A stretch of 64,000 nucleotides of DNA from Citricoccus sp. SGAir0253 (GCF_005877055.1 NZ_CP039424.1:992001-1056000); one strand, 5' to 3'. Positions 1 to 64,000 are shown, numbered from the stretch's first letter. The notes: generated by a model from the sequence alone, not told the origin. Numbers and translations: made by a program.

Positions 1-36
1 TCGCCCCGACATGGTGCGGGGCACCACGTCCGTCAT
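1..36 (-). CDS. possible start of a leftward gene cut by the window edge
   Basis: Twelve open codons read leftward from an ATG at 36 (MTDVVPRTMSGR) and run off the window. The support is the promoter geometry: a CATACT -10-like hexamer (revcomp of 44-49) ends 7 bases before the ATG, the same spacing seen at many starts in this window. Too little is visible to assign a function, and the start could be a chance ATG. Confidence 0.35.
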   Translation of the reverse strand, partial: MTDVVPRTMSGR

Positions 37-203
37 GGCGCCCAGTATGGCGAGGCTCCGGCACCTCGGCCATGGCCCGTCCTCTCGCGGGGCACCGGCC
101 CCGTGGTGAACGAGTACCCGCCTCGCATCCGCCGGCACCCTCCCCGCGCCTAGGTTCTGCCGTAGGCAGGACGGCCCTGCCGCCCAGGAGACGAGGACAC
201 ACG

Positions 204-347
204 GTGGCACGAGGCAGCGAAGGCGTCGCATGGATCTGCACCTGCATCCGGGACGACCATGACCCCCGGCACGTGGCCGTCCCCGACGAGGAGTGCCCGC
301 GGCACGGTGCCTGGGACGGGCACTACGCGTTCCCCCAGGCGAGCTGA
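204..347 (+). CDS. small Cys/His-containing hypothetical protein (47 aa)
   Basis: I chose the GTG at 204 because an AGGAGACGAGG Shine-Dalgarno-like stretch lies just upstream (about 187-197) and the composition becomes protein-like there. The product is acidic and carries three cysteines (CTC early and ECPRHG later) and several histidines, which could bind a metal, but no family is recognised. It ends one base before the stop of the oppositely oriented gene at 348-563, so the two are directly tail to tail. A longer frame from 72 exists, but its first 44 residues are Arg/Pro-rich and look like untranslated GC-rich DNA. Confidence 0.55.
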   Translation: MARGSEGVAWICTCIRDDHDPRHVAVPDEECPRHGAWDGHYAFPQAS

Positions 348-563
348 TCAGGCGAGCTGGACCCCGCGCGGGTCCCCGCCCTGGGCGTCCGCGCACTCCG
401 GGGAGCAGAAGCCCTCGTGGCCGGCGGCGCGCGCCTCGCGGAGCATGAAGGTGTTGGGGCAGCGGAAGCCGCCGGGGCTGCGCCGTCGCGAGCAGCCGAG
501 CTCCTGGTCGAGGGTGGCCGTGAGCAGGGACCGCAACAGGTTCATCGAGCGCAGGGGAGCCAT
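348..563 (-). CDS. small four-Cys hypothetical protein (71 aa)
   Basis: The ATG at 563 is preceded by TAGGGT (revcomp of 571-576) with a 7-base spacer, fitting a leaderless start. The protein contains Cys at about 24, 35, 53 and 57, with the last pair in GFCSPECADA, resembling a treble-clef or zinc-ribbon fragment. An internal ATG at 545 would give a product six residues shorter. A much longer open frame continues upstream but is antisense to the permease gene and is Arg/Gly/Ala-rich. Function is unknown; the reading as a small zinc-binding protein is inference. Confidence 0.6.
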   Translation of the reverse strand: MAPLRSMNLLRSLLTATLDQELGCSRRRSPGGFRCPNTFMLREARAAGHEGFCSPECADAQGGDPRGVQLA

Positions 564-655
564 GGCCTTGACCCTACCGTGACCTGCGCGGACACTGCGA
601 TCCGTGTCACGCCCGGACGGGAGTCGGGCCGCCGCCCTCGGGCCCGTCCCGGGGC

Positions 656-1960
656 CTATGGCTCGCGCGCCGGCTCCCCGGTGCCGTCCCGCTCCGGCTC
701 GTCCCGGTCCGTGCGGTCCTCCCGGTCCTCCTGCGCGGTGACGGTCCCGAGCTCGGCGCCCAGGTCCTGCGACTGGCGCCGCATGCGCCAGTAGCGCAGC
801 CGCTGCGCGGGGGTGGCCTTCGCCGCGGCGCGGTCCTTCGGGTCCAGCGGGTCCTCGCCCAGCACGGGGTCCGTGCCGGCCTGGTAGCGGTCGCTCCACA
901 CCTGGATCAGCGTCCACGCCACCGCCGTGTACGGCACCGCCAGGATGGCGCCGAAGATGCCGCCGGCGATCGTGCCCACGGTCAAGGCCAGCAGCACGAC
1001 CAGCGCGTGCAGGCTCAGGGTGCGGCCCATGACCACGGGCTGCAGGAAGTTGCCCTCGACCTGGTTGACGAGCACCACGATGCCCACCACGACCAGCGCC
1101 GCCACCGGGCCGTTGGCCACGAGCGCCACCAGTGCGGCGAGGATGCCCGCCGCGGTGGCGCCCACCACGGGGATGAAGGCGCCGATGAACACGACGAGCG
1201 CCAGTGGCAGGGCCAGCGGCACGCCCACGATGAACAGGCCCAGGCCGATCAGCACGGCGTCCACGGCCGCCACGGTGGCGGTGCCGCGCACGTACCCGCC
1301 GAGCACCTGGGAGGAGCGGTCGATCGACTCGGCGAGCTTGGCCCGGGTGCCGTCCCGGAACCAGCGCAGCGTGAAGTTGGTGAACTTCCAGCCGTCCTTG
1401 AGCAGGAAGAACAGCACCACGATCATCAGCACGAGCCCGGTGAGGAACGTGGTCGCCGCCGAGAGCCCCGTGAGCGTGTTGCTGGCCAGGCCGCGGGCGA
1501 AGTTCCCGCTCGTGACGAAGTCCGTGACCTGCTGGGTGGCCGTGGACAGCTCCTGCTCGTCGATGGGCAGCGGGCCGGAGGTCAGCCACGTCTGCAGCTG
1601 GCCCCAGCCCTCCACGGCGGAGTCCACGAGGGTGTCCCACTCGCTGCGCACCGCGAAGACCACCCCGGTGAGCAGCGCGCCGAGCAGCACGAGGATGCCG
1701 AGGAACGCCGTCAGCGTGGCCAGCAGGTGCGACCAGCCGCGGTCCACCAGCCTCCGGACCAGGGGAGCGACGGCGGCGGCCAGGATGAGTGCGACGAGCA
1801 CCGCGACCAGCACGACGCTCACCCGCAGCAGCAGCCAGATGAGCCCGACGGCGACGGCGGCGATCAGCAGGGTCTGGCCCGCGCGGGCCCCGGCCCGGCC
1901 GAGGGGGTCGGACCACGGGTTCGGCGGGGTGGTCCGGGGAGGGTGGGGCGTGGTGCTCAC
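656..1960 (-). CDS. AI-2E family transporter (PerM/UPF0118)
   Basis: The 434-residue protein has the AI-2E family layout: two N-terminal transmembrane segments, a soluble central segment, then a cluster of hydrophobic segments including an IVVLVNQVEGN helix and a PVVMGR motif typical of the family, and a charged, Arg/Glu/Asp-rich cytoplasmic C-terminus. The family exports small molecules or acts in ion homeostasis; the substrate here cannot be inferred. I take the GTG at 1960 because AGGAGAACGCAC directly precedes it, rather than a methionine 14 codons upstream. It is divergent from galE across 176 bases and no operon partner is visible. Confidence 0.9.
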   Translation of the reverse strand: MSTTPHPPRTTPPNPWSDPLGRAGARAGQTLLIAAVAVGLIWLLLRVSVVLVAVLVALILAAAVAPLVRRLVDRGWSHLLATLTAFLGILVLLGALLTGVVFAVRSEWDTLVDSAVEGWGQLQTWLTSGPLPIDEQELSTATQQVTDFVTSGNFARGLASNTLTGLSAATTFLTGLVLMIVVLFFLLKDGWKFTNFTLRWFRDGTRAKLAESIDRSSQVLGGYVRGTATVAAVDAVLIGLGLFIVGVPLALPLALVVFIGAFIPVVGATAAGILAALVALVANGPVAALVVVGIVVLVNQVEGNFLQPVVMGRTLSLHALVVLLALTVGTIAGGIFGAILAVPYTAVAWTLIQVWSDRYQAGTDPVLGEDPLDPKDRAAAKATPAQRLRYWRMRRQSQDLGAELGTVTAQEDREDRTDRDEPERDGTGEPAREP

Positions 1961-2136
1961 GTGCGTTCTCCTGGGTGTCGGCGGCGCAACGGTCTCCCTC
2001 ACCCTACGGCCGTCGGGCCCGTCCGTGGGGTGCGCGCGGCGCCCAGGGGGTCTTTCCCGGGCCGCGGGCTGCCGCGCACCCCTCGGGTGGTCGGCCCGGT
2101 GGCGTCCGTCACGGGGGCCGTGGGTAGCCTGAGGGC

Positions 2137-3114
2137 ATGACGTGGATGGTGACCGGCGGGGCCGGGTACATCGGGGCCCACGTGGTCCGGGCGCTGCGGG
2201 AGGCGGGGACGGCGGCGGTGGTCCTGGACGACCTGTCCACCGGCCACCGGCGGTTCGTGCCGGAATCGGTGCCGTTCGTGCAGGCCGACCTGGCGGACAC
2301 GGACGCGGTCCGCGCGGCGCTGGTGGAGCACGGCGTCACCGGGGTCATCCACGTGGCCGGGTTCAAGTACGCCGGGGTCTCGGTGGACCGGCCCCTGCAC
2401 GCCTACCGGGTCAACGTCACCGGCACCGCGAGCCTGCTCCAGGCGATGCAGGACGCCGGGGTGGAGCGCGTGGTGTTCTCCTCCTCCGCGGCCACCTACG
2501 GCACCCCGGACGTGGACCTCGTCACGGAGGCCACCCGCACCGCGCCGGAGTCCCCCTACGGGGAGTCCAAGCTCATCGGCGAGTGGCTGCTCGCCGACCA
2601 GGCCCGCGCCACCGGCCTGCGCCACACCTCGCTGCGCTACTTCAACGTGGTGGGCTCCGGGGACCCGGCCCTGCCGGACACCTCCCCGCACAACCTCTTC
2701 CCCCTGGTCTTCGACGCCCTCGTGGCCGGACGCACCCCGCGAGTGTACGGCGACGACTACCCGACGCCGGACGGCACCTGCGTGCGCGACTACGTGCACG
2801 TGGCCGACCTGGCCCTGGCCCACGTGGCCGCCGCCCGCCGCCTCGAGGCCGGCGAGCCCGTGGAGCCGGTCTACAACCTCGGCTCCGGCCGGGGCACCTC
2901 CGTGCGGCAGATCATGGACACCATGGCCGCCGTCACCGGGATCGCCTTCACCCCCGAGGTCCACGAGCGCCGCCCGGGCGACCCCGCGCGGATCGTCGCC
3001 GACGGCCGGCTCGCCGCGCGCGACCTCGACTGGCGCATGCGCCACTCCCTCGAGGACATGGTCGCCTCCGCGTGGGCCGCCCGCCGCGCCGGGGAGCCCG
3101 CGCCCACACGCTGA
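2137..3114 (+). CDS. galE: UDP-glucose 4-epimerase
   Basis: The 325-residue protein is an extended SDR enzyme that interconverts UDP-glucose and UDP-galactose. It opens with the NAD-binding GGAGYIGAH motif (residues 7-15), contains the conserved HVAGFKYAGVS stretch, the catalytic Ser region (SSSAATYG), the catalytic YGESK (Y-x3-K), and a typical C-terminal RPGDPARIVAD sugar-nucleotide site. Length is normal for bacterial GalE. A TAGCCT -10-like hexamer (2125-2130) ends 6 bases before the ATG, suggesting a leaderless mRNA. No other galactose genes are adjacent, so a role in wall or capsule sugar supply is as likely as galactose catabolism. Confidence 0.95.
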   Translation: MTWMVTGGAGYIGAHVVRALREAGTAAVVLDDLSTGHRRFVPESVPFVQADLADTDAVRAALVEHGVTGVIHVAGFKYAGVSVDRPLHAYRVNVTGTASLLQAMQDAGVERVVFSSSAATYGTPDVDLVTEATRTAPESPYGESKLIGEWLLADQARATGLRHTSLRYFNVVGSGDPALPDTSPHNLFPLVFDALVAGRTPRVYGDDYPTPDGTCVRDYVHVADLALAHVAAARRLEAGEPVEPVYNLGSGRGTSVRQIMDTMAAVTGIAFTPEVHERRPGDPARIVADGRLAARDLDWRMRHSLEDMVASAWAARRAGEPAPTR

Positions 3115-3207
3115 CCCCGCGCGCTGACCCGGCCGCGCTGGGACCGCGGCGCCCGCCCGCTGACGCCGCGCGCTGACCCGGCCGCGCCGGGACCGCGGCG
3201 CCCGCGC
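3110..3207 (+). repeat. tandem direct repeat, two 49-bp units
   Basis: Two adjacent 49-bp copies (3110-3158 and 3159-3207) differ at about three positions. Each begins GCTGAC and contains GCTGACCCGGCCGCG followed by GGGACCGCGGCGCCCGC. The stop codon of galE lies in the first unit, so the duplication sits exactly at the gene's 3' end. Each unit contains GC-rich self-complementary sequence, but no clear terminator hairpin with a T-run is seen. Confidence 0.8.
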
Positions 3208-3307
3208 GGGGGAGGCCGCCGGCGTCGGGCCCCGCGCCCCCACCGTGTCCGCGGCACCCGTCCCTCTGCGATGCTGGGACCCCTCGGACCCGGCGGGAGG
3301 AGTGCGC

Positions 3308-4477
3308 GTGCGGACGTTCGGCGTGGAGGAGGAGCTGCTGCTGGTCGAGACCTCTGCCCTCGAGCCGCTGTCCGCGGGGGAGTGGACGGCCGGGCTGCCG
3401 GCCGAGGCGTCGGCGACCGGGCACGAGATCACCATGGAGCTCCAACAGGAGCAGATCGAGGTGGTCGGCCCGCCGCAGGCCACGCTGGCCGGCCAGCTCG
3501 AGGCGATCCTCGCCGGCCGGGCGCTCGCCGACCGCGCCGCCCGGCGGGCCGGGGGACGGGTGGTGGCGCTGGCCACGCCGCCGGGCGGGATGATTCCCCA
3601 CCTGGTCCCGAAGGCGCGCTACCAGCGGATCGGGCACGAGTTCGGCGTGACCGCCCGCGAGCACCTCACCAACGGGCTCCACGTCCACGTGGCCGTGGCG
3701 GACCCCGAGGAGGCCATCACCGCCCTGGACCGGATCCGCGTGTGGCTGCCCACGCTGCTGGCCCTCAGCGCCAACTCCCCGTTCTGGCAGGGGGCGGACA
3801 CCTCCTATGCCTCCTACCGGCACCGGCTGATGTCCCGCTGGCCGGTCAGCGGGCCCACCGAGGTGTTCGGCTCCGCGGCCGCCTACGCGCGGCACCGCCG
3901 GCAGCTGCTGGACAGCGGCATCCCGCTCGACGCCGGCATGTTCTACTACGACGCCCGTCCCAGCGAGCACCAGCCCACCCTCGAGGTGCGCGTGCCGGAC
4001 GTGCCCCTGGACCCCACCGAGGCCGCCGTGATCGCCGCGCTCGTCCGGGCCCTCGTGGAGACGGCGCTGCGGCAGGCCCGGACCCCGCCGCCGGACGTGC
4101 CCGCCTCGCTGCTGCGCGCGTGGTCCTGGCTGGCGAGCCGCTCCGGGGTGGAGGACCGGCTCATCGACCCGGCCACGGGCATGCCCGCGCCCTCCGGCGA
4201 CGTGGTCAGCCGGCTGCTGGACACCCTTCGCCCGGTGCTGGCGGAGCACGGGGAGGAGGGACCCGTGGAGACGGTGGTCGCCGGGATCCTCCGCGAGGGC
4301 CCCGGCGCGCGCGTGCAGCGGCTCGCCTACGGGGTGCGGTGCGAGGTCCGGGACGTGGTGGCCGCGGCGCTGGAGGCCACGCACCGGGTGCGCGGGGTGC
4401 CGGGGCTGGCGCCGGCGGCCTCCCGGCCGGCCGGCGCCGGGGAGCACCCGCCGGGCCCGCCGCCGTCGGGGTCCTGA
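3308..4477 (+). CDS. YbdK-type carboxylate-amine ligase / glutamate-cysteine ligase (GCS2)
   Basis: The 389-residue protein belongs to the GCS2/YbdK glutamate-cysteine ligase-like family, which forms gamma-glutamyl amides with ATP. The N-terminal [12 protein letters not shown] motif supplies acidic metal-binding residues; [10 protein letters not shown] and [19 protein letters not shown] are the expected downstream motifs. The GTG at 3308 is chosen because GGGAGGAG ends 5 bases before it; a GTG at 3245 would add 21 non-conserved residues. Actinobacteria make mycothiol rather than glutathione, so the true acceptor may not be cysteine. A second, divergent member of the family lies at 32787-34010. 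Confidence 0.85.
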
Positions 4478-4503
4478 GCCCGGGCGGGCCGGTTCGGAGC
4501 CGC

Positions 4504-4914
4504 TCAGCGCCGGACGTCGTGCGGGCCGGGGCCCACCGGCAGGCCCTGCCCGCTCCAGGCCTCGAAGCCGCCCACGATGTCCGTGGCCCGGTGCAGCCCC
4601 ATCTGGCGCAGCGTCCACGCGGCCAGCGAGGACGAGTAGCCGTGCCGGCAGAACAGCACGTACCGGGTGTCCCAGCTCGTGGCCTCGGGGATCCGGTGGC
4701 CGAAGCCGGGGTCCAGCCGCCACGGCAGTACCGTCAGGTCGATCACCAGCGCGCCCGGGATGCCCGGGGCCTCCGCGCGCTGGGCCTCGGTCCGCACGTC
4801 CACGAGCACGGCGCCGCGCCGCTGCTCGGCGTGCGCCGCCGCGGGGGACAGGCGGTCCAGGTCCCGCCGGGCCCGGTGGAGCAGTTCCATCGAGCCGGGA
4901 CCGGGTGCCTCCAT
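4504..4914 (-). CDS. rhodanese-like domain protein
   Basis: The 136-residue protein is a single rhodanese domain. It has VLVDVRTEAQRAE early, the active-site loop LFCRHGYSSS whose Cys would carry the persulfide, and the closing VGGFEAWSGQGLPV motif. The loop sequence CRHGYSS is typical of sulfurtransferases rather than phosphatases. It lies 10 bases downstream of the serine hydrolase gene in the same direction, but TAGGCT (revcomp of 4922-4927) ends 7 bases before its ATG, overlapping the upstream stop codon, so it may also have its own leaderless transcript. The physiological sulfur acceptor is unknown. Confidence 0.88.
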   Translation of the reverse strand: MEAPGPGSMELLHRARRDLDRLSPAAAHAEQRRGAVLVDVRTEAQRAEAPGIPGALVIDLTVLPWRLDPGFGHRIPEATSWDTRYVLFCRHGYSSSLAAWTLRQMGLHRATDIVGGFEAWSGQGLPVGPGPHDVRR

Positions 4915-4924
4915 GCGGCCCAGC

Positions 4925-5977
4925 CTATCCGCGGTCCAGCCAGTCCACGTAGCGCCGGATCACCGGCCAGGCCGCGTCCGAGCTGTTGCCCACCACGGTC
5001 ACGGTGGTGCGGGTGACCGGATCGAAGCGGGTGCGCACGGACACCCCCGGCCCGGCGCCCTCGAGGATCCAGCCGGGGCCGTCGGCGTCGAGCCAGAAGC
5101 CCAGCCCCGAGTGCAGCCCGCGCTCCACGTCCGCGTGGCGGGGGCGGACCATCCGCTCGACCGCCGCGGCCGAGACGATCCGGCCGTCGGCGAGGGCCCG
5201 CCAGAACCGGCTGAGGTCGCCCACCGTGGTGTGGGCGCCGCCGTCGCCGTTGCCGCGCACGGGCAGGTGCAGGACGTTGGTGCGCACCGAGTCGTTGCGC
5301 AGGTAGCCGGTGGCGGTGCCGGCCGGCAGCTCGTCCAGCCGCGGGTAGCCGGTGCCGGCCAGGCCGGCGGGGGCGAGGACGCGGTCGGCGACGAGGTCGT
5401 GGAAGGGGGTGCCGCTGGCCCGCTCGGCGGCGAGGGCGAGCACGAGGTACGCGGCGTGGTTGACCGCGAAGCGGGTCCCCGGCGGGTCCACCTGCGCCCG
5501 GCCGTCCAACAGGGGCAGGAAGCCCGCGGTCTCGGCGAGGGTGTGCGTGGGCTCGGTGAGCACGTAGTCCGTGGCGTCCGCGCCGGGGACCTCGTCCCGG
5601 TAGTCCCCGATGCCCGAGGTGTGCGCGAGCAGGTGCTCGAGGGTGACGTCCGCGTGCACGTCCGGCAGGTCCCGCCCGAGCATGGGCCGCACGCGGGACG
5701 CCAGGGACAGCGTGCCGTCCTCGATGAGGGACATGACCGCCAGGGCCGTGAACGCCTTGGACACGCTCCCCACGGCGAACCGCGTCTGCGCCGTGTTGGG
5801 CACCCGCAGGACCCGCTCGGCCCAGCCGTAGCCGCGGCACATCACGGCCTGGCCGTCCTCGTCGATGGAGATGGCGCCGGAGAAGGTGTTGGCGCGCGCG
5901 GACTCGTCCAGGATGACGGCGAGTTCGTTCAGGTCAACGGCGGTTCTCAGGGCCCCCACCGGGGTCGTAGGTGTCAC
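4925..5977 (-). CDS. serine hydrolase, beta-lactamase/penicillin-binding-protein-like (class C fold)
   Basis: The 350-residue protein has the beta-lactamase-fold serine triad elements: FAVGSVSKAF gives the SxxK nucleophile, NHAAYLVLA gives the Y-x-N-like second motif region, and late conserved strands follow (GLGFWLDADG). The Tyr motif is not the strict YxN of true beta-lactamases, so an esterase or D-aminopeptidase role is as likely as peptidoglycan or beta-lactam hydrolysis. No signal peptide is visible, which also argues against a periplasmic-type beta-lactamase. TAAGTT (revcomp of 5984-5989) ends 6 bases before the GTG start. The rhodanese gene follows closely. Confidence 0.85.
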   Translation of the reverse strand: MTPTTPVGALRTAVDLNELAVILDESARANTFSGAISIDEDGQAVMCRGYGWAERVLRVPNTAQTRFAVGSVSKAFTALAVMSLIEDGTLSLASRVRPMLGRDLPDVHADVTLEHLLAHTSGIGDYRDEVPGADATDYVLTEPTHTLAETAGFLPLLDGRAQVDPPGTRFAVNHAAYLVLALAAERASGTPFHDLVADRVLAPAGLAGTGYPRLDELPAGTATGYLRNDSVRTNVLHLPVRGNGDGGAHTTVGDLSRFWRALADGRIVSAAAVERMVRPRHADVERGLHSGLGFWLDADGPGWILEGAGPGVSVRTRFDPVTRTTVTVVGNSSDAAWPVIRRYVDWLDRG

Positions 5978-6112
5978 CCCGCCAACTTAGTCGACAGTGG
6001 CTGGTGTCAGGGAGTGTGGCGCGCGGTGACTATGGGCGTAGTGAGGGTGGTGGGAACACTGTGACGGCACGGTGCGCGGGGGACTCGCGCGTGGACGCGG
6101 ATGCGCGGGGCC

Positions 6113-7027
6113 TCACCCGACGGAGTGGTGGCCGCCCAGGTGACGCGCCAGGGCCTCGGCCATGGGTTGGCCCGTGACCTCCTCGTAGGCGCTGTAGGCG
6201 GGGCTCGGGTTGACCTCGAAGCAGACGACCCGGCCATCCTCCGTGAAGCGCAGGTCGATGCCGGACATCTCCAGTCCCAGCCGCCGGGTCAGCGCCCTGC
6301 ACTCGTCCTCGACCTGCTCCGGCAACACGACGGCGTGCATGTCCGCGCCGGGGCCGTATCGGTAGTCCGTGGCCTCGCTGTCCACCGCGGTGGCGAACAC
6401 GCGGGGACCCACCACGTGGACCCGGACGTCGACCCCCGGCACCAGTTCCTGGAACTGGACGGGGCAGTTCTCCAGCAAGGGCAGCCGTGCGGTGTCGACC
6501 TCCGTGAACTCCGTGACGATCGAGCGCTCGCCGCTGATCGACTTGAAGATGATGCGGCCGTGCTCCTCCCGGAACGCATGGACCTGCTCGGGATCATTGG
6601 TGACCAGGGTGGCGGGGACCTCGAAGTGCTCGCGGATGATGAGGGCCTGGTAGGGCTTCGAGTTGTTGGAGTCATTGGCACTGGTCCGGTTGACCACGCG
6701 CGCCTCCGTGGACTCCAGCCACGCCTCGAGCGCGTGGTGCACGGACATGGCCTTCGCGAGGGACTCGGCGGACTCCCGGACGACGGGCAGTTCCGTCCAC
6801 GACGTCAGCCGGGTGTAGACACCGGTGACCCGGTCCAGCGGGACCGGGGGATCGACCCGTACGAGGCCCCCGGCGTGGCCGCCTTCCCACCAGGTCGAGA
6901 CGTCTGCCACGGCCAGTTCCCGCTGGTCCAGGAAGCGGTGGGGCACTCCCAGCCGGGCCAGCTGTCCCAGGACGGCGGCGACCGGTGGCTCGTGGGGCAG
7001 CCCGAGGACGAGCGCGAACCCGGTCAT
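6113..7027 (-). CDS. RimK/MvdD-like ATP-grasp ligase of the tyrosinase operon
   Basis: The 304-residue protein has a pre-ATP-grasp N-terminal domain (about 1-110) and an ATP-grasp domain: VNRTSANDSNNSKPYQ (112-127), FKSISGERS (161-169), QELVPGVDVRVHVVG (193-207), GIDLRF (256-261) and the metal-binding FEVNPSPAYS (270-279). Such enzymes use ATP to join a carboxylate to an amine or hydroxyl through an acyl-phosphate; relatives include RimK and the graspetide ligases MvdC/MvdD. It overlaps the preceding gene by 4 bases (ATGA), so the two are translationally coupled. Its substrate is unknown; the Lys/Glu/Ser-rich tail of the tyrosinase two genes upstream is an attractive but unproven candidate. 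Confidence 0.85.
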   Translation of the reverse strand: MTGFALVLGLPHEPPVAAVLGQLARLGVPHRFLDQRELAVADVSTWWEGGHAGGLVRVDPPVPLDRVTGVYTRLTSWTELPVVRESAESLAKAMSVHHALEAWLESTEARVVNRTSANDSNNSKPYQALIIREHFEVPATLVTNDPEQVHAFREEHGRIIFKSISGERSIVTEFTEVDTARLPLLENCPVQFQELVPGVDVRVHVVGPRVFATAVDSEATDYRYGPGADMHAVVLPEQVEDECRALTRRLGLEMSGIDLRFTEDGRVVCFEVNPSPAYSAYEEVTGQPMAEALARHLGGHHSVG

Positions 7028-7752
7028 CGGGGATCGGCCTCCGTGCCGGCCAGCTCTGCGAGGGCGTCCAGCAGGGGCGTGCCCCCGGGGACCAGCGCCG
7101 GGAGGGGATCCGTCCCGACCAGCACTGGCTCGCCGTCCTCCAGGACGAAGGTCGCACCGAGCAGCGGTATGCCGACATGCCGTGCCAGGGACACCAGTCC
7201 GTGGCGGACCGATTCAGTGAGCACGTCCTCCGGGCCGAGGCACCGGCCCGCGATGCAGAGGACGGAGACGGCGTCGGGGGCGAGACCGGGGGCCGCAGCC
7301 GTCCCCGGTGCATCACTCCGCCACGGTCGGGAGGGGACCCCGTGGGCGGTGGCCACGGCCCGCCACGCCGCCGTGGGCAGGTCCGCGCCCGTGATCGAGG
7401 CGGCACGGGGCGGATTGAGGACCGGACACCGCAGGGAGCGCAGCCAGCCCGTGGCCGCCGCTCGCCACTCCTCGCCGACGAAGGCGGCATCTGCCTCCGT
7501 GGGGTGCCTGGCCGGCAGTGGCAGGTCCCGCCACCGGTTGACCACGAGGTCCCACGCCGCCGGGTCCATGACGCGGCCATCGCGCAGTTCCAGGCTCCAC
7601 GTGGTGGTCGAGCTGGCCACCCTGTAGGACCACCGCGAGCCGAGGACCAGTTCGTCCGGGAGGAGCACCTCGACCACCAGTCCGCGGCGCCGCAGGGAGG
7701 TGGCGAGCCAGAGGACGTCCGTGTCCTCCGGCTCGCCCAGCACGCAGATCAC
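7024..7752 (-). CDS. degenerate ATP-grasp-like partner protein
   Basis: The 242-residue protein resembles a reduced paralogue of the downstream ATP-grasp ligase. It has an N-terminal alpha/beta start (MICVLGEPEDTDVLWLA), a VVNRWRDLPLP segment like the partner's pre-ATP-grasp region, and a C-terminal LGATFVLEDGEPVLVGTDPLP that aligns by eye with GIDLRFTEDGRVVCFEVNPSP, but with the key VNP asparagine replaced (TDP) and no recognisable lysine-bearing nucleotide loop. It is therefore probably inactive as a ligase and may bind substrate or act as a subunit. GTG start with a GGGAGGGG Shine-Dalgarno; 22 bases after the tyrosinase stop and overlapping the ATP-grasp gene by 4. Confidence 0.75.
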   Translation of the reverse strand: MICVLGEPEDTDVLWLATSLRRRGLVVEVLLPDELVLGSRWSYRVASSTTTWSLELRDGRVMDPAAWDLVVNRWRDLPLPARHPTEADAAFVGEEWRAAATGWLRSLRCPVLNPPRAASITGADLPTAAWRAVATAHGVPSRPWRSDAPGTAAAPGLAPDAVSVLCIAGRCLGPEDVLTESVRHGLVSLARHVGIPLLGATFVLEDGEPVLVGTDPLPALVPGGTPLLDALAELAGTEADPR

Positions 7753-7774
7753 CTGCCCCTCCCGTATCCGCGCC

Positions 7775-8908
7775 TCAACCGTGCCGGTGCAGGTCTTCGC
7801 GCCGCATCGACAAGGCCTGCCCCAAGGCGGCCACGTCCGGGTTCGGAGCCACCCCCGGATCCGGCTCGAACTGCAGCGCCGCGCCGGACAGGTCCGGGCG
7901 CAACTCCGGCCGGATGAAGGGGTCGCCGGGGATCTCGCGGATCTCCTTCGACTCCTTGGGACCCACTTCCTTGGGCGCGAGTTCCTTGGGGAGGCGTTCC
8001 TTCGACTCCTTCGGAAGGCGCTCCTTGAGCTCCTTGGGCAGCCGCTCCTTGAGTTCCTTCGGGAGCCGGTCCTTGAGCTCCTTGAACCGGACCTTCACGA
8101 CGGGACGGCACTCCGGGTCGACCGTGTCGTAGAAGTAGTCCAGCGCCCGGTGGTCGACCAGGTCGGCCGGGCGGATCGACTCGGGGACCACGGTCCACGG
8201 AAGGACACCGAACGGCGTCGTGGAGCCGTTCCACGGCCACATCGAGTCCGTGAGGTTGTGCCCCAGCGGTCCCCCACTGAGGGGCAGGAAGGGCTGGAAC
8301 CCCGCCGTGGCCGCATGCCGGGTGATCCACTCGGACCACAGTCGGTCCACATTGGCGTGGAGCAACCAGAAGACCGGGTCCCGGGGTGCGATCAACGGAT
8401 TGCCCATGAAGCCGCCCACCCACACATGGGCGGCGCCGTGAGGCCCCTCCACGGATCGGAACGTGGTGTAGTCCGGGCTCGACATGCTGGTGCCGATCGT
8501 GCCGCCCGTCCCCGGGAAGCCGAAGACGTCGAACCGGTTCCGGACCAGGCCCCAGGAGGCGAAGGGCCCCGTGGTGACCGCGCCCGTGCCCGCCGCGCCG
8601 GGACCGCCCATGAAGTCGTCCCGCCAGACCAGGCTCTCCGTGCCGGCTGGATTGACGTTGGCCTGCGTCCAGTCCCAATAGGGGATGCTCACGCTGGGGT
8701 CGATCGCCTGGAGGTCGTCCTCGAACCGCCGGAGGAACTCGCGGTGCCACGGGAAGAACGCCGGGCCGCCATGACCGTGGCCCATCGCCCCCCGGTGTTG
8801 CTCCACGTAGTCGTCGTAGCCGCCATTGGACCGCAGCTGGTTCACGGCGTTGGTGAACGCCACGCGCTCCGCGATCGTCAGCCGTGACAGGTTCTTACGG
8901 CATCCCAT
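7775..8908 (-). CDS. tyrosinase (type-3 copper oxidase) with a C-terminal KELKERLP repeat tail
   Basis: The 377-residue protein has a complete dicopper tyrosinase core. CuA ligands are probably H38, H46 and H55 (HGGPAFFPWHREFLRRFE region), and CuB ligands H157, H161 and H184 (PHGAAHVWVGG and DPVFWLLHANVDRLW). The IPYWDWT motif is also present. Such enzymes hydroxylate or oxidise phenols to quinones. Unusual is the extension after about residue 270: four near-perfect octads KELKDRLP, KELKERLP, KELKERLP, KESKERLP (276-307), then looser KEL/KEV/KES units to 325 and a Pro/Asp-rich end. No export signal is visible, although the classical Streptomyces enzyme is exported with its MelC1 partner. The MelC1-like gene ends 2 bases upstream; GGGGAG precedes the ATG. 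Confidence 0.93.
   Translation of the reverse strand: MGCRKNLSRLTIAERVAFTNAVNQLRSNGGYDDYVEQHRGAMGHGHGGPAFFPWHREFLRRFEDDLQAIDPSVSIPYWDWTQANVNPAGTESLVWRDDFMGGPGAAGTGAVTTGPFASWGLVRNRFDVFGFPGTGGTIGTSMSSPDYTTFRSVEGPHGAAHVWVGGFMGNPLIAPRDPVFWLLHANVDRLWSEWITRHAATAGFQPFLPLSGGPLGHNLTDSMWPWNGSTTPFGVLPWTVVPESIRPADLVDHRALDYFYDTVDPECRPVVKVRFKELKDRLPKELKERLPKELKERLPKESKERLPKELAPKEVGPKESKEIREIPGDPFIRPELRPDLSGAALQFEPDPGVAPNPDVAALGQALSMRREDLHRHG
7934..8083 (-). repeat. in-frame 24-bp repeat array encoding Lys/Glu-rich octads
   Basis: Within the tyrosinase gene, a roughly 24-base unit encoding KEL-K-(D/E)-R-L-P is repeated four times and then decays into KELAP, KEVGP and KESKE units. The unit keeps Pro every eight residues, so the tail would form short charged helical turns separated by prolines. 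Codon choice varies between copies (GAG/GAA, CTC/CTG), so the peptide rather than the DNA appears to be conserved. Confidence 0.9.
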
Positions 8909-8910
8909 GG

Positions 8911-9246
8911 CTACTGCTCCCCGTCCTCGTGGCCGTCTGCGCCGCCGTCGCCGTCATGGCCTCCGTGGCCTGGCGACCGCTCGACGACCCGCCCCGCCTC
9001 GTCCACGACCACGCGGCCCGGGGCGTCGAACATGTATCCGTAGTCCGCGAAGTGGCGGGCCAGTTCCTTCAGGTCCGGCGAGGCGAAGTACGCCTCGTCG
9101 CACATCCACATGCTCAGGCCCACACCATCCTCGGCGTGGTGATGGTGGCAGCGGAACTCTCGCCCGTCCACGGTCACGACCGCGTCGGGATGCTCCTCAT
9201 GGATGGTGATCTTCTTGCCCATGTACGTGAATTCCACGTCGCTCAT
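8911..9246 (-). CDS. MelC1-like copper chaperone (tyrosinase caddie) candidate, His-rich
   Basis: The 111-residue protein starts the tyrosinase operon. Its core, FTYMGKKITIHEE, VVTVDGREF, CHHHHAEDG, MWMCDEAYFASPDLKELARHF, resembles by eye the C-terminal part of Streptomyces MelC1, the copper-loading partner of tyrosinase (pattern y-G-x-x-I, V-x-x-DG-x-x, His, then a PTP-like turn and an Ala/Arg helix). Potential copper ligands are C33, H34-H37, M46, M48, C49 and a His/Gly/Asp-rich tail (HGGHDGD, GHEDGE). Unlike classical MelC1 there is no signal peptide, matching the absence of one on the tyrosinase. GGGAGAAGG precedes the ATG. A RiPP-precursor role is a weaker alternative. Confidence 0.75.
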   Translation of the reverse strand: MSDVEFTYMGKKITIHEEHPDAVVTVDGREFRCHHHHAEDGVGLSMWMCDEAYFASPDLKELARHFADYGYMFDAPGRVVVDEAGRVVERSPGHGGHDGDGGADGHEDGEQ

Positions 9247-9749
9247 GGCGCCTTCTCCCAGGGAAAGGGTGGGGTCCGTCAGGGTCGTCCGCGAGGTGGC
9301 CGCACGAGGGCAGGGGTGGGGACGGGTAGCGGTCCCGGACCGTCCTGCCGTGGGTTCGGCCGTGGCCTACACGGTGGTATGCGCGAGTGCGCCTCTGGCA
9401 ATGCACGGTGCCATGACCGTCCGTTTCGCCGCACGTGGGGCGCCCTCATCCCGTGGCCGCCGCAGGGGTAGCACCATGGTGGGATCCCACCTGCCGTGCG
9501 TCAAGGTGTCCCGTCCTGCCTGCGGCCCGGACGCCTCGGCCGCCACGGACGCCGCCGTGGCACGGTGGCTACCGCGGCATGGTCCGGCGCCTGGTCCGGC
9601 TGCTGGCTCCCCGCGAGGCGGCAGGCGTGAAGGGGCTCCGACGGGAGGCGGTCACGGGAGCCGACGCGCCGAGGGCCCGTGGGGCGCGCCCGAGGACTCC
9701 CCAGGCACCGCCCCGGGTGCCCCCGGATCACGTCCGTAGACTGGAGCGC
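9247..9749. other. intergenic region between the tyrosinase operon and tsaB
   Basis: About 500 bases separate the divergent tyrosinase operon and tsaB. A -10-like TAGACT (9737-9742) serves tsaB. For the leftward operon I see only weak elements, such as TTGCCA (revcomp near 9396-9401) with a TACCAC-like hexamer 16 bases on. A short palindrome around ATGGTGGGATCCCACC (about 9476-9491) could be an operator. Open frames crossing the region are Arg/Pro/Gly-rich and have no start signals, so I see no gene here. Confidence 0.6.
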
Positions 9750-10442
9750 GTGACTCCCGACCCCCGCCCCCTGCTCGCGATCGATGCCTCCGCGGCCGCC
9801 GGCGCCGCCGTCGTGCTCTCCGGGGAGGTCCTCGCGCGCTTCGCCTCCACCGAGACCAACACGCACGCGGAGGTGCTCGCCCCCGCCGTGCGCCAGGTGA
9901 TGGCCGAGGCCGGCGTGGCGGCGGGCGACCTCGGCGGGGTGGTCGCCGGGGTGGGGCCCGGCCCGTTCACCGGGCTGCGCGCCGGGCTGGTCACCGCCCG
10001 CTCGCTCGCCTTCGCCTGGGGGCTGGAGGTGCACGGCGTGATGAGCCTGGACGCGATCGCGCACGCCGCCGCCGAGGACGCGTGGCGCCGCGGCGTGGAC
10101 GAGTTCGTGGTGGCCACCGACGCCCGCCGCCGCGAGGTGTACTGGGCGCACTACTCCCACGTGGGTGGCCAGTTCCAGCGCCTGCACGGCCCCTTCGTCA
10201 CCGCCCCGGCGGACGTCACCCCGCTGCCCGCCTACGGCGCGGGCGCCGGGATGTACGCGGACGTGCTCTCCGCCGTCCCGGAGTTCCGCACCACGGTGCC
10301 CGACGCCGGCGCCCTCGGCCTCGTGGGCGAGCTCGGCCTGCGCCGGGGCCGGGGCCTGCTGCCCGTGCAGCCGCTGTACCTGCGCGAGTCCGACGCCAAG
10401 GTGCCCGGCCCGCGCAAGCGGGCGGGGACCGGCCGGCGCTGA
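9750..10442 (+). CDS. tsaB: tRNA threonylcarbamoyladenosine biosynthesis protein TsaB
   Basis: The 230-residue protein is a member of the TsaB branch of the ASKHA fold, the scaffold partner of TsaD in making t6A37 on tRNAs decoding ANN codons. It starts LLAIDASAAAGAAVVL, has ETNTHAEVLAP and the glycine-rich GVGPGPFTGLRAGLVTARSLAF motif. I use the GTG at 9750, where TAGACT (9737-9742) ends 7 bases upstream; an in-frame extension to 9435 is non-conserved Arg/Pro-rich sequence. Its usual neighbours rimI and tsaD are displaced to 26.4 kb and 31.4 kb. Confidence 0.92.
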   Translation: MTPDPRPLLAIDASAAAGAAVVLSGEVLARFASTETNTHAEVLAPAVRQVMAEAGVAAGDLGGVVAGVGPGPFTGLRAGLVTARSLAFAWGLEVHGVMSLDAIAHAAAEDAWRRGVDEFVVATDARRREVYWAHYSHVGGQFQRLHGPFVTAPADVTPLPAYGAGAGMYADVLSAVPEFRTTVPDAGALGLVGELGLRRGRGLLPVQPLYLRESDAKVPGPRKRAGTGRR

Positions 10443-10490
10443 GGCCCGCGGCCGCCGTGCGTGGCGCGGCGCGGACCGCCGCGGACCCGC

Positions 10491-10551
10491 GTCACGTACA
10501 CGACGGAGGGTGCTGTCCGCGGCGTGTCCCCACGCGGAGCGTGATCGTGAC
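10491..10551 (+). repeat. 61-bp palindromic intergenic element, copy 1
   Basis: It starts GTCACGTACACG and ends CGTGATCGTGAC, an imperfect 12-bp terminal inverted repeat (the other copies end CGTGTACGTGAC), with a conserved internal GGCGTGTC. Inner self-complementary segments (CCGCGGCGTG with CACGCGG) could extrude as a hairpin. It lies between tsaB and the membrane protein gene at 10653. Confidence 0.85.
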
Positions 10552-10652
10552 GGCGGTGAGGTGGGGCAGCGGGGTCGGGAGTCGGCGGGGCCTGCGTGCC
10601 GCCCTGCCGGCGGACCTATGATGACCGCACTCATCTAGGCGGGGCGATCCTC

Positions 10653-11246
10653 ATGGGCGAGACGGTGCAGCAGGACAAGAGGTCCTCCGGGTTCTGGCAC
10701 ACGGTTCCCGGACTGATCACCGCCGTCGCCGCCCTGCTCACGGCGCTGGGCGGGTTCCTCGGCGTCCTCGTCCAGACGGGGGTGCTCCGGTTCGGCGGCG
10801 AGGACGGGTCCGGGACCGGTCCGTCCGGCGCCGCGGCGACCGGCGACGCCGAGCGGTCCGTGCGCCCCGGGGGCACGGCGCCCGCCGCGCCGGGACCCAC
10901 CCCGCTGGCGGCCGACCCGGTGCCGTGGGAGCGGGCCACCGCAGACCTCGTGCGTCGGGACGGGACGACGACCAGGGTGAAGGCCCCCACCGTCGGGCTC
11001 TCCTGCGACACCGAGACGCTGACGTTCGAGAACGGCCAGCGCGTGGCCCTGGAGACGGTGCGCAGCATCCGCTTCGACGCCGTCTACCTGGACAGCGCGA
11101 GCGCGGACGGCGTGGTCACCCTGCTGGACGGCCGGGAGCTCACCGATCCGATCGACACGTGGAACTGCCCCGTCACGGGCCAGAACGAGCTGGGCAGCGT
11201 GCAGGTGGAGCTGGAGGACATCCGCCGCATCGACTTCCACCGCTGA
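10653..11246 (+). CDS. single-pass membrane protein of unknown function
   Basis: The 197-residue protein has a short cytoplasmic start, one transmembrane helix (about residues 14-38, [22 protein letters not shown]), a Gly/Ala/Pro/Thr-rich linker and a small C-terminal domain with two cysteines ([12 protein letters not shown] and WNCPVTGQ) and strand-like repeats around VRSIRFD and IRRIDFH. The two halves ending in RSIRFD and RRIDFH look like an internal duplication of a beta unit with disulfide potential. The ATG at 10653 follows GGCGGGGCG; no family is recognised. Confidence 0.7.
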
Positions 11247-11287
11247 GGTGCCGCGCGCAGGCCGCGCCGGCGCGCCACACTGGGAGG

Positions 11288-12115
11288 ATGACTGGCCTCC
11301 CGCTCCCGCACCCCCTGACCGGCGCGCCGTTCCCCTCGCCCGTGCCGCCGGGCACCGGCTGGCCCGAGGACCCCGCCACCTCCGCGACGCCGGCCGCCGC
11401 CTCCGCCGAGGACGTCCGGTCCCTGGCCGGCACCGCCGGGTCGCTCGCCGAGGTGAACGCGCGCGTCAGCGTGTGCCGGGCGTGCCCGCGGCTGGTCGAC
11501 TGGCGCGAGTCCGTGGCCGTGCAGAAGCGGCGGGCGTGGGCGGACGAACCCTACTGGGGGCGGCCGGTCCCGTCCTACGGGGACCCGTCGCCGCGCGTGC
11601 TCGTCGTCGGCCTGGCCCCCGCCGCCCACGGCGGCAACCGCACCGGGCGCATGTTCACCGGCGACCGCTCGGGGGACTGGCTCTTCGCGGCGCTGCACCG
11701 GGCCGGCTACGCCGCCCGGCCGACGTCGACCGCCGCCGGCGACGGCCAGCGCCTGGTGGGCCTGCGGATGGTGGCGCCCGTGCACTGCGCCCCGCCGGAC
11801 AACAAGCCGACGCCCGCCGAGCGGGCGACGTGCGGCCACTGGCTCGACCGCGAGCTGCAGCTGGCCACCACGGTGGAGTCCGTCCTGGTGCTCGGCTCCA
11901 TCGGCTGGCAGTCCCTCCACGCCGCCGCGGCCCGCCTCGGCTGGTCCGTGCCCCGGCCGCGCGTGCGGTTCGGCCACGGCGCGCAGACGGTGTTCACCGT
12001 GCCCGACGGCGGCCGGCGGGTCCGCGTGGTCGGCTGCTACCACGTGTCCCAGCAGAACACCTTCACGGGGCGGCTCACCGAGGCGATGCTGGACGAGGTC
12101 ATCGGGCTGCTCTGA
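11288..12115 (+). CDS. family 5 uracil-DNA glycosylase (UdgB-like)
   Basis: The 275-residue protein carries the motifs of the family 4/5 uracil-DNA glycosylases, which excise uracil and deaminated bases in high-GC genomes. Motif 1 is [16 protein letters not shown], where the Ala-Ala-His version (no catalytic Asp or Glu) marks family 5, and the late motif is [22 protein letters not shown] near residue 60 and [12 protein letters not shown] supply the four cysteines that in relatives bind a 4Fe-4S cluster. The N-terminal 45 residues are Pro-rich and non-conserved. The ATG at 11288 has GGGAGG a few bases upstream. Confidence 0.9.
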
Positions 12116-12138
12116 GGGGCGGGCGGGGGACGGGGCAA

Positions 12139-12152
12139 GTGATCGGCGTCAC
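12139..12152. promoter_or_regulatory. CRP/GlxR-like half-site palindrome
   Basis: GTGATCGGCGTCAC matches the GTGA-N6-TCAC core of CRP/GlxR-type sites. It lies about 120 bases upstream of the secreted-protein gene at 12272. A chance match is possible in GC-rich DNA. Confidence 0.35.
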
Positions 12153-12271
12153 GTCAAGTGGCCAATCGTCCAATACCGTTCCGACCTGCGGGAACCTATC
12201 CTTTCGACCGGATGCCGCCCCGGGATGGGCGGTGCCGATCCGTGATCGCGATCCCTTGGAGGGGAATCACC

Positions 12272-12865
12272 ATGACCGAGAACCTGACCACGACCACTGA
12301 CCGCCCCGCCGTCCGCCGCCGCACCCGCCGGGCGCTGGCCGCCGTCGCCATCTCCGGCGCCCTGCTGGTGCCGACCGCCGCCGTCACCATCGCCGCCCCG
12401 TTCCACGCCAACGGCAACGCCGCGGCGCAGGCCCAGGGCGCCGGCCAGGCCAAGGGCAAGGCCCAGGAGCAGTCCTTCACCGAGTGCGTGGAGTCCGTGA
12501 ACCCGTCCGGCAACGGCGAGCTGACCCCGGCCGTCATCATGAAGGGCGCCCGCTGCGTCGCCGCCGTCGGCGACATCAGCCCCGAGGCCCTGACCGTGGA
12601 GAAGGCCACCGACCTGGTCTCCGGCGGCCTGGCCGCGGTGGAGACCGCCGGCTTCGACCGCTCCGAGATCCCGGGCCTGCTGGACCGCGTGAGCGAGTCC
12701 GAGGTGCTGCAGCGCTTCGTGGGCGAGGACAAGCTCGCCATCGTGGAACTGGCCGCCGACTCCGAGATCCTCGCCCTGTACGCTGCGGGCGAAATCGACC
12801 GTGACGAGGCCGCCGCGCTCATCGCCGAGGCCTACGTGACCCGGGGTGCCGACGCCGGCGAGTGA
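12272..12865 (+). CDS. secreted hypothetical protein
   Basis: The 197-residue protein has a basic N-terminus (RPAVRRRTRRAL), a hydrophobic core (AAVAISGALLVPTAAVTIAAP) and probable signal cleavage around residue 40. The mature part is acidic and mostly helical, with two cysteines (TECVE and ARCVA) that could form a disulfide. No domain is recognised. GGAGGGGAATCACC precedes the ATG at 12272, so this start is well supported. A strong terminator follows at 12921. The next gene also encodes an exported protein. Confidence 0.75.
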   Translation: MTENLTTTTDRPAVRRRTRRALAAVAISGALLVPTAAVTIAAPFHANGNAAAQAQGAGQAKGKAQEQSFTECVESVNPSGNGELTPAVIMKGARCVAAVGDISPEALTVEKATDLVSGGLAAVETAGFDRSEIPGLLDRVSESEVLQRFVGEDKLAIVELAADSEILALYAAGEIDRDEAAALIAEAYVTRGADAGE

Positions 12866-12920
12866 CCCTCCGCGCAGGACCGCCCGTCGGTCCCCGTCCT
12901 GCCACGTCAGGACGCCCCAC

Positions 12921-12961
12921 GCGCCTCGGCCCGGGTGACCCCGTCACCCGGGCCGAGGCGC
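12921..12961. terminator. rho-independent terminator-like hairpin, 18-bp stem
   Basis: Perfect arms at 12921-12938 (ending GGCCCGGGTGA) and 12944-12961 (starting TCACCCGGGCC) enclose a 5-base loop. It lies 55 bases after the secreted protein gene. No T-run follows, as is common in very GC-rich actinobacteria. Confidence 0.8.
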
Positions 12962-13161
12962 ATCCGGGACCGGTGCGGATGGAGCGCTGACGCGGTGCCG
13001 GCGGCGGTGGTCGCCTCCGGGATCCGGACGGTCCGCCCGCGGAGGCCGATACCCTGAGGTGCATCGCGACCGGCGGGGCCGTGTCCTATCGTGGGCCACC
13101 GGTGGACGCCCGGCCCGGGTGCTGCCGGACCGTAGCCGTCGAACCCCTGGAGGATGAACGC

Positions 13162-14208
13162 ATGGTCGCCCACACGAATCGCCGACGTCTCGCCGCAGCC
13201 CTCACCGCGGCCGCCGCATCCAGCGCCCTGGTGCTCTCCGGAGCAGGCGCCGCCACCGCCGCCCCGGCGTCCTCCGAGACGGCCTCCGAGTGCCTCGGCG
13301 CCTCCTTCCCCGGGACCTCCGGCCGCACCACCCCCGCCGCCGTGGACGAGTGGCTCGGCTGCATGGGCCTGACCGACGGCAGCGCCTACGCCGACCCGGG
13401 CATCACGCGCGGCGAGGCGGCCGAGATCGTCCACGCCGCCGTGGGCGCGGGGGACTCCGGCTCCGCGGCCGTCTTCGGCGACGTCCCCGCCGGCGCCTCC
13501 GGCTTCGACGCCGTCAACTGGCTCGGGACCTCCGGCGTGGCCCACGGCTACGCGGACGGCGAGTTCAAGCCCGAGCGCTCCATCACGCGCGACGAGCTGG
13601 CCATCTTCCTCGTCGGCGCCGCGCTCGTGGCCGGCCCGGACGCGGGCGGCGGCACGGGCGGCGGGTCCGCCGGGGGCGCGGAGTCCGACGGCGAGGCGAC
13701 CGGCGACGGGACCGAGCCGGCGTCGGGCGCGGGGCGGCAGGAGTCCGCCGCGGGCGCCTACGAGGAGCGCGCCCGGGAACTGCTGGCCGCCTACGGCTGC
13801 TCGGACGCCGCGCTCGAGGTGGTGGAGACCTTCGAGGACCCCGCCGCCACCGGGATGACCACCATGGCCCCCGGCCGGCCGGCCACCGTCCAGGTCGCCG
13901 CCGGGCTGCCGGGCGACTCCCTGCGCCACACCATGGCCCACGAGTGCATGCACGTGCAGCAGCACGCCGTGTCCGGCTACGACCTCGCCGCCGGGCGCGA
14001 GATGCTCGAGGACTGGTACTCCGAGGAGTACACGAGCTCGTGGGGCCGCGTCTCGGTCTACGAGCAGAACGCCGAGTGCGCGCTGCAGACCCTGGGCTTC
14101 ACGCGGGCCGACTCCAGCTACGACGTGCGGTGCGACGAGGCCGGCCTGGAGGCCGGCGCCGCCATCGCCGCCGGCCGGGCCCCGGGCAAGGCCGCGGCCG
14201 CGGGCTGA
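13162..14208 (+). CDS. exported S-layer-homology protein with an HExxH metallopeptidase-like domain
   Basis: The 348-residue protein has a signal peptide ([30 protein letters not shown] cleaved near 35, hydrophobic core 10-33), then an S-layer-homology-like region (about 67-158: YADPGITRGEAAEIV, VFGDVPAG, GYADGEFKPERSITRDELAIFL), a Gly/Ser/Glu linker, and a C-terminal domain with HTMAHECMHVQQH (H260-E261-x-x-H264), a zincin signature. A third ligand could be an acidic residue in MLEDWYSEEY or EQNAEC. SLH repeats normally anchor proteins to secondary wall polymers. GGAGG lies 8 bases before the ATG. The peptidase assignment rests on the motif alone. Confidence 0.8.
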   Translation: MVAHTNRRRLAAALTAAAASSALVLSGAGAATAAPASSETASECLGASFPGTSGRTTPAAVDEWLGCMGLTDGSAYADPGITRGEAAEIVHAAVGAGDSGSAAVFGDVPAGASGFDAVNWLGTSGVAHGYADGEFKPERSITRDELAIFLVGAALVAGPDAGGGTGGGSAGGAESDGEATGDGTEPASGAGRQESAAGAYEERARELLAAYGCSDAALEVVETFEDPAATGMTTMAPGRPATVQVAAGLPGDSLRHTMAHECMHVQQHAVSGYDLAAGREMLEDWYSEEYTSSWGRVSVYEQNAECALQTLGFTRADSSYDVRCDEAGLEAGAAIAAGRAPGKAAAAG

Positions 14209-14275
14209 TGGGCGGCCCGGGCCGCGGGCTACCATGGCCGCACCACCGCCGTTGCGTCACGGAAGGAGCACGATC

Positions 14276-14593
14276 ATGAGCACCACCGGATCCGGGCAGG
14301 GCCGCGGGGACGTCCCCGGGCCGATCGAGGCCAACGAGGCCGACCTCGCCGAGCAGCAGACCGCCGCCGCGCTCGAGGACGGACAGGAGACCATCGGGGC
14401 CTCCGGGCCCGAGGACCCGGCGCTGGAGAAGGAGCCGGACGAGTGGGTCAGCGGTGACGACCCGATGACCCCGGCCCAGCGCTCCTACCTGGACACCCTC
14501 GCCCGGGCCGCGGGGGAGGAACTGCCCGCCAACCTGACGAAGGCCGAGGCCTCCGTGCACATCGACCGGCTGAAGCGCCACCAGGAGCAGTAG
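14276..14593 (+). CDS. DUF3072 domain protein
   Basis: The 105-residue protein is acidic with a short conserved C-terminal domain: DEWVSGDDPMTPAQRSYLDT, then LARAAGEELPANLTKAEAS and IDRLKRHQ. This is the DUF3072 pattern, a small actinobacterial domain of unknown function with a SAP-like helical appearance. The N-terminal half is low-complexity and Glu/Ala-rich. GGAAGGAG ends 7 bases before the ATG at 14276. It is convergent with the permease gene across a strong shared terminator. Confidence 0.85.
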   Translation: MSTTGSGQGRGDVPGPIEANEADLAEQQTAAALEDGQETIGASGPEDPALEKEPDEWVSGDDPMTPAQRSYLDTLARAAGEELPANLTKAEASVHIDRLKRHQEQ

Positions 14594-14624
14594 GGCGCCA
14601 CGGTCCGCACGCCCGCGGTACGCA

Positions 14625-14662
14625 CCACGGCCACCGTCCGAGCGATCGGACGGTGGCCGTGG
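14625..14662. terminator. bidirectional terminator hairpin, 16-bp perfect stem
   Basis: CCACGGCCACCGTCCG (14625-14640) and its exact reverse complement (14647-14662) flank the loop AGCGAT. It sits midway between the convergent DUF3072 and KdgT-like genes and probably serves both. Confidence 0.88.
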
Positions 14663-14694
14663 TCGTGTCCGGGGTCCTGCGCCGGGGGACGGGA

Positions 14695-15756
14695 CTACCG
14701 CTGCGCCGCCAGGGGCGCGCCGAGGTCCTGTGCGGCGTCCACGCGCCCACCCCGGGGCGCCTCGTAGAAGGCCTCCTCCGCCTCGACGGTGACGCCCCGG
14801 TTCCGCTGCGCCCTGCTGACGAGGGCCACGAGGAAGGGTGCGATGAACGCGGTGGTGACCACGGCCGCGGCGACCTGTGCCGTGGCCACGTCCTGGACGG
14901 CGAGGAAGCCGGGGTCCACGGCGGCGACGGCGGCCGGGGTGGCGATGGCGTTGCCGGCCGTCGAGGCCTCTGCTGCACCGGAGACCACGTTCCGGGCCGG
15001 CTTCGGATGACGACGGAGGACGTGCCACAGGTACAGCAGGCCGATGGCCGCTCCGCCGGAGAGGACGACGGTCGCCAGCCCCAGGACGATGCCGATGGCA
15101 CCGGAGGTGAACAGCACGCCGAAGTCGATGCCGGAGCCGAGGGCGAACGCCGCGAACGGGATGATGAGCTTCTCGCCCGGCGCCAGGAACTCGCGCATCA
15201 GGGCGCTCGCGTTGCCCAGGACGAACCCGAGGATCATCGGCAGCACGGCCGCCAGTAGCGCCAGGAGGGGCAGGTCGGCCAGCCCGGCGGCGCCCAGGGC
15301 GATGAGGGTGAGGAACGGGCCGTCGTTGATGGACAGGACCGAGATCGCACCGCGGTCCGTCTTGTTCCCGAACTGGCCCATCAGGGCCACGTAGAGGGAC
15401 CCGTTCGAGTTGGACATCGCGGCGATGATCGCGATCGGCACGAGGCCCCAGAGCGTGCCCTCCGGGGTCAGGAAGGCGACGGCCAGCCCGACCAGCACGG
15501 CGGCGGCGTACTTCCCGATGAGCAGCGCCAGGCCCTTCTCCAGCGAGGGCAGGGCACTCTTGACGTTGATCTGGGCACCGATGCACAGGAAGAACAGCCC
15601 GATCAGGACCGGTGCTCCCTCGCTGAACAGGGCGGTGGTGAAGCTGCCGATCTCCAGTACCGCGGGGGCGAAGGTGTTGATGACGGCGCCCAGGAAGAGG
15701 GGAACCACCATCAGTGCGCCGGGGAGCCGGCCCATGAAGCGCAACATCGAGTCCAT
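14695..15756 (-). CDS. 2-keto-3-deoxygluconate permease (KdgT family)
   Basis: The 353-residue protein is a ten-helix secondary carrier of the KdgT family, which imports 2-keto-3-deoxygluconate with protons. Family-typical stretches include PGALMVVPLFLGAVINTF, LFFLCIGAQI, AAMSNSNGSLYVALMGQFG and LAPGEKLIIPFAAFALG. A 35-residue charged tail ends it. An in-frame TTG at 15762 exists but ATG at 15756 is preferred. No KDG kinase or aldolase gene is nearby; the block it faces concerns acetoacetate use, so its substrate may be a different keto acid (inference). Confidence 0.88.
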   Translation of the reverse strand: MDSMLRFMGRLPGALMVVPLFLGAVINTFAPAVLEIGSFTTALFSEGAPVLIGLFFLCIGAQINVKSALPSLEKGLALLIGKYAAAVLVGLAVAFLTPEGTLWGLVPIAIIAAMSNSNGSLYVALMGQFGNKTDRGAISVLSINDGPFLTLIALGAAGLADLPLLALLAAVLPMILGFVLGNASALMREFLAPGEKLIIPFAAFALGSGIDFGVLFTSGAIGIVLGLATVVLSGGAAIGLLYLWHVLRRHPKPARNVVSGAAEASTAGNAIATPAAVAAVDPGFLAVQDVATAQVAAAVVTTAFIAPFLVALVSRAQRNRGVTVEAEEAFYEAPRGGRVDAAQDLGAPLAAQR

Positions 15757-16063
15757 GTGCAAGTGCCTGTCGTCAGGGGACTCCGCGGCGGGAGTCCGAG
15801 ATGGAGGGGGAGCCAGGGGCGCCGGGGCGCCGCGCTGGCGAGTCGGGGGTGACGCACGTCACCGGACCAGTCCAGCAGCCCTGGCGAACGCACGGAAATA
15901 TCCGTGGGGACTCCTTTCGGAGGGAGGGGATATGAGCGCGGCCGCCACCCCGCACTGGCGCCCGTCGTTCCGCAGGGCGGAACATGGTCCCGTGGTGTGG
16001 ATCACTTTGGGGGAGCGCCCTAGCGTTCGGGGAGACCCACATCACACCACCCTTGGAGTTCCC
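15757..16063. promoter_or_regulatory. divergent promoter/operator region of the permease and MFS genes
   Basis: The 307-base gap holds GGACTCC-GCGGCG-GGAGTCC (15778-15797), and GGTGACG-CA-CGTCACC (15848-15863) whose core fits a CRP/GlxR GTGA-N6-TCAC site. A TAGCGT hexamer (16020-16025) lies about 40 bases before the MFS start. The IclR regulator at 19622-20386 is a plausible user of one of these palindromes. Confidence 0.45.
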
Positions 16064-17413
16064 ATGGACATCCTGCGCGAGATCCACCGATCTCGAATGA
16101 CCCGCTTCCAGGTGATGGCCGTCACCGTCGCCCTCGTCATGATCCTGCTGGACGGGTTCGACGTCGCCGCCATGGCCTACGCCGCCCCCGCCCTGAGCGC
16201 CGAGTGGGGCGTCGAGCCCGTCATGCTGGGCTACCTGCTCAGCGCCAGCCTGTTCGGCATGGCCGCCGGCTCGATCCTCCTCACCCCGCTCGCCGACCTC
16301 ATCGGCCGCCGCTGGCTCGCCGTCGGCGCCATGTTCGTCATCACCCTCGGGATGGCCCTCTCCGCCCTCGCCCCGGACGAGACCTGGCTGCTCGTGTGCC
16401 GCCTGCTGACCGGGCTCGGCGTGGGCGGGATGATGGCCAACCTCAACGTCCTCGTCTCCGAGTACGCCTCGGACGCCCGCCGCGGCTCGATCATCGGCAT
16501 CTACGCCGCCGGCTACCCGATCGGCGCGACGATCGGCGGCGTGGTCGCCGGGCCCCTCATCGACGCCCTCGGCTGGCACTCCCTGTTCTGGGCCGGCGCC
16601 CTGCTCAGCGGCCTCATGTTCCTCGTCGCCCTGGCCCTCCTGCCCGAGTCCCTCGACTTCCTCATCGCCCGTCGCCCGGCCGGGGCCCTCGAGAAGGCCA
16701 ACCGCATCCTCGTCCGGATGCACCGCGAGCCCCTGGCCGCGCTGCCCGAGGCCCCGGCCGCCGAGCGGTCCTCCTCCGGCATCGGTGAGATCTTCCGCGG
16801 CGCCGTGCGGACGCGCACCTTCATGCTGTGGATCGGCTACGCCTGCCTCGTGGCCGCCTACTACTTCGCCAACACATGGACCCCGCAGATCATCGCCCAG
16901 GCCTCCGGGGACAAGGCCCTCGGCATCCAGACCGGCACCCTCGCCAACCTCGGCGGCATCATCGGCTGCTTCCTCTTCAGCGGCCTGGCCCTGCGCTTCC
17001 GCTCCCAGCGGCTGCTCTTCGGCGCCCTGGCCGGAGCGGCCGGCGCCTACGTCCTGTTCGGCACCGTGTTCTCCGTGGTCCCCGTGGCCATGGGCACCGC
17101 CGTGCTGCTCGGCGTGCTGACCACCGCGGGCATCGCCGGCTTCTACGCCGTGGCCCCCGGCGTCTACACGGCCACGGCCCGGGCCACCGGCATCGGCTGG
17201 ATGATCGGCATCGGCCGGCTCGTGTCCATCGCCGCCCCGATCCTGGTGGGCTACCTCGTCGACGGCGGTTGGGCCCCCGAGACGATCTTCCACCTGTTCG
17301 CCCTGCCGCTGCTGCTCGCCGCCGCGTGCGTGGCCGTCCTGGCCCTGTCCCTGCGCCGGGAGGCAGCGGCCCGCCACACCGTCCCGGCCACCCCTGCCAC
17401 CGCCTCCGCCTGA
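16064..17413 (+). CDS. MFS transporter, aromatic acid:H+ symporter (AAHS) type
   Basis: The 449-residue protein has twelve predicted helices and the AAHS signature: DGFDVAAMAYAAPAL in helix 1 (the DGxD motif), then LADLIGRRWLAVGA (MFS motif A) and GLGVGGMMANLNVLVSEYAS. AAHS members import small aromatic or organic acids. The ATG at 16064 is chosen; a long upstream frame overlaps the opposite gene and is not protein-like. It lies 30 bases before acetoacetyl-CoA synthetase on the same strand, so its substrate may be acetoacetate or a related short keto acid (inference from context). Confidence 0.9.
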   Translation: MDILREIHRSRMTRFQVMAVTVALVMILLDGFDVAAMAYAAPALSAEWGVEPVMLGYLLSASLFGMAAGSILLTPLADLIGRRWLAVGAMFVITLGMALSALAPDETWLLVCRLLTGLGVGGMMANLNVLVSEYASDARRGSIIGIYAAGYPIGATIGGVVAGPLIDALGWHSLFWAGALLSGLMFLVALALLPESLDFLIARRPAGALEKANRILVRMHREPLAALPEAPAAERSSSGIGEIFRGAVRTRTFMLWIGYACLVAAYYFANTWTPQIIAQASGDKALGIQTGTLANLGGIIGCFLFSGLALRFRSQRLLFGALAGAAGAYVLFGTVFSVVPVAMGTAVLLGVLTTAGIAGFYAVAPGVYTATARATGIGWMIGIGRLVSIAAPILVGYLVDGGWAPETIFHLFALPLLLAAACVAVLALSLRREAAARHTVPATPATASA

Positions 17414-17443
17414 CCCCCGACCCCGTAACCCGAAGGACACGCC

Positions 17444-19522
17444 ATGACCCTCACCACCGCCCCCGGCACCCTGCTCCGGCCCGCCCTGCCCCGCGACGCG
17501 TGGACGACCACCCGGATGGGCCGGTTCCTCGAGGAGGTCGAGGCCCGCCACGGCGTGCGCTTCGAGACCTACGAGGACGCCTGGGCGTGGTCCGTGGAGC
17601 ACCTCGAGGACTTCTGGGGCCACGTCTGGGAGCACTTCGAGGTCATCTCCCACGCCCCGCACACCGCCGTGCTCGCCGACCGCACCATGCCCGGCGCCCA
17701 GTGGTTCCGGGGCGCGCGGCTGAACTACGCCGAGCACGTCCTGCGCCGGCTCCGCGAGCGCGCCGACGACGTCATGGTCACCTCGCGCAGCCAGACCACC
17801 GGCGCGGTCGAGTGGACCGGGGCGCGGCTGGAGGAGGAGATCGCGCGCATCCAGGCCGGGCTCGTGGCCCGCGGCATCGGCGCGGGGGACCGGGTGGCCG
17901 GCTACCTGCCCAACATCCCCGAGACGCTGGCCGCCTACCTGGCGACGACGGCGCTCGGCGCGATCTGGTGCGCCGTGCCCCCGGAGATGGGCCCGCAGTC
18001 CGTGCTGGACCGCATCACCCAGCTCGAGCCGGCGCTGCTCATCGCGATCGACGGCTACCGCTACGGGAAGCGCGAGCTCTCCCGCGCCGACGACCTCGCC
18101 CGCATCCGGCAGTTCCTGCCCGGCACGCGGACGGTCCTGCTGCCCTACCTCGACCCCGAGGCACCGGCGCCCGAGGGCGCCGAGACGTGGGCCACGTTCA
18201 CCGGCCGGGACGGCGCGTCCGGTGCGGCGGCAGGGGAGGGGCCCGACGGCGGCCCGGCGGCCGGGCGCGGGACGGGCCCGGCCGGCGTCGGGAGCGTGCC
18301 GGAGGTGCACGTGGAGCCGGTGCCGTTCGACCACCCGCTGATCGTGCTGTTCTCCTCCGGGACCACCGGCCGGCCCAAGGCGATCGTCCACGGGCACGGC
18401 GGGATCCTGCTCGAGCACCTCAAGGCCCACGGGCTGCACTACGACATGAGCGAGCGGGACAACGCCTTCTGGTTCTCCACCACCGGCTGGATGGTGTGGG
18501 CCATGGGCATGTCCTCCCTGCTGCTGGGGGCCTCCGTGGTGCTCATGGACGGGGACCCCAACTGGCCCTCGGCGGACGGGGAGTGGTCGCAGTGGGCGGT
18601 AATGGCCGAGACGCGGTCCACGTACATGGGCACCGGCTCGGCGTACCTGGCCGCGTGCGCGCACGCCGGGATGCGCCCGCGGGAGCAGTGGGACCTGTCC
18701 CGGCTGCGGGAGGTCCAGTGCTCGGGCTCGCCGCTGGCCGCGGACGTGGCCGGCTGGGTCATGGACGCGGTCAACCCGGAGCTGCTGCTGGCTCCCACGT
18801 CCGGCGGCACCGACATCTGCGCCGCCTTCGTGGGCGCCAGCCCGCTGACCCCCGTGTGGGCCGGGGAGATGTCCTGCCGGCCGCTCGGCGTGGCCGTGGA
18901 GTCCTGGGACCCCGAGGGGAAGCCGCTGCACGGCGAGGCCGGCGAGCTCGTGTGCACGCAGCCGATGCCGTCCATGCCGGTGTGCTTCTGGGGCGACCCG
19001 GAGGGCGAGCGGTACCGGGACAGCTACTTCGGCGCCTACCCGGGCGTGTGGCGCCACGGCGACTGGCTCGTGCACACCGAGCGGGGCAGCTGGGTCATCA
19101 CGGGCCGCTCGGACGCGACCCTGAACCGCGGGGGCGTGCGCCTGGGCACCGCCGAGTTCTACGCCGTGCTCGACGCCCTGCCGCAGGTGGCCGACACCAT
19201 GGTGCTGCACTTCGAGGACGCCGGCGGGATGGGCAAGCTCGTGCTGCTCGTGGACGCCGCCGAGGGGGCGGACGAGGCCGCGCTGGAGCGGACGATCCGC
19301 ACCACGCTGCGCACCGAGCTCTCCCCGCGGCACGTGCCCGACCACGTGGTGTTCGTGGACTCGATCCCGCGCAACCCCACCGGCAAACGGCTGGAGATCC
19401 CGCTCAAGCGGATCATCCAGGGCGCCGTGCGCGGGGAGGTCATGGACCCGGGGGTCGTGGCGCGGCCCGAGCAGGTGGACGCGACCGTCGCGCGGGTGCA
19501 GCGGGTGCTGGCCGAGGGCTGA
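17444..19522 (+). CDS. acetoacetyl-CoA synthetase (acetoacetate-CoA ligase)
   Basis: The 692-residue adenylate-forming enzyme activates acetoacetate to acetoacetyl-CoA. It carries the acyl-CoA synthetase cap (WSVEHLEDFW), the P-loop-like VLFSSGTTGRPKAIVHGHGG, the A5 motif region FSTTGWMVWAMG, SGGTDICAAF, GSWVITGRSDATLNRGGVR and the C-terminal catalytic lysine in NPTGKRLEIPLKRI. Length and the opening WFRGARLNYAEH match AacS rather than acetyl-CoA synthetase. A Gly/Pro/Ala-rich insertion of about 30 residues around 260 is unusual. AAGGACACGCC precedes the ATG. Probably co-transcribed with the MFS gene and controlled by the adjacent IclR regulator. Confidence 0.95.
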   Translation: MTLTTAPGTLLRPALPRDAWTTTRMGRFLEEVEARHGVRFETYEDAWAWSVEHLEDFWGHVWEHFEVISHAPHTAVLADRTMPGAQWFRGARLNYAEHVLRRLRERADDVMVTSRSQTTGAVEWTGARLEEEIARIQAGLVARGIGAGDRVAGYLPNIPETLAAYLATTALGAIWCAVPPEMGPQSVLDRITQLEPALLIAIDGYRYGKRELSRADDLARIRQFLPGTRTVLLPYLDPEAPAPEGAETWATFTGRDGASGAAAGEGPDGGPAAGRGTGPAGVGSVPEVHVEPVPFDHPLIVLFSSGTTGRPKAIVHGHGGILLEHLKAHGLHYDMSERDNAFWFSTTGWMVWAMGMSSLLLGASVVLMDGDPNWPSADGEWSQWAVMAETRSTYMGTGSAYLAACAHAGMRPREQWDLSRLREVQCSGSPLAADVAGWVMDAVNPELLLAPTSGGTDICAAFVGASPLTPVWAGEMSCRPLGVAVESWDPEGKPLHGEAGELVCTQPMPSMPVCFWGDPEGERYRDSYFGAYPGVWRHGDWLVHTERGSWVITGRSDATLNRGGVRLGTAEFYAVLDALPQVADTMVLHFEDAGGMGKLVLLVDAAEGADEAALERTIRTTLRTELSPRHVPDHVVFVDSIPRNPTGKRLEIPLKRIIQGAVRGEVMDPGVVARPEQVDATVARVQRVLAEG

Positions 19523-19621
19523 CGCGGCCTGGCGGGGTGCGGGGGCGGTGGGGCCGGGGCCGCGCTGCGGCGCCGTCCCCGCACGGCCGAAGCGCTCGGT
19601 CGAGTCGTTCTGCCGAGCCGC

Positions 19622-20386
19622 TCAGCCGAGCCGCTCGGCGTACCGCTGCTCGAGCAGGCCCGCGGCCGCCTGCAGGACCTCGACGTGCCGGGGCACGTCG
19701 GTGCGGGCGAAGCGGACGCTGGGGGTCGCCGTCGTGAGCCCGGCCAGCGGCCGGCCGAGCGCGTCCACGACCGCCACGCCCACGCCGATCACGCCCTGCT
19801 CGGTCTCCTCCAGGCTGGTGGCGTAGCCGTCCTGGCGCACGCGCGTCATCCGGCGCTTGAGCGCGGGGAGGGAGCGGATGGGGGAGGTGGGCCACGCGGG
19901 CAGTCCCGCGCGGTACAGCTCCTCCAGCTGCTCGTTGTTCAGACGGGACAGCAGGGCCTTGCCGCCGGCCGAGGAGAACGCCGGGACGGTGTCCCCGTGG
20001 CGCATGGCGATCCGCAGGCCGTGCCCGGACTCGATCCCGTCCACGAACAGGATGGCGCCGCCGCGCAGCACCATCAGCTGCACGGTCTCGCCGGTCTCGG
20101 CGTGGGCGTGCTCGAGGGCGGGGCGGGCGGCGTCGCGCAGGGCGGCGAGGGCGGGCGAGCGCACGGGAGCGGTCCAGAACGCCGGACCCACCCGGTAGCG
20201 GCGCAGGTGGTCCTGGCGGGCGAAGTCGCGGTGCAGCAGCGCGGTGAGCAGCCGGTGCGCCGTGGAGGGGGCCACGCCCAGGTGGGCCGCGGCCTCGGAG
20301 ACGGACACCGAGCCCTGGTTGCGCATCATGGTCAGCAGCACGAGGGCGCGGTCCACCGACTCGATGGGGGAGGACGCGGTGGGCAT
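19622..20386 (-). CDS. IclR-family transcriptional regulator
   Basis: The 254-residue protein has the IclR layout: an N-terminal winged helix (SIESVDRALVLLTMM, VSVSEAAAHLGVAPSTAHRLLTALLHRDFARQD) and a C-terminal GAF-like effector domain ending in GVAVVDALGRPLAGLTTATPSVRF. It is convergent with the acetoacetyl-CoA synthetase gene, suggesting control of that catabolic block by a keto-acid effector. TACCCT lies 7 bases before the ATG, a leaderless-type start. Confidence 0.93.
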   Translation of the reverse strand: MPTASSPIESVDRALVLLTMMRNQGSVSVSEAAAHLGVAPSTAHRLLTALLHRDFARQDHLRRYRVGPAFWTAPVRSPALAALRDAARPALEHAHAETGETVQLMVLRGGAILFVDGIESGHGLRIAMRHGDTVPAFSSAGGKALLSRLNNEQLEELYRAGLPAWPTSPIRSLPALKRRMTRVRQDGYATSLEETEQGVIGVGVAVVDALGRPLAGLTTATPSVRFARTDVPRHVEVLQAAAGLLEQRYAERLG

Positions 20387-20438
20387 GGACCACAGGGTAG
20401 CCGGGCCGGCGCGGGGGAGGCGGGCGCCGCCGTCGGGC

Positions 20439-20990
20439 TCAGTCCGCGAGCGGGAACACGGCCACCGACCGGTGCCGCGGCCGGTGCCCGTGGCCCTGCA
20501 GGTGGGACTCCACGAGGTGCACCTCGTCCACGGTCCACAGGGGCGGCGAGAACCTCTCCAGCACGCGGATCCACCGCGTGGCGTTCTCGCCGCGGGGCGG
20601 GCGGGCGACGGTCAGGTGCGGGGCGAACGCCTTGCCGTCCGGGGCGACGCCGGCCCGGTTGGCCGCCCCGCGCACGCGCCGGGAGAGCCGGGCGAGGTCC
20701 TCGGCCCCGTCCTCCACGTCGAGCCACAGCACCGCCGGCCGGTCCGGGTGGGGGAACGCCCCCGCGCCGTGGATCCCGCACACGAAGCCGCGCACCGGGG
20801 CGCAGGCCTCGGCGAGCAGGTCCTGCAGCGGCTCCACGGCATGCTCCGGCACCGAGGGCAGGAACGCCAGGGTCACGTGGAGCTGCTCCGGGTCCGACCA
20901 GCGCATCCCCGGCCGGGCGGCGAGGAACTCGGCGAGCTCCTCGCGGACCGACTCGGGCGGGTACACGGCGACGAACATGCGCGATCCCAT
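20439..20990 (-). CDS. thpR: 2'-5' RNA ligase / RNA 2',3'-cyclic phosphodiesterase (ThpR)
   Basis: The 183-residue protein is a two-histidine phosphoesterase with both HxT motifs, HVTLAF and HLTVAR, set about 90 residues apart, and the MFVAVYPPESVREEL start typical of ThpR. Members open 2',3'-cyclic phosphates or ligate tRNA half-like substrates in vitro. TACGCT (revcomp of 20998-21003) ends 7 bases before the ATG at 20990; MFV at residue 5 is an alternative start. Transcribed away from the tandem 61-bp elements. Confidence 0.9.
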   Translation of the reverse strand: MGSRMFVAVYPPESVREELAEFLAARPGMRWSDPEQLHVTLAFLPSVPEHAVEPLQDLLAEACAPVRGFVCGIHGAGAFPHPDRPAVLWLDVEDGAEDLARLSRRVRGAANRAGVAPDGKAFAPHLTVARPPRGENATRWIRVLERFSPPLWTVDEVHLVESHLQGHGHRPRHRSVAVFPLAD

Positions 20991-21068
20991 GCACGCCAGC
21001 GTAGGCCGCGCGGGCGGTGCCCGGCAGGGCCGCGGCGTGGGGTGCGGAGGGGGGCCTACGCCGCTTGG

Positions 21069-21129
21069 GTCACGTACACGCTCGAGGGGGCATGCAGCGG
21101 CGTGTCGCGACGCCGGTCGTGTACGTGAC
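21069..21129 (+). repeat. 61-bp palindromic intergenic element, copy 2 (tandem unit 1)
   Basis: Perfect 12-bp ends GTCACGTACACG and CGTGTACGTGAC, with CGGCGTGTCGCGACGCCG forming an internal hairpin. It forms a 101-base-period tandem with copy 3 upstream of both thpR and the DUF559-like gene. Confidence 0.92.
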
Positions 21130-21169
21130 CACTCGCCGTGGGGAGGGGAGGGGCGCGTATGCCCCTGGG

Positions 21170-21230
21170 GTTACGTACACGCTCGAGGGGGCGTGCAGCG
21201 GCGTGTCGCGACGCCGGTCGTGTACGTGAC
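21170..21230 (+). repeat. 61-bp palindromic intergenic element, copy 3 (tandem unit 2)
   Basis: Nearly identical to copy 2; it starts GTTACGTACACG (one change) and differs at one interior base. The 40 bases between the two units are not part of the element. Confidence 0.92.
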
Positions 21231-21342
21231 GACTGTGGGAGGTGGCGGGAGGAGCGGCCCTCGAGGGAGGGCGACCCCTGCGAGGGGCGGGGCTGTGGAC
21301 AACCGCCGCGCCGGTGTCGGGCAGTGCGGGATGCTGAGGCCC

Positions 21343-22374
21343 ATGACGCCGAGGGAGTTCCCGGACCGGGACGTGCACCCCGCCAGCACGGTTTCGCTCC
21401 ACGCCGCAGGGCCGCTGCACGCAGCGGGGCCGCTTCCCGGCGCGCTCGGCAGGAGCGTCTTCTCGGTGCGCGAGGCGCGGGCCGCAGGGATGACCGAGCA
21501 CCAGCTGCGCGATGCCCGCCTGAGCTCGCCCACCCCGGGGATCAGGGCCTGGGACGGCGCGGACCGGCCCTGGCTGGAGTCGGTCCACGCCGTGTCCGCG
21601 CTGCCGGGGGACCACCACCTGAGCCACACGACGGCGGCGCGCCTGTGGGGTCTCTGGCTGCCACCCTGGCTCGACGCGGACTGGCCGGTGCACGTGACCG
21701 GGCGGCAGGGTGCGGCCGGTGCGCGACGCAGGCCCGGCATCGTGGGACACCGCGCGAAGCTCGATCCGGCCGAGGTGGTGGAGACGGGCGGACTGCGCCT
21801 GACGTCCCCCGAGCGGACGTGGCTGGACCTCGCCATCCGCGGGATGGACCACGACTCCCTCGTGGCGGCGGGCGACGCGCTCCTGCAGCGGGCGGACGGC
21901 CCGCCTCGTCCGCCCGGGGTCGTGGGGGCCAACCCGCTGTCCTCCCTCGCCGCGATCGACGCCGCACTCGGCCGCCGTCGCCGCACGAAGGGGATCACCG
22001 CCGCCCGGGAGGCGCGGGAGTGCCTGCGGGCCGGCGTCGACTCGGCGCCCGAGAGCAAGATCAGGATGATCATCGTGGCCGCCGGGCTGCCGGAACCGGT
22101 GGTCAACGACGTCGTGTGGCTCTCGCCCACGGTGCGCCGGCGGCCGGACCTGCACTACCCCCGCTGGAGGATCGCCATCCAGTACGACGGGCGGGTGCAC
22201 GAGGCCGCGGGCCAGCTCGCCAGTGACATCCACCGGGACGACGACTTCTCCGTGCACGACTGGATCACCGTCCGGGCCGCCAGCGACATCTACACGGTCC
22301 CGGGCCGGGCGCGGTTCCTCGAACGCCTGCGCCGGGCGATCGCCCGCCAGGAGGGACGGGCCGCGGCGGCCTGA
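21343..22374 (+). CDS. DUF559/Vsr-like nuclease-fold protein, AbiEi-antitoxin-like architecture
   Basis: The 343-residue protein resembles a widespread actinobacterial group with an N-terminal DNA-binding-like part (VFSVREARAAGMTEHQLRDAR, then SALPGDHHLSHTTAARLWGL) and a C-terminal DUF559/Vsr-like domain: ESKIRMIIVAAGLPEP, VRRRPDLHYP, WRIAIQYDGRVH. The spaced E, D and QxD residues fit a PD-(D/E)xK fold. Biological role is unclear. I use ATG 21343 because GATGCT lies 7 bases upstream; ATG 21331 is in frame. It is flanked by 61-bp elements on both sides. Confidence 0.75.
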   Translation: MTPREFPDRDVHPASTVSLHAAGPLHAAGPLPGALGRSVFSVREARAAGMTEHQLRDARLSSPTPGIRAWDGADRPWLESVHAVSALPGDHHLSHTTAARLWGLWLPPWLDADWPVHVTGRQGAAGARRRPGIVGHRAKLDPAEVVETGGLRLTSPERTWLDLAIRGMDHDSLVAAGDALLQRADGPPRPPGVVGANPLSSLAAIDAALGRRRRTKGITAAREARECLRAGVDSAPESKIRMIIVAAGLPEPVVNDVVWLSPTVRRRPDLHYPRWRIAIQYDGRVHEAAGQLASDIHRDDDFSVHDWITVRAASDIYTVPGRARFLERLRRAIARQEGRAAAA

Positions 22375-22388
22375 CCCCACTCCCTGCA

Positions 22389-22449
22389 GTCACGGGAACG
22401 ATCGATGGGCGATTCGTCGGCGTGTCCCGGCGTGCATCGTGTACGTGAC
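22389..22449 (+). repeat. 61-bp palindromic intergenic element, copy 4
   Basis: The right end CGTGTACGTGAC and the internal GGCGTGTC are intact; the left end (GTCACGGGAACG) is degraded. It sits between the convergent DUF559-like and PucR genes. Confidence 0.85.
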
Positions 22450-22469
22450 AGGGGCAGGGGAGGACCGGG

Positions 22470-23765
22470 CTACGCCCCGCGGGCGCGGAGGACCATCTCC
22501 AGCTCGAAGCGGGTCGTGGGGTCGTCGAGCTCGCCGCCGAACAGCTCCCGCAGCCGGTTCAGCCGGTAGCCCACGGTCTGCGGGTGCACCCCGAGCTCCT
22601 CGGCCACGGGGCCGCGCTGGCCCCAGTGGGTCAGCCAGGACAGCAGGGTGGTCTCCATGACCTCCCGCTTGGCGTCGGTCAGCTCCGCCAGCGGCGCCAG
22701 CCGGCGGGAGGCCAGCTCCGCCATGACGGCGGGGTCGGCGCCGAGGATGACCCCTCCCAGGTGGTCGACGGCGAACACCGGCGCGCCGCCGCCGTCGGGA
22801 CCCGCGGCGGACGGGTGCTGGGAGGCGACCAGCCGAGCCACCCGGTGCGAGTGCGGGAGCGCGGACAGGTCCGCCGCCGGGCCGACCACCGCGCCCGTGC
22901 CGGCGAACACCGCCTCGAGGCGCTCCCGCAGCCCGGCGCCCCGGTCCGCGCTGACCACGGCGGTGGCCTCCGACTCCCGCTCCACCACGAGCCCGGCCCC
23001 GCCCAGCCGGGTGCGCACCCTCGCCGCCGAGGCCACCGGGAGCACGGCCGCGGCCAGGCGCTCGGGCAGCCGCCAGTCCGCCGCGGCCGCCAGCCGGCGC
23101 AGCTCGGCGGGCTGCGCGTCGCCGCGCAGCAGGGCTGCCATCAGGTCGGAGCGGCGCAGTTCCAGGGCACCGGCCCGCAGGGTCTGCTCGAAGGCATAGG
23201 CCTGCACGCTGACGGCGGAGAGCTCGTCGATGTAGGCCAGGATCGACTCGCCGAGGTCCACCACCACGGACAGGCCCATGCCCTGCTCGGCGCACGCCTC
23301 GGACAGCCCGCGCAGCGTGATGCGCGCGCCCGTGCGGTAGGCGGCGAGCAGGGCGTCCATGCTCCGGCCCTGGCGGTACTCGCCGGCGCCGAGCGCGGCC
23401 ACGAGCTCGCGCGACTCCTCGTTGAGCGCGGGGGCGTCCGTGCCCGGCAGGGACAGCAGCTGCTCGATCGCCCCGCGCACGCCGAGGTGGAGCACCTCGT
23501 TGAAGCGCTCCGAGCGGGTGATGGCGTAGGCGGGGATCTGGTCCGGGACGATCTCGATGATCTGCGCCGTCACGCGGTCCACGGCCGGGGCGAGCCGCTC
23601 GCCCAGGTCCGCCGGCAGGGACAGCCACGGCGGGTTCAGCCGCTGCGCGCCGGGGGTGTGCTCGGCGGCCGGCGCGGGCGGTCCGCCGGCGAGGGGATGG
23701 GACGACGGCGGCCCGTCCAGCCCGGTGGTCCGTCCCCTTGAGTTGTTCCCCTGTGATAGTTCCAT
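22470..23765 (-). CDS. PucR/CdaR-family transcriptional regulator
   Basis: The 431-residue protein has a RsbRD-like N-terminal sensor region (about 60-200), a GGDEF-like middle region and the C-terminal PucR helix-turn-helix (ETTLLSWLTHWGQRGPVAEELGVHPQTVGYRLNRLRELF). It starts at the ATG at 23765, with TACGAT (revcomp of 23773-23778) 7 bases upstream. It is divergent from the ferredoxin reductase-desaturase pair across only 60 bases, so control of membrane lipid desaturation is the likely role. A frame extending 500 codons further is antisense to the reductase gene. Confidence 0.9.
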   Translation of the reverse strand: MELSQGNNSRGRTTGLDGPPSSHPLAGGPPAPAAEHTPGAQRLNPPWLSLPADLGERLAPAVDRVTAQIIEIVPDQIPAYAITRSERFNEVLHLGVRGAIEQLLSLPGTDAPALNEESRELVAALGAGEYRQGRSMDALLAAYRTGARITLRGLSEACAEQGMGLSVVVDLGESILAYIDELSAVSVQAYAFEQTLRAGALELRRSDLMAALLRGDAQPAELRRLAAAADWRLPERLAAAVLPVASAARVRTRLGGAGLVVERESEATAVVSADRGAGLRERLEAVFAGTGAVVGPAADLSALPHSHRVARLVASQHPSAAGPDGGGAPVFAVDHLGGVILGADPAVMAELASRRLAPLAELTDAKREVMETTLLSWLTHWGQRGPVAEELGVHPQTVGYRLNRLRELFGGELDDPTTRFELEMVLRARGA

Positions 23766-23825
23766 GCCACCGATCGTACGCCGCGGATGCAGAAATCTAT
23801 CGTGCTGTTCTATAGGCTGGAGCCC
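23766..23825. promoter_or_regulatory. compact divergent promoter region
   Basis: Sixty bases hold two -10-like hexamers, TACGAT for pucR (revcomp of 23773-23778) and TAGGCT for the reductase (23813-23818), each 7 bases before its start codon. The interval, unusually AT-rich for this genome (AGAAATCTATC), must contain both -35 regions, so the two promoters overlap. Confidence 0.65.
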
Positions 23826-24881
23826 ATGGCCGGAAAGTCCCTGATCACCCTGCTCGCCTCGGCACTGACCACCCCGCGGGCGCCGCAGGACTTCCTCGCG
23901 CTGCTGGACCCCGTCCACTCGGCGCGGCAGCTGCGCGGCGTCGTGACCCGGGTGGACCGCTCGGTGCCCGGCTCGGCGACCATCGCCTTCCGTCCCGGCC
24001 CGGGCTGGAGGGGACACCGGGCGGGGCAGTGGGCGCGCATCGGCGTGGACGTGGACGGGGTCCGGCAGTGGCGCTCCTACTCCCTGTCCGCCGCGGCCGG
24101 CGCCGACCCGGAGATCACCGTGACGGACATCGGCACCGTCTCCGGCACCCTGGTGCGGCACACCGAGCCGGGGGACGTGCTCTTCCTGGCCCGTCCCGAG
24201 GGTGACTTCACCCTGCCCGAGCACCCGCGGCCGCTGCTGATGCTCACCGCCGGCTCCGGGCTGACCCCCGTGATGTCCATGATCCGCACGCTCGTCCCGC
24301 GCCGGCCCGACGCGGACGTGGTGCTGGTCCACTCGGCGCGCACCCCCGAGACGTCCCTGTTCCGCGAGGAGCTGGCCGAGCTCGCCGACCAGTTCCCCGG
24401 ACTGCGGGTCCACCACCACGCGAGCGCCGAGGAGGGCCGGCTGGACCTGACCGGCCCGGACGTGCTGGACCGGCTGTGCCCGGACTGGCGCGAGCGGGCG
24501 GCCTACGCGTGCGGCCCGTCCGGCTTCCTCGACGACGCCGAGGCGCTCTGGGCGGGCGAGTCCCGTGCCGGCGAGTTGACGATCGAGCGCTTCCGGGCGG
24601 ACCTCGTGACCGGCGAGCCCGGCGCCGGCGGGCTCACCGTGTTCGAGGCCTCGGACGTGGAGGCGGACGCCCCCGGCGACGTGCCCCTGCTCGAGGTGGC
24701 CGAGGACGCCGGCATCCCCGCCCCGAGCGGGTGCCGCATGGGCATCTGCCACGCCTGCCTCGTGCCGCTGCGCTCCGGGCAGGTCACGGACCTGCGCACC
24801 GGCGAGGTCCACGGTGACCCCGGCCAGCTCATCCAGACGTGCGTCAGCGCGGCGGCCGGCCCCGTGAGCCTGGGCCTGTGA
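23826..24881 (+). CDS. ferredoxin reductase (FNR-like flavin/NADPH plus 2Fe-2S), desaturase electron donor
   Basis: The 351-residue protein has an FAD domain (RQWRSYSLSAA), an NAD(P)-binding domain (MLTAGSGLTPVMSMIRTL, AYACGPSGFLDDAE) and a C-terminal plant-type 2Fe-2S domain (CRMGICHACLVPL plus a final CVSAA cysteine). It probably transfers electrons from NADPH to the desaturase encoded 127 bases downstream, like the mycobacterial DesA3 partner. The ATG at 23826, with TAGGCT 7 bases upstream, is preferred to the one at 23787, which lies in the promoter. Confidence 0.92.
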   Translation: MAGKSLITLLASALTTPRAPQDFLALLDPVHSARQLRGVVTRVDRSVPGSATIAFRPGPGWRGHRAGQWARIGVDVDGVRQWRSYSLSAAAGADPEITVTDIGTVSGTLVRHTEPGDVLFLARPEGDFTLPEHPRPLLMLTAGSGLTPVMSMIRTLVPRRPDADVVLVHSARTPETSLFREELAELADQFPGLRVHHHASAEEGRLDLTGPDVLDRLCPDWRERAAYACGPSGFLDDAEALWAGESRAGELTIERFRADLVTGEPGAGGLTVFEASDVEADAPGDVPLLEVAEDAGIPAPSGCRMGICHACLVPLRSGQVTDLRTGEVHGDPGQLIQTCVSAAAGPVSLGL

Positions 24882-25008
24882 GCCGGGCACCCCGTCCCGC
24901 CGGGCGCCCTCCCGACGCTGGCCCCGGCACCTGACCCACCCCGCGCCGTCGGGCCCACCGGTCCGCGGACGCCCACCGATCCTCCCTCTCCCGACCCCTA
25001 GGAGAACC

Positions 25009-26256
25009 ATGACCCTCACCGCAGACCGCCGGACCGCCGGACTGGCCCAGGCCGCCGGCCGCCTCACCTCCGGGAAGCGGCCGAACGCCGTCGCCGGCCC
25101 GGACACCGTCAGCTGGGTGCCCACCACCACGTCCGCGACCGTGCGGCCCGGGGCGCTCGCCGCGAGCGGCGCGCCCGCCGTCCGCCCGCCCGCGGCCGCG
25201 CACCTGTCCGATGAGCAGGTGGCCGAGCTCGGCCGCGAGCTCGACGCCGTGCGCGACGGCATCCTCGCGCAGCGCGGGGCCTCCGACGCCGCCTACATCC
25301 GCCGGGTCATCCGGCTGCAGCGCGGGCTCGAGGTCGCCGGCCGCGCGTGCCTGTTGAACAGCCGCAGCAAGACCTCCTGGGTGGCCGGCACCGCCATGCT
25401 CACGGTCGCCAAGATCGTGGAGAACATGGAGATCGGGCACAACGTGCTCCACGGCCAGTGGGACTGGATGCGGGACCCGGACATCCACTCGACCACGTGG
25501 GAGTGGGACTTCGTCACCCCGTCCAAGGCCTGGCAGAACACCCACAACGACCTGCACCACCGCTGGACCAACGTGATCGGCAAGGACCGGGACGTGGGCT
25601 ACAACGTGCTACGCGTGGACGCCGACCAGCCGTGGGAGCCCAAGCACATCCTCAACCCCGTCATCAACGCGGGCCTGGCCCCGATCTTCGAGTGGGGCAT
25701 CGCCCTGTACGACCTCGAGATCGACCGCGTGAAGGCCGGCGAGAAGTCCACGGCCGAGCTCATGCACGACCTCAAGGTGGTGGGCCTGAAGGCCGCGCGG
25801 CAGTTCGCCAAGGACTACGCCGCCACCCCGCTGGCCGCGCAGCTGGTCTCCGGCTCCGGCAAGCAGGCGCTGCTCGGCACCGTCGTGGCCAACGGGCTGC
25901 GCAACATCTGGGCGCACGCGGTGATCTTCTGCGGGCACTTCCCCGAGGGGGCGGAGACCTTCACCGAGGAGATGGTCGAGGGCGAGACGCGCGGTGACTG
26001 GTACGTGCGGCAGATGATCGGCTCGGCCAACATCTCCGGCTCGAGGCTGATGCACTTCATGACCGGCAACCTCTCCCACCAGGTGGAGCACCACCTCTTC
26101 CCGGACCTTCCCTCCAACCGGTACGCCGAGGTGGCCGTGCAGGTCCGGGAGATCTGCGAACGCTACGGCCTGCCGTACAACACCGGCCCGTTGCACCGGC
26201 AGATCGGCTCCACGTGGGGCAAGATCTTCCGCCTGGCGCTGCCGAACGGGAAGTAG
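25009..26256 (+). CDS. membrane fatty-acid desaturase (DesA3-like)
   Basis: The 415-residue protein has the three histidine boxes of di-iron membrane desaturases: GHNVLHGQW, HNDLHHRWTN and QVEHHLFPDLP, with hydrophobic segments around them. It introduces a double bond into an acyl chain using electrons from the upstream reductase. The first 60 residues are Ala/Pro-rich and atypical. AGGAG lies 6 bases before the ATG. PucR, reductase and desaturase form one functional unit. Confidence 0.93.
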   Translation: MTLTADRRTAGLAQAAGRLTSGKRPNAVAGPDTVSWVPTTTSATVRPGALAASGAPAVRPPAAAHLSDEQVAELGRELDAVRDGILAQRGASDAAYIRRVIRLQRGLEVAGRACLLNSRSKTSWVAGTAMLTVAKIVENMEIGHNVLHGQWDWMRDPDIHSTTWEWDFVTPSKAWQNTHNDLHHRWTNVIGKDRDVGYNVLRVDADQPWEPKHILNPVINAGLAPIFEWGIALYDLEIDRVKAGEKSTAELMHDLKVVGLKAARQFAKDYAATPLAAQLVSGSGKQALLGTVVANGLRNIWAHAVIFCGHFPEGAETFTEEMVEGETRGDWYVRQMIGSANISGSRLMHFMTGNLSHQVEHHLFPDLPSNRYAEVAVQVREICERYGLPYNTGPLHRQIGSTWGKIFRLALPNGK

Positions 26257-26312
26257 GCGGGCCAGGGCGCCAGGGCCGAGGGGAGGGGCCGGGGCCCCGA
26301 CCCCTCCCGAGG

Positions 26313-26373
26313 GTCACGTACACGACGGGCGGTGGCCCGTGCGGCGTGTCGCCCCGCGCGTCGTGTACGTGAC
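26313..26373 (+). repeat. 61-bp palindromic intergenic element, copy 5
   Basis: Perfect ends GTCACGTACACG and CGTGTACGTGAC. Inside, ACGGGC-GGTG-GCCCGT makes a hairpin and GCGGCGTGTCGC follows. It lies between the desaturase gene and rimI. Confidence 0.92.
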
Positions 26374-26434
26374 GGTGGGGGGTGGGGTCGGTGGACAGGT
26401 CACGCGGCGGGCGCCCGTTCGTAGAATGGCGCGC

Positions 26435-26974
26435 ATGCTGCTGCCGCCCGATCCCGTCCTGCCCGACGGCTACGTCCTGCGCCCCATGACGGACGAGGAC
26501 CTGCCCGCCGTGCACGCCCTCGAGACCCGGTTGTTCCCGCACGACGCCTGGCCGCTGCAGTTCTTCGAGGAGGAGCTGTCCCAGGCCGGGCCGCAGGACC
26601 ACGGCCGGACGCGGGACTACCGGGTCGTCGCGGCGGCCGGGGCGCCGGGCGCCGGCGGGGACGACGGCGGCCTGGTCGGGTACTGCGGGCTGATGTGCGT
26701 CCCGCCGCTGGCCGACGTCCAGACCATCGCCGTGGTGCCCGAGGCGGAGGGGCGCGGGCTGGGCACGGCCATGCTCCAGTGGATGGTGGCCGAGGCCGCC
26801 CGGCGCGGGGCGCGCGACGTGCTGCTCGAGGTGCGGGCCGACAACCAGCGGGCCCAGCAGCTCTACCTGCGCCACGGCTTCGAGCACATCCACACGCGCG
26901 CCGGCTACTACCCGGGCGGCCACGGCCACCCACCGGTGGACGCGCTCATCATGCGCCGGCGCATCACCGTCTGA
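26435..26974 (+). CDS. rimI: ribosomal protein S18-alanine N-acetyltransferase-like GNAT
   Basis: The 179-residue GNAT protein has the acetyl-CoA loop VVPEAEGRGLGTAML and the RimI-like EVRADNQRAQQLYLRHGFEHIHTRAGYY end. RimI acetylates the S18 N-terminus in E. coli; in actinobacteria the gene usually sits between tsaB and tsaD. ATG 26435 has TAGAAT (26422-26427) 7 bases upstream; ATG 26426 overlaps that hexamer. A Gly-rich loop of about 12 residues around 70 is an insertion relative to E. coli RimI. Confidence 0.88.
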   Translation: MLLPPDPVLPDGYVLRPMTDEDLPAVHALETRLFPHDAWPLQFFEEELSQAGPQDHGRTRDYRVVAAAGAPGAGGDDGGLVGYCGLMCVPPLADVQTIAVVPEAEGRGLGTAMLQWMVAEAARRGARDVLLEVRADNQRAQQLYLRHGFEHIHTRAGYYPGGHGHPPVDALIMRRRITV

Positions 26975-26990
26975 CACCCTCCCAACGGAG

Positions 26991-27033
26991 CGAGGACTGG
27001 TGGCCGGAGGGGGAATCCGGCCGCCAGTCCTCG
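26991..27033 (+). terminator. terminator hairpin after rimI
   Basis: A 17-bp stem (CGAGGACTGGTGGCCGG with CCGGCCGCCAGTCCTCG, one G-T pair) has a 9-base loop and lies 17 bases after the rimI stop. Confidence 0.85.
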
Positions 27034-27253
27034 CGTCTCGAGACGGTCACACGGGGCAGGCGGTGGGCGAAAGCTTGGTCTCGTGGCTCCTGCGTCCCCG
27101 ATGTGATCCAGTCAACGCCCGGACCCTCAAGAGGTTCGCCGGTTTCGGCCGATTGTTTGCTCAAGGTTGGCCGAAGGTCGCGGGCGGACATCTTGAGTCA
27201 AAGTTGGGCGTATGCACGTCTCCTTCCACGGGCGCCCGGGCGATCATGGAGAC

Positions 27254-27658
27254 ATGACCACTGCGCCGGTCCTCGACACCGATGCACTGGACCGATTGGG
27301 GGCTCAGCTGGATGACCCGGCGGTCCTGAGTGCCTTCATCCGCCGCTACGCGGCCATGCTCGACCACCGCGTCGAGCGGCTCCGCCACGCCCTGAGCCAC
27401 CGGGACCGGGACGACTGGCTGGACGCCGTGCTGTCCCTCAAGAGCTCCTCGGCCATGGTGGGGGCCGTGGGCCTGTCCGAGCTGGCCGGGGCCCTGATGT
27501 CCAGCGTGGCCCCGGCCTCGGCCGCACCGGCGCGGTGGCCCGAGGCCTCCTGCCTCGAGGAGATCGTCGCCCGGCTGCGGCGGCTCGCCGTGGAGACCGC
27601 GCAGCAGCTGCGGCTGTTCCTGGAGCGCCGGTTGGGCCAGGCCTCCGCAGACCGCTGA
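27254..27658 (+). CDS. Hpt-like domain protein lacking the phosphorylatable histidine
   Basis: The 134-residue helical protein has the shape of a histidine phosphotransfer domain: LDDPAVLSAFIRRYAAMLDHRVERLRHAL, then WLDAVLSLKSSSAMVGAVGLSELAGAL. In true Hpt domains the second helix reads AHxLKGSS; here L60 stands where the His should be while Leu-Lys and Ser-Ser are kept. It is convergent with the response regulator gene, 19 bases apart. I infer a binding-only or decoy partner of the two-component pair, but its relation to that pair is contextual. Upstream, three TCAAnGnTTGG-like direct repeats (about 27127, 27161 and 27198) may be regulator sites. Confidence 0.75.
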   Translation: MTTAPVLDTDALDRLGAQLDDPAVLSAFIRRYAAMLDHRVERLRHALSHRDRDDWLDAVLSLKSSSAMVGAVGLSELAGALMSSVAPASAAPARWPEASCLEEIVARLRRLAVETAQQLRLFLERRLGQASADR

Positions 27659-27677
27659 CGCGCCGCCGGCCCGCCGC

Positions 27678-28601
27678 CTATGCGCCCGGGCGCGCCGAGT
27701 CCGTGGCCCTGTAGCCGATGCCGCGGACGGTCTCGATCCAGCGCGGCTCCCGCGGATCGTCCTTGAGCTTGCGCCGCAGGTTGCCCACATGCACCTCCAC
27801 GGTCCGGGCGTCCGCCTCGGAGACGAAGGTGCCGGCGTCCGCGGACTCGCCGCGCAGGATGCGGGAGAGCTCGGTCTTGGACCGCACCACCCGGCCGCTG
27901 CGCAGCAGCGTCTCCAGCAGCGTGAACTCGGTGGGCGTCAGGGCCACCTCCCGGCCCGCGGCCGAGACGTGGTGCACCTGCGGGGAGAGCACCAGCCCGT
28001 CCAGGTGCAGCCGCTCCTCGACCGAGGTCCGGACCGTCCCGCCGTGGGCCCCGGCCGGGGACCCGTTCGACCCTGCAGCGGGGGCGCCGAAGCCGCCCGC
28101 GCCACCGGCCGATCCGTTCGTGCTCCCGCGCGGTGCGGCGGGAGGCGCGGGCGCCGTGGGCGCGGGGTCGCCGTCCGGGCAGGGGGCGCCGGGCACCGGA
28201 TCGTGCGGGGCCGGCTCGCCGCCCGGCGCGGAGCGCGGGCGCCGCAGCATGGCCTCGATCCGGGCACGCAGCTCACGGGGCCGGAACGGCTTGGTCAGGT
28301 AGTCGTCGGCGCCGGCGTCGAGGCCCATCAGGGTGTCGATCTCCTCGCCGCGGGCGGTCAGCATGACCACGTAGGCGTCGGTGAGCCGGCGGACCCGGCG
28401 GGTGACCTCGTAGCCGTCGATGTCCGGCAGGCCCAGGTCGATCGTGACGATCACCGGGTCGGAGTGCTCGACCGCCTCGACGCCCTCGGCGCCGCTGGAG
28501 GCCGCATGGACCTCGAAGCCCGACTGGCCCAGCAGGGCCACGAGCAGCTCGCGGATGTCCTCGTCGTCCTCGACGACCACGGCCACGCGCCGATCCTCCA
28601 C
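27678..28601 (-). CDS. OmpR/PhoB-family response regulator
   Basis: The 307-residue protein has a receiver domain (E11 and D12/D13, phosphoacceptor D55 in TIDLGLPDIDGY, T82, K104 in LTKPF), a long Gly/Pro/Ala/Ser-rich linker (about 115-195) and an OmpR-type winged helix (LTPTEFTLLETLLRSG, RTVEVHVGNLRRKL, IETVRGIGYRA). The 80-residue disordered linker is far longer than the usual 5-20. The GTG at 28601 is the start; the kinase gene is divergent, 88 bases away. Confidence 0.93.
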   Translation of the reverse strand: MEDRRVAVVVEDDEDIRELLVALLGQSGFEVHAASSGAEGVEAVEHSDPVIVTIDLGLPDIDGYEVTRRVRRLTDAYVVMLTARGEEIDTLMGLDAGADDYLTKPFRPRELRARIEAMLRRPRSAPGGEPAPHDPVPGAPCPDGDPAPTAPAPPAAPRGSTNGSAGGAGGFGAPAAGSNGSPAGAHGGTVRTSVEERLHLDGLVLSPQVHHVSAAGREVALTPTEFTLLETLLRSGRVVRSKTELSRILRGESADAGTFVSEADARTVEVHVGNLRRKLKDDPREPRWIETVRGIGYRATDSARPGA

Positions 28602-28689
28602 TGTGGAACCCCCCGTGCTGACTGTGATCCAAGGCTATCGTGATGATCGACAGCATAGAGGCCTCCCAGCGCCAGAACGGAGCGGTGAC

Positions 28690-30507
28690 ATGCCCGGACG
28701 TTCGCAGGTCCCCCTCCCGGACGGCGCGGGGCCCGTGGCCCCCGGCCCCGAGTCCATCCTGGACCGGCTCCCGGACCCCCCGCAGGGCCCGACGGCGGCC
28801 CCCGGCGACTCGGTGCCGGGCGGGGGCGAGGTCTACTTCGGGGCGCTGTCCCTGCGGCTGCGCGTCGTGCTCTCCCAGTTGCCGCTGACGCTGTCCGTCA
28901 TGGTCGTGGCACTCTTCCTGCTCGTCCTCCCCACGGAGGTGGGACGGATCGACTCCCATGCACTGTCCCTCGGCCTCGGCGGGGTGCTGGGGCTGACCGC
29001 GCTGGCAGCCGCCGTGCCCTGGGACCGGCTGCCCACCGTGGCCTACTGGTCGATCCCGCTGCTGGACTTCGTGGCGATCGCCCCGATCTGGTCCTCGGCC
29101 CGGCACGACCTGGACGGGATGTCCATGCTCTGCGCCTTCCCGGTCTTCTGGCTGGCCTGGAGCGGCGTCTACCCCTGTGCCGGGATCGGCCTCGGCGTGC
29201 TCGGCAGCGCCGCGGTCACGTGGTGGCCCTACCTGACGAATCTCGACCAGCTCACCACGGGCGAGGTCTTCCGCCCCACCCTGGTCCCCCTGTTCATGCT
29301 CGCGCTCGGCGTCGCCGCGAGCATCCTGTCCCGCAGCATGGACCGGCAGCGCGACGAGCTCGAGGAGTCGCTGGCGGAGATCCGGCAGCAGAACCGGCGC
29401 CTCGCCGCGGTCCTGGACGCCACCGACGTCGGGATCCTCGTCACGGACCGGCGGGGCCGGGGGCTGCTGATGAACGCCGCCCAGCGGCGCCAGCACCTCA
29501 TCGGCCAGCCGCCGGGACGGCACGACGCCCCCGAGCGGGACCTGCTGGCCTTCGAGGCGGACGGGCGGACGCCCATCCCCGTCACGGAGCGGCCGGTCTA
29601 CCGTGCGGTGCACGGGGAGAGCTTCTCCGGCCGGCTCGTGGCCCTGGGCCCCGTGGGCAACCAGCAGTTCCTGTCCATCTCCGCGCAGGCCATGCGGGAC
29701 GAGCGCGGCGCGTTCGACGGCACCGTGGTCGTGTTCCACAACGTCACCGACCTGCTCGACGCCGTCCGCTCGCGCGAGCGGTTCATGGCCAACGTGACCC
29801 ACGAGTTCCGCACGCCGCTGACCTCGATCATCGGCTTCCTGGACCTGGCGATCGAGGACGAGCAGGACGCCCGGCTGGCCGGCTACCTCGCCACCTGCCT
29901 GCGCAACGCCGAGCGGCTGCTGGACCTCGTGAACACCCTGCTGGAGAGCGCCTCGGGGGACACGTCGATCACGCCGGAGGACACCGACCTCGTGCCGCTC
30001 GTGGCGCACAGCGTGGACTCCGCGCAGGTGCGCGCCGCACACGCCGGCGTCGCCCTCGAGGCGCGGCTGCCCGAGTCGCTGCACGCACGGGCCGACCGGG
30101 CGCGGATGAGCCAGGTGGCGGACAACCTCGTCTCCAACGCGCTGAAGTACACCGAGGCCGGGGGCTCCGTGACGGTCACGCTGCGCGAGGTGGGGGACCG
30201 GGCCGAGCTCGAGGTCGCGGACACCGGGATCGGGATGACCCCGGAGGAGCTGGAGCAGGTGTTCCGGGACTTCTACCGCAGCGAGTACGTCCGGCGCGCG
30301 GCCATCCCCGGGACCGGGCTGGGGCTGGCGCTCACCCGCAGCTTCGTGCGCGGCCACGAGGGCGAGATCACCGTCCGGTCGGAGGCGGGCGTCGGCTCCG
30401 TGTTCACGGCGTGGATCCCGCTGGCCGGTCCGGGCGGCGGGGCCCGGGAGGACGGCGGCGCCGAGGGGCGGCCCCGCCCCGCCGACGAGGGCCGGCGCGG
30501 CGCCTGA
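28690..30507 (+). CDS. PAS-containing sensor histidine kinase
   Basis: The 605-residue membrane kinase has about six transmembrane segments (40-215), a coiled-coil stretch (RQRDELEESLAEIRQQNRRL), a PAS domain (about 240-355), the HisKA motif FMANVTHEFRTPLTSIIGF with phosphoacceptor His about residue 371, and an HATPase domain (NLVSNALKYTEAGG, ADTGIGMTPEE, GTGLGLAL). The architecture resembles light- or redox-sensing kinases with a multi-helix sensor, but the signal is unknown. It pairs with the divergent OmpR-type regulator; ATG at 28690. Confidence 0.92.
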   Translation: MPGRSQVPLPDGAGPVAPGPESILDRLPDPPQGPTAAPGDSVPGGGEVYFGALSLRLRVVLSQLPLTLSVMVVALFLLVLPTEVGRIDSHALSLGLGGVLGLTALAAAVPWDRLPTVAYWSIPLLDFVAIAPIWSSARHDLDGMSMLCAFPVFWLAWSGVYPCAGIGLGVLGSAAVTWWPYLTNLDQLTTGEVFRPTLVPLFMLALGVAASILSRSMDRQRDELEESLAEIRQQNRRLAAVLDATDVGILVTDRRGRGLLMNAAQRRQHLIGQPPGRHDAPERDLLAFEADGRTPIPVTERPVYRAVHGESFSGRLVALGPVGNQQFLSISAQAMRDERGAFDGTVVVFHNVTDLLDAVRSRERFMANVTHEFRTPLTSIIGFLDLAIEDEQDARLAGYLATCLRNAERLLDLVNTLLESASGDTSITPEDTDLVPLVAHSVDSAQVRAAHAGVALEARLPESLHARADRARMSQVADNLVSNALKYTEAGGSVTVTLREVGDRAELEVADTGIGMTPEELEQVFRDFYRSEYVRRAAIPGTGLGLALTRSFVRGHEGEITVRSEAGVGSVFTAWIPLAGPGGGAREDGGAEGRPRPADEGRRGA

Positions 30508-30573
30508 CGGGGGCGGTCGCTCGCCCCGGATGCCGGTCCCGCTCGGTCGCCGGTCCCGCTCGGGAGCGCCGGC

Positions 30574-31209
30574 TCAGGCCAGCAGCCGCCAGCTGCCGGG
30601 CTCCACGCGGGACCCCGCGCGCAGCCGGGCCGCGCCGGACTCGTCCCAGGCCTCGGCCCGGGCGATGTGCTCGGCCCGGGCCGCCCACGCGATGCACGCC
30701 TGCGGGATGTACGCGTCCTCCTGCCCCATGAACAGCCGACGCCGGAACATGGCCCACTCGATCGCCGGCACGGCCACCGGGTAGGCGCCGCCGACGTCGA
30801 TCGCCGCGAGCTCGGCCACCACCGCCTCCCGGCCGGACCGGGCGGCCAGCCACGCCCGGGTGGAGGCCAGTCCCAGCGGTTCGGCCAGGGCGGCCAGCCC
30901 GACGTCGAGGGCCGGGTCGGCCTCGACCGGCACCGGGAGCAGGTCCGTGGCGTTGCGCCACGTGCCGAAGGGCGAGCCGTCGGGGAGCACCACCACGCCG
31001 TCGGCCTCGGACGTGTTGCGCCAGGGGTCCTCGGGATCCAGCGACTCCACGAGGTCCGTCAGCACGCCGGCCGCCCACAGCCCGAACCACTGGGGCTCCG
31101 TGGCGGACAGGCGCCGCAGCTCATCGCTCGCGGCACTCCGGTAGGCATCGGACACCAGGGGTTCACACCGGCTGATGGTCCACCGGGAGACGGCCTCACG
31201 AACGGTCAC
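30574..31209 (-). CDS. hypothetical protein, unrecognised family
   Basis: The 211-residue soluble protein has no recognisable motif. It has a helical N-terminal part ([23 protein letters not shown] is partly amphipathic), a middle with [21 protein letters not shown], and a C-terminal segment [22 protein letters not shown] set the GTG at 31209 because AGAGGTGGGG lies just upstream; a frame extending 200 codons beyond it is antisense to tsaD. It lies between the kinase gene and tsaD with no clear partner. Confidence 0.65.
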
Positions 31210-31429
31210 GGTAACCCCACCTCTGCAGTCGTCGGGGGAACGCGGCCGGGGGATCGCCGCGGGCCCCAGTCTAGTGAGCGGCCCCCGGGCGGACAGGGGT
31301 GCGGCGCCAGGCGCGTGGAAGACGAGTGGAGGCGGTGACCGCCGGGGCCGGAGCACGTGGTGCGCCCCCCACGCAGCCGCGGGCGGCCACCGGCGCCCGG
31401 CGTCCCGGACGCTTCCTAGAATGGAGGGC

Positions 31430-32668
31430 ATGCCAGCGCCCGAGACCTCCCCGTCCGCCGCCCCGTCCGCCCCCGCGACCGAACGCCGCGCCCCGCTCGT
31501 GCTGGGGATCGAGTCCTCGTGCGACGAGACCGGCTTCGGCATCGTCCGCGGCACGGAGCTGCTGGCCAACGCGGTGGCCTCCTCGATGGAGGAGCACGTG
31601 CGCTTCGGCGGGGTCATCCCCGAGATCGCCGCCCGCGCCCACCTCGAGGAGTTCATCCCCACCCTGCAGCAGGCCCTCGACACCGCCGGGGTCACGCTGG
31701 CGGACCTGGACGCGATCGCCGTGACCTCCGGGCCCGGGCTCGCCGGGGCGCTCATGGTCGGCGTCGCCGGCGCCAAGGCCCTCGCCCTGGCCACCGGCAC
31801 GCCGCTCTACGGCATCAACCACCTGGTGGCCCACGTGGGCGTCGGCGTCCTGGACGAGGTGACCGGGGCGCGAGCCGCGGCCGACCCGGCGACCGGGGCG
31901 GGCGCCGTCGGGACCCCGGCGGGTACCGGGAGGGGGCCGGCCGCCGTGCTGGGCGAGCGGGACGGCGGAGCGCTGCCCGGGCACCTGGGCGCGCTGCTCG
32001 TCTCCGGCGGGCACACCGAGATCCTGCGGGTCAACCGGCTCACCTCGGACGTGGAGCTGCTCGGCTCCACGATCGACGACGCCGCGGGCGAGGCCTACGA
32101 CAAGGTGGCGCGGCTGCTCGGGGCCGGATACCCCGGCGGGCCCGTGATCGACCGGCTCGCGCAGCAGGGCGACCCCACGGCGTTCCGGTTCCCGCGCGGG
32201 CTCAGCGCGCCGAAGTTTGTCGGGACGGCGGAGGAGCCCGGGCGGCACCGCCACGACTGGTCCTTCTCCGGGCTCAAGACCGCCGTGGCCCGCTGCGTGG
32301 AGCAGTTCGAGGCGGCCGGGGTGCCGGACGAGCGGATCCCGACGGCGGACATCGCCGCGTCCTTCCAGGAGGCCGTCGCGGACGTGATCACCGCCAAGGC
32401 CGTGCGGGCGTGCACCGAGCACGGCCTGGAGCACCTGGTGCTCGGCGGCGGGGTGGCCGCGAACTCCCGCCTGCGCGGGCTGCTCGCCGAGCGGTGCGCG
32501 GCCGCCGGGATCGGGCTGACCGTGCCGCCGCCGCGGCTGTGCACGGACAACGGCGCCATGGTGGCGGCCCTGGGCGCGCAGCTCGTGATGGACGGGGTGG
32601 CCCCCTCCGGCCTGGGCTTCGCCGCGGACCCGGGCCAGCCGGTCGGCGAGATCTCCCTCGTGGCCTGA
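31430..32668 (+). CDS. tsaD: tRNA N6-threonylcarbamoyladenosine synthase catalytic subunit TsaD
   Basis: The 412-residue ASKHA protein transfers threonylcarbamoyl to A37 of tRNAs with TsaB and TsaE. It has [17 protein letters not shown], the metal-binding AARAHLEEF and INHLVAHV histidines, [10 protein letters not shown], and the late [16 protein letters not shown] 30-residue Gly/Ala/Pro insertion (about 150-185) is unusual for the family. The ATG at 31430 has TAGAAT (31417-31422) 7 bases upstream. Confidence 0.95.
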
Positions 32669-32697
32669 CCCCGGCCGGCGCCCCGCCGCCGCCCGGG

Positions 32698-32758
32698 GTC
32701 ACGTACACGCCCGAGGGGGCGACACGCCGTGGAACCCGCCGTGCATCGTGTACGTAAC
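32698..32758 (-). repeat. 61-bp palindromic intergenic element, copy 6 (reverse orientation)
   Basis: Ends GTCACGTACACG and CGTGTACGTAAC (one base off). The internal GGCGTGTCGCC is found on the minus strand, so this copy is inverted relative to the others. It lies between the convergent tsaD and GCS2-type genes. Confidence 0.9.
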
Positions 32759-32786
32759 CTCGACGGCGACGCCGTGTCGCCCGCCA

Positions 32787-34010
32787 TCAGCTGCCGATCG
32801 AGGCGCGGGTGCGGCCCACCGCGTCGGCGACGACGGCGCGCAGGGGTGCGACGACGTCGTGCCCGTCCAGCGGGGCCGAGGCGGGCAGCCCGGCCGACTC
32901 CGCCTGCTCGACGGAGGCGGCGTGCGCGGCGTGCGCGGCCACGCGGCGCTGGCGGGCGGGCGTGCCGCCGTCGTGCATGAGGTCCTCGACGGAGGCGAGC
33001 TCGGCCGCGCAGCCCAGCCGCTCGGCCACGGGGGCCAGCCGCTCGAGCTCGGAGCGCAGGTGCTCGGTCACGAGCATCTCGTCCCCGGCGGCGTCGAGGA
33101 TGATGATCGCCTCCAGGCCGTAGCGGGCCGCGCGCCACTTGTTCTCCTGCACGTGCCACGGCGGCATGGTGGGGATGGTGCCGCCGGCGTCCAGGGTGTC
33201 CGAGAAGTCCTGCACGAGGCACTGCGTCAGGGCGGCGATCGCGGCGATCTCCTCGAGGGTCGCGACGCCGTCGCACACCCGCATCTCCACCGTCCCCAGC
33301 CGGGGCACGGCCCGGACGTCCCAGCGGCACTCGGTGACGTCGTCGATCACGCCGGTGTGCACCAGGTCCGCGACGCAGCGCTCGAAGCCATCCCAGTCCG
33401 GGAACTGGAACGGCAGGCCCGCGGTCGGCAGCTGCTGGAACATCAGGGTGCGCTGGGACTGGTAGCCGGTGTCCACGCCGGCCCAGAACGGGCTCGAGGC
33501 GGACAGGGCCAGGAAGTGCGGGACGTAGTTGACGAGGCCGTCCACCACGGGCATCGCCTTGCGCACGTCGTCCAGGCCGACGTGGACGTGCACGCCGTAG
33601 ATGAGCATCTGCCGGCCCCACCACTGGGTGCGGTCGATGAGCTTGCCGTAGCGGTCCGCCGGCGTGACGGGCTCCTCCGTGGGCTGGGCGAAGGGGTGCG
33701 AGCCCTGGCAGTACAACTCCACGCCCATCGGTCCGGTCACCTCCCGCACCTTCCGGGCGGACTCGCGCAGCTGGCCGATAGCCTCGTCCACCGTGGTGCA
33801 CACGTCCGTGACGAGTTCCACCGTGTTCAGCAGCAGCTCCGGCTTCACGTGCGGGTGCTCCTGGCCCAGGTGCAGCCCGGCCTGGTCCGCGACGCCGGCC
33901 AGCACCCGGTCCGCGACCGGGCGCAGGGTGCCGTCGGCGGCGTCCACGAGGGCGAGCTCCCATTCCACCCCGAGGGTCGACTGCGCGGAGCGGGCGAAGG
34001 GCAGGTGCAT
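32787..34010 (-). CDS. glutamate-cysteine ligase GCS2-type family member, second copy
   Basis: The 407-residue protein is another GCS2-family ligase: LGVEWELALVD near the start, YGVHVHVGLDD, LALSASSPFWAGVDTGYQSQRTLMF and GTVEMRVCDG. It is closer than the 3.3-kb gene to the actinobacterial glutamate-cysteine ligase group that may make gamma-glutamylcysteine. I place the start at ATG 34010, with AGGA upstream; ATG 34091 would add a 27-residue Pro-rich stretch. Cysteines in EELGY-like positions were not identified. Convergent with tsaD, divergent from the GH3 gene. Confidence 0.85.
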   Translation of the reverse strand: MHLPFARSAQSTLGVEWELALVDAADGTLRPVADRVLAGVADQAGLHLGQEHPHVKPELLLNTVELVTDVCTTVDEAIGQLRESARKVREVTGPMGVELYCQGSHPFAQPTEEPVTPADRYGKLIDRTQWWGRQMLIYGVHVHVGLDDVRKAMPVVDGLVNYVPHFLALSASSPFWAGVDTGYQSQRTLMFQQLPTAGLPFQFPDWDGFERCVADLVHTGVIDDVTECRWDVRAVPRLGTVEMRVCDGVATLEEIAAIAALTQCLVQDFSDTLDAGGTIPTMPPWHVQENKWRAARYGLEAIIILDAAGDEMLVTEHLRSELERLAPVAERLGCAAELASVEDLMHDGGTPARQRRVAAHAAHAASVEQAESAGLPASAPLDGHDVVAPLRAVVADAVGRTRASIGS

Positions 34011-34144
34011 GCGGGGGTCCTGTCGGTGGGGTTCGGCGGGGATCGGTGCGGGTCCGGTGGATACGCGGCGGGGACGGTCGGCAGTTGCCATCCTAGGGGC
34101 GCACGGTGCGCCGGCCCGACGCGTGCCCTCCCTACGATGGGATG

Positions 34145-36073
34145 GTGACCGACTCCGCCCACCGCTCCTGCCCGCCCACCGCGCGCCCCCCGCACGACCC
34201 GTCCGCCGCCGGCCCGACGACGGCCCCCGGGACGGCCCGGGACGGTTCCGCCCGCACGCCGCGCGGCGCCCGCCGGGTCGTCCGGGCCGTCGCCGCCGCG
34301 GGCGCGGTCCTGTTGGCCGCGACCGCGTGCACGGCCACCCCGCCCGGCACCGACGGGAGCGGCACGGGGACGGGAGCGCCGTCGTCGGGACCGGCCGGGG
34401 CCACGGGGACCGGCGAGGCCACCCCCGAGCCCACGCCGCTCCAGGCCGCCCTCGGGGCGCCCTCGCAGCAGACGGAGCGCGCGGCGCGGGAGGCGGTGGC
34501 CGGCATGAGCGTCGAGGAGCAGGCGGGACAGGTCCTCGTGGGCCAGCTCGGCGCGGAGGGGACCGACCCGGCGTCCGTCCGCGAGCTGAACCTCGGCGGG
34601 GTGATCGTCATGGGCGACGCCGTCCCGGTCGCCCCGGACGGCACCGACGACGTGGACGCGCTGGCCGCCGAGCTCGACGAGACGCGCACCGCCCTGGAGG
34701 CCGGGCGTGACTGGAGCGGGATCGTGGGCGTGGACCAGGAGGGCGGGCTCGTGGCCCGCGTGCAGGAGCCGCTCGTCGAGTGGCCGACGCCGATGAGCTA
34801 CGGCGCGGCCGCGGCGGGCTCGGAGGGCCCGGCCGAGGACGGGGCGGGCGCGACGGGACTGGCGGCGCGCGGGCACCGGCTCATGGGCGCGCAGCTGGCC
34901 GAGCTGGGCTTCACGACGGACTTCGCGCCGAGCATCGACGTCACCGTGGGCGAGGCGGACCCGACCATCGGCGCCCGGGCGTTCTCCTCCGACCCGGCCG
35001 TCGTCGGCGAGCTCGGCGCGGCGGCCACGCGGGGCCTGCTGCACGCCGGCCTGCTCCCGGCGCCCAAGCACTTCCCGGGCCACGGCTCCGTCACCGAGGA
35101 CTCGCACGTGATCGCGCCGGTGCAGGACGCCACCGCCGCACAGCTGCGGGAGCGGGACTGGCGCCCCTTCGCGGCGCTGCTGGGCGGCCCGACGGCGGTC
35201 GGGGCCTCCGGCGCCCACACGCCGATGGTGATGATGGGCCACATCGTGGTGCCGGAGCTGGAGGAGGACGTGCCGGCGTCGGTGTCCGCCCCCGCGTACG
35301 AGGCCCTGCGCGGCCTCGGCGGGCCGGAGGGTGCCGGCTACGACGGCGTGGTGGTGACCGACGCGCTCAACATGGGCGCGCTCGTGGAGCGCTACGGCCC
35401 GGACGAGGCCCCCGTGCGGGCGCTCGCGGCCGGGGCCGACCTGCTGCTGATGCCCTCCTCGGTGCCGGGGGCGCGGGACGCGATCGTCGAGGCCGTGGAG
35501 TCCGGCGAGGTGCCCGCGGAACGGCTCGAGGAGGCCGCCCGGCGCGTGGTGACGATGCTGATGTGGCGCGACCGGCTGGCCGGGGAACTCGAGGCCGCCG
35601 GACCGGAGGAGGTGGCCGCGTCGCTGGGCGGCGGGACCGGGGAGGCCGGGGACCCTGCCCAGGACGCGGCGGACGTCTCGCGCGAGGTCTCCGCGGCGGC
35701 GGTGACGGTCGTCGAGGGCACGTGCGGGGATCCGCTCGTGACCGACTCCCTGCAGGTCACCGGCGGCGACCCGCGGGACCGGCAGCGCCTGGAGCAGGCG
35801 GCGCGGGAGGCCGGCCTGGTGGTCGGCAGCGGCCCGGTGGTGAACCTCGTGGGCTCGGCGCGCGGGGCCGGCCGCGGGGACGTGGTGGTGGCCCTGGACG
35901 CGCCCTTCGGGCTGGCCCGGTCCTCCGTGTCCCCGGACGGCGCGCTGGTCGCGCTCTACGGGCGCACGCCCGGGGCGTTCGCGGCCCTCGTGGAGGTGCT
36001 GCGCGGCGAGGCCGAGGCGACGGGCGCCCTGCCCGTGGACGTGGGGGACTGGCCCGCGGGCACGGGCTGCTGA
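34145..36073 (+). CDS. GH3-family beta-N-acetylhexosaminidase-like lipoprotein (NagZ type)
   Basis: The 642-residue exported lipoprotein has a lipobox (LLAATAC about residue 60, Cys lipidation) after a basic start, then a glycoside hydrolase family 3 N-domain: GVDQEGGLVARVQ, DFAPSIDVT, the family 3 motif KHFPGHGSVTEDSH, and GVVVTDALNMGAL containing the likely nucleophile Asp. It would release N-acetylglucosamine from peptidoglycan or teichoic material. The C-terminal 170 residues include a GH3 C-domain-like region. GTG 34145 has TACGAT (34133-34138) 6 bases upstream; ATG 34142 is an alternative. Confidence 0.9.
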   Translation: MTDSAHRSCPPTARPPHDPSAAGPTTAPGTARDGSARTPRGARRVVRAVAAAGAVLLAATACTATPPGTDGSGTGTGAPSSGPAGATGTGEATPEPTPLQAALGAPSQQTERAAREAVAGMSVEEQAGQVLVGQLGAEGTDPASVRELNLGGVIVMGDAVPVAPDGTDDVDALAAELDETRTALEAGRDWSGIVGVDQEGGLVARVQEPLVEWPTPMSYGAAAAGSEGPAEDGAGATGLAARGHRLMGAQLAELGFTTDFAPSIDVTVGEADPTIGARAFSSDPAVVGELGAAATRGLLHAGLLPAPKHFPGHGSVTEDSHVIAPVQDATAAQLRERDWRPFAALLGGPTAVGASGAHTPMVMMGHIVVPELEEDVPASVSAPAYEALRGLGGPEGAGYDGVVVTDALNMGALVERYGPDEAPVRALAAGADLLLMPSSVPGARDAIVEAVESGEVPAERLEEAARRVVTMLMWRDRLAGELEAAGPEEVAASLGGGTGEAGDPAQDAADVSREVSAAAVTVVEGTCGDPLVTDSLQVTGGDPRDRQRLEQAAREAGLVVGSGPVVNLVGSARGAGRGDVVVALDAPFGLARSSVSPDGALVALYGRTPGAFAALVEVLRGEAEATGALPVDVGDWPAGTGC

Positions 36074-36121
36074 CGCCGGGACGTCCTCCCGGCGACGTCC
36101 CGGCGACGTCCCGGCGGCGGC

Positions 36122-36715
36122 TCAGCCCTGGCGGCGGGCCCGGAAGATCCCGAACGCGGCGACGCACAGCCCCACGAACGAGGCGCCGAGGGCCACGAGC
36201 GGCCCCGTCAGCGGCACCCAGACCACGTCCCGGCGCACCGCGCGGGCGGTCTCGGAGTCCGAGAGCAGGTCGCCGCCGCCGAGGGTGAAGGTCCCGGCCA
36301 CGAACACCTGCGCGACCACCGTGATGATCAGCAGCAGCGCCGCGAGCACGCCCACGGCCATGGACGCGTAGAGCAGCACCTTGCACCACAGCGGGGCGGA
36401 CTGCGCCTGGCGGGCGGCGTGCGAGCCGCGGCCCACGACGCCGGCCGCGGACCGGGCGGTCCGGTCGCCGGTCGGTGCGCCCTCCCGGGACCGGGCGGAG
36501 CCGCCGTCGCCGGCCGACCGGCCCCCCTCGGAGGCGCCGTCGGCGTCCTCGGGGTGCCCCTCCTCGTCCCAGGGGTCCTCCTCGAAGCGCCCGATGAGGT
36601 CGAAGCGATGATCGTGCTGGGGGTCGGGCTCGGGGCCACGGTCGGCATCGGCGCCGTGGCGGTCGTCGCGAGCGGAGTCGGGCAGGGACGGGCGGGACTC
36701 GGGTCGACGGGACAT
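36122..36715 (-). CDS. membrane protein with a disordered acidic N-terminus, unknown function
   Basis: The 197-residue protein has about 110 acidic and polar residues ([20 protein letters not shown]) followed by two transmembrane helices (about 120-150 and 170-195; [20 protein letters not shown] and [20 protein letters not shown]) joined by a loop. No domain is recognised. TACGCT ends 6 bases before ATG 36715, and the divergent methyltransferase gene has its own -10, so the two share a 31-base intergenic region. Confidence 0.75.
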
Positions 36716-36746
36716 GTTTCCAGCGTACCGCCGGTACCGTGGACGG

Positions 36747-38171
36747 GTGCCTTCCTCCACAGCCCCCGTCCCGTCGTCCGCCGCCGAGGGGAGCCCCGGC
36801 CGCGACGCCACCGTGCTGGCCCCCGTGCTGACCCCGGAGGGCTGGCGGCTGCTGAACTCGCTGGAGGACTACCGCGAGTCCGAGGCGCTCGCGGTGTCCA
36901 CCCGGCTGCGCGCCGAGGGCCACGCCCCGGAGCTCGTCTCCGCCGTGCTCACCCAGCTCAAGCTGCGCGCGCAGGCCGCCGCCAAGTTCGGCCCCTTCGC
37001 CGCCCACATGGTGTTCACCCGGGCGGGGCTGGAGCAGGCCACGCGCATGAACGTGGCGGCCCTGCACGCCGGCCGGTTCATCGCGGCGGGCGTCCGCTCC
37101 GTCGCGGACCTCGGCTGCGGCCTCGGGGCGGACGCGATGGCCCTGGCCGCCCTGGACGTCGAGGTCACCGCGGTGGAGCGGGACGAGACCGTGGCCGCCG
37201 CCGCGACGGTCAACCTCATGCCGTTCCCGAACGCCTCCGTCGTCTGCGCCGACGCCCGCGAGTGGCTGGCCGGGACCCGGGCTTCCCGGACGACCGAGGC
37301 CGGGGCCGCGGCGGGTGAGGCGGCGGCGCCGGCCGGCGGCGCGGCGGGAGCCACGGCCGCCCCCGAGGGCTACTGGCTGGACCCCGCCCGGCGGGTGGTC
37401 TCCACGTCCGGCTCGAGCCGCGTCTTCGACCCCGAGGCGTTCTCCCCGCCCCTGTCCTTCGTCGAGTCGCTCGCGGACGAGGGGGCCGCCGTCGGGGTCA
37501 AGCTGGGTCCGGGACTGCCGCACGAGGCGGTGCCGGCCGGCTGCGAGGCGCAGTGGGTGTCCGTGGACGGCGACGTCACCGAGGCCGTGCTCTGGTTCAA
37601 CGCGCTGGCCCGCGCCGGGGTGCGCCGCAGCGCCCTCGTGCTGTCCGGGGCGGGGCAGGGGCACCACGAGCTCACCGCCGCCACCGGCTTCGGCGGCTCC
37701 CCGGAGGTCCCCGTGGGGGGCACCGCGGCGCTCACCGGCTACCTGTACGAGCCCGACGGCGCCGTCATCCGCGCCGGGCTGGTGGCGGACCTCGTCCACC
37801 GGGACTTCGCCGCGGCGGGCGGGGCGCTGCTGGACGAGCACATCGCCTACTTCCGCGCCGACGAGCTCGTGGAGTCCCCGTTCGCCCGGGCCTACCGCAT
37901 CGAGTCGGTCATGCCCTTCAACGTCAAGGGCCTGCGCCGGTGGGTGCGGGAGACGGGGGTCGCCCGGCTGGACATCAAGAAGCGCGGGATGGCCGTGACG
38001 CCCGAGGAGCTGCGGCGCCAGCTGATGGCCGGGCAGGGGGCGAAGGGTGTGAAGGGCGGCAAGGGAGCCAAGGGAGCGAAGGGAGCCAAGGGCGCCGCGG
38101 CCCGGCACGCCACGCTCGTGCTGACGCGCATCGGCGAGGAGCGGGTCGCCGTCGAGGTCACCCCGGCCTGA
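36747..38171 (+). CDS. class I SAM-dependent methyltransferase with THUMP-like domain and KG-rich insert
   Basis: The 474-residue protein has a Rossmann SAM domain ([29 protein letters not shown], then [13 protein letters not shown]) and a C-terminal THUMP-like part, the architecture of a widespread actinobacterial RNA-methyltransferase-like family. Near the end, a Lys/Gly/Ala-rich run ([16 protein letters not shown]) joins the last strand ([18 protein letters not shown]). The GTG at 36747 has TACCGT 6 bases upstream. RNA as substrate is inferred from the THUMP-like domain. Confidence 0.85.
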
Positions 38172-38235
38172 GCGGGTCCTCGTCCGGGGCGCCGTGGGGT
38201 GGGTCCGGCCCGCCTGAGGCATCCGTCATCACCGA

Positions 38236-38275
38236 GAGGACACGTCGCCCCCGGGTCCCGCCCGGACATGTCCTC
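38236..38275. terminator. weak terminator-like hairpin between convergent genes
   Basis: GAGGACACGTC and GACATGTCCTC are nearly complementary across an 18-base loop. It sits in the 205-base gap between the methyltransferase and ABC operon ends. Confidence 0.4.
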
Positions 38276-38376
38276 TGGGCACGGACGGAGCACGCGCCGA
38301 CGTTCGGCGCCCCCGCAGGCGGCCGACCGGGGGGCCGCCACCACCCCACGACCCCTCCCGGCCGCCGCCGGTAGGG

Positions 38377-39282
38377 TCAGCTGAAGTAGATCCCGATCCG
38401 CCGGCCGCGGATCTCCTCCACGGCGATCTCCACGTCGTAGATCTCCCGCAGCACGTCGCTGTCCATGATCTGCTCGGGCGTGCCCTGGTGCACCAGCCGG
38501 CCGTCGCGCATGGCGAGCATCTGGTCGGAGTAGCACGAGGCGTAGTTGATGTCGTGGATGACGATGACCACGGTCTTGCCCAGCTCGTCCGCCATGCGCC
38601 GGATCAGCCGCATCATCTCCACGGCGTGCTTCATGTCCAGGTTGTTCAGCGGCTCGTCGAGCAGCAGCACGTCCGTGTCCTGGGCGAGCACCATGGCGAT
38701 GTACGCGCGCTGGCGCTGCCCGCCCGAGAGCTCGTCGAGGTAGCGGCCCGCGTACTGGTGCAGGTTCATGTAGCCCAGCGCCTGGCCGATGAGGCGCTCG
38801 TCCTCCGGCCCGGGGCGCCCGCCGTGGTGGGGGAAGCGGCCGAACGAGACGAGGTCCCACACCGTCAGCCGCACCGTGGTGGTGTTCTCCTGCCGCAGCA
38901 CGGCCAGCCGCCGCGCCAGCTCGCGGGTGTCGGTCCCGAACACGTCCCGGCCCGCGACGGCGATCGTCCCGCCGTCCGCGGACAGCAGCCGGCCGATCAT
39001 GGACAGCAGCGTCGACTTGCCCGCGCCGTTCGGCCCGATGATCGAGGTGACGCCGCCCGCCGGGACGACCGCCGTGACGTCGTCCACCACGCGCGTGCCC
39101 TCGTACGTCTTGTGCACCGCGTGCAGGGCGATGGCGAGCGCCCCGGCCCGAGGATCCCGCTCGTCCACGGGCCCGACGCCGGCCCCGTCACCTCCCGGAG
39201 CGAGGCCGGCCGGGGTGACCGGCGCCTCGGCGTCCGGCACCGCGGCACCGCGGCCCGGCCTCATGAAGTCCACCAGACCCAT
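38377..39282 (-). CDS. iron-siderophore ABC transporter ATP-binding protein (FecE/FepC type)
   Basis: The 301-residue ATPase has Walker A GPNGAGKST, Q-loop LRQENTT, signature ELSGGQRQRAYIAMVLAQ, Walker B DVLLLDEPLNNLD and the switch His in VIVIHDINYASCYSD. It is the last gene of the siderophore import operon and starts 2 bases after the permease stop (39285). The 60-residue extension before the ABC domain is longer than usual. Control is by the DtxR-like box at 42714. Confidence 0.95.
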   Translation of the reverse strand: MGLVDFMRPGRGAAVPDAEAPVTPAGLAPGGDGAGVGPVDERDPRAGALAIALHAVHKTYEGTRVVDDVTAVVPAGGVTSIIGPNGAGKSTLLSMIGRLLSADGGTIAVAGRDVFGTDTRELARRLAVLRQENTTTVRLTVWDLVSFGRFPHHGGRPGPEDERLIGQALGYMNLHQYAGRYLDELSGGQRQRAYIAMVLAQDTDVLLLDEPLNNLDMKHAVEMMRLIRRMADELGKTVVIVIHDINYASCYSDQMLAMRDGRLVHQGTPEQIMDSDVLREIYDVEIAVEEIRGRRIGIYFS

Positions 39283-39284
39283 GG

Positions 39285-40334
39285 TCAGCGCACCTTCCCT
39301 CTCAACAGCATGGCGAGGAACACGATCCCGCCGGCGAACTCGATGATGATGCTCAACGCGGTGTCGAACCCGAACACGTGCTGCAGCACGAGCTGGCCGC
39401 CGGAGAGCATGACGATGCCCAGGAACACCGCGGCGGGCAGGACGAGCCGGTGCCGGAACGCCCCCACCTGGTAGGCGAGGTTGGCCACGAGCAGCCCGAA
39501 GAACGTCACGGGTCCCACGAGGGCGGTGGACACGGCCACCATCACCGCGGCCACCACGAGCACCTGCAGCGTGCGGCCCCGGTGGTCCACGCCGAGGGAC
39601 ACGGCGGTGTCCCGGCCCAGGGCCAGCACGTCCAGCTCGTGCCGCATCCGCCACACGGGGACCGAGGCCAGCGCGAGCAGCACGGCGGCGATGCCGAGCA
39701 GTTGCGGGTCCACCATCCCGAAGGAGGCGAAGAACAGGTCCTGCAGCACGATGAACTCGCTCGGGTCCATGAGCCGCTGGAGCAGGGCGGACACCCCGCG
39801 GAACAGGGTCGCGAACACGATCCCGATCAGCAGCACGAGGTGCAGCGACTGCCGTGCCCCCGTGAACAGCCACCGGTACAGCGCCACCGCGAAGGCGACC
39901 ATGACCACCGCCTCCAGCAGGAAGCGCAGCGGCGCGGGGGCGCTGAGGAACGACTGCGCCGAGAAGACCCATACCATCACGGTCTGCACGAGCACGTAGA
40001 GCGCGTCGAAGCCCATGATGGACGGGGTGAGGATCCGGTTGCCCGTCACGGTCTGGAACAGCACCGTGGACACGCCCACGGCGTAGGCCACGAGCACCAT
40101 GGCCGCCACCGTGGTGAGCCGCCGCGGCAGGATGTAGGCCACCGCCCCGGTGAGGTCCACCAGCACGAAGGCGGCCAGGCAGGCGACCGCGAGGGCGCCG
40201 AGGGCACCCACCACGAGCCACGCGCGCCGGTCGCCCCGGCGCCGGCCGGCACCGGGGCGGACGTCGAGGCCGCCGCGGGTCTCGACGGTGCGGCGGTGCC
40301 CCGCTACGGGGGAGCTGGTGAGGTCGGTGGTCAC
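39285..40334 (-). CDS. iron-siderophore ABC transporter permease 2 (FecCD family)
   Basis: The 349-residue permease has nine or so transmembrane helices and the FecCD coupling motifs (SIMGFDALYVLVQT, ALGRDTAVSLGVDHRGRT, VTFFGLLVANLAYQVG). The GTG start at 40334 overlaps the upstream permease stop by 4 bases. It forms a heterodimeric pore with the 40331-41521 product. Confidence 0.93.
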   Translation of the reverse strand: MTTDLTSSPVAGHRRTVETRGGLDVRPGAGRRRGDRRAWLVVGALGALAVACLAAFVLVDLTGAVAYILPRRLTTVAAMVLVAYAVGVSTVLFQTVTGNRILTPSIMGFDALYVLVQTVMVWVFSAQSFLSAPAPLRFLLEAVVMVAFAVALYRWLFTGARQSLHLVLLIGIVFATLFRGVSALLQRLMDPSEFIVLQDLFFASFGMVDPQLLGIAAVLLALASVPVWRMRHELDVLALGRDTAVSLGVDHRGRTLQVLVVAAVMVAVSTALVGPVTFFGLLVANLAYQVGAFRHRLVLPAAVFLGIVMLSGGQLVLQHVFGFDTALSIIIEFAGGIVFLAMLLRGKVR

Positions 40335-41521
40335 GCGGACCGCCCGGTGCGGGTGCGCAGCAGCAGGACGAGGAACAGCAGCGCGCCCACCACCGAGATG
40401 ACGGTGCCCACGGGGATCTCGTAGGGGTAGCGCACGGTGCGGCCGATGATGTCGCAGGCCAGGACGAAGCCGGCGCCGAAGACGGCGGTCCACGGCACGG
40501 CCGTGCGGGCGTTGTCCCCGAAGACCATGGAGACCAGGTTCGGCACCACGAGCCCCAGGAACGGCAGGGCGCCCACGGTCACCACCACCACGGCGGAGAT
40601 CAGCGAGACGAGCCCGAGCCCGAGGGCCATCACGGCCCGGTAGTCCAGCCCCAGGTTGGTGGCCACGTCCTGGCCCATGCCGGCCACGGTGAACCGGTCG
40701 GCGGCGAGGTACCCGCCGAGGGTCAGGGCACCCACGAGCCACAGCAGTTCGTAGCGGCCCGCGACGATGCCGGAGAAGTCGCCGATCATCCACGTGTTCA
40801 GGGTCTGCAGCAGGTCCGTGCGGTAGGCGAAGAACGTGGTGACGGCCGCGACCACGCCGCCGAGCATGATGCCCACGAGCGGCACGAGCAGGGTGGAGCG
40901 GGCGGGCACGCGGCGGATGATGGCCAGGAACAGCGCGGTGCCGGCCAGGGCGAAGACCGCGGCCACGCCCATCTTGCCCATCAGCGGCAGGGCCGGCAGG
41001 AAGAGGGTGGCCACGAGCAGCCCGGCCGCGGCGGACTCGACCGTGCCGGCGGTCGAGGGCTCCACGAAGCGGTTGCGCACCATCAGCTGCATGATGAGGC
41101 CCGCCACCGCCATGGCCAGCCCGGACAGCAGCACGGCCGCGGTGCGGGGCAGGCGGGAGACCGTGAACACGTGCCAGGCCGCCGGGTCACCGGCGAGCAG
41201 CGCGCCGGGGCGGACGTCCGTGACGCCCACGAACATGGACACGACGGCGAGCACCAGGATGCCCACCGCGCCGAGCCGCAGGGCGGCGCGCGAGGTGCGG
41301 AAGCTGCGCAGCTCCCGGGAGGTGACGCAGTGCTCCTCGGCGTGCGCCCGCACGGCACGCACCTCCACGGGGTCCGTGGCGCCGGGCACCCGGACGGGGG
41401 CCCGGGCCGGGATGCGGGCCAGCCCGCCCCGGTCGGAGACGGGGCGGGCCGGGGCGGCGGGGGAGCGGCGGCGCCGTCCCCGCAGGGACGACGCCGGCCG
41501 GCTGGCCTGGGAGGTGGTCAT
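40331..41521 (-). CDS. iron-siderophore ABC transporter permease 1 (FecCD family)
   Basis: The 396-residue permease has the FecCD fold: LPRTAAVLLSGLAMAVAGLIMQ, NRFVEPSTAGTVESAAAG, AGMGQDVATNLGLDYR, LPFLGLVVPNLVSMVFGDN. Its first 70 residues are a charged cytoplasmic extension. ATG at 41521 overlaps the binding-protein stop (ATGA), so translation is coupled. Confidence 0.93.
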   Translation of the reverse strand: MTTSQASRPASSLRGRRRRSPAAPARPVSDRGGLARIPARAPVRVPGATDPVEVRAVRAHAEEHCVTSRELRSFRTSRAALRLGAVGILVLAVVSMFVGVTDVRPGALLAGDPAAWHVFTVSRLPRTAAVLLSGLAMAVAGLIMQLMVRNRFVEPSTAGTVESAAAGLLVATLFLPALPLMGKMGVAAVFALAGTALFLAIIRRVPARSTLLVPLVGIMLGGVVAAVTTFFAYRTDLLQTLNTWMIGDFSGIVAGRYELLWLVGALTLGGYLAADRFTVAGMGQDVATNLGLDYRAVMALGLGLVSLISAVVVVTVGALPFLGLVVPNLVSMVFGDNARTAVPWTAVFGAGFVLACDIIGRTVRYPYEIPVGTVISVVGALLFLVLLLRTRTGRSA

Positions 41522-42603
41522 CAGTTGCCGGAGTCGTCGCCCTCGGCGGAGCCGGCGTCCGTGGTCGACTCGGTGACGACGCCGTTGACGACCTCGTCGA
41601 TCATCCGCGGCAGGGAGTCCAGGCCGTAGCCCACGAGGTACCAGTCGGCCGGGTCCAGCTGGATGACGTTGCCGTTGCGCGCGGCCTTCGTGCCGTTGAC
41701 CAGGTCGTTGTCCAGGACGGCGGCGGCGGTGTCCCCGCCCTCGCCCGTGGCGGCGTCGCGGTCGATGACGAAGAGGTTCTCCGGGTCGGCCTGGGCGATG
41801 AACTCGAAGGACACGGACTGGCCGTGGGGGCCCTCGGCCTTCACGTCCGCAGCGGTCGGGATGCCGAGCACGTCGTGGATCAGCCCGAAGCGGGAGCCCG
41901 CGCCGTAGGCGGTGACCTCGCCGGCGGAGGTGAGCACCACCAGGCCGTCGGTGTCGCCGGCCTCCTTGAGCGTGGACTTCGCGTCCTCGACCTTGGCCTC
42001 GACGGCCTCGAGCCGGTCCGCGGCCTCCTGCTCCTTGCCGAAGACCGCGCCGAGCGTGGTGACGTTCTCCTCGAAGGAGCCCATCTGGTCGGACTGGTCC
42101 ACGGACAGGTCGATCGTCGGGGCGATCCTGGACAGCTCCGGGTAGGCCTCGGCGGTGCGCGCGGAGATGATGATCAGGTCCGGGGCCTCGGAGGCGATGG
42201 TCTCGAAGTCCGGCTCCTTCATGGCGCCGATCTTCACCTCGGCGGCGTCCGCCACCGGCTGCAGCTGCTCGGGGTAGACGGCCTCGGGCACGCCGGCCGG
42301 CTGCTCGCCCAGGGCGTTCATCGAGTCCATGACGCCCAGGTCGAACACGAAGACCTTCTCCGGGTCGACCGGGACCTCGGTGGTTCCCTGCGCGTGCTCC
42401 ACGGTCACGGTCTCGCCCGAGGCCTCGCCCGAGGCCTCGGCCGAGGCGCTGCCGGAGGCGCCCTCGCCGTTGCCGGTCGCCCCGCCGCCGCACGCGGTGA
42501 GGGCCAGCGAGGACACGGCGACGACGGCGAGCAGCGCGGCGCGGCGGCCGCGGCGGGAGACGGGGGCGGCGTCGGAAACGGGCGAGGGGGAGGTGAGGGA
42601 CAC
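41521..42603 (-). CDS. iron-siderophore ABC transporter substrate-binding lipoprotein
   Basis: The 360-residue lipoprotein (lipobox SLALTAC) has a Ser/Glu/Ala-rich linker (SAEASGEASGE) and a FhuD/FepB-like periplasmic-binding domain (VFVFDLGVMDSMNALGEQP, TIASEAPDLIIIS, ENVTTLGAVFG, LDPADWYLVGYGLDSLPRMIDE). GTG 42603 follows GGAG. It is the first gene of the operon; the promoter and DtxR box lie 106-135 bases upstream. Confidence 0.93.
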   Translation of the reverse strand: MSLTSPSPVSDAAPVSRRGRRAALLAVVAVSSLALTACGGGATGNGEGASGSASAEASGEASGETVTVEHAQGTTEVPVDPEKVFVFDLGVMDSMNALGEQPAGVPEAVYPEQLQPVADAAEVKIGAMKEPDFETIASEAPDLIIISARTAEAYPELSRIAPTIDLSVDQSDQMGSFEENVTTLGAVFGKEQEAADRLEAVEAKVEDAKSTLKEAGDTDGLVVLTSAGEVTAYGAGSRFGLIHDVLGIPTAADVKAEGPHGQSVSFEFIAQADPENLFVIDRDAATGEGGDTAAAVLDNDLVNGTKAARNGNVIQLDPADWYLVGYGLDSLPRMIDEVVNGVVTESTTDAGSAEGDDSGN

Positions 42604-42708
42604 GGTCGTACTCCGGGGGTCGGGGGAGGGGAACCCTCCCGCAGCGCGGGCCCGCCGGAGGGACCGGAGGGGTGCGGCAAATGGTTCGTATTCCAAGCTT
42701 CTGGGCTG

Positions 42709-42738
42709 AGCGTAGAGGTAAGCCTTACCTAAGTGCAA
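42709..42738 (-). promoter_or_regulatory. iron-regulated promoter of the siderophore operon
   Basis: On the minus strand TTGCAC (42738-42733), an 18-base spacer and TACGCT (42714-42709) form a good sigma-A-type promoter whose spacer is almost exactly filled by the DtxR/IdeR box, so bound repressor would block RNA polymerase. Confidence 0.75.
42714..42732. promoter_or_regulatory. DtxR/IdeR iron box
   Basis: Read on the minus strand TTAGGTAAGGCTTACCTCT matches 15 of 19 positions of the DtxR/IdeR consensus TTAGGTTAGGCTAACCTAA and lies between the -35 and -10 of the siderophore operon promoter. Repression by an iron-loaded DtxR homologue is inferred. Confidence 0.88.
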
Positions 42739-42791
42739 GCGACGGGCGCGATTGCGTCACATGGGGCGCGCGTATTACGCGCCGGGGGCCT

Positions 42792-42818
42792 TTGGCACTC
42801 GCCTTGACCGAGTGCTAA
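42792..42818. promoter_or_regulatory. CIRCE element (HrcA operator) upstream of groES
   Basis: TTGGCACTC-N9-GAGTGCTAA differs at one base from the consensus TTAGCACTC-N9-GAGTGCTAA. It overlaps the -35 (TTGACC, 42804-42809). Confidence 0.95.
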
Positions 42819-42833
42819 AGCACGTCCTAGAGT
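42804..42833 (+). promoter_or_regulatory. groES-groEL promoter
   Basis: TTGACC (42804-42809), an 18-base spacer and TAGAGT (42828-42833) form a sigma-A-type promoter with its -35 inside the CIRCE element. Confidence 0.75.
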
Positions 42834-42839
42834 CACTTC

Positions 42840-42864
42840 TGGCACTCCGGGGCACCGGGTGCCA
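42840..42864. promoter_or_regulatory. degenerate second CIRCE-like palindrome
   Basis: TGGCACTC-N9-GGGTGCCA keeps the arm and 9-base spacing of CIRCE with changed ends. It lies just after the predicted transcription start, where HrcA binding would also block transcription. Confidence 0.6.
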
Positions 42865-42989
42865 AGCCTGAAGGACCTGCCATCCGGCACCCGCGACGAC
42901 GGTTGGCCAGCCTACGGCGCACAGCAGAATCCACTGACGCCGGTCGGACCCCCTGGTCTGGCCCACCACAGAAGAAGGAGAGTGCAGAC

Positions 42990-43286
42990 GTGTCTGTCTC
43001 CATCAAGCCCCTCGAGGATCGCATTGTTGTCCGTCCGCTGGAAGCCGAGCAGACCACCGCTTCCGGCCTGGTGATCCCGGACACCGCCAAGGAGAAGCCG
43101 CAGGAGGGCCAGGTCGTGGCCGTCGGCGCCGGCCGTGTCGACGACAACGGCAAGCGCATCCCGGTGGACGTCTCCGAGGGCGACGTGGTGCTGTTCTCCA
43201 AGTACGGCGGCACCGAGGTCAAGGTCGGCGGCGAGGAGTACCTCGTGCTCTCCGCCCGCGACGTGCTGGCCATCGTCACCAAGTGA
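42990..43286 (+). CDS. groES: co-chaperonin GroES
   Basis: The 98-residue protein is the Hsp10 lid for Gro[30 protein letters not shown] (mobile loop), [20 protein letters not shown] and [24 protein letters not shown] 42990 follows AAGGAG at 42975-42980. The leader from the promoter is about 150 bases. HrcA control through CIRCE indicates heat induction. Confidence 0.97.
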
Positions 43287-43321
43287 CTTCCGGCCGGGAG
43301 GCCCTGCCGGCCCCCGGCTGA

Positions 43322-45063
<1,742 letters not shown>

Positions 45064-45128
45064 TCCCCTGACCTGGCGAGTGGCCCGGTCCGCCGGGGCC
45101 ACTGACGCCCCCGGGCGTCGCTGACAAC

Positions 45129-45172
45129 GACGACGTGGCATCCCCCGCAGAGGCGGGGGATGCCACGTCGTC
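45129..45172 (+). terminator. strong terminator after groEL, 20-bp perfect stem
   Basis: GACGACGTGGCATCCCCCGC (45129-45148) and its exact reverse complement (45153-45172) enclose the loop AGAG and are followed by TTT. Confidence 0.92.
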
Positions 45173-45258
45173 TTTGGTCCTGTTGAGGGTGTCTCTAAGG
45201 TGTCGGCCTGCGGGGTGTCGGGTCCCCTGCGGTCGGCCGGAAGGCCCCGGACATGACG

Positions 45259-45302
45259 GGATGGACATTTCCCCCGTGAATGCACGGGGGAAATGTCCAT
45301 CC
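45259..45302. terminator. second perfect 20-bp hairpin between convergent genes
   Basis: GGATGGACATTTCCCCCGTG (45259-45278), loop AATG and the exact reverse complement (45283-45302). It probably terminates the leftward symporter gene ending at 45362, although no T-run follows on that strand. Confidence 0.7.
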
Positions 45303-45361
45303 TGGGATGATGTGCTGCGCGCGGGGCGCGGGGCCCGGACGGGGCGCCCGGGGGAGGGGCC

Positions 45362-46798
45362 TCAGGCGCGGGACGCCTCGGGGCGGCGCTCCGCGCCGGT
45401 GCCGGCGCCGCCGTCGTGCCCGGCGTCGAGGAGGTCCGCCTCGTCGTCGGCCAGCAGGTTCGCGCCGGCGCGGCTGGCATCGTAGCGGTCCTGGTCCAGG
45501 ATCCCCTCCTGCTTGGACACGAGGGCCGGGACGAGCGCCTGGCCCACCACGTTCACGCCGGTGCGGCCCATGTCCACGATCGGGTCGACGGCGAGCAGCA
45601 GGCCCACGCCGGCCAGCGGCAGGCCCAGCGTGGACAGGGTCAGGGTCAGCATGACCACGCCGCCGGTGGTGCCCGCGGTGGCGGCGGAGCCCAGGACGGA
45701 GACCACGATGACCAGCAGGTAGTCGCTCCACGCCAGGTCCAGGCCGAAGAACTGGGCCACGAACAGGGCGGCGATGGCCGGGTAGATCGCGGCGCAGCCG
45801 TCCATCTTGGTGGTCGCGCCCAGCGGCACGGCGAAGGAGGCGTAGCCGCGCGGGACGCCGAAGTTGCGCTCGGCCACCCGCTGGGTCACCGGCAGGGTGC
45901 CGATGGAGGAGCGGGAGACGAAGCCGAGCTGGAAGGCCGGCCACATGCCGGTGAAGTACTGCCGGACGGACAGGCCGTGGGCCTTCACGAGCACGGGGTA
46001 GACGACCAGCAGCACCACGGCCAGGCCCACGTAGATGGCGACCACGAACTTGGCCAGGGTCCCCATGGTGTCCCAGCCGTAGCTGGCCACGGCGTTGCCG
46101 ATGAGCCCGACGGTGCCGATCGGGGCGATGCGGATGATCCACCACAGCACCTTCTGGATGACCTCGAGCGTGGAGGCCGAGAAGTCCAGGAACGGGCGGG
46201 CGCGCTCGCCGAGCTTGAGGGCGGCGACGCCCACGGCGATCGAGATCACGAGCACCTGCAGCACGTTGAAGCTGACGGAGGTGGACAGGGTGCCGTCCTC
46301 GGCGGCGGCGGTGCTGGCGGACAGGCCCAGGAAGTTCGAGGGGACCAGGCCCTGCAGGAACGCCCACCAGCTGCCGGTCTTGCCCTCGTAGCCCTCGGGG
46401 GCCTGCTGCCCGGTGCCCACGCCGGGCTGCATCACGGCGCCGATGACGAGGCCCACGACCACGGCGATCAGCGAGGTGATGCCGAACCACAGCAGGGTCT
46501 TGGCGGCCAGCCGGGCGGCGTTGGTCACCTTGGCGAGGTTGGCGATCGAGGCGACGACGGCGAAGAAGACGAGCGGGATGACGGTGGTCTTCAGCAGCGA
46601 GACGTAGCTGGAGCCGATCACCTGGAGGGTGACGCCGAGGCCGGTCGGGGTCTCCTCGCTGTGGCCGGTCGAGCGGGCGACCAGGCCCAGGACGAGGCCG
46701 ACGACGAGGGCCGCGAGGATCTGCGGGCCGAAGCCCGTCATCCAGGCGGGCCACCGGCGCGCGGCGGGGGCGGGGGCGGTGCGGTGGGAATTCTTCAC
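45362..46798 (-). CDS. dicarboxylate/amino acid:cation symporter (DAACS, DctA/GltP type)
   Basis: The 478-residue carrier has the SDF-family signatures: [54 protein letters not shown] and [14 protein letters not shown]. It moves C4-dicarboxylates or acidic amino acids with H+ or Na+. A 100-residue insertion (about 120-165 with [15 protein letters not shown]) matches the actinobacterial members. TAGCCT (revcomp of 46805-46810) ends 6 bases before GTG 46798, a leaderless-type start. Confidence 0.93.
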
Positions 46799-46946
46799 CG
46801 CAGAAGGCTAGGCGGCACATACCACGGACGCCGAATGGCATTGCGCCATGTGACGGACGTGTGGCGCGGCTCGCGCGCGGCGGCTCACGCAGGGGTGTGA
46901 GCAAACTAAAGCCCTCAACCATGCGGACGGGCCTAGACTGGTCTGA

Positions 46947-48518
<1,572 letters not shown>

Positions 48519-48570
48519 CCGCGTGCGGGCGTGGGGCGATCCTGTCCCACGCCTGCACTAGGCTGGATGC

Positions 48571-49707
48571 GTGACCCAACAGATCGAGATCGGACGCGGC
48601 AAGCGCGCACGCCAGGCCTACGCATTGGACGACATCGCGGTGGTGCCCACCCGGCGCACCCGGGACCCCGAGGACGTCTCCATCGCGTGGCAGATCGACG
48701 CGTTCCGGTTCGACATGCCCGTGATCGGCGCCCCCATGGACTCCGTGATGAGCCCGGACACCGCCATCGCGCTGGGGCAGCTCGGCGGCATGGGCGTGCT
48801 CAACCTCGAGGGCCTGTGGACGCGCTACGAGGACCCCACCCCGGTGCTGGAGGAGATCGCGGCGTTCGAGCCGTCGAACTACTCCCCGTCCAACACCCGG
48901 CGGCTGCAGGAGATCTACGCCCGGCCCATCCAGCCCGAGCTCATCACCGCCCGGCTGGCCCAGATCCGCGAGGCCGGGGTGGTGGTGGCCGGCTCGCTGA
49001 CCCCCCAGCACACCCAGGAGTACTACGAGACCGTCCTGGCCGCCGGCGTGGACATGTTCGTCATCCGCGGCACCACGGTGTCCGCCGAGCACGTGTCCCA
49101 GAACCGCGAGCCGCTGGACCTGAAGAAGTTCATCTACGAGCTGGACGTGCCCGTCATCGTGGGCGGGGCGGCCGGCTACACCCCGGCCCTGCACCTGATG
49201 CGCACCGGTGCGGCCGGCGTGCTCGTCGGCTTCGGCGGCGGCTCCTCCACCACCACCCGCCGCGCGCTGGGCATCCGCGTGCCGATGGCCACCGCCATCT
49301 CGGACATCGCCGAGGCCCGGCGGGACTACATGGACGAGTCCGGCGGCCGCTACGTGCACGTGATCGCCGACGGCGGCCTGGGCACCTCGGGCGACATCGT
49401 CAAGGCCCTGGCCATGGGCGCCGACGCCGTCATGCTCGGCGCCGCCCTCGCCCGCGCCTCCGAGGCCCCCGGCCGCGGCTGGCACTGGGGCGGGGAGGCC
49501 GCGCACGCGGACATGCCGCGCGGCGACCGTACCCAGGTCGGCACCGTCGGCAGCCTGCAGGACGTGTTGTGGGGGCCCAGCCACCACACCAGCGGCACCT
49601 CGAACCTCATGGGCGCGCTCAAGCGGGCCATGGCCACCTCCGGGTACTCGGACGTCAAGGAGTTCCAGAAGGTCGAGGTCCTCGTGGCACCCGCCCGCGA
49701 CCGCTGA
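48571..49707 (+). CDS. GuaB3-family IMP dehydrogenase-related protein
   Basis: The 378-residue TIM-barrel protein resembles IMPDH but has no CBS domains, and in the loop the catalytic Cys is replaced: GFGGGSSTTTRRALG instead of SICTTR. Actinobacterial GuaB3 proteins commonly carry this change. SGGRYVHVIADGGLGTSGDIVKALAMGADAVMLG is intact and VGTVGSLQDVLWGPSHHTSGTSNLMGALKRAMATSGY is typical of the end. Function may be GMP or IMP binding, or reductase-like activity. TAGGCT ends 6 bases before GTG 48571. Confidence 0.93.
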   Translation: MTQQIEIGRGKRARQAYALDDIAVVPTRRTRDPEDVSIAWQIDAFRFDMPVIGAPMDSVMSPDTAIALGQLGGMGVLNLEGLWTRYEDPTPVLEEIAAFEPSNYSPSNTRRLQEIYARPIQPELITARLAQIREAGVVVAGSLTPQHTQEYYETVLAAGVDMFVIRGTTVSAEHVSQNREPLDLKKFIYELDVPVIVGGAAGYTPALHLMRTGAAGVLVGFGGGSSTTTRRALGIRVPMATAISDIAEARRDYMDESGGRYVHVIADGGLGTSGDIVKALAMGADAVMLGAALARASEAPGRGWHWGGEAAHADMPRGDRTQVGTVGSLQDVLWGPSHHTSGTSNLMGALKRAMATSGYSDVKEFQKVEVLVAPARDR

Positions 49708-49713
49708 GCCCCC

Positions 49714-51708
49714 GTGTCCACCCCCGGTCCCGCGTCCCCCGGACCCGCCGCCCCTGCCGGCGGGGACGGGCCGGTGCCCCCGATGGCGGCCGGGCCGCTG
49801 CCCCCGACGGCGGCCGAGCCGGCCGGGGCGCTGGGCCCGGCCCACCGTGAGCGGACGCTGGCGGCCCTGGCCGCCACCACCGCCGCGGACCCGCTCGACG
49901 TGCTCGTCGTCGGCGGCGGCGTGGTCGGGGCGGGCACGGCCCTGGACGCGGCCACCCGCGGGCTGTCCACGGCGCTGGTCGAGGCCACCGACTTCGCGTG
50001 GGGCACCTCATCGCGCTCCTCGAAGCTGGTCCACGGGGGGCTGCGCTACCTCGAGATGTTCGACTTCCCGCTCGTCCACGAGGCGTTGCGCGAACGCGGC
50101 CGGCTCGTCGAGGACATCGCCCCGCACCTCGTGCGGCCCGTGCCGTTCCTGTACCCGCTCGCCAAGGCGTGGGAGCGGGCGTACGTGGGGGCCGGCGTCG
50201 CGCTCTACGACGGGATGGCCGCCGGCCGCACGGGGCACCTGCCGGTGCACCGGCACCTGGGCCACGCGGCCGTGGCGCGCATCGCGCCGGGGCTGCGCCC
50301 GGACAGCCACCTGGGCGCCATCCGCTACTACGACGCCCAGGTGGACGACGCCCGGCTGGTGATCGAGCTGGTGCGCACCGCCGCTGCGCACGGGGCGCAC
50401 TGCGCCTCGCGGCTCGAGGTCACCGCCTACCTCGGCACCGGGATCGCCGGCGCCGTCACCGGTGTCCACGGCGTGGAGGTGCTGGACCGCGAGACGGGGC
50501 ACCGGTCCACCGTGCACGCCCGCCGGGTCATCACCGCCACCGGCGTGTGGACCGGGGAGATCCCCGTCCGCCTCCCGGACGGCGGCGAGCAGGCGCTCAC
50601 GGAGGGCATGCCGCGGGTCACGGCCGCCAAGGGCATCCACCTCGTGGTGCCGCGCGACCGCTTCACCTCCAGCGCCGGGCTGATCCTGCGGACGGAGAAG
50701 TCCGTGCTGTTCGTCATCCCGTGGGGCCGGCACTGGATCATCGGCACCACGGACACCCCGTGGCACCTCGGCCCGGACCGCCCCGCCGCCACGAGCGCGG
50801 ACATCGACTACGTCCTGGAGCGGGCGAACACCGTGCTGGCCGAGCCGCTGACGCGCCGGGACGTGGTGGGCGTCTTCGCCGGGCTGCGCCCGCTCGTGGT
50901 GCCGCCGGGGGAGGACCGCCCGCTCGGGGAGTCGCCCACGGAGCCGGCCTCGGCGGCCGACCGCTCGACCGCGCGGATCTCCCGCGAGCACGTCGTCGTC
51001 TCCCCGGTGCCCGGGCTCACCGTGGTGGCCGGCGGGAAGCTGACCACCTACCGGACGATGGCCGCGGACGCGGTGGACGCCGCCGTCGCCGCGCCGGGCG
51101 CCCCCGGCACCGGGGCGCTCACCGGCGAGGACGCGACGGGCGCGGGCGCCGGCGTCCCCGGGTCCTGCACCGCGGACCTGCCGCTGCTCGGCGCGCAGGG
51201 CTGGGTCCCGGCCTGGAACCGGCGCACCCTGCTGGCGCGCGAGTCGGGGCTGCCGGCCGCCGTCGTCGAGTCCCTGCTGCACCGCTACGGCTCCGGCGCC
51301 CCCGAGGTGATCGGGCTGGCCCTGGCCGACCCGGAGCTCGCCCGCGAGCTGCCGGGACTGCCCGGCAGCCTGGCGGCCGAGGCGGTGCACGCCGTGGCCC
51401 GAGAGGGTGCCCGGTCCGTCCAGGACGTGCTGGCGCGCCGGCTGCGCGCCGTGTTCGAGGCCGACGACGCCGGGGCCGCCGCCGCGGGGCCCGTCGCCCG
51501 GCTGGTGGCGCCGCTGCTCGGCTGGGACGCCGGCCGCGCCGCCGCGGAGGCCGAGCGGTACCGGCACTGGACCCGCGCCCAGCGGGCCACGCGCCAGGCC
51601 GCCACGGACGAGGAGGCGCACGCCCTGCTGGTCGAGGCGGCGCACGGGTCGGTCCGCGATCCGGACCGGGGCGGCCGCCCCACCACCTCGGAGTTCTACG
51701 CCGGGTAG
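49714..51708 (+). CDS. glpD: aerobic glycerol-3-phosphate dehydrogenase
   Basis: The 664-residue FAD-dependent enzyme oxidises glycerol-3-phosphate to dihydroxyacetone phosphate at the membrane, feeding electrons to quinone. It has the FAD motif DVLVVGGGVVGAGTALDAATRG, TSSRSSKLVHGGLRYLE, KGIHLVVPRDRF and FVIPWGRHWIIGTTDTPW, AGLRPLVVPP and a C-terminal GlpD helical domain. The N-terminal 45 residues are Pro/Ala-rich and non-conserved; a start nearer AHRER is possible. It begins 6 bases after guaB3, without an evident own promoter. Confidence 0.95.
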   Translation: MSTPGPASPGPAAPAGGDGPVPPMAAGPLPPTAAEPAGALGPAHRERTLAALAATTAADPLDVLVVGGGVVGAGTALDAATRGLSTALVEATDFAWGTSSRSSKLVHGGLRYLEMFDFPLVHEALRERGRLVEDIAPHLVRPVPFLYPLAKAWERAYVGAGVALYDGMAAGRTGHLPVHRHLGHAAVARIAPGLRPDSHLGAIRYYDAQVDDARLVIELVRTAAAHGAHCASRLEVTAYLGTGIAGAVTGVHGVEVLDRETGHRSTVHARRVITATGVWTGEIPVRLPDGGEQALTEGMPRVTAAKGIHLVVPRDRFTSSAGLILRTEKSVLFVIPWGRHWIIGTTDTPWHLGPDRPAATSADIDYVLERANTVLAEPLTRRDVVGVFAGLRPLVVPPGEDRPLGESPTEPASAADRSTARISREHVVVSPVPGLTVVAGGKLTTYRTMAADAVDAAVAAPGAPGTGALTGEDATGAGAGVPGSCTADLPLLGAQGWVPAWNRRTLLARESGLPAAVVESLLHRYGSGAPEVIGLALADPELARELPGLPGSLAAEAVHAVAREGARSVQDVLARRLRAVFEADDAGAAAAGPVARLVAPLLGWDAGRAAAEAERYRHWTRAQRATRQAATDEEAHALLVEAAHGSVRDPDRGGRPTTSEFYAG

Positions 51709-51730
51709 AGAAACCGCGTAGTCTTGATGG

Positions 51731-52753
51731 GTGCTCAAGACCGCCCTGAGACCCGCGTGGATCGCCGGACTGATCCTGGCCCTCGTGGTGTCCGCGGTCT
51801 TCGTGCTGCTCGGCAAGTGGCAGATGGACAACGCGGCCTCCGCGCCGCCGCCGCTGACCCAGACCGAGACGCCCGTGCCCCTCACCGAGCACTTCCGGCC
51901 CGGCCACGCCATGCTCGGCACGCAGGCCGACCAGGTCGTCACCCTCTCCGGGCGGTTCGTGCCCGGCACCGACGTGCTCGTGCATCCGCGCCTGCAGGGG
52001 CAGCGGGAGGGCTACTGGGCCGTGACCGCCCTCGCCGTGGACGGCGCCCCGGACGGGGAACTCATCCCCGTGGTGCGCGGCTGGACCGACGCCCCCGCCG
52101 CGACCGACCCCGCGCCCGAGGGCCCCGTGCGGCTGACCGGCCGCCTGCTGCCCAGCGAGGGCCCGCAGCCGCGGGGCCAGGAGCGGACCGAGCACGGCTA
52201 CGTGCTGGCGAACCTCTCCTCCGCCGAGCTGGTCAACCTGTGGGACGCCCCGGCCTATGCCGGCTTCGTCGTGGCCTTCGACGTGGCGTCCGGCGGCGCG
52301 GACGGGCAGGCGGCCACGGACGGCCAGGCCGCGGGCGCGCCGGCCCCCGCGGGGGGCCGGGAGGTCGGGGCGAAGGCGCCCGGCGGCGAGCTGGAGCCCG
52401 TCTGGGTGGGACCGCAGCCGCAGGAGACCACCTACAACTGGATGAACATCTTCTACGCGATCGAGTGGGTCGTGTTCGCCGGGTTCGCGCTCTACCTGTG
52501 GTGGCGCTTCCTGCGCGACGACGTCAAGCGCGAGCGCGAGGAGCAGGAACTCGACCGCCGGTGGGAGGCCGACTGGCGGGCCCGTGAGCTGGAGCGCCGC
52601 CGGGCCGAGGCCCGGGAGGCCAAGCGCCGGGCCGTCGAGGAGTACGAGCGCTTCCACGGCCGGACCCCGGCCACCTCGTCCGCACGCCCGGACGCATCCC
52701 GTTCCGGGACGATCACCGCGTCCCGGCCCCCGTCACCCCAGGAGGACCAGTGA
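51731..52753 (+). CDS. SURF1 family cytochrome oxidase biogenesis protein
   Basis: The 340-residue protein has the SURF1 layout: one N-terminal transmembrane helix (WIAGLILALVVSAVFVLLGKWQ), an extracytoplasmic domain (LSGRFVPGTDVLVHPRLQGQREGYWAVTAL, PVVRGWTDAP, VRLTGRLLPSE) and a second helix near the end (YNWMNIFYAIEWVVFAGFALYLWWR) with a charged tail. SURF1 helps assemble cytochrome aa3. TAGTCT (51719-51724) ends 6 bases before GTG 51731. It overlaps DUF3817 by 4 bases. Confidence 0.9.
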   Translation: MLKTALRPAWIAGLILALVVSAVFVLLGKWQMDNAASAPPPLTQTETPVPLTEHFRPGHAMLGTQADQVVTLSGRFVPGTDVLVHPRLQGQREGYWAVTALAVDGAPDGELIPVVRGWTDAPAATDPAPEGPVRLTGRLLPSEGPQPRGQERTEHGYVLANLSSAELVNLWDAPAYAGFVVAFDVASGGADGQAATDGQAAGAPAPAGGREVGAKAPGGELEPVWVGPQPQETTYNWMNIFYAIEWVVFAGFALYLWWRFLRDDVKREREEQELDRRWEADWRARELERRRAEAREAKRRAVEEYERFHGRTPATSSARPDASRSGTITASRPPSPQEDQ

Positions 52754-53433
52754 CCACCCCCCAGCACGGCCCGGACACCGCCGGAGCGCACGCCGCAGGG
52801 CCCGCCCCCGAGGACGCCCACCGCGAGGACCGGCCCGCCGGCGATCCCGTCCCCGCCCGCGGGCCCCGGGGCGGCCTCGCGCAGGACCCCGGTGCCGGGG
52901 ACCGCGGGCCGGTGGACCCGGCCACGCTGCCGGACCCCGAGGACATCACCGAGGCCGACCTGCCGGCCCCGCCGCCGCGGCCCGGGCGCCAGGCGCCGCG
53001 CCGCTTCGCGGGCACCCACCAGCAGATCCGTTCCGCCCTGGGCCTGTACAAGGTCTGCGCGTGGATCACCGGCATCATGCTGCTGCTGCTCGTGGGGGAG
53101 ATGGTCTTCAAGTACGGCTTCGGCACCGAGCTCTACGCCGGCGGCACCCGGATCGACGGCAGCCCCAACACGCTGTCCTTCCAGCCGGAGGACTCCGTGA
53201 CCGGCGGCGTCAACCTCTCCATCGCCGTCCTGATCGCCCACGGCTGGCTGTACGTGGTCTACCTCGTGTCCGCGTTCCGCCTGTGGTCCCTCATGCGCTG
53301 GCACGGCCTGCGCCTGCTGTTGATCGCCGGCGGTGGCGTGGTGCCGTTCCTGTCCTTCATCGTGGAGCGGCGGGTCCACGCCGAGACGGAGCGGGAGATG
53401 GCCGAGCACCCGGAGGCCCTGCGCCGGTACTGA
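52750..53433 (+). CDS. DUF3817 integral membrane protein
   Basis: The 227-residue protein has a Pro/Ala/Asp-rich cytoplasmic first third, then DUF3817: about three transmembrane segments (SALGLYKVCAWITGIMLLLLVGEM, NLSIAVLIAHGWLYVVYLVSAF, GLRLLLIAGGGVVPFLSFIVERRVHAE). The family often sits next to SURF1 and probably works in respiratory-chain assembly. GTG 52750 overlaps the SURF1 stop (GTGA). Confidence 0.9.
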   Translation: MTTPQHGPDTAGAHAAGPAPEDAHREDRPAGDPVPARGPRGGLAQDPGAGDRGPVDPATLPDPEDITEADLPAPPPRPGRQAPRRFAGTHQQIRSALGLYKVCAWITGIMLLLLVGEMVFKYGFGTELYAGGTRIDGSPNTLSFQPEDSVTGGVNLSIAVLIAHGWLYVVYLVSAFRLWSLMRWHGLRLLLIAGGGVVPFLSFIVERRVHAETEREMAEHPEALRRY

Positions 53434-53459
53434 GGCCCGGGCGGCCGCTCGACGGGGCG

Positions 53460-54797
53460 TCAGCGGCGCACGAGGCGCAGCACGCCGGCCAGCGAGACCA
53501 GCACCACCACGCCCAGCACGGCGGACAGGCCGGCGTAGCCCAGCCACCCCATGACGAGACCGGCCACCACGGAGCCCACGGCGGCCGCCAGGGACATCAG
53601 GGCATCGGAGAACCCCTGGGCCGGCACCCGCTCCTCCGGCCGCAGCGCCTCCACGAGCAGGGTGGACCCGGCCACCGTGGCCGCGGACCAGCCCAGGCCC
53701 AGCAGCACGAGCCCGGTCACGACCGCCGCGTGCTCGCCGGGGAGCAGGCCGGTGGACGCGGTGGCGGCCAGCAGGGTGAGCAGTCCGCCGGAGACGACCC
53801 GCCCGGGGCCGAAGCGGTCGGCCAGCACGCCCATCACGGGGGACAGCGCGTACATGCCCGCCACGTGCAGCGAGATGGTGAACCCGATCAGCACCACCGT
53901 GTCCGGGTGCCGGCCCAGCTCGGCGCTGGCCACGCCGGCCTCGTGCTGCAGGTGCAGGGGCGTCATCGACATGAGTCCCACCATGACGGCGTGCGCGGCC
54001 ACCACGGACAGCAGGGCGGCGCGGGCCGAGGGGTGCCGGCGGATCGCGTGCCATCCGGCGCTCCAGCGACGACGGCCGGGCGCCGGGGCCGTCACCGTGC
54101 CCGTCACCGGGCCCGCCGGCGCCCGGGCCCCGGCCCCCGTCGCGCCCTCGAGCTCGCGGCGCAGCAGCAGGGGGTCGGGCCGCAGGCCGGCCAGGATGAT
54201 GAGCCAGCCCACGAGCATCCCGGCCCCGGAGATCAGGAAGGGCCCCGCGTGGGCGGGCACCCCGAGGGCGGCGGCGAGGACGGCGCCGGGCCCGACCATG
54301 TTCGGGCCGAGGACCGCGCCCACGGTCACCGCCCACACCACGAGGGACAGGTCCCGGCCCCGGTGCCGGGGCTGGGCGAGGTCCGTCACGGCGAAGCGGG
54401 CCTGGAGGTTCACGGCAGCGCCGAAGCCCACGAGGAACGCCCCGAGCAGCAGCACGGGGAACCAGCGGGTCACCACGGCGGCGACCATGAGCGCCTGGCC
54501 CACGAGGCCGGCGCCCAGGCCCAGGCCCAGCGCCACCCGGCGGCCGCGTTCGAGGGCCAGCTGGGACAGGGGGATGGACACCAGGGCGGAGCCGAGCGTC
54601 AGCGCGGTGTTGACCAGCCCGGCGGTGGACTCCGCCCCGGACAGGTGCACGGCCAGGATCGAGCCCAGGGACAGGGTGGCGCCGTTGCCCAGGCCGGAGA
54701 AGACCTGGGCGGTGGCCAGGGTGCGCACGGCACGGCGCTGGGCCGCCCGGGCGCGCGGCAAGAGGGGGACGGTGTCGGCACCGGGAATCGCAGTCAC
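53460..54797 (-). CDS. MFS transporter, drug-efflux-like
   Basis: The 445-residue protein has twelve predicted helices and a long central loop (GATGAGARAPAG). MFS motifs include LTLGSALVSIPLSQLALERGRRVALG and LSPVMGVLADRFGPGRVVSGG. Substrate is unknown; the set of motifs fits the drug exporter type. TATGGT (revcomp of 54804-54809) ends 6 bases before GTG 54797. Divergent from guaA. Confidence 0.9.
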   Translation of the reverse strand: MTAIPGADTVPLLPRARAAQRRAVRTLATAQVFSGLGNGATLSLGSILAVHLSGAESTAGLVNTALTLGSALVSIPLSQLALERGRRVALGLGLGAGLVGQALMVAAVVTRWFPVLLLGAFLVGFGAAVNLQARFAVTDLAQPRHRGRDLSLVVWAVTVGAVLGPNMVGPGAVLAAALGVPAHAGPFLISGAGMLVGWLIILAGLRPDPLLLRRELEGATGAGARAPAGPVTGTVTAPAPGRRRWSAGWHAIRRHPSARAALLSVVAAHAVMVGLMSMTPLHLQHEAGVASAELGRHPDTVVLIGFTISLHVAGMYALSPVMGVLADRFGPGRVVSGGLLTLLAATASTGLLPGEHAAVVTGLVLLGLGWSAATVAGSTLLVEALRPEERVPAQGFSDALMSLAAAVGSVVAGLVMGWLGYAGLSAVLGVVVLVSLAGVLRLVRR

Positions 54798-54864
54798 CCG
54801 GCCACCATACCCGAGGGGGTATGCGGGGGACCGGGAGGGGCGTGCCCTGGACTATCCTTGACGG

Positions 54865-56475
54865 GTGACTTCCACCCAGGCTGACAATCCGCAGATCGCC
54901 GCCGACTTCCCGACCGTCCTCGTGGTCGACAACGGTGCCCAGTACGCCCAGCTGATCGCCCGCCGGGTCCGCGAGGCCAACGTGTACTCCGAGGTCGTCC
55001 CGCACACCCTGCCGGCCGAGGAGATCCTCGCCCGCCGGCCCGCCGCGCTGATCCTGTCCGGCGGCCCCTCCTCGGTGTACGCCGAGGGCGCCCCGGCCCT
55101 GGACCCGGCGCTGCTCGAGGCCGGCGTGCCCGTGCTGGGCCTGTGCTACGGCTTCCAGTCGATCGCCCAGGCGCTCGGCGGCACGGTGGCGCACACCCAC
55201 ACCCGCGAGTACGGCTCCACCCGCCTCGAGGCGGTCAGCTCCACCTCCGTGCTCTTCGACGGCCAGGACGTGGACCAGGTCGTGTGGATGTCCCACGCCG
55301 ACGCCGTGTCCGAGGCCCCGGCCGGGTTCTCCGTCACCGCCCGCACCCCGGGCGCCCCGGTGGCGGCGTTCGAGAGCCCGGAGAAGGGCATCTACGGCGT
55401 GCAGTGGCACCCCGAGGTCGGCCACACCGAGCGCGGTCAGGAGGTCCTGGAGAACTTCCTGCGCAAGGGCGCCGGCCTGGAGCCGTCGTGGACCACCACC
55501 AACGTCATCGAGGAGCAGGTCGAGCTGATCCGCGAGCAGATCGGCGAGCACCGCGCGATCTGCGGGCTCTCCGGCGGCGTCGACTCCGCCGTGGCCGCGG
55601 CCCTGGTCCAGCGTGCCGTGGGCGACCAGCTCACCTGCGTCTACGTGAACCACGGGCTGATGCGCCAGGACGAGTCCGAGGAGATCGAGAAGGCCTTCGG
55701 CCGGTCCTCGGGCGGGGCCAAGCTCGTCATGGTGGACGCGGAGGACGTGTTCCTCGAGGCGCTGGCCGGCGTCACCGACCCGGAGACCAAGCGCAAGATC
55801 ATCGGCGAGAAGTTCATCCGCACCTTCGAGAAGGCCCAGGCGGACATCGTCGAGGCCTCGCGGCACGACCCGGAGGCCAAGGACGTGAAGTTCCTCGTCC
55901 AGGGCACCCTCTACCCGGACGTCGTCGAGTCCGGCGGCGGGGAGGGCACCGCCAACATCAAGAGCCACCACAACGTGGGCGGGCTGCCGGAGGACATCGA
56001 GTTCGAGCTCGTCGAGCCGCTGCGCGCCCTGTTCAAGGACGAGGTCCGCGCCGTCGGCTCCGAGCTGGGCTTGCCGGACGAGATCGTCTGGCGCCAGCCG
56101 TTCCCGGGCCCCGGCCTGGGCATCCGCATCATCGGCGAGGTCACGAAGGAGCGGCTGGACCTGCTGCGCCGGGCCGACGCGATCGTGCGCGCCGAGCTGA
56201 CCGCCGCCGGCCTGGACCGCCACATCTGGCAGTGCCCCGTGGTGCTGCTGGCGGACGTGCGCTCCGTGGGCGTGCAGGGCGACGGCCGCACCTACGGCCA
56301 CCCGGTCGTGCTGCGCCCCGTCACCTCCGAGGATGCGATGACCGCGGACTGGGCGCAGCTGCCCTACGACCTGCTCTCGCGCATCTCCAACCGGATCACC
56401 AACGAGGTGGACGGCGTCAACCGGGTGGTGCTGGACGTGACCAGCAAGCCCCCGGGAACCATCGAGTGGGAGTGA
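54865..56475 (+). CDS. guaA: GMP synthase (glutamine-hydrolysing)
   Basis: The 536-residue enzyme makes GMP from XMP. It has a class I glutaminase domain (Cys nucleophile in [16 protein letters not shown], His/Glu in [12 protein letters not shown]), an ATP pyrophosphatase domain ([46 protein letters not shown]) and the dimerisation end [35 protein letters not shown] (54853-54858) ends 6 bases before GTG 54865. It is separated from guaB by 6 kb. Confidence 0.97.
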
Positions 56476-56476
56476 G

Positions 56477-56515
56477 CCGTCGGGGGAGCGGTGACCGCAC
56501 CGTTTCCCTCGACGG
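56477..56515 (+). terminator. terminator hairpin after guaA
   Basis: A 17-bp stem (CCGTCGGGGGAGCGGTG with CACCGTTTCCCTCGACGG, two G-T pairs and one bulged T) with loop ACCG lies just after the guaA stop. Confidence 0.75.
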
Positions 56516-56628
56516 AATAGCCGGTGCCGTTCGGTACCGTGGAACCAAGCATAGGCGCACCCCGGCGGGCTGACGCCGGTCGTCGTCGTGGGCGACCGGG
56601 GCAGGGGCCGGCGGCAGGAAGGACAACT

Positions 56629-59600
56629 GTGACCGAGCAGGACCCCACGCAGAGCCCTGCCGTTCCGCGGCCGCACCGGGACCGTCCCGACGACGGCGGC
56701 GCCGGGACGGACGCCCGTCCCACCTTCCCGGCGTGGCTGGCCTCGCTGGGGTCCGGCACCGAGAACGACACCATGCTGCGGTTCGCCCCCTCGACGGCGA
56801 ACAGCATCGACATCTCGCACTCGCACCCCTCCGGCCTGTCGCAGTTCCTCTCCGGCCGGCGCACGCGCCTGTCCACCCTGCTGCGGGACCCGGAGCAGTT
56901 CGCGGCCGCCCGCGGGGCCGCCCGCCAGCTGCGGGGCAAGATCCAGGAGATGGCCGAGGACCGGGGCATCGACGTCGGGTACCTCGCCACGGGCCTGGCC
57001 ACCTGGCGCTCGATCGAGGACGGCCGCTCCACGCAGATGTCCGCCCCGGTGCTGCTGGCGCGGCTGAGCCTGACGCTGCGCAGCGAGCAGGACGACTACG
57101 AGCTGCAGATCTCCGAGCGCGCCCGGCTCAACCCCGCGCTCGCCCGCTACTTCCGGGACGCCTTCCGGATCACGCTGGACCCCGAGGACTACCTGCGGGC
57201 CGCCTACGCCACCGCCAAGCTCGAGCCGCTGCCGGCCATGGACCTGCTGCGCTCCCAGGGGCGCGAGGTGCGCGGCCTGGTGGTGGAGCACCGGCTGCTG
57301 GTCTCCACCTTCGCCGACCTCGCGGACACCGCCTCGGTGGACGTCGTGGACTCCACCCATCCCGTGGTCTCCGCCCTCTACGACGCCGGCTCCGGCATGG
57401 TCCCGCGCCGCGGCGAACTGCAGGACACCGGCCTGCCGCCGCTGGACGAGCGGGACCCGCAGGACGAGACGCTGATCCTCGACGCGGACCCGTCCCAGCA
57501 GCGGGCCCTCGACCACATCGGGGTGGGCCACGACCTCGTGGTGCTCACCCCGCCCGGCACCGGCCAGACCCAGACCGCGGCCAACGCCGTCGCCCAGCTC
57601 GCCGCGGACGGCAAGCGGGTGCTCGTGGTCGCCGAGCGCACCGCCACCCTGGACGACTTCCGCCGCCGCCTCGGCTCGGTGGACCTGGACTCCATGGTGC
57701 TGGACCTGCCCGCGGGCGCCACGCCGGACGCGGTGCGCCGCCAGCTCATCGCGGCACTGCTGCGGGTGGAGCGGGCCCAGGAGCCCGCCACCAGCCGGCT
57801 CAACGCCACGCTCGTGGAGCGCCGGCACCAGCTCAACGACCACCTGGGCAGCCTGCACAACACGCGCGAGCGCTGGGGGTGCTCCCCGTTCCAGGCCATG
57901 CAGTCGCTCGCGGCGCTGACCGCCCTGGACCCGGCCCCCTCCACCACGGTGCGGCTCAAGCGCTCCGTGCTGGACGCCACCGTCAACCGCGAGGAGACCG
58001 TCGCCAAGCTCATCCGCGCCGGGGAGCTCGGGGCGTTCTCCCGGTCCTCCACGGAGAGCCCTTGGTACGGCGCGCGGCTGCGCAACGTGCAGGAGACGGA
58101 GGAGGCCTACGGCCTGGCCGAGGACCTGGCCGCCGCGCTGCCCGTGCTGCGCGACCAGCTCGACCAGGCCACCGAGCAGGCCCAGCTGCGCACGGGGGAC
58201 ACGTTCTCCGAGTGGGTCCGCCAGATCCGCCTGCTGTCCGCGGTGCGCGCCTCGCTGGACCAGTTCACCCCGGACATCTTCGACCGCCCGGTGACGGACC
58301 TGATCTCCGCCACGGCCACCGGCCAGTGGCGCAAGCAGCACGGGGTGGAGATGTCCTCCATGACCCGCTCCCGGCTGCGCCGCGTGGCCAAGGAGTACAT
58401 CCGTCCCGGCGTGCACGTCGCGGACCTGCACGAGGCCCTCGTCCACGTGCAGGCCCAGCGGGCGGAATGGGCGCAGTGGGCCCTGTCCAAGCGGCACCCC
58501 GCCGTCCCGACGGGGCTCGAGGCCCTGTCCGCCAAGGGCGCCGAGGTGGCCGGCGAGCTGGCCCGCCTCCAGGGCATGCTGGCCGAGCCGGGCGCGGAGG
58601 CGCAGCGGCTGGACCGGATGCCCGTGGACGAGCTCAGCGAGGTGCTGGACCGGCTCGTGGCGGATCAGGAGACGCTGAAGACCCTGCCCGAGCGCACGCT
58701 CGTGGGGGACCAGCTGCGCGAGCACGGCCTGCAGGAGCTGCTGGCCGACCTGCAGCAGCGTGAGGTCCCCACCGACCAGCTGCGCGCCGAGCTCGAGCTG
58801 GCCTGGTGGCAGTCCGCCCTGGAGGCGATGATCTCCGGGGACGACTACCTCGCCATGATGGACGCCGACTCGCTGCGCCGGATCGAGGCCGAGTACCGGC
58901 TGGCGGACACCGCCCACCTCGAGGGCGGGGCCCAGCGCCTGGGCTGGAGGATGTCCCAGCAGTGGAAGCGGGCGAACACCCAGCACCGGGCCTCCGCCCG
59001 CGTGCTGCGGTCCCTGCTCAAGGACGGCAGCCCCGGACCGGACTCCCTCGCAGGCCTGGAGCCGGAGCTGCTGCAGGCACTCGTCCCCGTCTGGACGACC
59101 TCGCCCCTGGCGCTGGCCGAGTTCCCGCCGGAGATGGGCTTCGACACCGTCATCCTGCTCGACGCCGAGTCGCTGGCGCTGAGCACGGCGCTCGGTGCCA
59201 TCAGCCGGGGCCGCCAGGTGGTCGCGTTCGGCGACGGCACCTCGGGCTCGCCGAAGCCCTTCAATGTCTCCGTGGACCCGACGGCCTCCGCCGTCCTGCC
59301 GCGCGAGGTGGACTCCGCCTTCACCGCGCTGATGCGCGTGCTGCCCTGCGTCGAGCTCGACACCATGCACCGCGGCCTGGAGCGCCGGCTCACGCGACTG
59401 CTCAGCGAGCAGCTCTACGAGGGCCGCGTGGACATGCTGCCCGGGGCCGCCGAGCTGACCGGTTCCGACCACCCGGTGCGCGTGGAGTTCCTGCCCGGCG
59501 GCACCGGGATGCCCGGCGCCGGCGACGAGGGCGTGGAGTCCACCGTGGCGGAGGTGAACCGCGCCATGGACCTCGTCTTCGAGCACATCCGCCGGCGGCC

Positions 59601-60759
59601 GGAGGCCTCGCTGGCGGTCATCACCGCCAGCCCGCTGCACGCCCGGCGCGTGGCCGAGGCCATCCGGCTGAACCTGCCGAACAACCCCTGGGCCGCGCCG
59701 TTCTTCAACCGGGCCGAGGAGCCGTTCGTCGTGGCCCCCATGGCCCGCGCCCAGGGCGTGGTGCGGGACCACATCGTCTTCACGCTGGGCTACGGCCGCA
59801 CGCCCCACGGGCGCGTGGTCCACCACTTCGGGCCGTTCTCCGAGGCCGGGGGCCGGGAGCTGTACGCCACGGCGATGACCCGCGCCCGGCGCCACCTGCA
59901 CGTGCTCACCTGCGTGCACCCGGACGACCTGGACCCCGAGCGCCTGGGCAACGGCGCCGCCGACTTCTACGGGCTGCTCGCCACCTACCTCAAGGACTCC
60001 GGCCACACCGCCGCACCCCGGCCGCGGGACCCGCTCGTGGCCGACCTGGCCGACCGGCTGCAGCAGCGGCACGGCACCGTGGTCCCGGACTACGCCGGGA
60101 GCATCGACCTGGCCGTGTGGAACCCGCTGGGGCTGCCCTCCTGGGACGGGCAGGCCACCGCCGAGCAGGCCGCTCCCGTGGCCCTGGTCTCCGACGGCTC
60201 CGAGGCCTACCGGGCGATGTCCGTGCGCGAGCGCTCGCGCCAGCGGCCGCAGCAGCTCGAGCGCAGCGGCTGGCGCTACCACCCGTTGTGGACGATCGAC
60301 GTCTTCGCCGACCCGGCCGGCTGCGCGCAGGCCGTGGCCTCGTTCCTGGGCCTGCCCGCGGCGGGCCACGGTCCCGGCGACGTCCTGGCCGAGGAGGGCC
60401 TCGCTTCCCGTGCCGGGGCGGCGACGGGTGGTGACTCCGGTACCGGTGCCGACGCCGCCGCGGACGCCCCTGGCGCGGCCGGGGCGGGGGAGGCGGCGGC
60501 CCCGGGCGGCGACGCGTCGCCGACCGGCCCGGACGCCTGGCACGACCGCCCGGCACAGCCCGGAGCCGAGCAGGCCGGCCCGGCACAGGCCGGCGACGAG
60601 CAGGCCGGCCCGGAGCGCGAGCCCTCCGACCTCGACCACCGGGACGGCGAGGAGGACCACCAGGACCCGTCCGGGACCCGTGAGCACGGCGCCGAGTCCG
60701 CTGCCGTCGCCGGTGGCATCTCGGGGGCCGGGTCGACGGCCGCGGACAGCCGGTCCTGA
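56629..60759 (+). CDS. degenerate SF1 (Upf1-like) helicase fused to a degenerate nuclease-like domain
   Basis: The 1376-residue protein has the layout of actinobacterial AAA/SF1 helicases. Motif I reads TPPGTGQTQTAAN, with Gln where the Walker A Lys should be. Motif II (FDTVILLDAESLAL) does not match DEAS. Motif VI keeps TAMTRARRHLHVL. A C-terminal restriction-nuclease-like (MTES_1575-type) part, VPDYAGSIDLAVW to WRYHPLWTIDVFADP, has lost the usual catalytic E-x-D arrangement (ALVSDGSEAY). The last 115 residues are acidic and disordered. I expect DNA/RNA binding or scaffolding rather than catalysis. GTG 56629 has AGGAAGGA upstream. Next gene starts 2 bases after. Confidence 0.88.
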   Translation: MTEQDPTQSPAVPRPHRDRPDDGGAGTDARPTFPAWLASLGSGTENDTMLRFAPSTANSIDISHSHPSGLSQFLSGRRTRLSTLLRDPEQFAAARGAARQLRGKIQEMAEDRGIDVGYLATGLATWRSIEDGRSTQMSAPVLLARLSLTLRSEQDDYELQISERARLNPALARYFRDAFRITLDPEDYLRAAYATAKLEPLPAMDLLRSQGREVRGLVVEHRLLVSTFADLADTASVDVVDSTHPVVSALYDAGSGMVPRRGELQDTGLPPLDERDPQDETLILDADPSQQRALDHIGVGHDLVVLTPPGTGQTQTAANAVAQLAADGKRVLVVAERTATLDDFRRRLGSVDLDSMVLDLPAGATPDAVRRQLIAALLRVERAQEPATSRLNATLVERRHQLNDHLGSLHNTRERWGCSPFQAMQSLAALTALDPAPSTTVRLKRSVLDATVNREETVAKLIRAGELGAFSRSSTESPWYGARLRNVQETEEAYGLAEDLAAALPVLRDQLDQATEQAQLRTGDTFSEWVRQIRLLSAVRASLDQFTPDIFDRPVTDLISATATGQWRKQHGVEMSSMTRSRLRRVAKEYIRPGVHVADLHEALVHVQAQRAEWAQWALSKRHPAVPTGLEALSAKGAEVAGELARLQGMLAEPGAEAQRLDRMPVDELSEVLDRLVADQETLKTLPERTLVGDQLREHGLQELLADLQQREVPTDQLRAELELAWWQSALEAMISGDDYLAMMDADSLRRIEAEYRLADTAHLEGGAQRLGWRMSQQWKRANTQHRASARVLRSLLKDGSPGPDSLAGLEPELLQALVPVWTTSPLALAEFPPEMGFDTVILLDAESLALSTALGAISRGRQVVAFGDGTSGSPKPFNVSVDPTASAVLPREVDSAFTALMRVLPCVELDTMHRGLERRLTRLLSEQLYEGRVDMLPGAAELTGSDHPVRVEFLPGGTGMPGAGDEGVESTVAEVNRAMDLVFEHIRRRPEASLAVITASPLHARRVAEAIRLNLPNNPWAAPFFNRAEEPFVVAPMARAQGVVRDHIVFTLGYGRTPHGRVVHHFGPFSEAGGRELYATAMTRARRHLHVLTCVHPDDLDPERLGNGAADFYGLLATYLKDSGHTAAPRPRDPLVADLADRLQQRHGTVVPDYAGSIDLAVWNPLGLPSWDGQATAEQAAPVALVSDGSEAYRAMSVRERSRQRPQQLERSGWRYHPLWTIDVFADPAGCAQAVASFLGLPAAGHGPGDVLAEEGLASRAGAATGGDSGTGADAAADAPGAAGAGEAAAPGGDASPTGPDAWHDRPAQPGAEQAGPAQAGDEQAGPEREPSDLDHRDGEEDHQDPSGTREHGAESAAVAGGISGAGSTAADSRS

Positions 60760-60761
60760 GC

Positions 60762-61010
60762 GTGGCCCCCTCCGCTCCGGCCGATCGGTCCGCGGCGCCG
60801 GGAGGGGATCCCTCCCCGCGTCGCCGCCGCCACCGCCGGGCCGATGCCGCCGGGACCGGCCCGGCCGCCGCGGACGGTCCGGAGCCGCACCTCGCCGATC
60901 CGGCCGCGCCCTCCCCCCGGAGGGCCGAGCGGGCCTCCCGGGACGGGGACGCCGCGCTGTCCGAGCGGGACCGGTGGTTGCTGGAGCAGCGACCGCCGCA
61001 CTGGGGGTAG
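60762..61010 (+). CDS. small conserved-end hypothetical protein (82 aa)
   Basis: The 82-residue protein is a disordered Ala/Pro/Arg/Asp-rich chain ending in a conserved LSERDRWLLEQRPPHWG motif that I recognise in proteins encoded next to this helicase-like gene in Micrococcales. GTG at 60762 follows the helicase stop by 2 bases, so it is probably translationally coupled to it. The tail may dock to a partner. No function is known. Confidence 0.65.
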   Translation: MAPSAPADRSAAPGGDPSPRRRRHRRADAAGTGPAAADGPEPHLADPAAPSPRRAERASRDGDAALSERDRWLLEQRPPHWG

Positions 61011-61028
61011 GCCGCCCGGAGGGGACCG

Positions 61029-61913
61029 TCACGGTGCCCCCGCCGAGCGGATCACGGTGACCTCGAGCGAGAGGACCGCCCCGGCGAGGGCGGGAGCGTC
61101 GGCGTCCGGGACCGCCAGGACCACGGCCTGGCCCGCGCCACCACCGCCCCGCAGGACCTCCAGGCCCTTCCCGAGCACGCTGCCGTCGAGGCCCACCACG
61201 TCGACCGCGTCCCCGGTCCCCACGAGGGCCAGGGCGGCCGGGTCGCCGACACGCACCGCCACCGGCCGGTGGCCCCGCGGGGGCGTGGGGATGTCCCCCG
61301 TCCGGTCCGGCCTCGCGGTGGCGGCGGCGGACCCCGATGTCGGCCCCGTGGGGTCGGCGTCCCCGAGCGCGCCGCCCGCGAGGGGCGCGGGGACGGCGTC
61401 CCCGGCGGTGCCGGGCCGCGGTGGTGCCCCCGGGGCCGACCCGTCGGGGGCGGCGACGACCGCGTCGGGCGAGCCGACAGCCCCGGCGGATTCGCGGGAT
61501 TCCGCGCGGCCGGGATGGTTCGGGGCCGGGCGGGCGCCGGTGAGCACGGCGAGCACCACGGCCAGCAGGAGGGGCAGGGCGGCGAGGGCCACCCGAAGCG
61601 GCGTGCGCCGCGTGCGCCGGATGCGGCCGGCGGCGGGGCGCGGGAAGCCTGCATCCTCCCCGCCGTCGCCGGGCGCCAGGGTGAGCGCAGCGGGCGGCGC
61701 GGTCCGGAGCCGTCGCCGGACCACGGCCCGCTGCCGGCGCAGCCAGGACCGGTCGGGTCGGGACGCCGGGCGTCGTGGGGGTGCGCCGCGGGACGGGCCG
61801 CGGTGGGCCCGGGGCGGCGGGGCGGTCACGTCCGGTCCCGGGTGGCCGGCCGGCGGTGCGGCGGAGCGGACGGGAGAGACGGCGGGGGAGCGGGGCAGGC
61901 GCGGGGCGGGCAT
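61029..61913 (-). CDS. SAF-domain (CpaB/RcpC-like) membrane protein
   Basis: The 294-residue protein has a Pro/Arg-rich N-terminus, one transmembrane helix (LRVALAALPLLLAVVLAVLTG about 105-125), a low-complexity linker and a C-terminal SAF/CpaB-type part (PVAVRVGDPAALALVGTGDAVDVVGL, VVLAVPDADAPALAGAVLSLEVTVIR), as in Flp pilus assembly proteins. The first 70 residues may be an over-extended start. No other pilus genes are close, so the role is uncertain. Confidence 0.65.
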   Translation of the reverse strand: MPAPRLPRSPAVSPVRSAAPPAGHPGPDVTAPPPRAHRGPSRGAPPRRPASRPDRSWLRRQRAVVRRRLRTAPPAALTLAPGDGGEDAGFPRPAAGRIRRTRRTPLRVALAALPLLLAVVLAVLTGARPAPNHPGRAESRESAGAVGSPDAVVAAPDGSAPGAPPRPGTAGDAVPAPLAGGALGDADPTGPTSGSAAATARPDRTGDIPTPPRGHRPVAVRVGDPAALALVGTGDAVDVVGLDGSVLGKGLEVLRGGGGAGQAVVLAVPDADAPALAGAVLSLEVTVIRSAGAP

Positions 61914-62061
61914 GCCCCGATCAGAGCACTTGAGGGGTCCACCTCGAGGCGGGCGAGGGGACGGGAGCGGACGACGCTCCAGGCCGCGTCAGCGGTGCAG
62001 GACCGCGCCCACGGCGGGAGGTGCGGGGGAGCGGCGGGCCGCGCCCGGGGGCGCGGCCGGC

Positions 62062-62412
62062 TCAGGCGGAGGCGGCGGCGGGCGTCTTGGCCGGCGCCGG
62101 GGCGGAGGAGCCTGCCGAGGCGTCGGACGAGGACGAGGACGAGCCACTGGTCGAGGACGATCCGGCGGAGGCCGCCGAGTCGCCCGAGGCGGACGCGGCG
62201 GCCGTGGAGGAACCGGCGGTGGAGCCCGAGCGGTCGGAGCGGGAGTCGTTGCGGTAGAACCCGGATCCCTTGAACACCACGCCCACGGAGTTGAACTTCT
62301 TGCGCAGGGTGCCCTCGCACTGGGGGCAGACGGTCAGGGAGTCGTCGCTGAACGACTGGACGATGTCGAACGCGTGACCGCAGTCCTTGCAGGCGTAGGC
62401 GTAGGTGGGCAC
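62062..62412 (-). CDS. FmdB-family zinc-ribbon protein under CIRCE control
   Basis: The 116-residue protein has the FmdB zinc ribbon (PTYAYACKDCGHAFDIVQSF and VCPQCEGTLRKKFNSVGVVFKGSGFY, four Cys) followed by a 50-residue Ser/Ala/Thr/Gly-rich tail. FmdB proteins are putative regulators of unknown function. GTG 62412 follows GGAAGGAG. A perfect-spaced CIRCE lies at 62481-62507 and -10 TATCCT (revcomp of 62507-62512) overlaps it, so this gene should be HrcA-repressed and heat-induced. Confidence 0.9.
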   Translation of the reverse strand: MPTYAYACKDCGHAFDIVQSFSDDSLTVCPQCEGTLRKKFNSVGVVFKGSGFYRNDSRSDRSGSTAGSSTAAASASGDSAASAGSSSTSGSSSSSSDASAGSSAPAPAKTPAAASA

Positions 62413-62480
62413 GGGGTTACTCCTTCCGACCAGCCGTTGCCGGTCCGCGGGACGACGGGTCGCTCCGTCGGCCGGGTGGC

Positions 62481-62507
62481 TTGGCACTCTCACGTTTCGA
62501 GTGCTAA
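62481..62507. promoter_or_regulatory. CIRCE element upstream of the FmdB-type gene
   Basis: TTGGCACTC-TCACGTTTC-GAGTGCTAA has 9-base arms and spacer identical in form to the groES operator (same single deviation from consensus). It lies 69 bases before the FmdB-type start and abuts TATCCT. Confidence 0.93.
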
Positions 62508-62544
62508 GGATACACCCCCGGCCGGGCGGCCGCCGTCGGGCACG

Positions 62545-63273
62545 TCACGCCCGGGCGGCCAGCGGGTCCACCCCGTCGCCGAACCAGGTGAGGCCGTCGG
62601 CGGTCACCGCGCCGTCCACCGGCTCGTCGAACTCCCCGGCGGGCAGGTATCCCCGGGTCATCAGCTCGTGCCGGAACACGCTCGCCACGGTGACGGGGCC
62701 GCCGTCGCCGGCCTCCCGCAGCCGGCGCACCCCGGCCAGGAACCGGTCGTAGTATCCGCCGCCCTGGCCCATCCGGATCCCCAGCAGGTCCACCACCTGG
62801 GCCGGCACCAGCACGAGGTCCACGGTCGCCATGGTCTCCACGCCCAGCCGCTCGCCGACGGGCTCGTCGATGGGCGCCACCGCGCTCCGCGCCAGTTCCA
62901 CGCCGGGGTGCCAAGCGGTCCAGGACAACTGCCGCTCGGGCTCGGTGATCGGCACGAGCACCTCGATCCCGGCCCCGTGCAGGGCCTCGCGCAGGGGCCC
63001 GGTCTGCGGTTCGGTCCCGTAGGACATCACGACGGCGGCCCGCCGGTGGCGCGCCCGCGGGAGGTACCACTCCAGCACGTGGCGCGTGATGGCCTCGGAC
63101 TGGGCCGTCCGCTCGGCCTCGCCGAGCTCGCGGCGCCGGGCCCGCCACAGCGTGCGGGTGTCCTGCTTGCGCCACGCCAGCGTCTCCTGGGGCGTGGAGC
63201 CGCGATGGCCGGTCAGGGACGCGGAGTACTCGGCGGTGGGCTGGTCCTGGGGCGTGGGGTCGTTGGGGGACAC
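62545..63273 (-). CDS. 5-formyltetrahydrofolate cyclo-ligase
   Basis: The 242-residue enzyme makes 5,10-methenyl-THF from 5-formyl-THF with ATP. It has the folate/ATP site LVLVPAQVVDLLGIRMGQGGGYYDRFL and the N-terminal AWRKQDTRTLWRARRRELG basic helix. CACAAT (revcomp of 63280-63285) ends 6 bases before GTG 63273. Divergent from the GNAT gene, sharing a 28-base gap. Confidence 0.93.
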   Translation of the reverse strand: MSPNDPTPQDQPTAEYSASLTGHRGSTPQETLAWRKQDTRTLWRARRRELGEAERTAQSEAITRHVLEWYLPRARHRRAAVVMSYGTEPQTGPLREALHGAGIEVLVPITEPERQLSWTAWHPGVELARSAVAPIDEPVGERLGVETMATVDLVLVPAQVVDLLGIRMGQGGGYYDRFLAGVRRLREAGDGGPVTVASVFRHELMTRGYLPAGEFDEPVDGAVTADGLTWFGDGVDPLAARA

Positions 63274-63301
63274 CCCACCATTGTGCCCCTAGGATCGCCT
63301 C
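63274..63301. promoter_or_regulatory. 28-base divergent promoter region
   Basis: CACAAT for the leftward folate gene and TAGGAT (63290-63295) for the rightward acetyltransferase lie 4 bases apart, each 6 bases before its start codon. Both -35 regions must lie inside the opposite gene. Confidence 0.65.
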
Positions 63302-63931
63302 ATGGCTCCCGTCCCGACGCACTCCTGGCCCGTGACGCTGGAGCACGGCGACCTCGTGCTGCGGCCGTTCCGCCGCTCCGACCAGGAGGAGTGGATGGCG
63401 CTGCGGTCCCGGAACCGCGAGTGGCTGCGGCCGTGGGACGCCACCAACCCGGTGCCGGAGACCGGCCTCAAGAGCTTCCACGAGATGGTCCGGGTGCTCA
63501 ACCGCTCGGGCCGGGACGGGACCGGGCTGCCGTGGCTCATCTGCGTGCGGGGCACCGCGGACGGGCGGGCGGCGATCGCCGGGCAGCTGAGCGTGTCCTC
63601 GATCGTGCGCGGCTCGGCCCAGTCGGCCGCGATCGGCTACTGGATCGACCAGGCCCGCGCGGGCCAGGGCCTCGTGCCCACCGCGGTGGCGCTGGCCGTG
63701 GACCACTGCTTCTCCGTGCTGGGACTGCACCGGATCGAGGTCAACATCCGCCCCGAGAACCGGCCCAGCCTCCGGGTGGTCGAGAAGCTGGGGTTCCGCC
63801 ACGAGGGCCTGCGCCGTGCCTTCCTGCACATCGACGGCGACTGGCGTGACCACGAGTCCTTCGCGCTGACCGCCCCGGAGGTCCCCGGCGGGCTGCTCGC
63901 GCGGCTGGGCCGGGGGCGTCCGGCCGGCTGA
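63302..63931 (+). CDS. GNAT-family N-acetyltransferase (RimJ-type)
   Basis: The 209-residue protein is a RimJ/RimL-like acetyltransferase: LVLRPFRRSDQEEWMALR, IGYWIDQARAGQGLVPTAVALAVDHCF (acetyl-CoA loop) and the closing LHRIEVNIRPENRPSLRVVEKLGFRHEG. It may acetylate a ribosomal protein N-terminus or an amino sugar; the substrate is not inferable. ATG at 63302. Confidence 0.93.
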   Translation: MAPVPTHSWPVTLEHGDLVLRPFRRSDQEEWMALRSRNREWLRPWDATNPVPETGLKSFHEMVRVLNRSGRDGTGLPWLICVRGTADGRAAIAGQLSVSSIVRGSAQSAAIGYWIDQARAGQGLVPTAVALAVDHCFSVLGLHRIEVNIRPENRPSLRVVEKLGFRHEGLRRAFLHIDGDWRDHESFALTAPEVPGGLLARLGRGRPAG

Positions 63932-64000
63932 GCGGGCGGCGGACGAGGCGGCGCACGACGCGGCGCACGAGGGAGTGGAGCGGCACGGAAAACCGCTGGT

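Follow-up and report, generated by a model that had tools for sequence, protein, structure and literature searches.

A tyrosinase operon with a graspetide-synthetase-type ligase pair and a putatively crosslinked enzyme tail in Citricoccus sp. SGAir0253

Closest described systems and the tyrosinase half of the operon

The MelC1-MelC2 pair of Streptomyces is the described counterpart of the first two genes of the operon presented here, with the caddie gene directly before the tyrosinase gene, the caddie fold and the six copper histidines. However, MelC1 has an N-terminal extension reading as a signal peptide and matches the Pfam family PF06236, and MelC2 has neither a repeat tail nor ligases. 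For the last gene, the closest solved structure is that of the plesiocin enzyme PsnB (7drm). Plesiocin has a multi-repeat core, as in our system, but is built with Thr-Glu esters on a short precursor whose leader is N-terminal. RimK, the S6 glutamate ligase, is likewise an ATP-grasp enzyme working on the C-terminal region of a protein, to which it adds Glu, although it matches the profile of our ligase less well. Amide-forming graspetide synthetases use Lys and Glu/Asp as donor and acceptor residues (PMC13097080). One of them, CorB, a TIGR04187-type synthetase, makes Lys-Asp isopeptide loops (KxxxD) in the long repeat protein CorA (corallotide, graspetide group 15), and the cluster also codes for an oxygenase (PMC13097080). 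In corallotide, the substrate is a dedicated precursor instead of the tail of an enzyme, the oxygenase is of the 2OG type and not a tyrosinase, and the available part of the account describes neither a paired degenerate ATP-grasp protein nor an LRPDL motif (PMC13097080). Partner proteins can be needed for graspetide biosynthesis, as in corallotide and rosaritide (PMC13097080), and a graspetide leader placed C-terminal to the core still functions (PMC13003496). The fuscimiditide with this repositioned leader has its recognition sequence C-terminal to the core, the order that we propose here, but it is engineered, and it depends on a single ligase that forms ester links (PMC13003496). The graspetide survey of Makarova et al. 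was confined to precursors no longer than 150 aa (PMC8939145), and cores borne by enzymes would escape surveys of this kind because they seek short precursors. A 2026 survey includes a group with large precursors and a copper amine oxidase (group 41), and it does not mention tyrosinases. We found no literature linking a tyrosinase with graspetides.

The window analyzed is a stretch of 64,000 nucleotides of the Citricoccus genome, and its operon consists of four genes on the minus strand, with the coordinates and spacing given in a preliminary description: 2 bases between genes 1 and 2, 22 between genes 2 and 3, and a 4-base overlap between genes 3 and 4. No sigma-70 promoter or terminator matches were detected. 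Gene 2 (P0002, 8908-7775, minus strand, 377 aa) codes for a type-3 copper tyrosinase with a C-terminal repeat tail, as had been claimed. The common central domain is present (PF00264, 3.8e-36), and the alignment recovers all six copper ligands (H38, H46, H55, H157, H161, and H184), with H157 read off the HxxxH pattern.

Gene 1 (P0001, 9246-8911, minus strand, 111 aa) is a small His-rich protein that had been called MelC1-like, a claim that holds at the level of predicted fold but not by the MelC1 HMM. PF06236 gave no match at an E value of 1 or below for this protein, nor at 0.1 or below for its orthologue in Palleronia (P0007, 36% identical), alignment to a single MelC1 sequence with hhalign gave nothing, and the gene 1 profile had no match among PDB sequences, so that fold comparison alone succeeded. 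With an AlphaFold2 model of middling confidence (mean pLDDT, 68.8), the Streptomyces MelC1/ORF378 caddie chains occupied the top 11 Foldseek and the top 20 VIA-align matches, the latter with Z scores of 6.0 to 7.0, rmsd of 3.0 to 3.4, and 64 to 68 aligned residues; the first unrelated match had a Z score of 4.5. The modeled fold is thus that of the MelC1 copper-transfer caddie, and by analogy with MelC1 the protein would load copper into the tyrosinase. Neither P0001 nor P0007 has an N-terminal export signal; in the alignment, the caddie domain begins at the start of the protein.

The ligase pair and the enzymes that precede it

Gene 4 (P0004, 7027-6113, minus strand, 304 aa) was described as an ATP-grasp ligase, and its annotation bears this out. 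The NCBIfam matches are to the TgmB/MvdD/MvdC ATP-grasp peptide maturases (TIGR04187, 6.6e-38; MvdD, 1.4e-21; also MvdC), which places it among graspetide ligases of the MvdC/MvdD/TgmB/PsnB kind, albeit with scores far below the curated cut-offs (130.7 bits versus 350), and for this reason it is a divergent branch. When the profile of its family was compared with the PDB, PsnB was the best match (7drm, E value of 1.3e-39), and the best matches (7drm, CdnC, 5ig9, 9bou, 5ig8, and AMdnB) spanned E values of 1e-25 to 1e-39; RimK reached only 6e-12. The entries without a name among them we take to be graspetide synthetases.

Gene 3 (P0003, 7752-7024, minus strand, 242 aa, GTG start) had no match in Pfam or NCBIfam. 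However, the profile of its family (four sequences) aligned with the gene 4 family over its whole length (hhalign probability, 94.6%; E value, 6.7e-8), although with three sequences only the match was weak (45.6%). In this alignment, the protein lacks much of the central ATP-grasp part, in agreement with the earlier view of a degenerate ATP-grasp protein, presumably a partner or scaffold subunit. Its AlphaFold2 model has a pLDDT of 37. Homologues of gene 3 adjoin the ligase in Palleronia and in the genomes G237 and G037, and in “Ca. Megaera” the order is swapped, with the intact ligase first and the second ATP-grasp-like protein after it. An apparent match at another locus (L011) proved to be unrelated.

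Conserved co-occurrence of the four genes elsewhere had been set beforehand as a test of the system, and they were found in Palleronia pelagia (Roseobacteraceae, Pseudomonadota) with gene order (small caddie-like protein, tyrosinase, degenerate ATP-grasp, ATP-grasp) and 4-base overlap unchanged, which argues that the operon is more than a chance arrangement. The two tyrosinases are 53 to 61% identical (61% over aligned columns). A scan of the genome collection with tyrosinase peptides, a search that reaches close relatives only, found Palleronia alone. Both tyrosinases carry a motif, FIxxxLRPDL, which in gene 2 follows the repeats near the C terminus (residues 331-345, 7874..7918, minus strand, FIRPELRPDLSGAAL; FIDPGLRPDLTGADL in Palleronia). 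When it was run as a degenerate pattern against four whole genomes, ca. 17.6 Mb in total, it occurred once per genome, each time in the protein coded immediately before the ligase pair, and the reversed pattern had 0 matches. Only five loci with the motif are known. In G237, reached through the gene 3 family, the tyrosinase is replaced by an unrelated Nal1/trypsin-like protease (L010) whose tail is rich in K, D, and E and has GFIGAELRPDLSGSAF near the C terminus. In G037, the contig opens within the K/E/D tail of a truncated protein, followed by HFIAQSLRPDLGAGAL and by a ligase pair with a 4-base overlap. In “Ca. Megaera,” the motif (FISFDLRPDLN) is carried by a peptide of 41 aa whose gene immediately precedes that of the ligase; this peptide is nearly devoid of acidic residues and is preceded by a separate K/D-repeat peptide, CSKDKKDGKDCSKDGKDSD, and two isopenicillin-N-synthase-like dioxygenases are found downstream. 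The ligases of the motif loci form one clade together with that of G422 (support, 99/97), and in this last genome no motif-bearing neighbor was found.

The ligase pair is therefore modular, its relatives adjoining a trypsin/Nal1-like protease or motif-bearing short peptides, and a need for a dicopper oxidase is not supported, since the pair is also found without one. The motif is C-terminal, on enzymes of 377 to 468 aa, and on short peptides only in “Ca. Megaera.” Donor (K/S/T) and acceptor (D/E) residues are abundant in the core that it accompanies, and the enzyme-borne tails are not short dedicated precursors with an N-terminal leader. Plasmid homologues of the Palleronia tyrosinase and of the protease align, among the matches listed, with at most query residues 1-306 of 425 and 1-326 of 468, respectively. 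They match essentially the catalytic parts only, so tail and motif behave as a cassette. A Paenibacillus relative of the protease has 326 aa and no ATP-grasp annotated beside its gene.

Ligase matches also led to M43 metalloproteases (PF05572) in Burkholderia stagnalis and G273, each directly before a graspetide-type synthetase, and the two synthetases are sisters (support, 100/99). The catalytic domains and a C-terminal APFVL(S/A)TPHHSMAW are conserved in this pair, and the segment between them has diverged, with T/D repeats in one protease and repeats of KFRDDPVGT (K/T/D) in the other. This second putative system shares the plan of the first: an enzyme, T/K/D repeats, a conserved C-terminal motif, and a graspetide synthetase. 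A conserved motif with a variable donor/acceptor core is the signature of a RiPP precursor, here apparently placed on an enzyme and in reversed order. Nothing was found in the literature on graspetides and M43 proteases.

The repeat tail as the predicted substrate

The predicted core in the tail of gene 2 (residues 272-325, 7934..8095, minus strand) reads KVRFKELKDRLPKELKERLPKELKERLPKESKERLPKELAPKEVGPKESKEIRE. Lys is followed by Glu or Asp at 12 places, against 3.1 expected, and none of 2,000 shuffles reached this number. Synonymous codons differ between the repeat units, and the combination of a kept K-E/D order with diversified codons shows selection on the protein sequence. The core aligns with the Palleronia tail, which is even longer, at 40 identical residues of 54, with ca. 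50 residues of indels. As the Lys-Glu order is kept while the number of units varies by this length and the codons vary, the repeats are ancient and have been preserved as protein sequence. The preliminary description of a Lys/Glu/Ser tail was correct for Lys and Glu (or Asp), with Ser only a minor part. There is no Tyr in either tyrosinase tail, so that if the oxidase acts on Tyr residues, as had been suggested, these cannot be residues of its own tail. An exact ring size of the KxxxE type was considered and discarded: this spacing is enriched in the tyrosinase tails (P of about 0.01 to 0.03), but so are other spacings, to an equal or greater degree, and in the protease tail it is not enriched.

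We lean towards a graspetide-type system in which the substrate is the C-terminal tail of the enzyme, with Lys-Glu/Asp crosslinks guided by the C-terminal recognition motif. The tail is very probably the natural target of the ligase, since a tail of this type with the same motif is also found on an unrelated protease next to the ligase pair, a comparison that also favors the earlier proposal of a graspetide-like ligase directed at the tail. Because tag and ligase pair recur together in this way, it is probable that these ligases, otherwise known from the making of small peptides, crosslink tails carried by whole enzymes. The gene 4 ligase, probably in a heteromer with the degenerate paralogue coded by gene 3, would recognize FIxxxLRPDL at the end of the tyrosinase, as the strict co-occurrence suggests, and would spend ATP phosphorylating Glu/Asp carboxylates in the preceding repeats. 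Judging from the ligase family and the residue composition, these carboxylates would then be joined to Lys amines in a chain of small isopeptide-bridged loops, each link costing 18 Da, as expected of the side-chain lactones or lactams of graspetides. The product would be a stiff, protease-resistant tail, and stability, anchoring, assembly, or Lys protection are candidate uses.

Extended to all loci, this leads to a broader proposal to which we give an even chance: that on at least two occasions graspetide synthetases were co-opted as protein modifiers, with a tyrosinase, a trypsin/Nal1-like protease, and an M43 metalloprotease carrying exchangeable C-terminal cassettes of crosslinkable repeats and motif that are crosslinked by the neighboring ligase (a catalytic/degenerate pair in one system), i.e., a natural “follower-guided” crosslinking. 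If so, a pathway for natural products also serves for the posttranslational modification of proteins, building covalently braced enzyme tails, and the C-terminal motif plus the ligase pair would be a ready genetic tag for protein crosslinking. The degenerate ATP-grasp partner would gain a clear, testable function, consistent with the partner-dependent graspetides recently reported.

The same tails, being rich in Glu and Lys, could instead be tagged on their Glu or Lys side chains with free amino acids, such as Glu, or with another small amine or acid, in a RimK-like manner and without intramolecular crosslinks. ATP-grasp superfamily chemistry permits this, and gene 4 matches the RimK family HMM (2.3e-16), but we consider it unlikely: the profile is far nearer to graspetide synthetases than to RimK (of the order of 1e-12), and repeated donor-acceptor pairs, together with the T/D cores of the M43 proteases, suit crosslinking better. 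It is improbable, too, that the tail is a fused RiPP precursor which, once crosslinked, is cleaved off to yield a free bioactive peptide, the enzyme being its carrier or a second modifying enzyme. The core plus recognition motif is indeed precursor-like, and the “Ca. Megaera” locus, with its motif on a free short peptide and its two dioxygenases, would fit. However, both in the window and in Palleronia the four genes that read in one direction include neither a protease nor an exporter gene, the repeats are simple and conserved, and they offer no Tyr to a tyrosinase. Co-occurrence is equally compatible with a docking motif, so that the tail might merely hold on the enzyme a ligase pair that modifies a separate small molecule or protein, the tyrosinase (an enzyme type that acts on small phenols) oxidizing the conjugate. 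This we judge to be quite improbable, as the same pair and tail accompany a protease with no apparent shared small-molecule pathway, and the K/E repeats would need another reason for their conservation between distant bacteria. A tyrosinase gene with only its caddie gene is a common arrangement, as in the pair on a Streptomyces plasmid, but that an ordinary tyrosinase operon should lie by chance next to two ATP-grasp genes unrelated to it is scarcely credible with the operon and the coupling conserved in two distant bacteria and the motif confined to ligase-linked proteins.

Distribution and insertion site

The operon system is rare. No homologue of gene 4 at an E value of 1e-20 or better was present in seven congeners, and among 245 genomes of the family there was one other match, G037; the ligase profile had no match in viral contigs. 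A beta-lactamase-family gene downstream (4925-5977) was considered as a member of the system, given that a PF00144 protein is also coded in the corallotide cluster, and was rejected: congeners that lack the operon have this gene too, as part of the conserved flank, and none was seen beside the operon of Palleronia. This gene and the TsaB-like gene on the other side are only 129 and 243 bp apart in two congeners (G060 and G119), versus about 3.8 kb here. Since the flanks nearly adjoin in these two genomes, the operon is an insertion of ca. 3.7 kb at a conserved site, and the segment missing from both congeners (5990..9732, no strand assigned) contains all four genes.

Metalloprotease tails

At two loci, in Burkholderia stagnalis (L013:3388-5939) and genome G273 (L041:5469-7997), an M43 metalloprotease gene is immediately followed by a graspetide-type ATP-grasp gene. 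These loci are a second, independent enzyme-tail system. Both metalloproteases have a repeat tail (T/D or K/T/D) and share a conserved C-terminal motif, PFVLxTPHHSMAW.

Peptides and ligase relatives

On a rickettsial "Ca. Megaera" plasmid (L012:4702-8202), consecutive genes encode a K/D-repeat peptide, a peptide with the LRPDL motif (the predicted recognition motif of the tyrosinase tail), an intact ATP-grasp and then another protein resembling an ATP-grasp; two dioxygenases similar to isopenicillin N synthase complete the row. Genome G422 has an LRPDL-clade ligase (L040:6852-8038) with no motif-bearing protein nearby, and only a short remnant-like ORF in the position of the degenerate ATP-grasp gene; this locus is a degraded or rewired copy. 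The ATP-grasp of G237, where a trypsin/Nal1-like protease replaces the tyrosinase, is weakly matched by eleven Escherichia plasmid records.

In two genomes from the sample of Pseudomonadota, the phylum of Palleronia, small peptides sharing YYTQA(I/L)GE.GG lie near hslVU, just 5' of an ATP-grasp ligase (L056:6167-7367 and L057:5973-7110). They are likely graspetide precursors, and one locus also has a peptidase-type ABC transporter.

Operon boundary and caddies

Directly past the 3' end of the operon lies a gene of the beta-lactamase family (PF00144; window 4925-5977). Two congeners that lack the operon also keep this gene, so it probably does not belong to the operon. On a Microvirga ossetica plasmid (L061:3247-6113), P0018, a small protein without signal that appears caddie-like, is encoded upstream of a tyrosinase, which suggests that caddies (copper-transfer proteins) without export signal extend beyond the window operon. 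This tyrosinase has 870 aa, with a long C-terminal extension.
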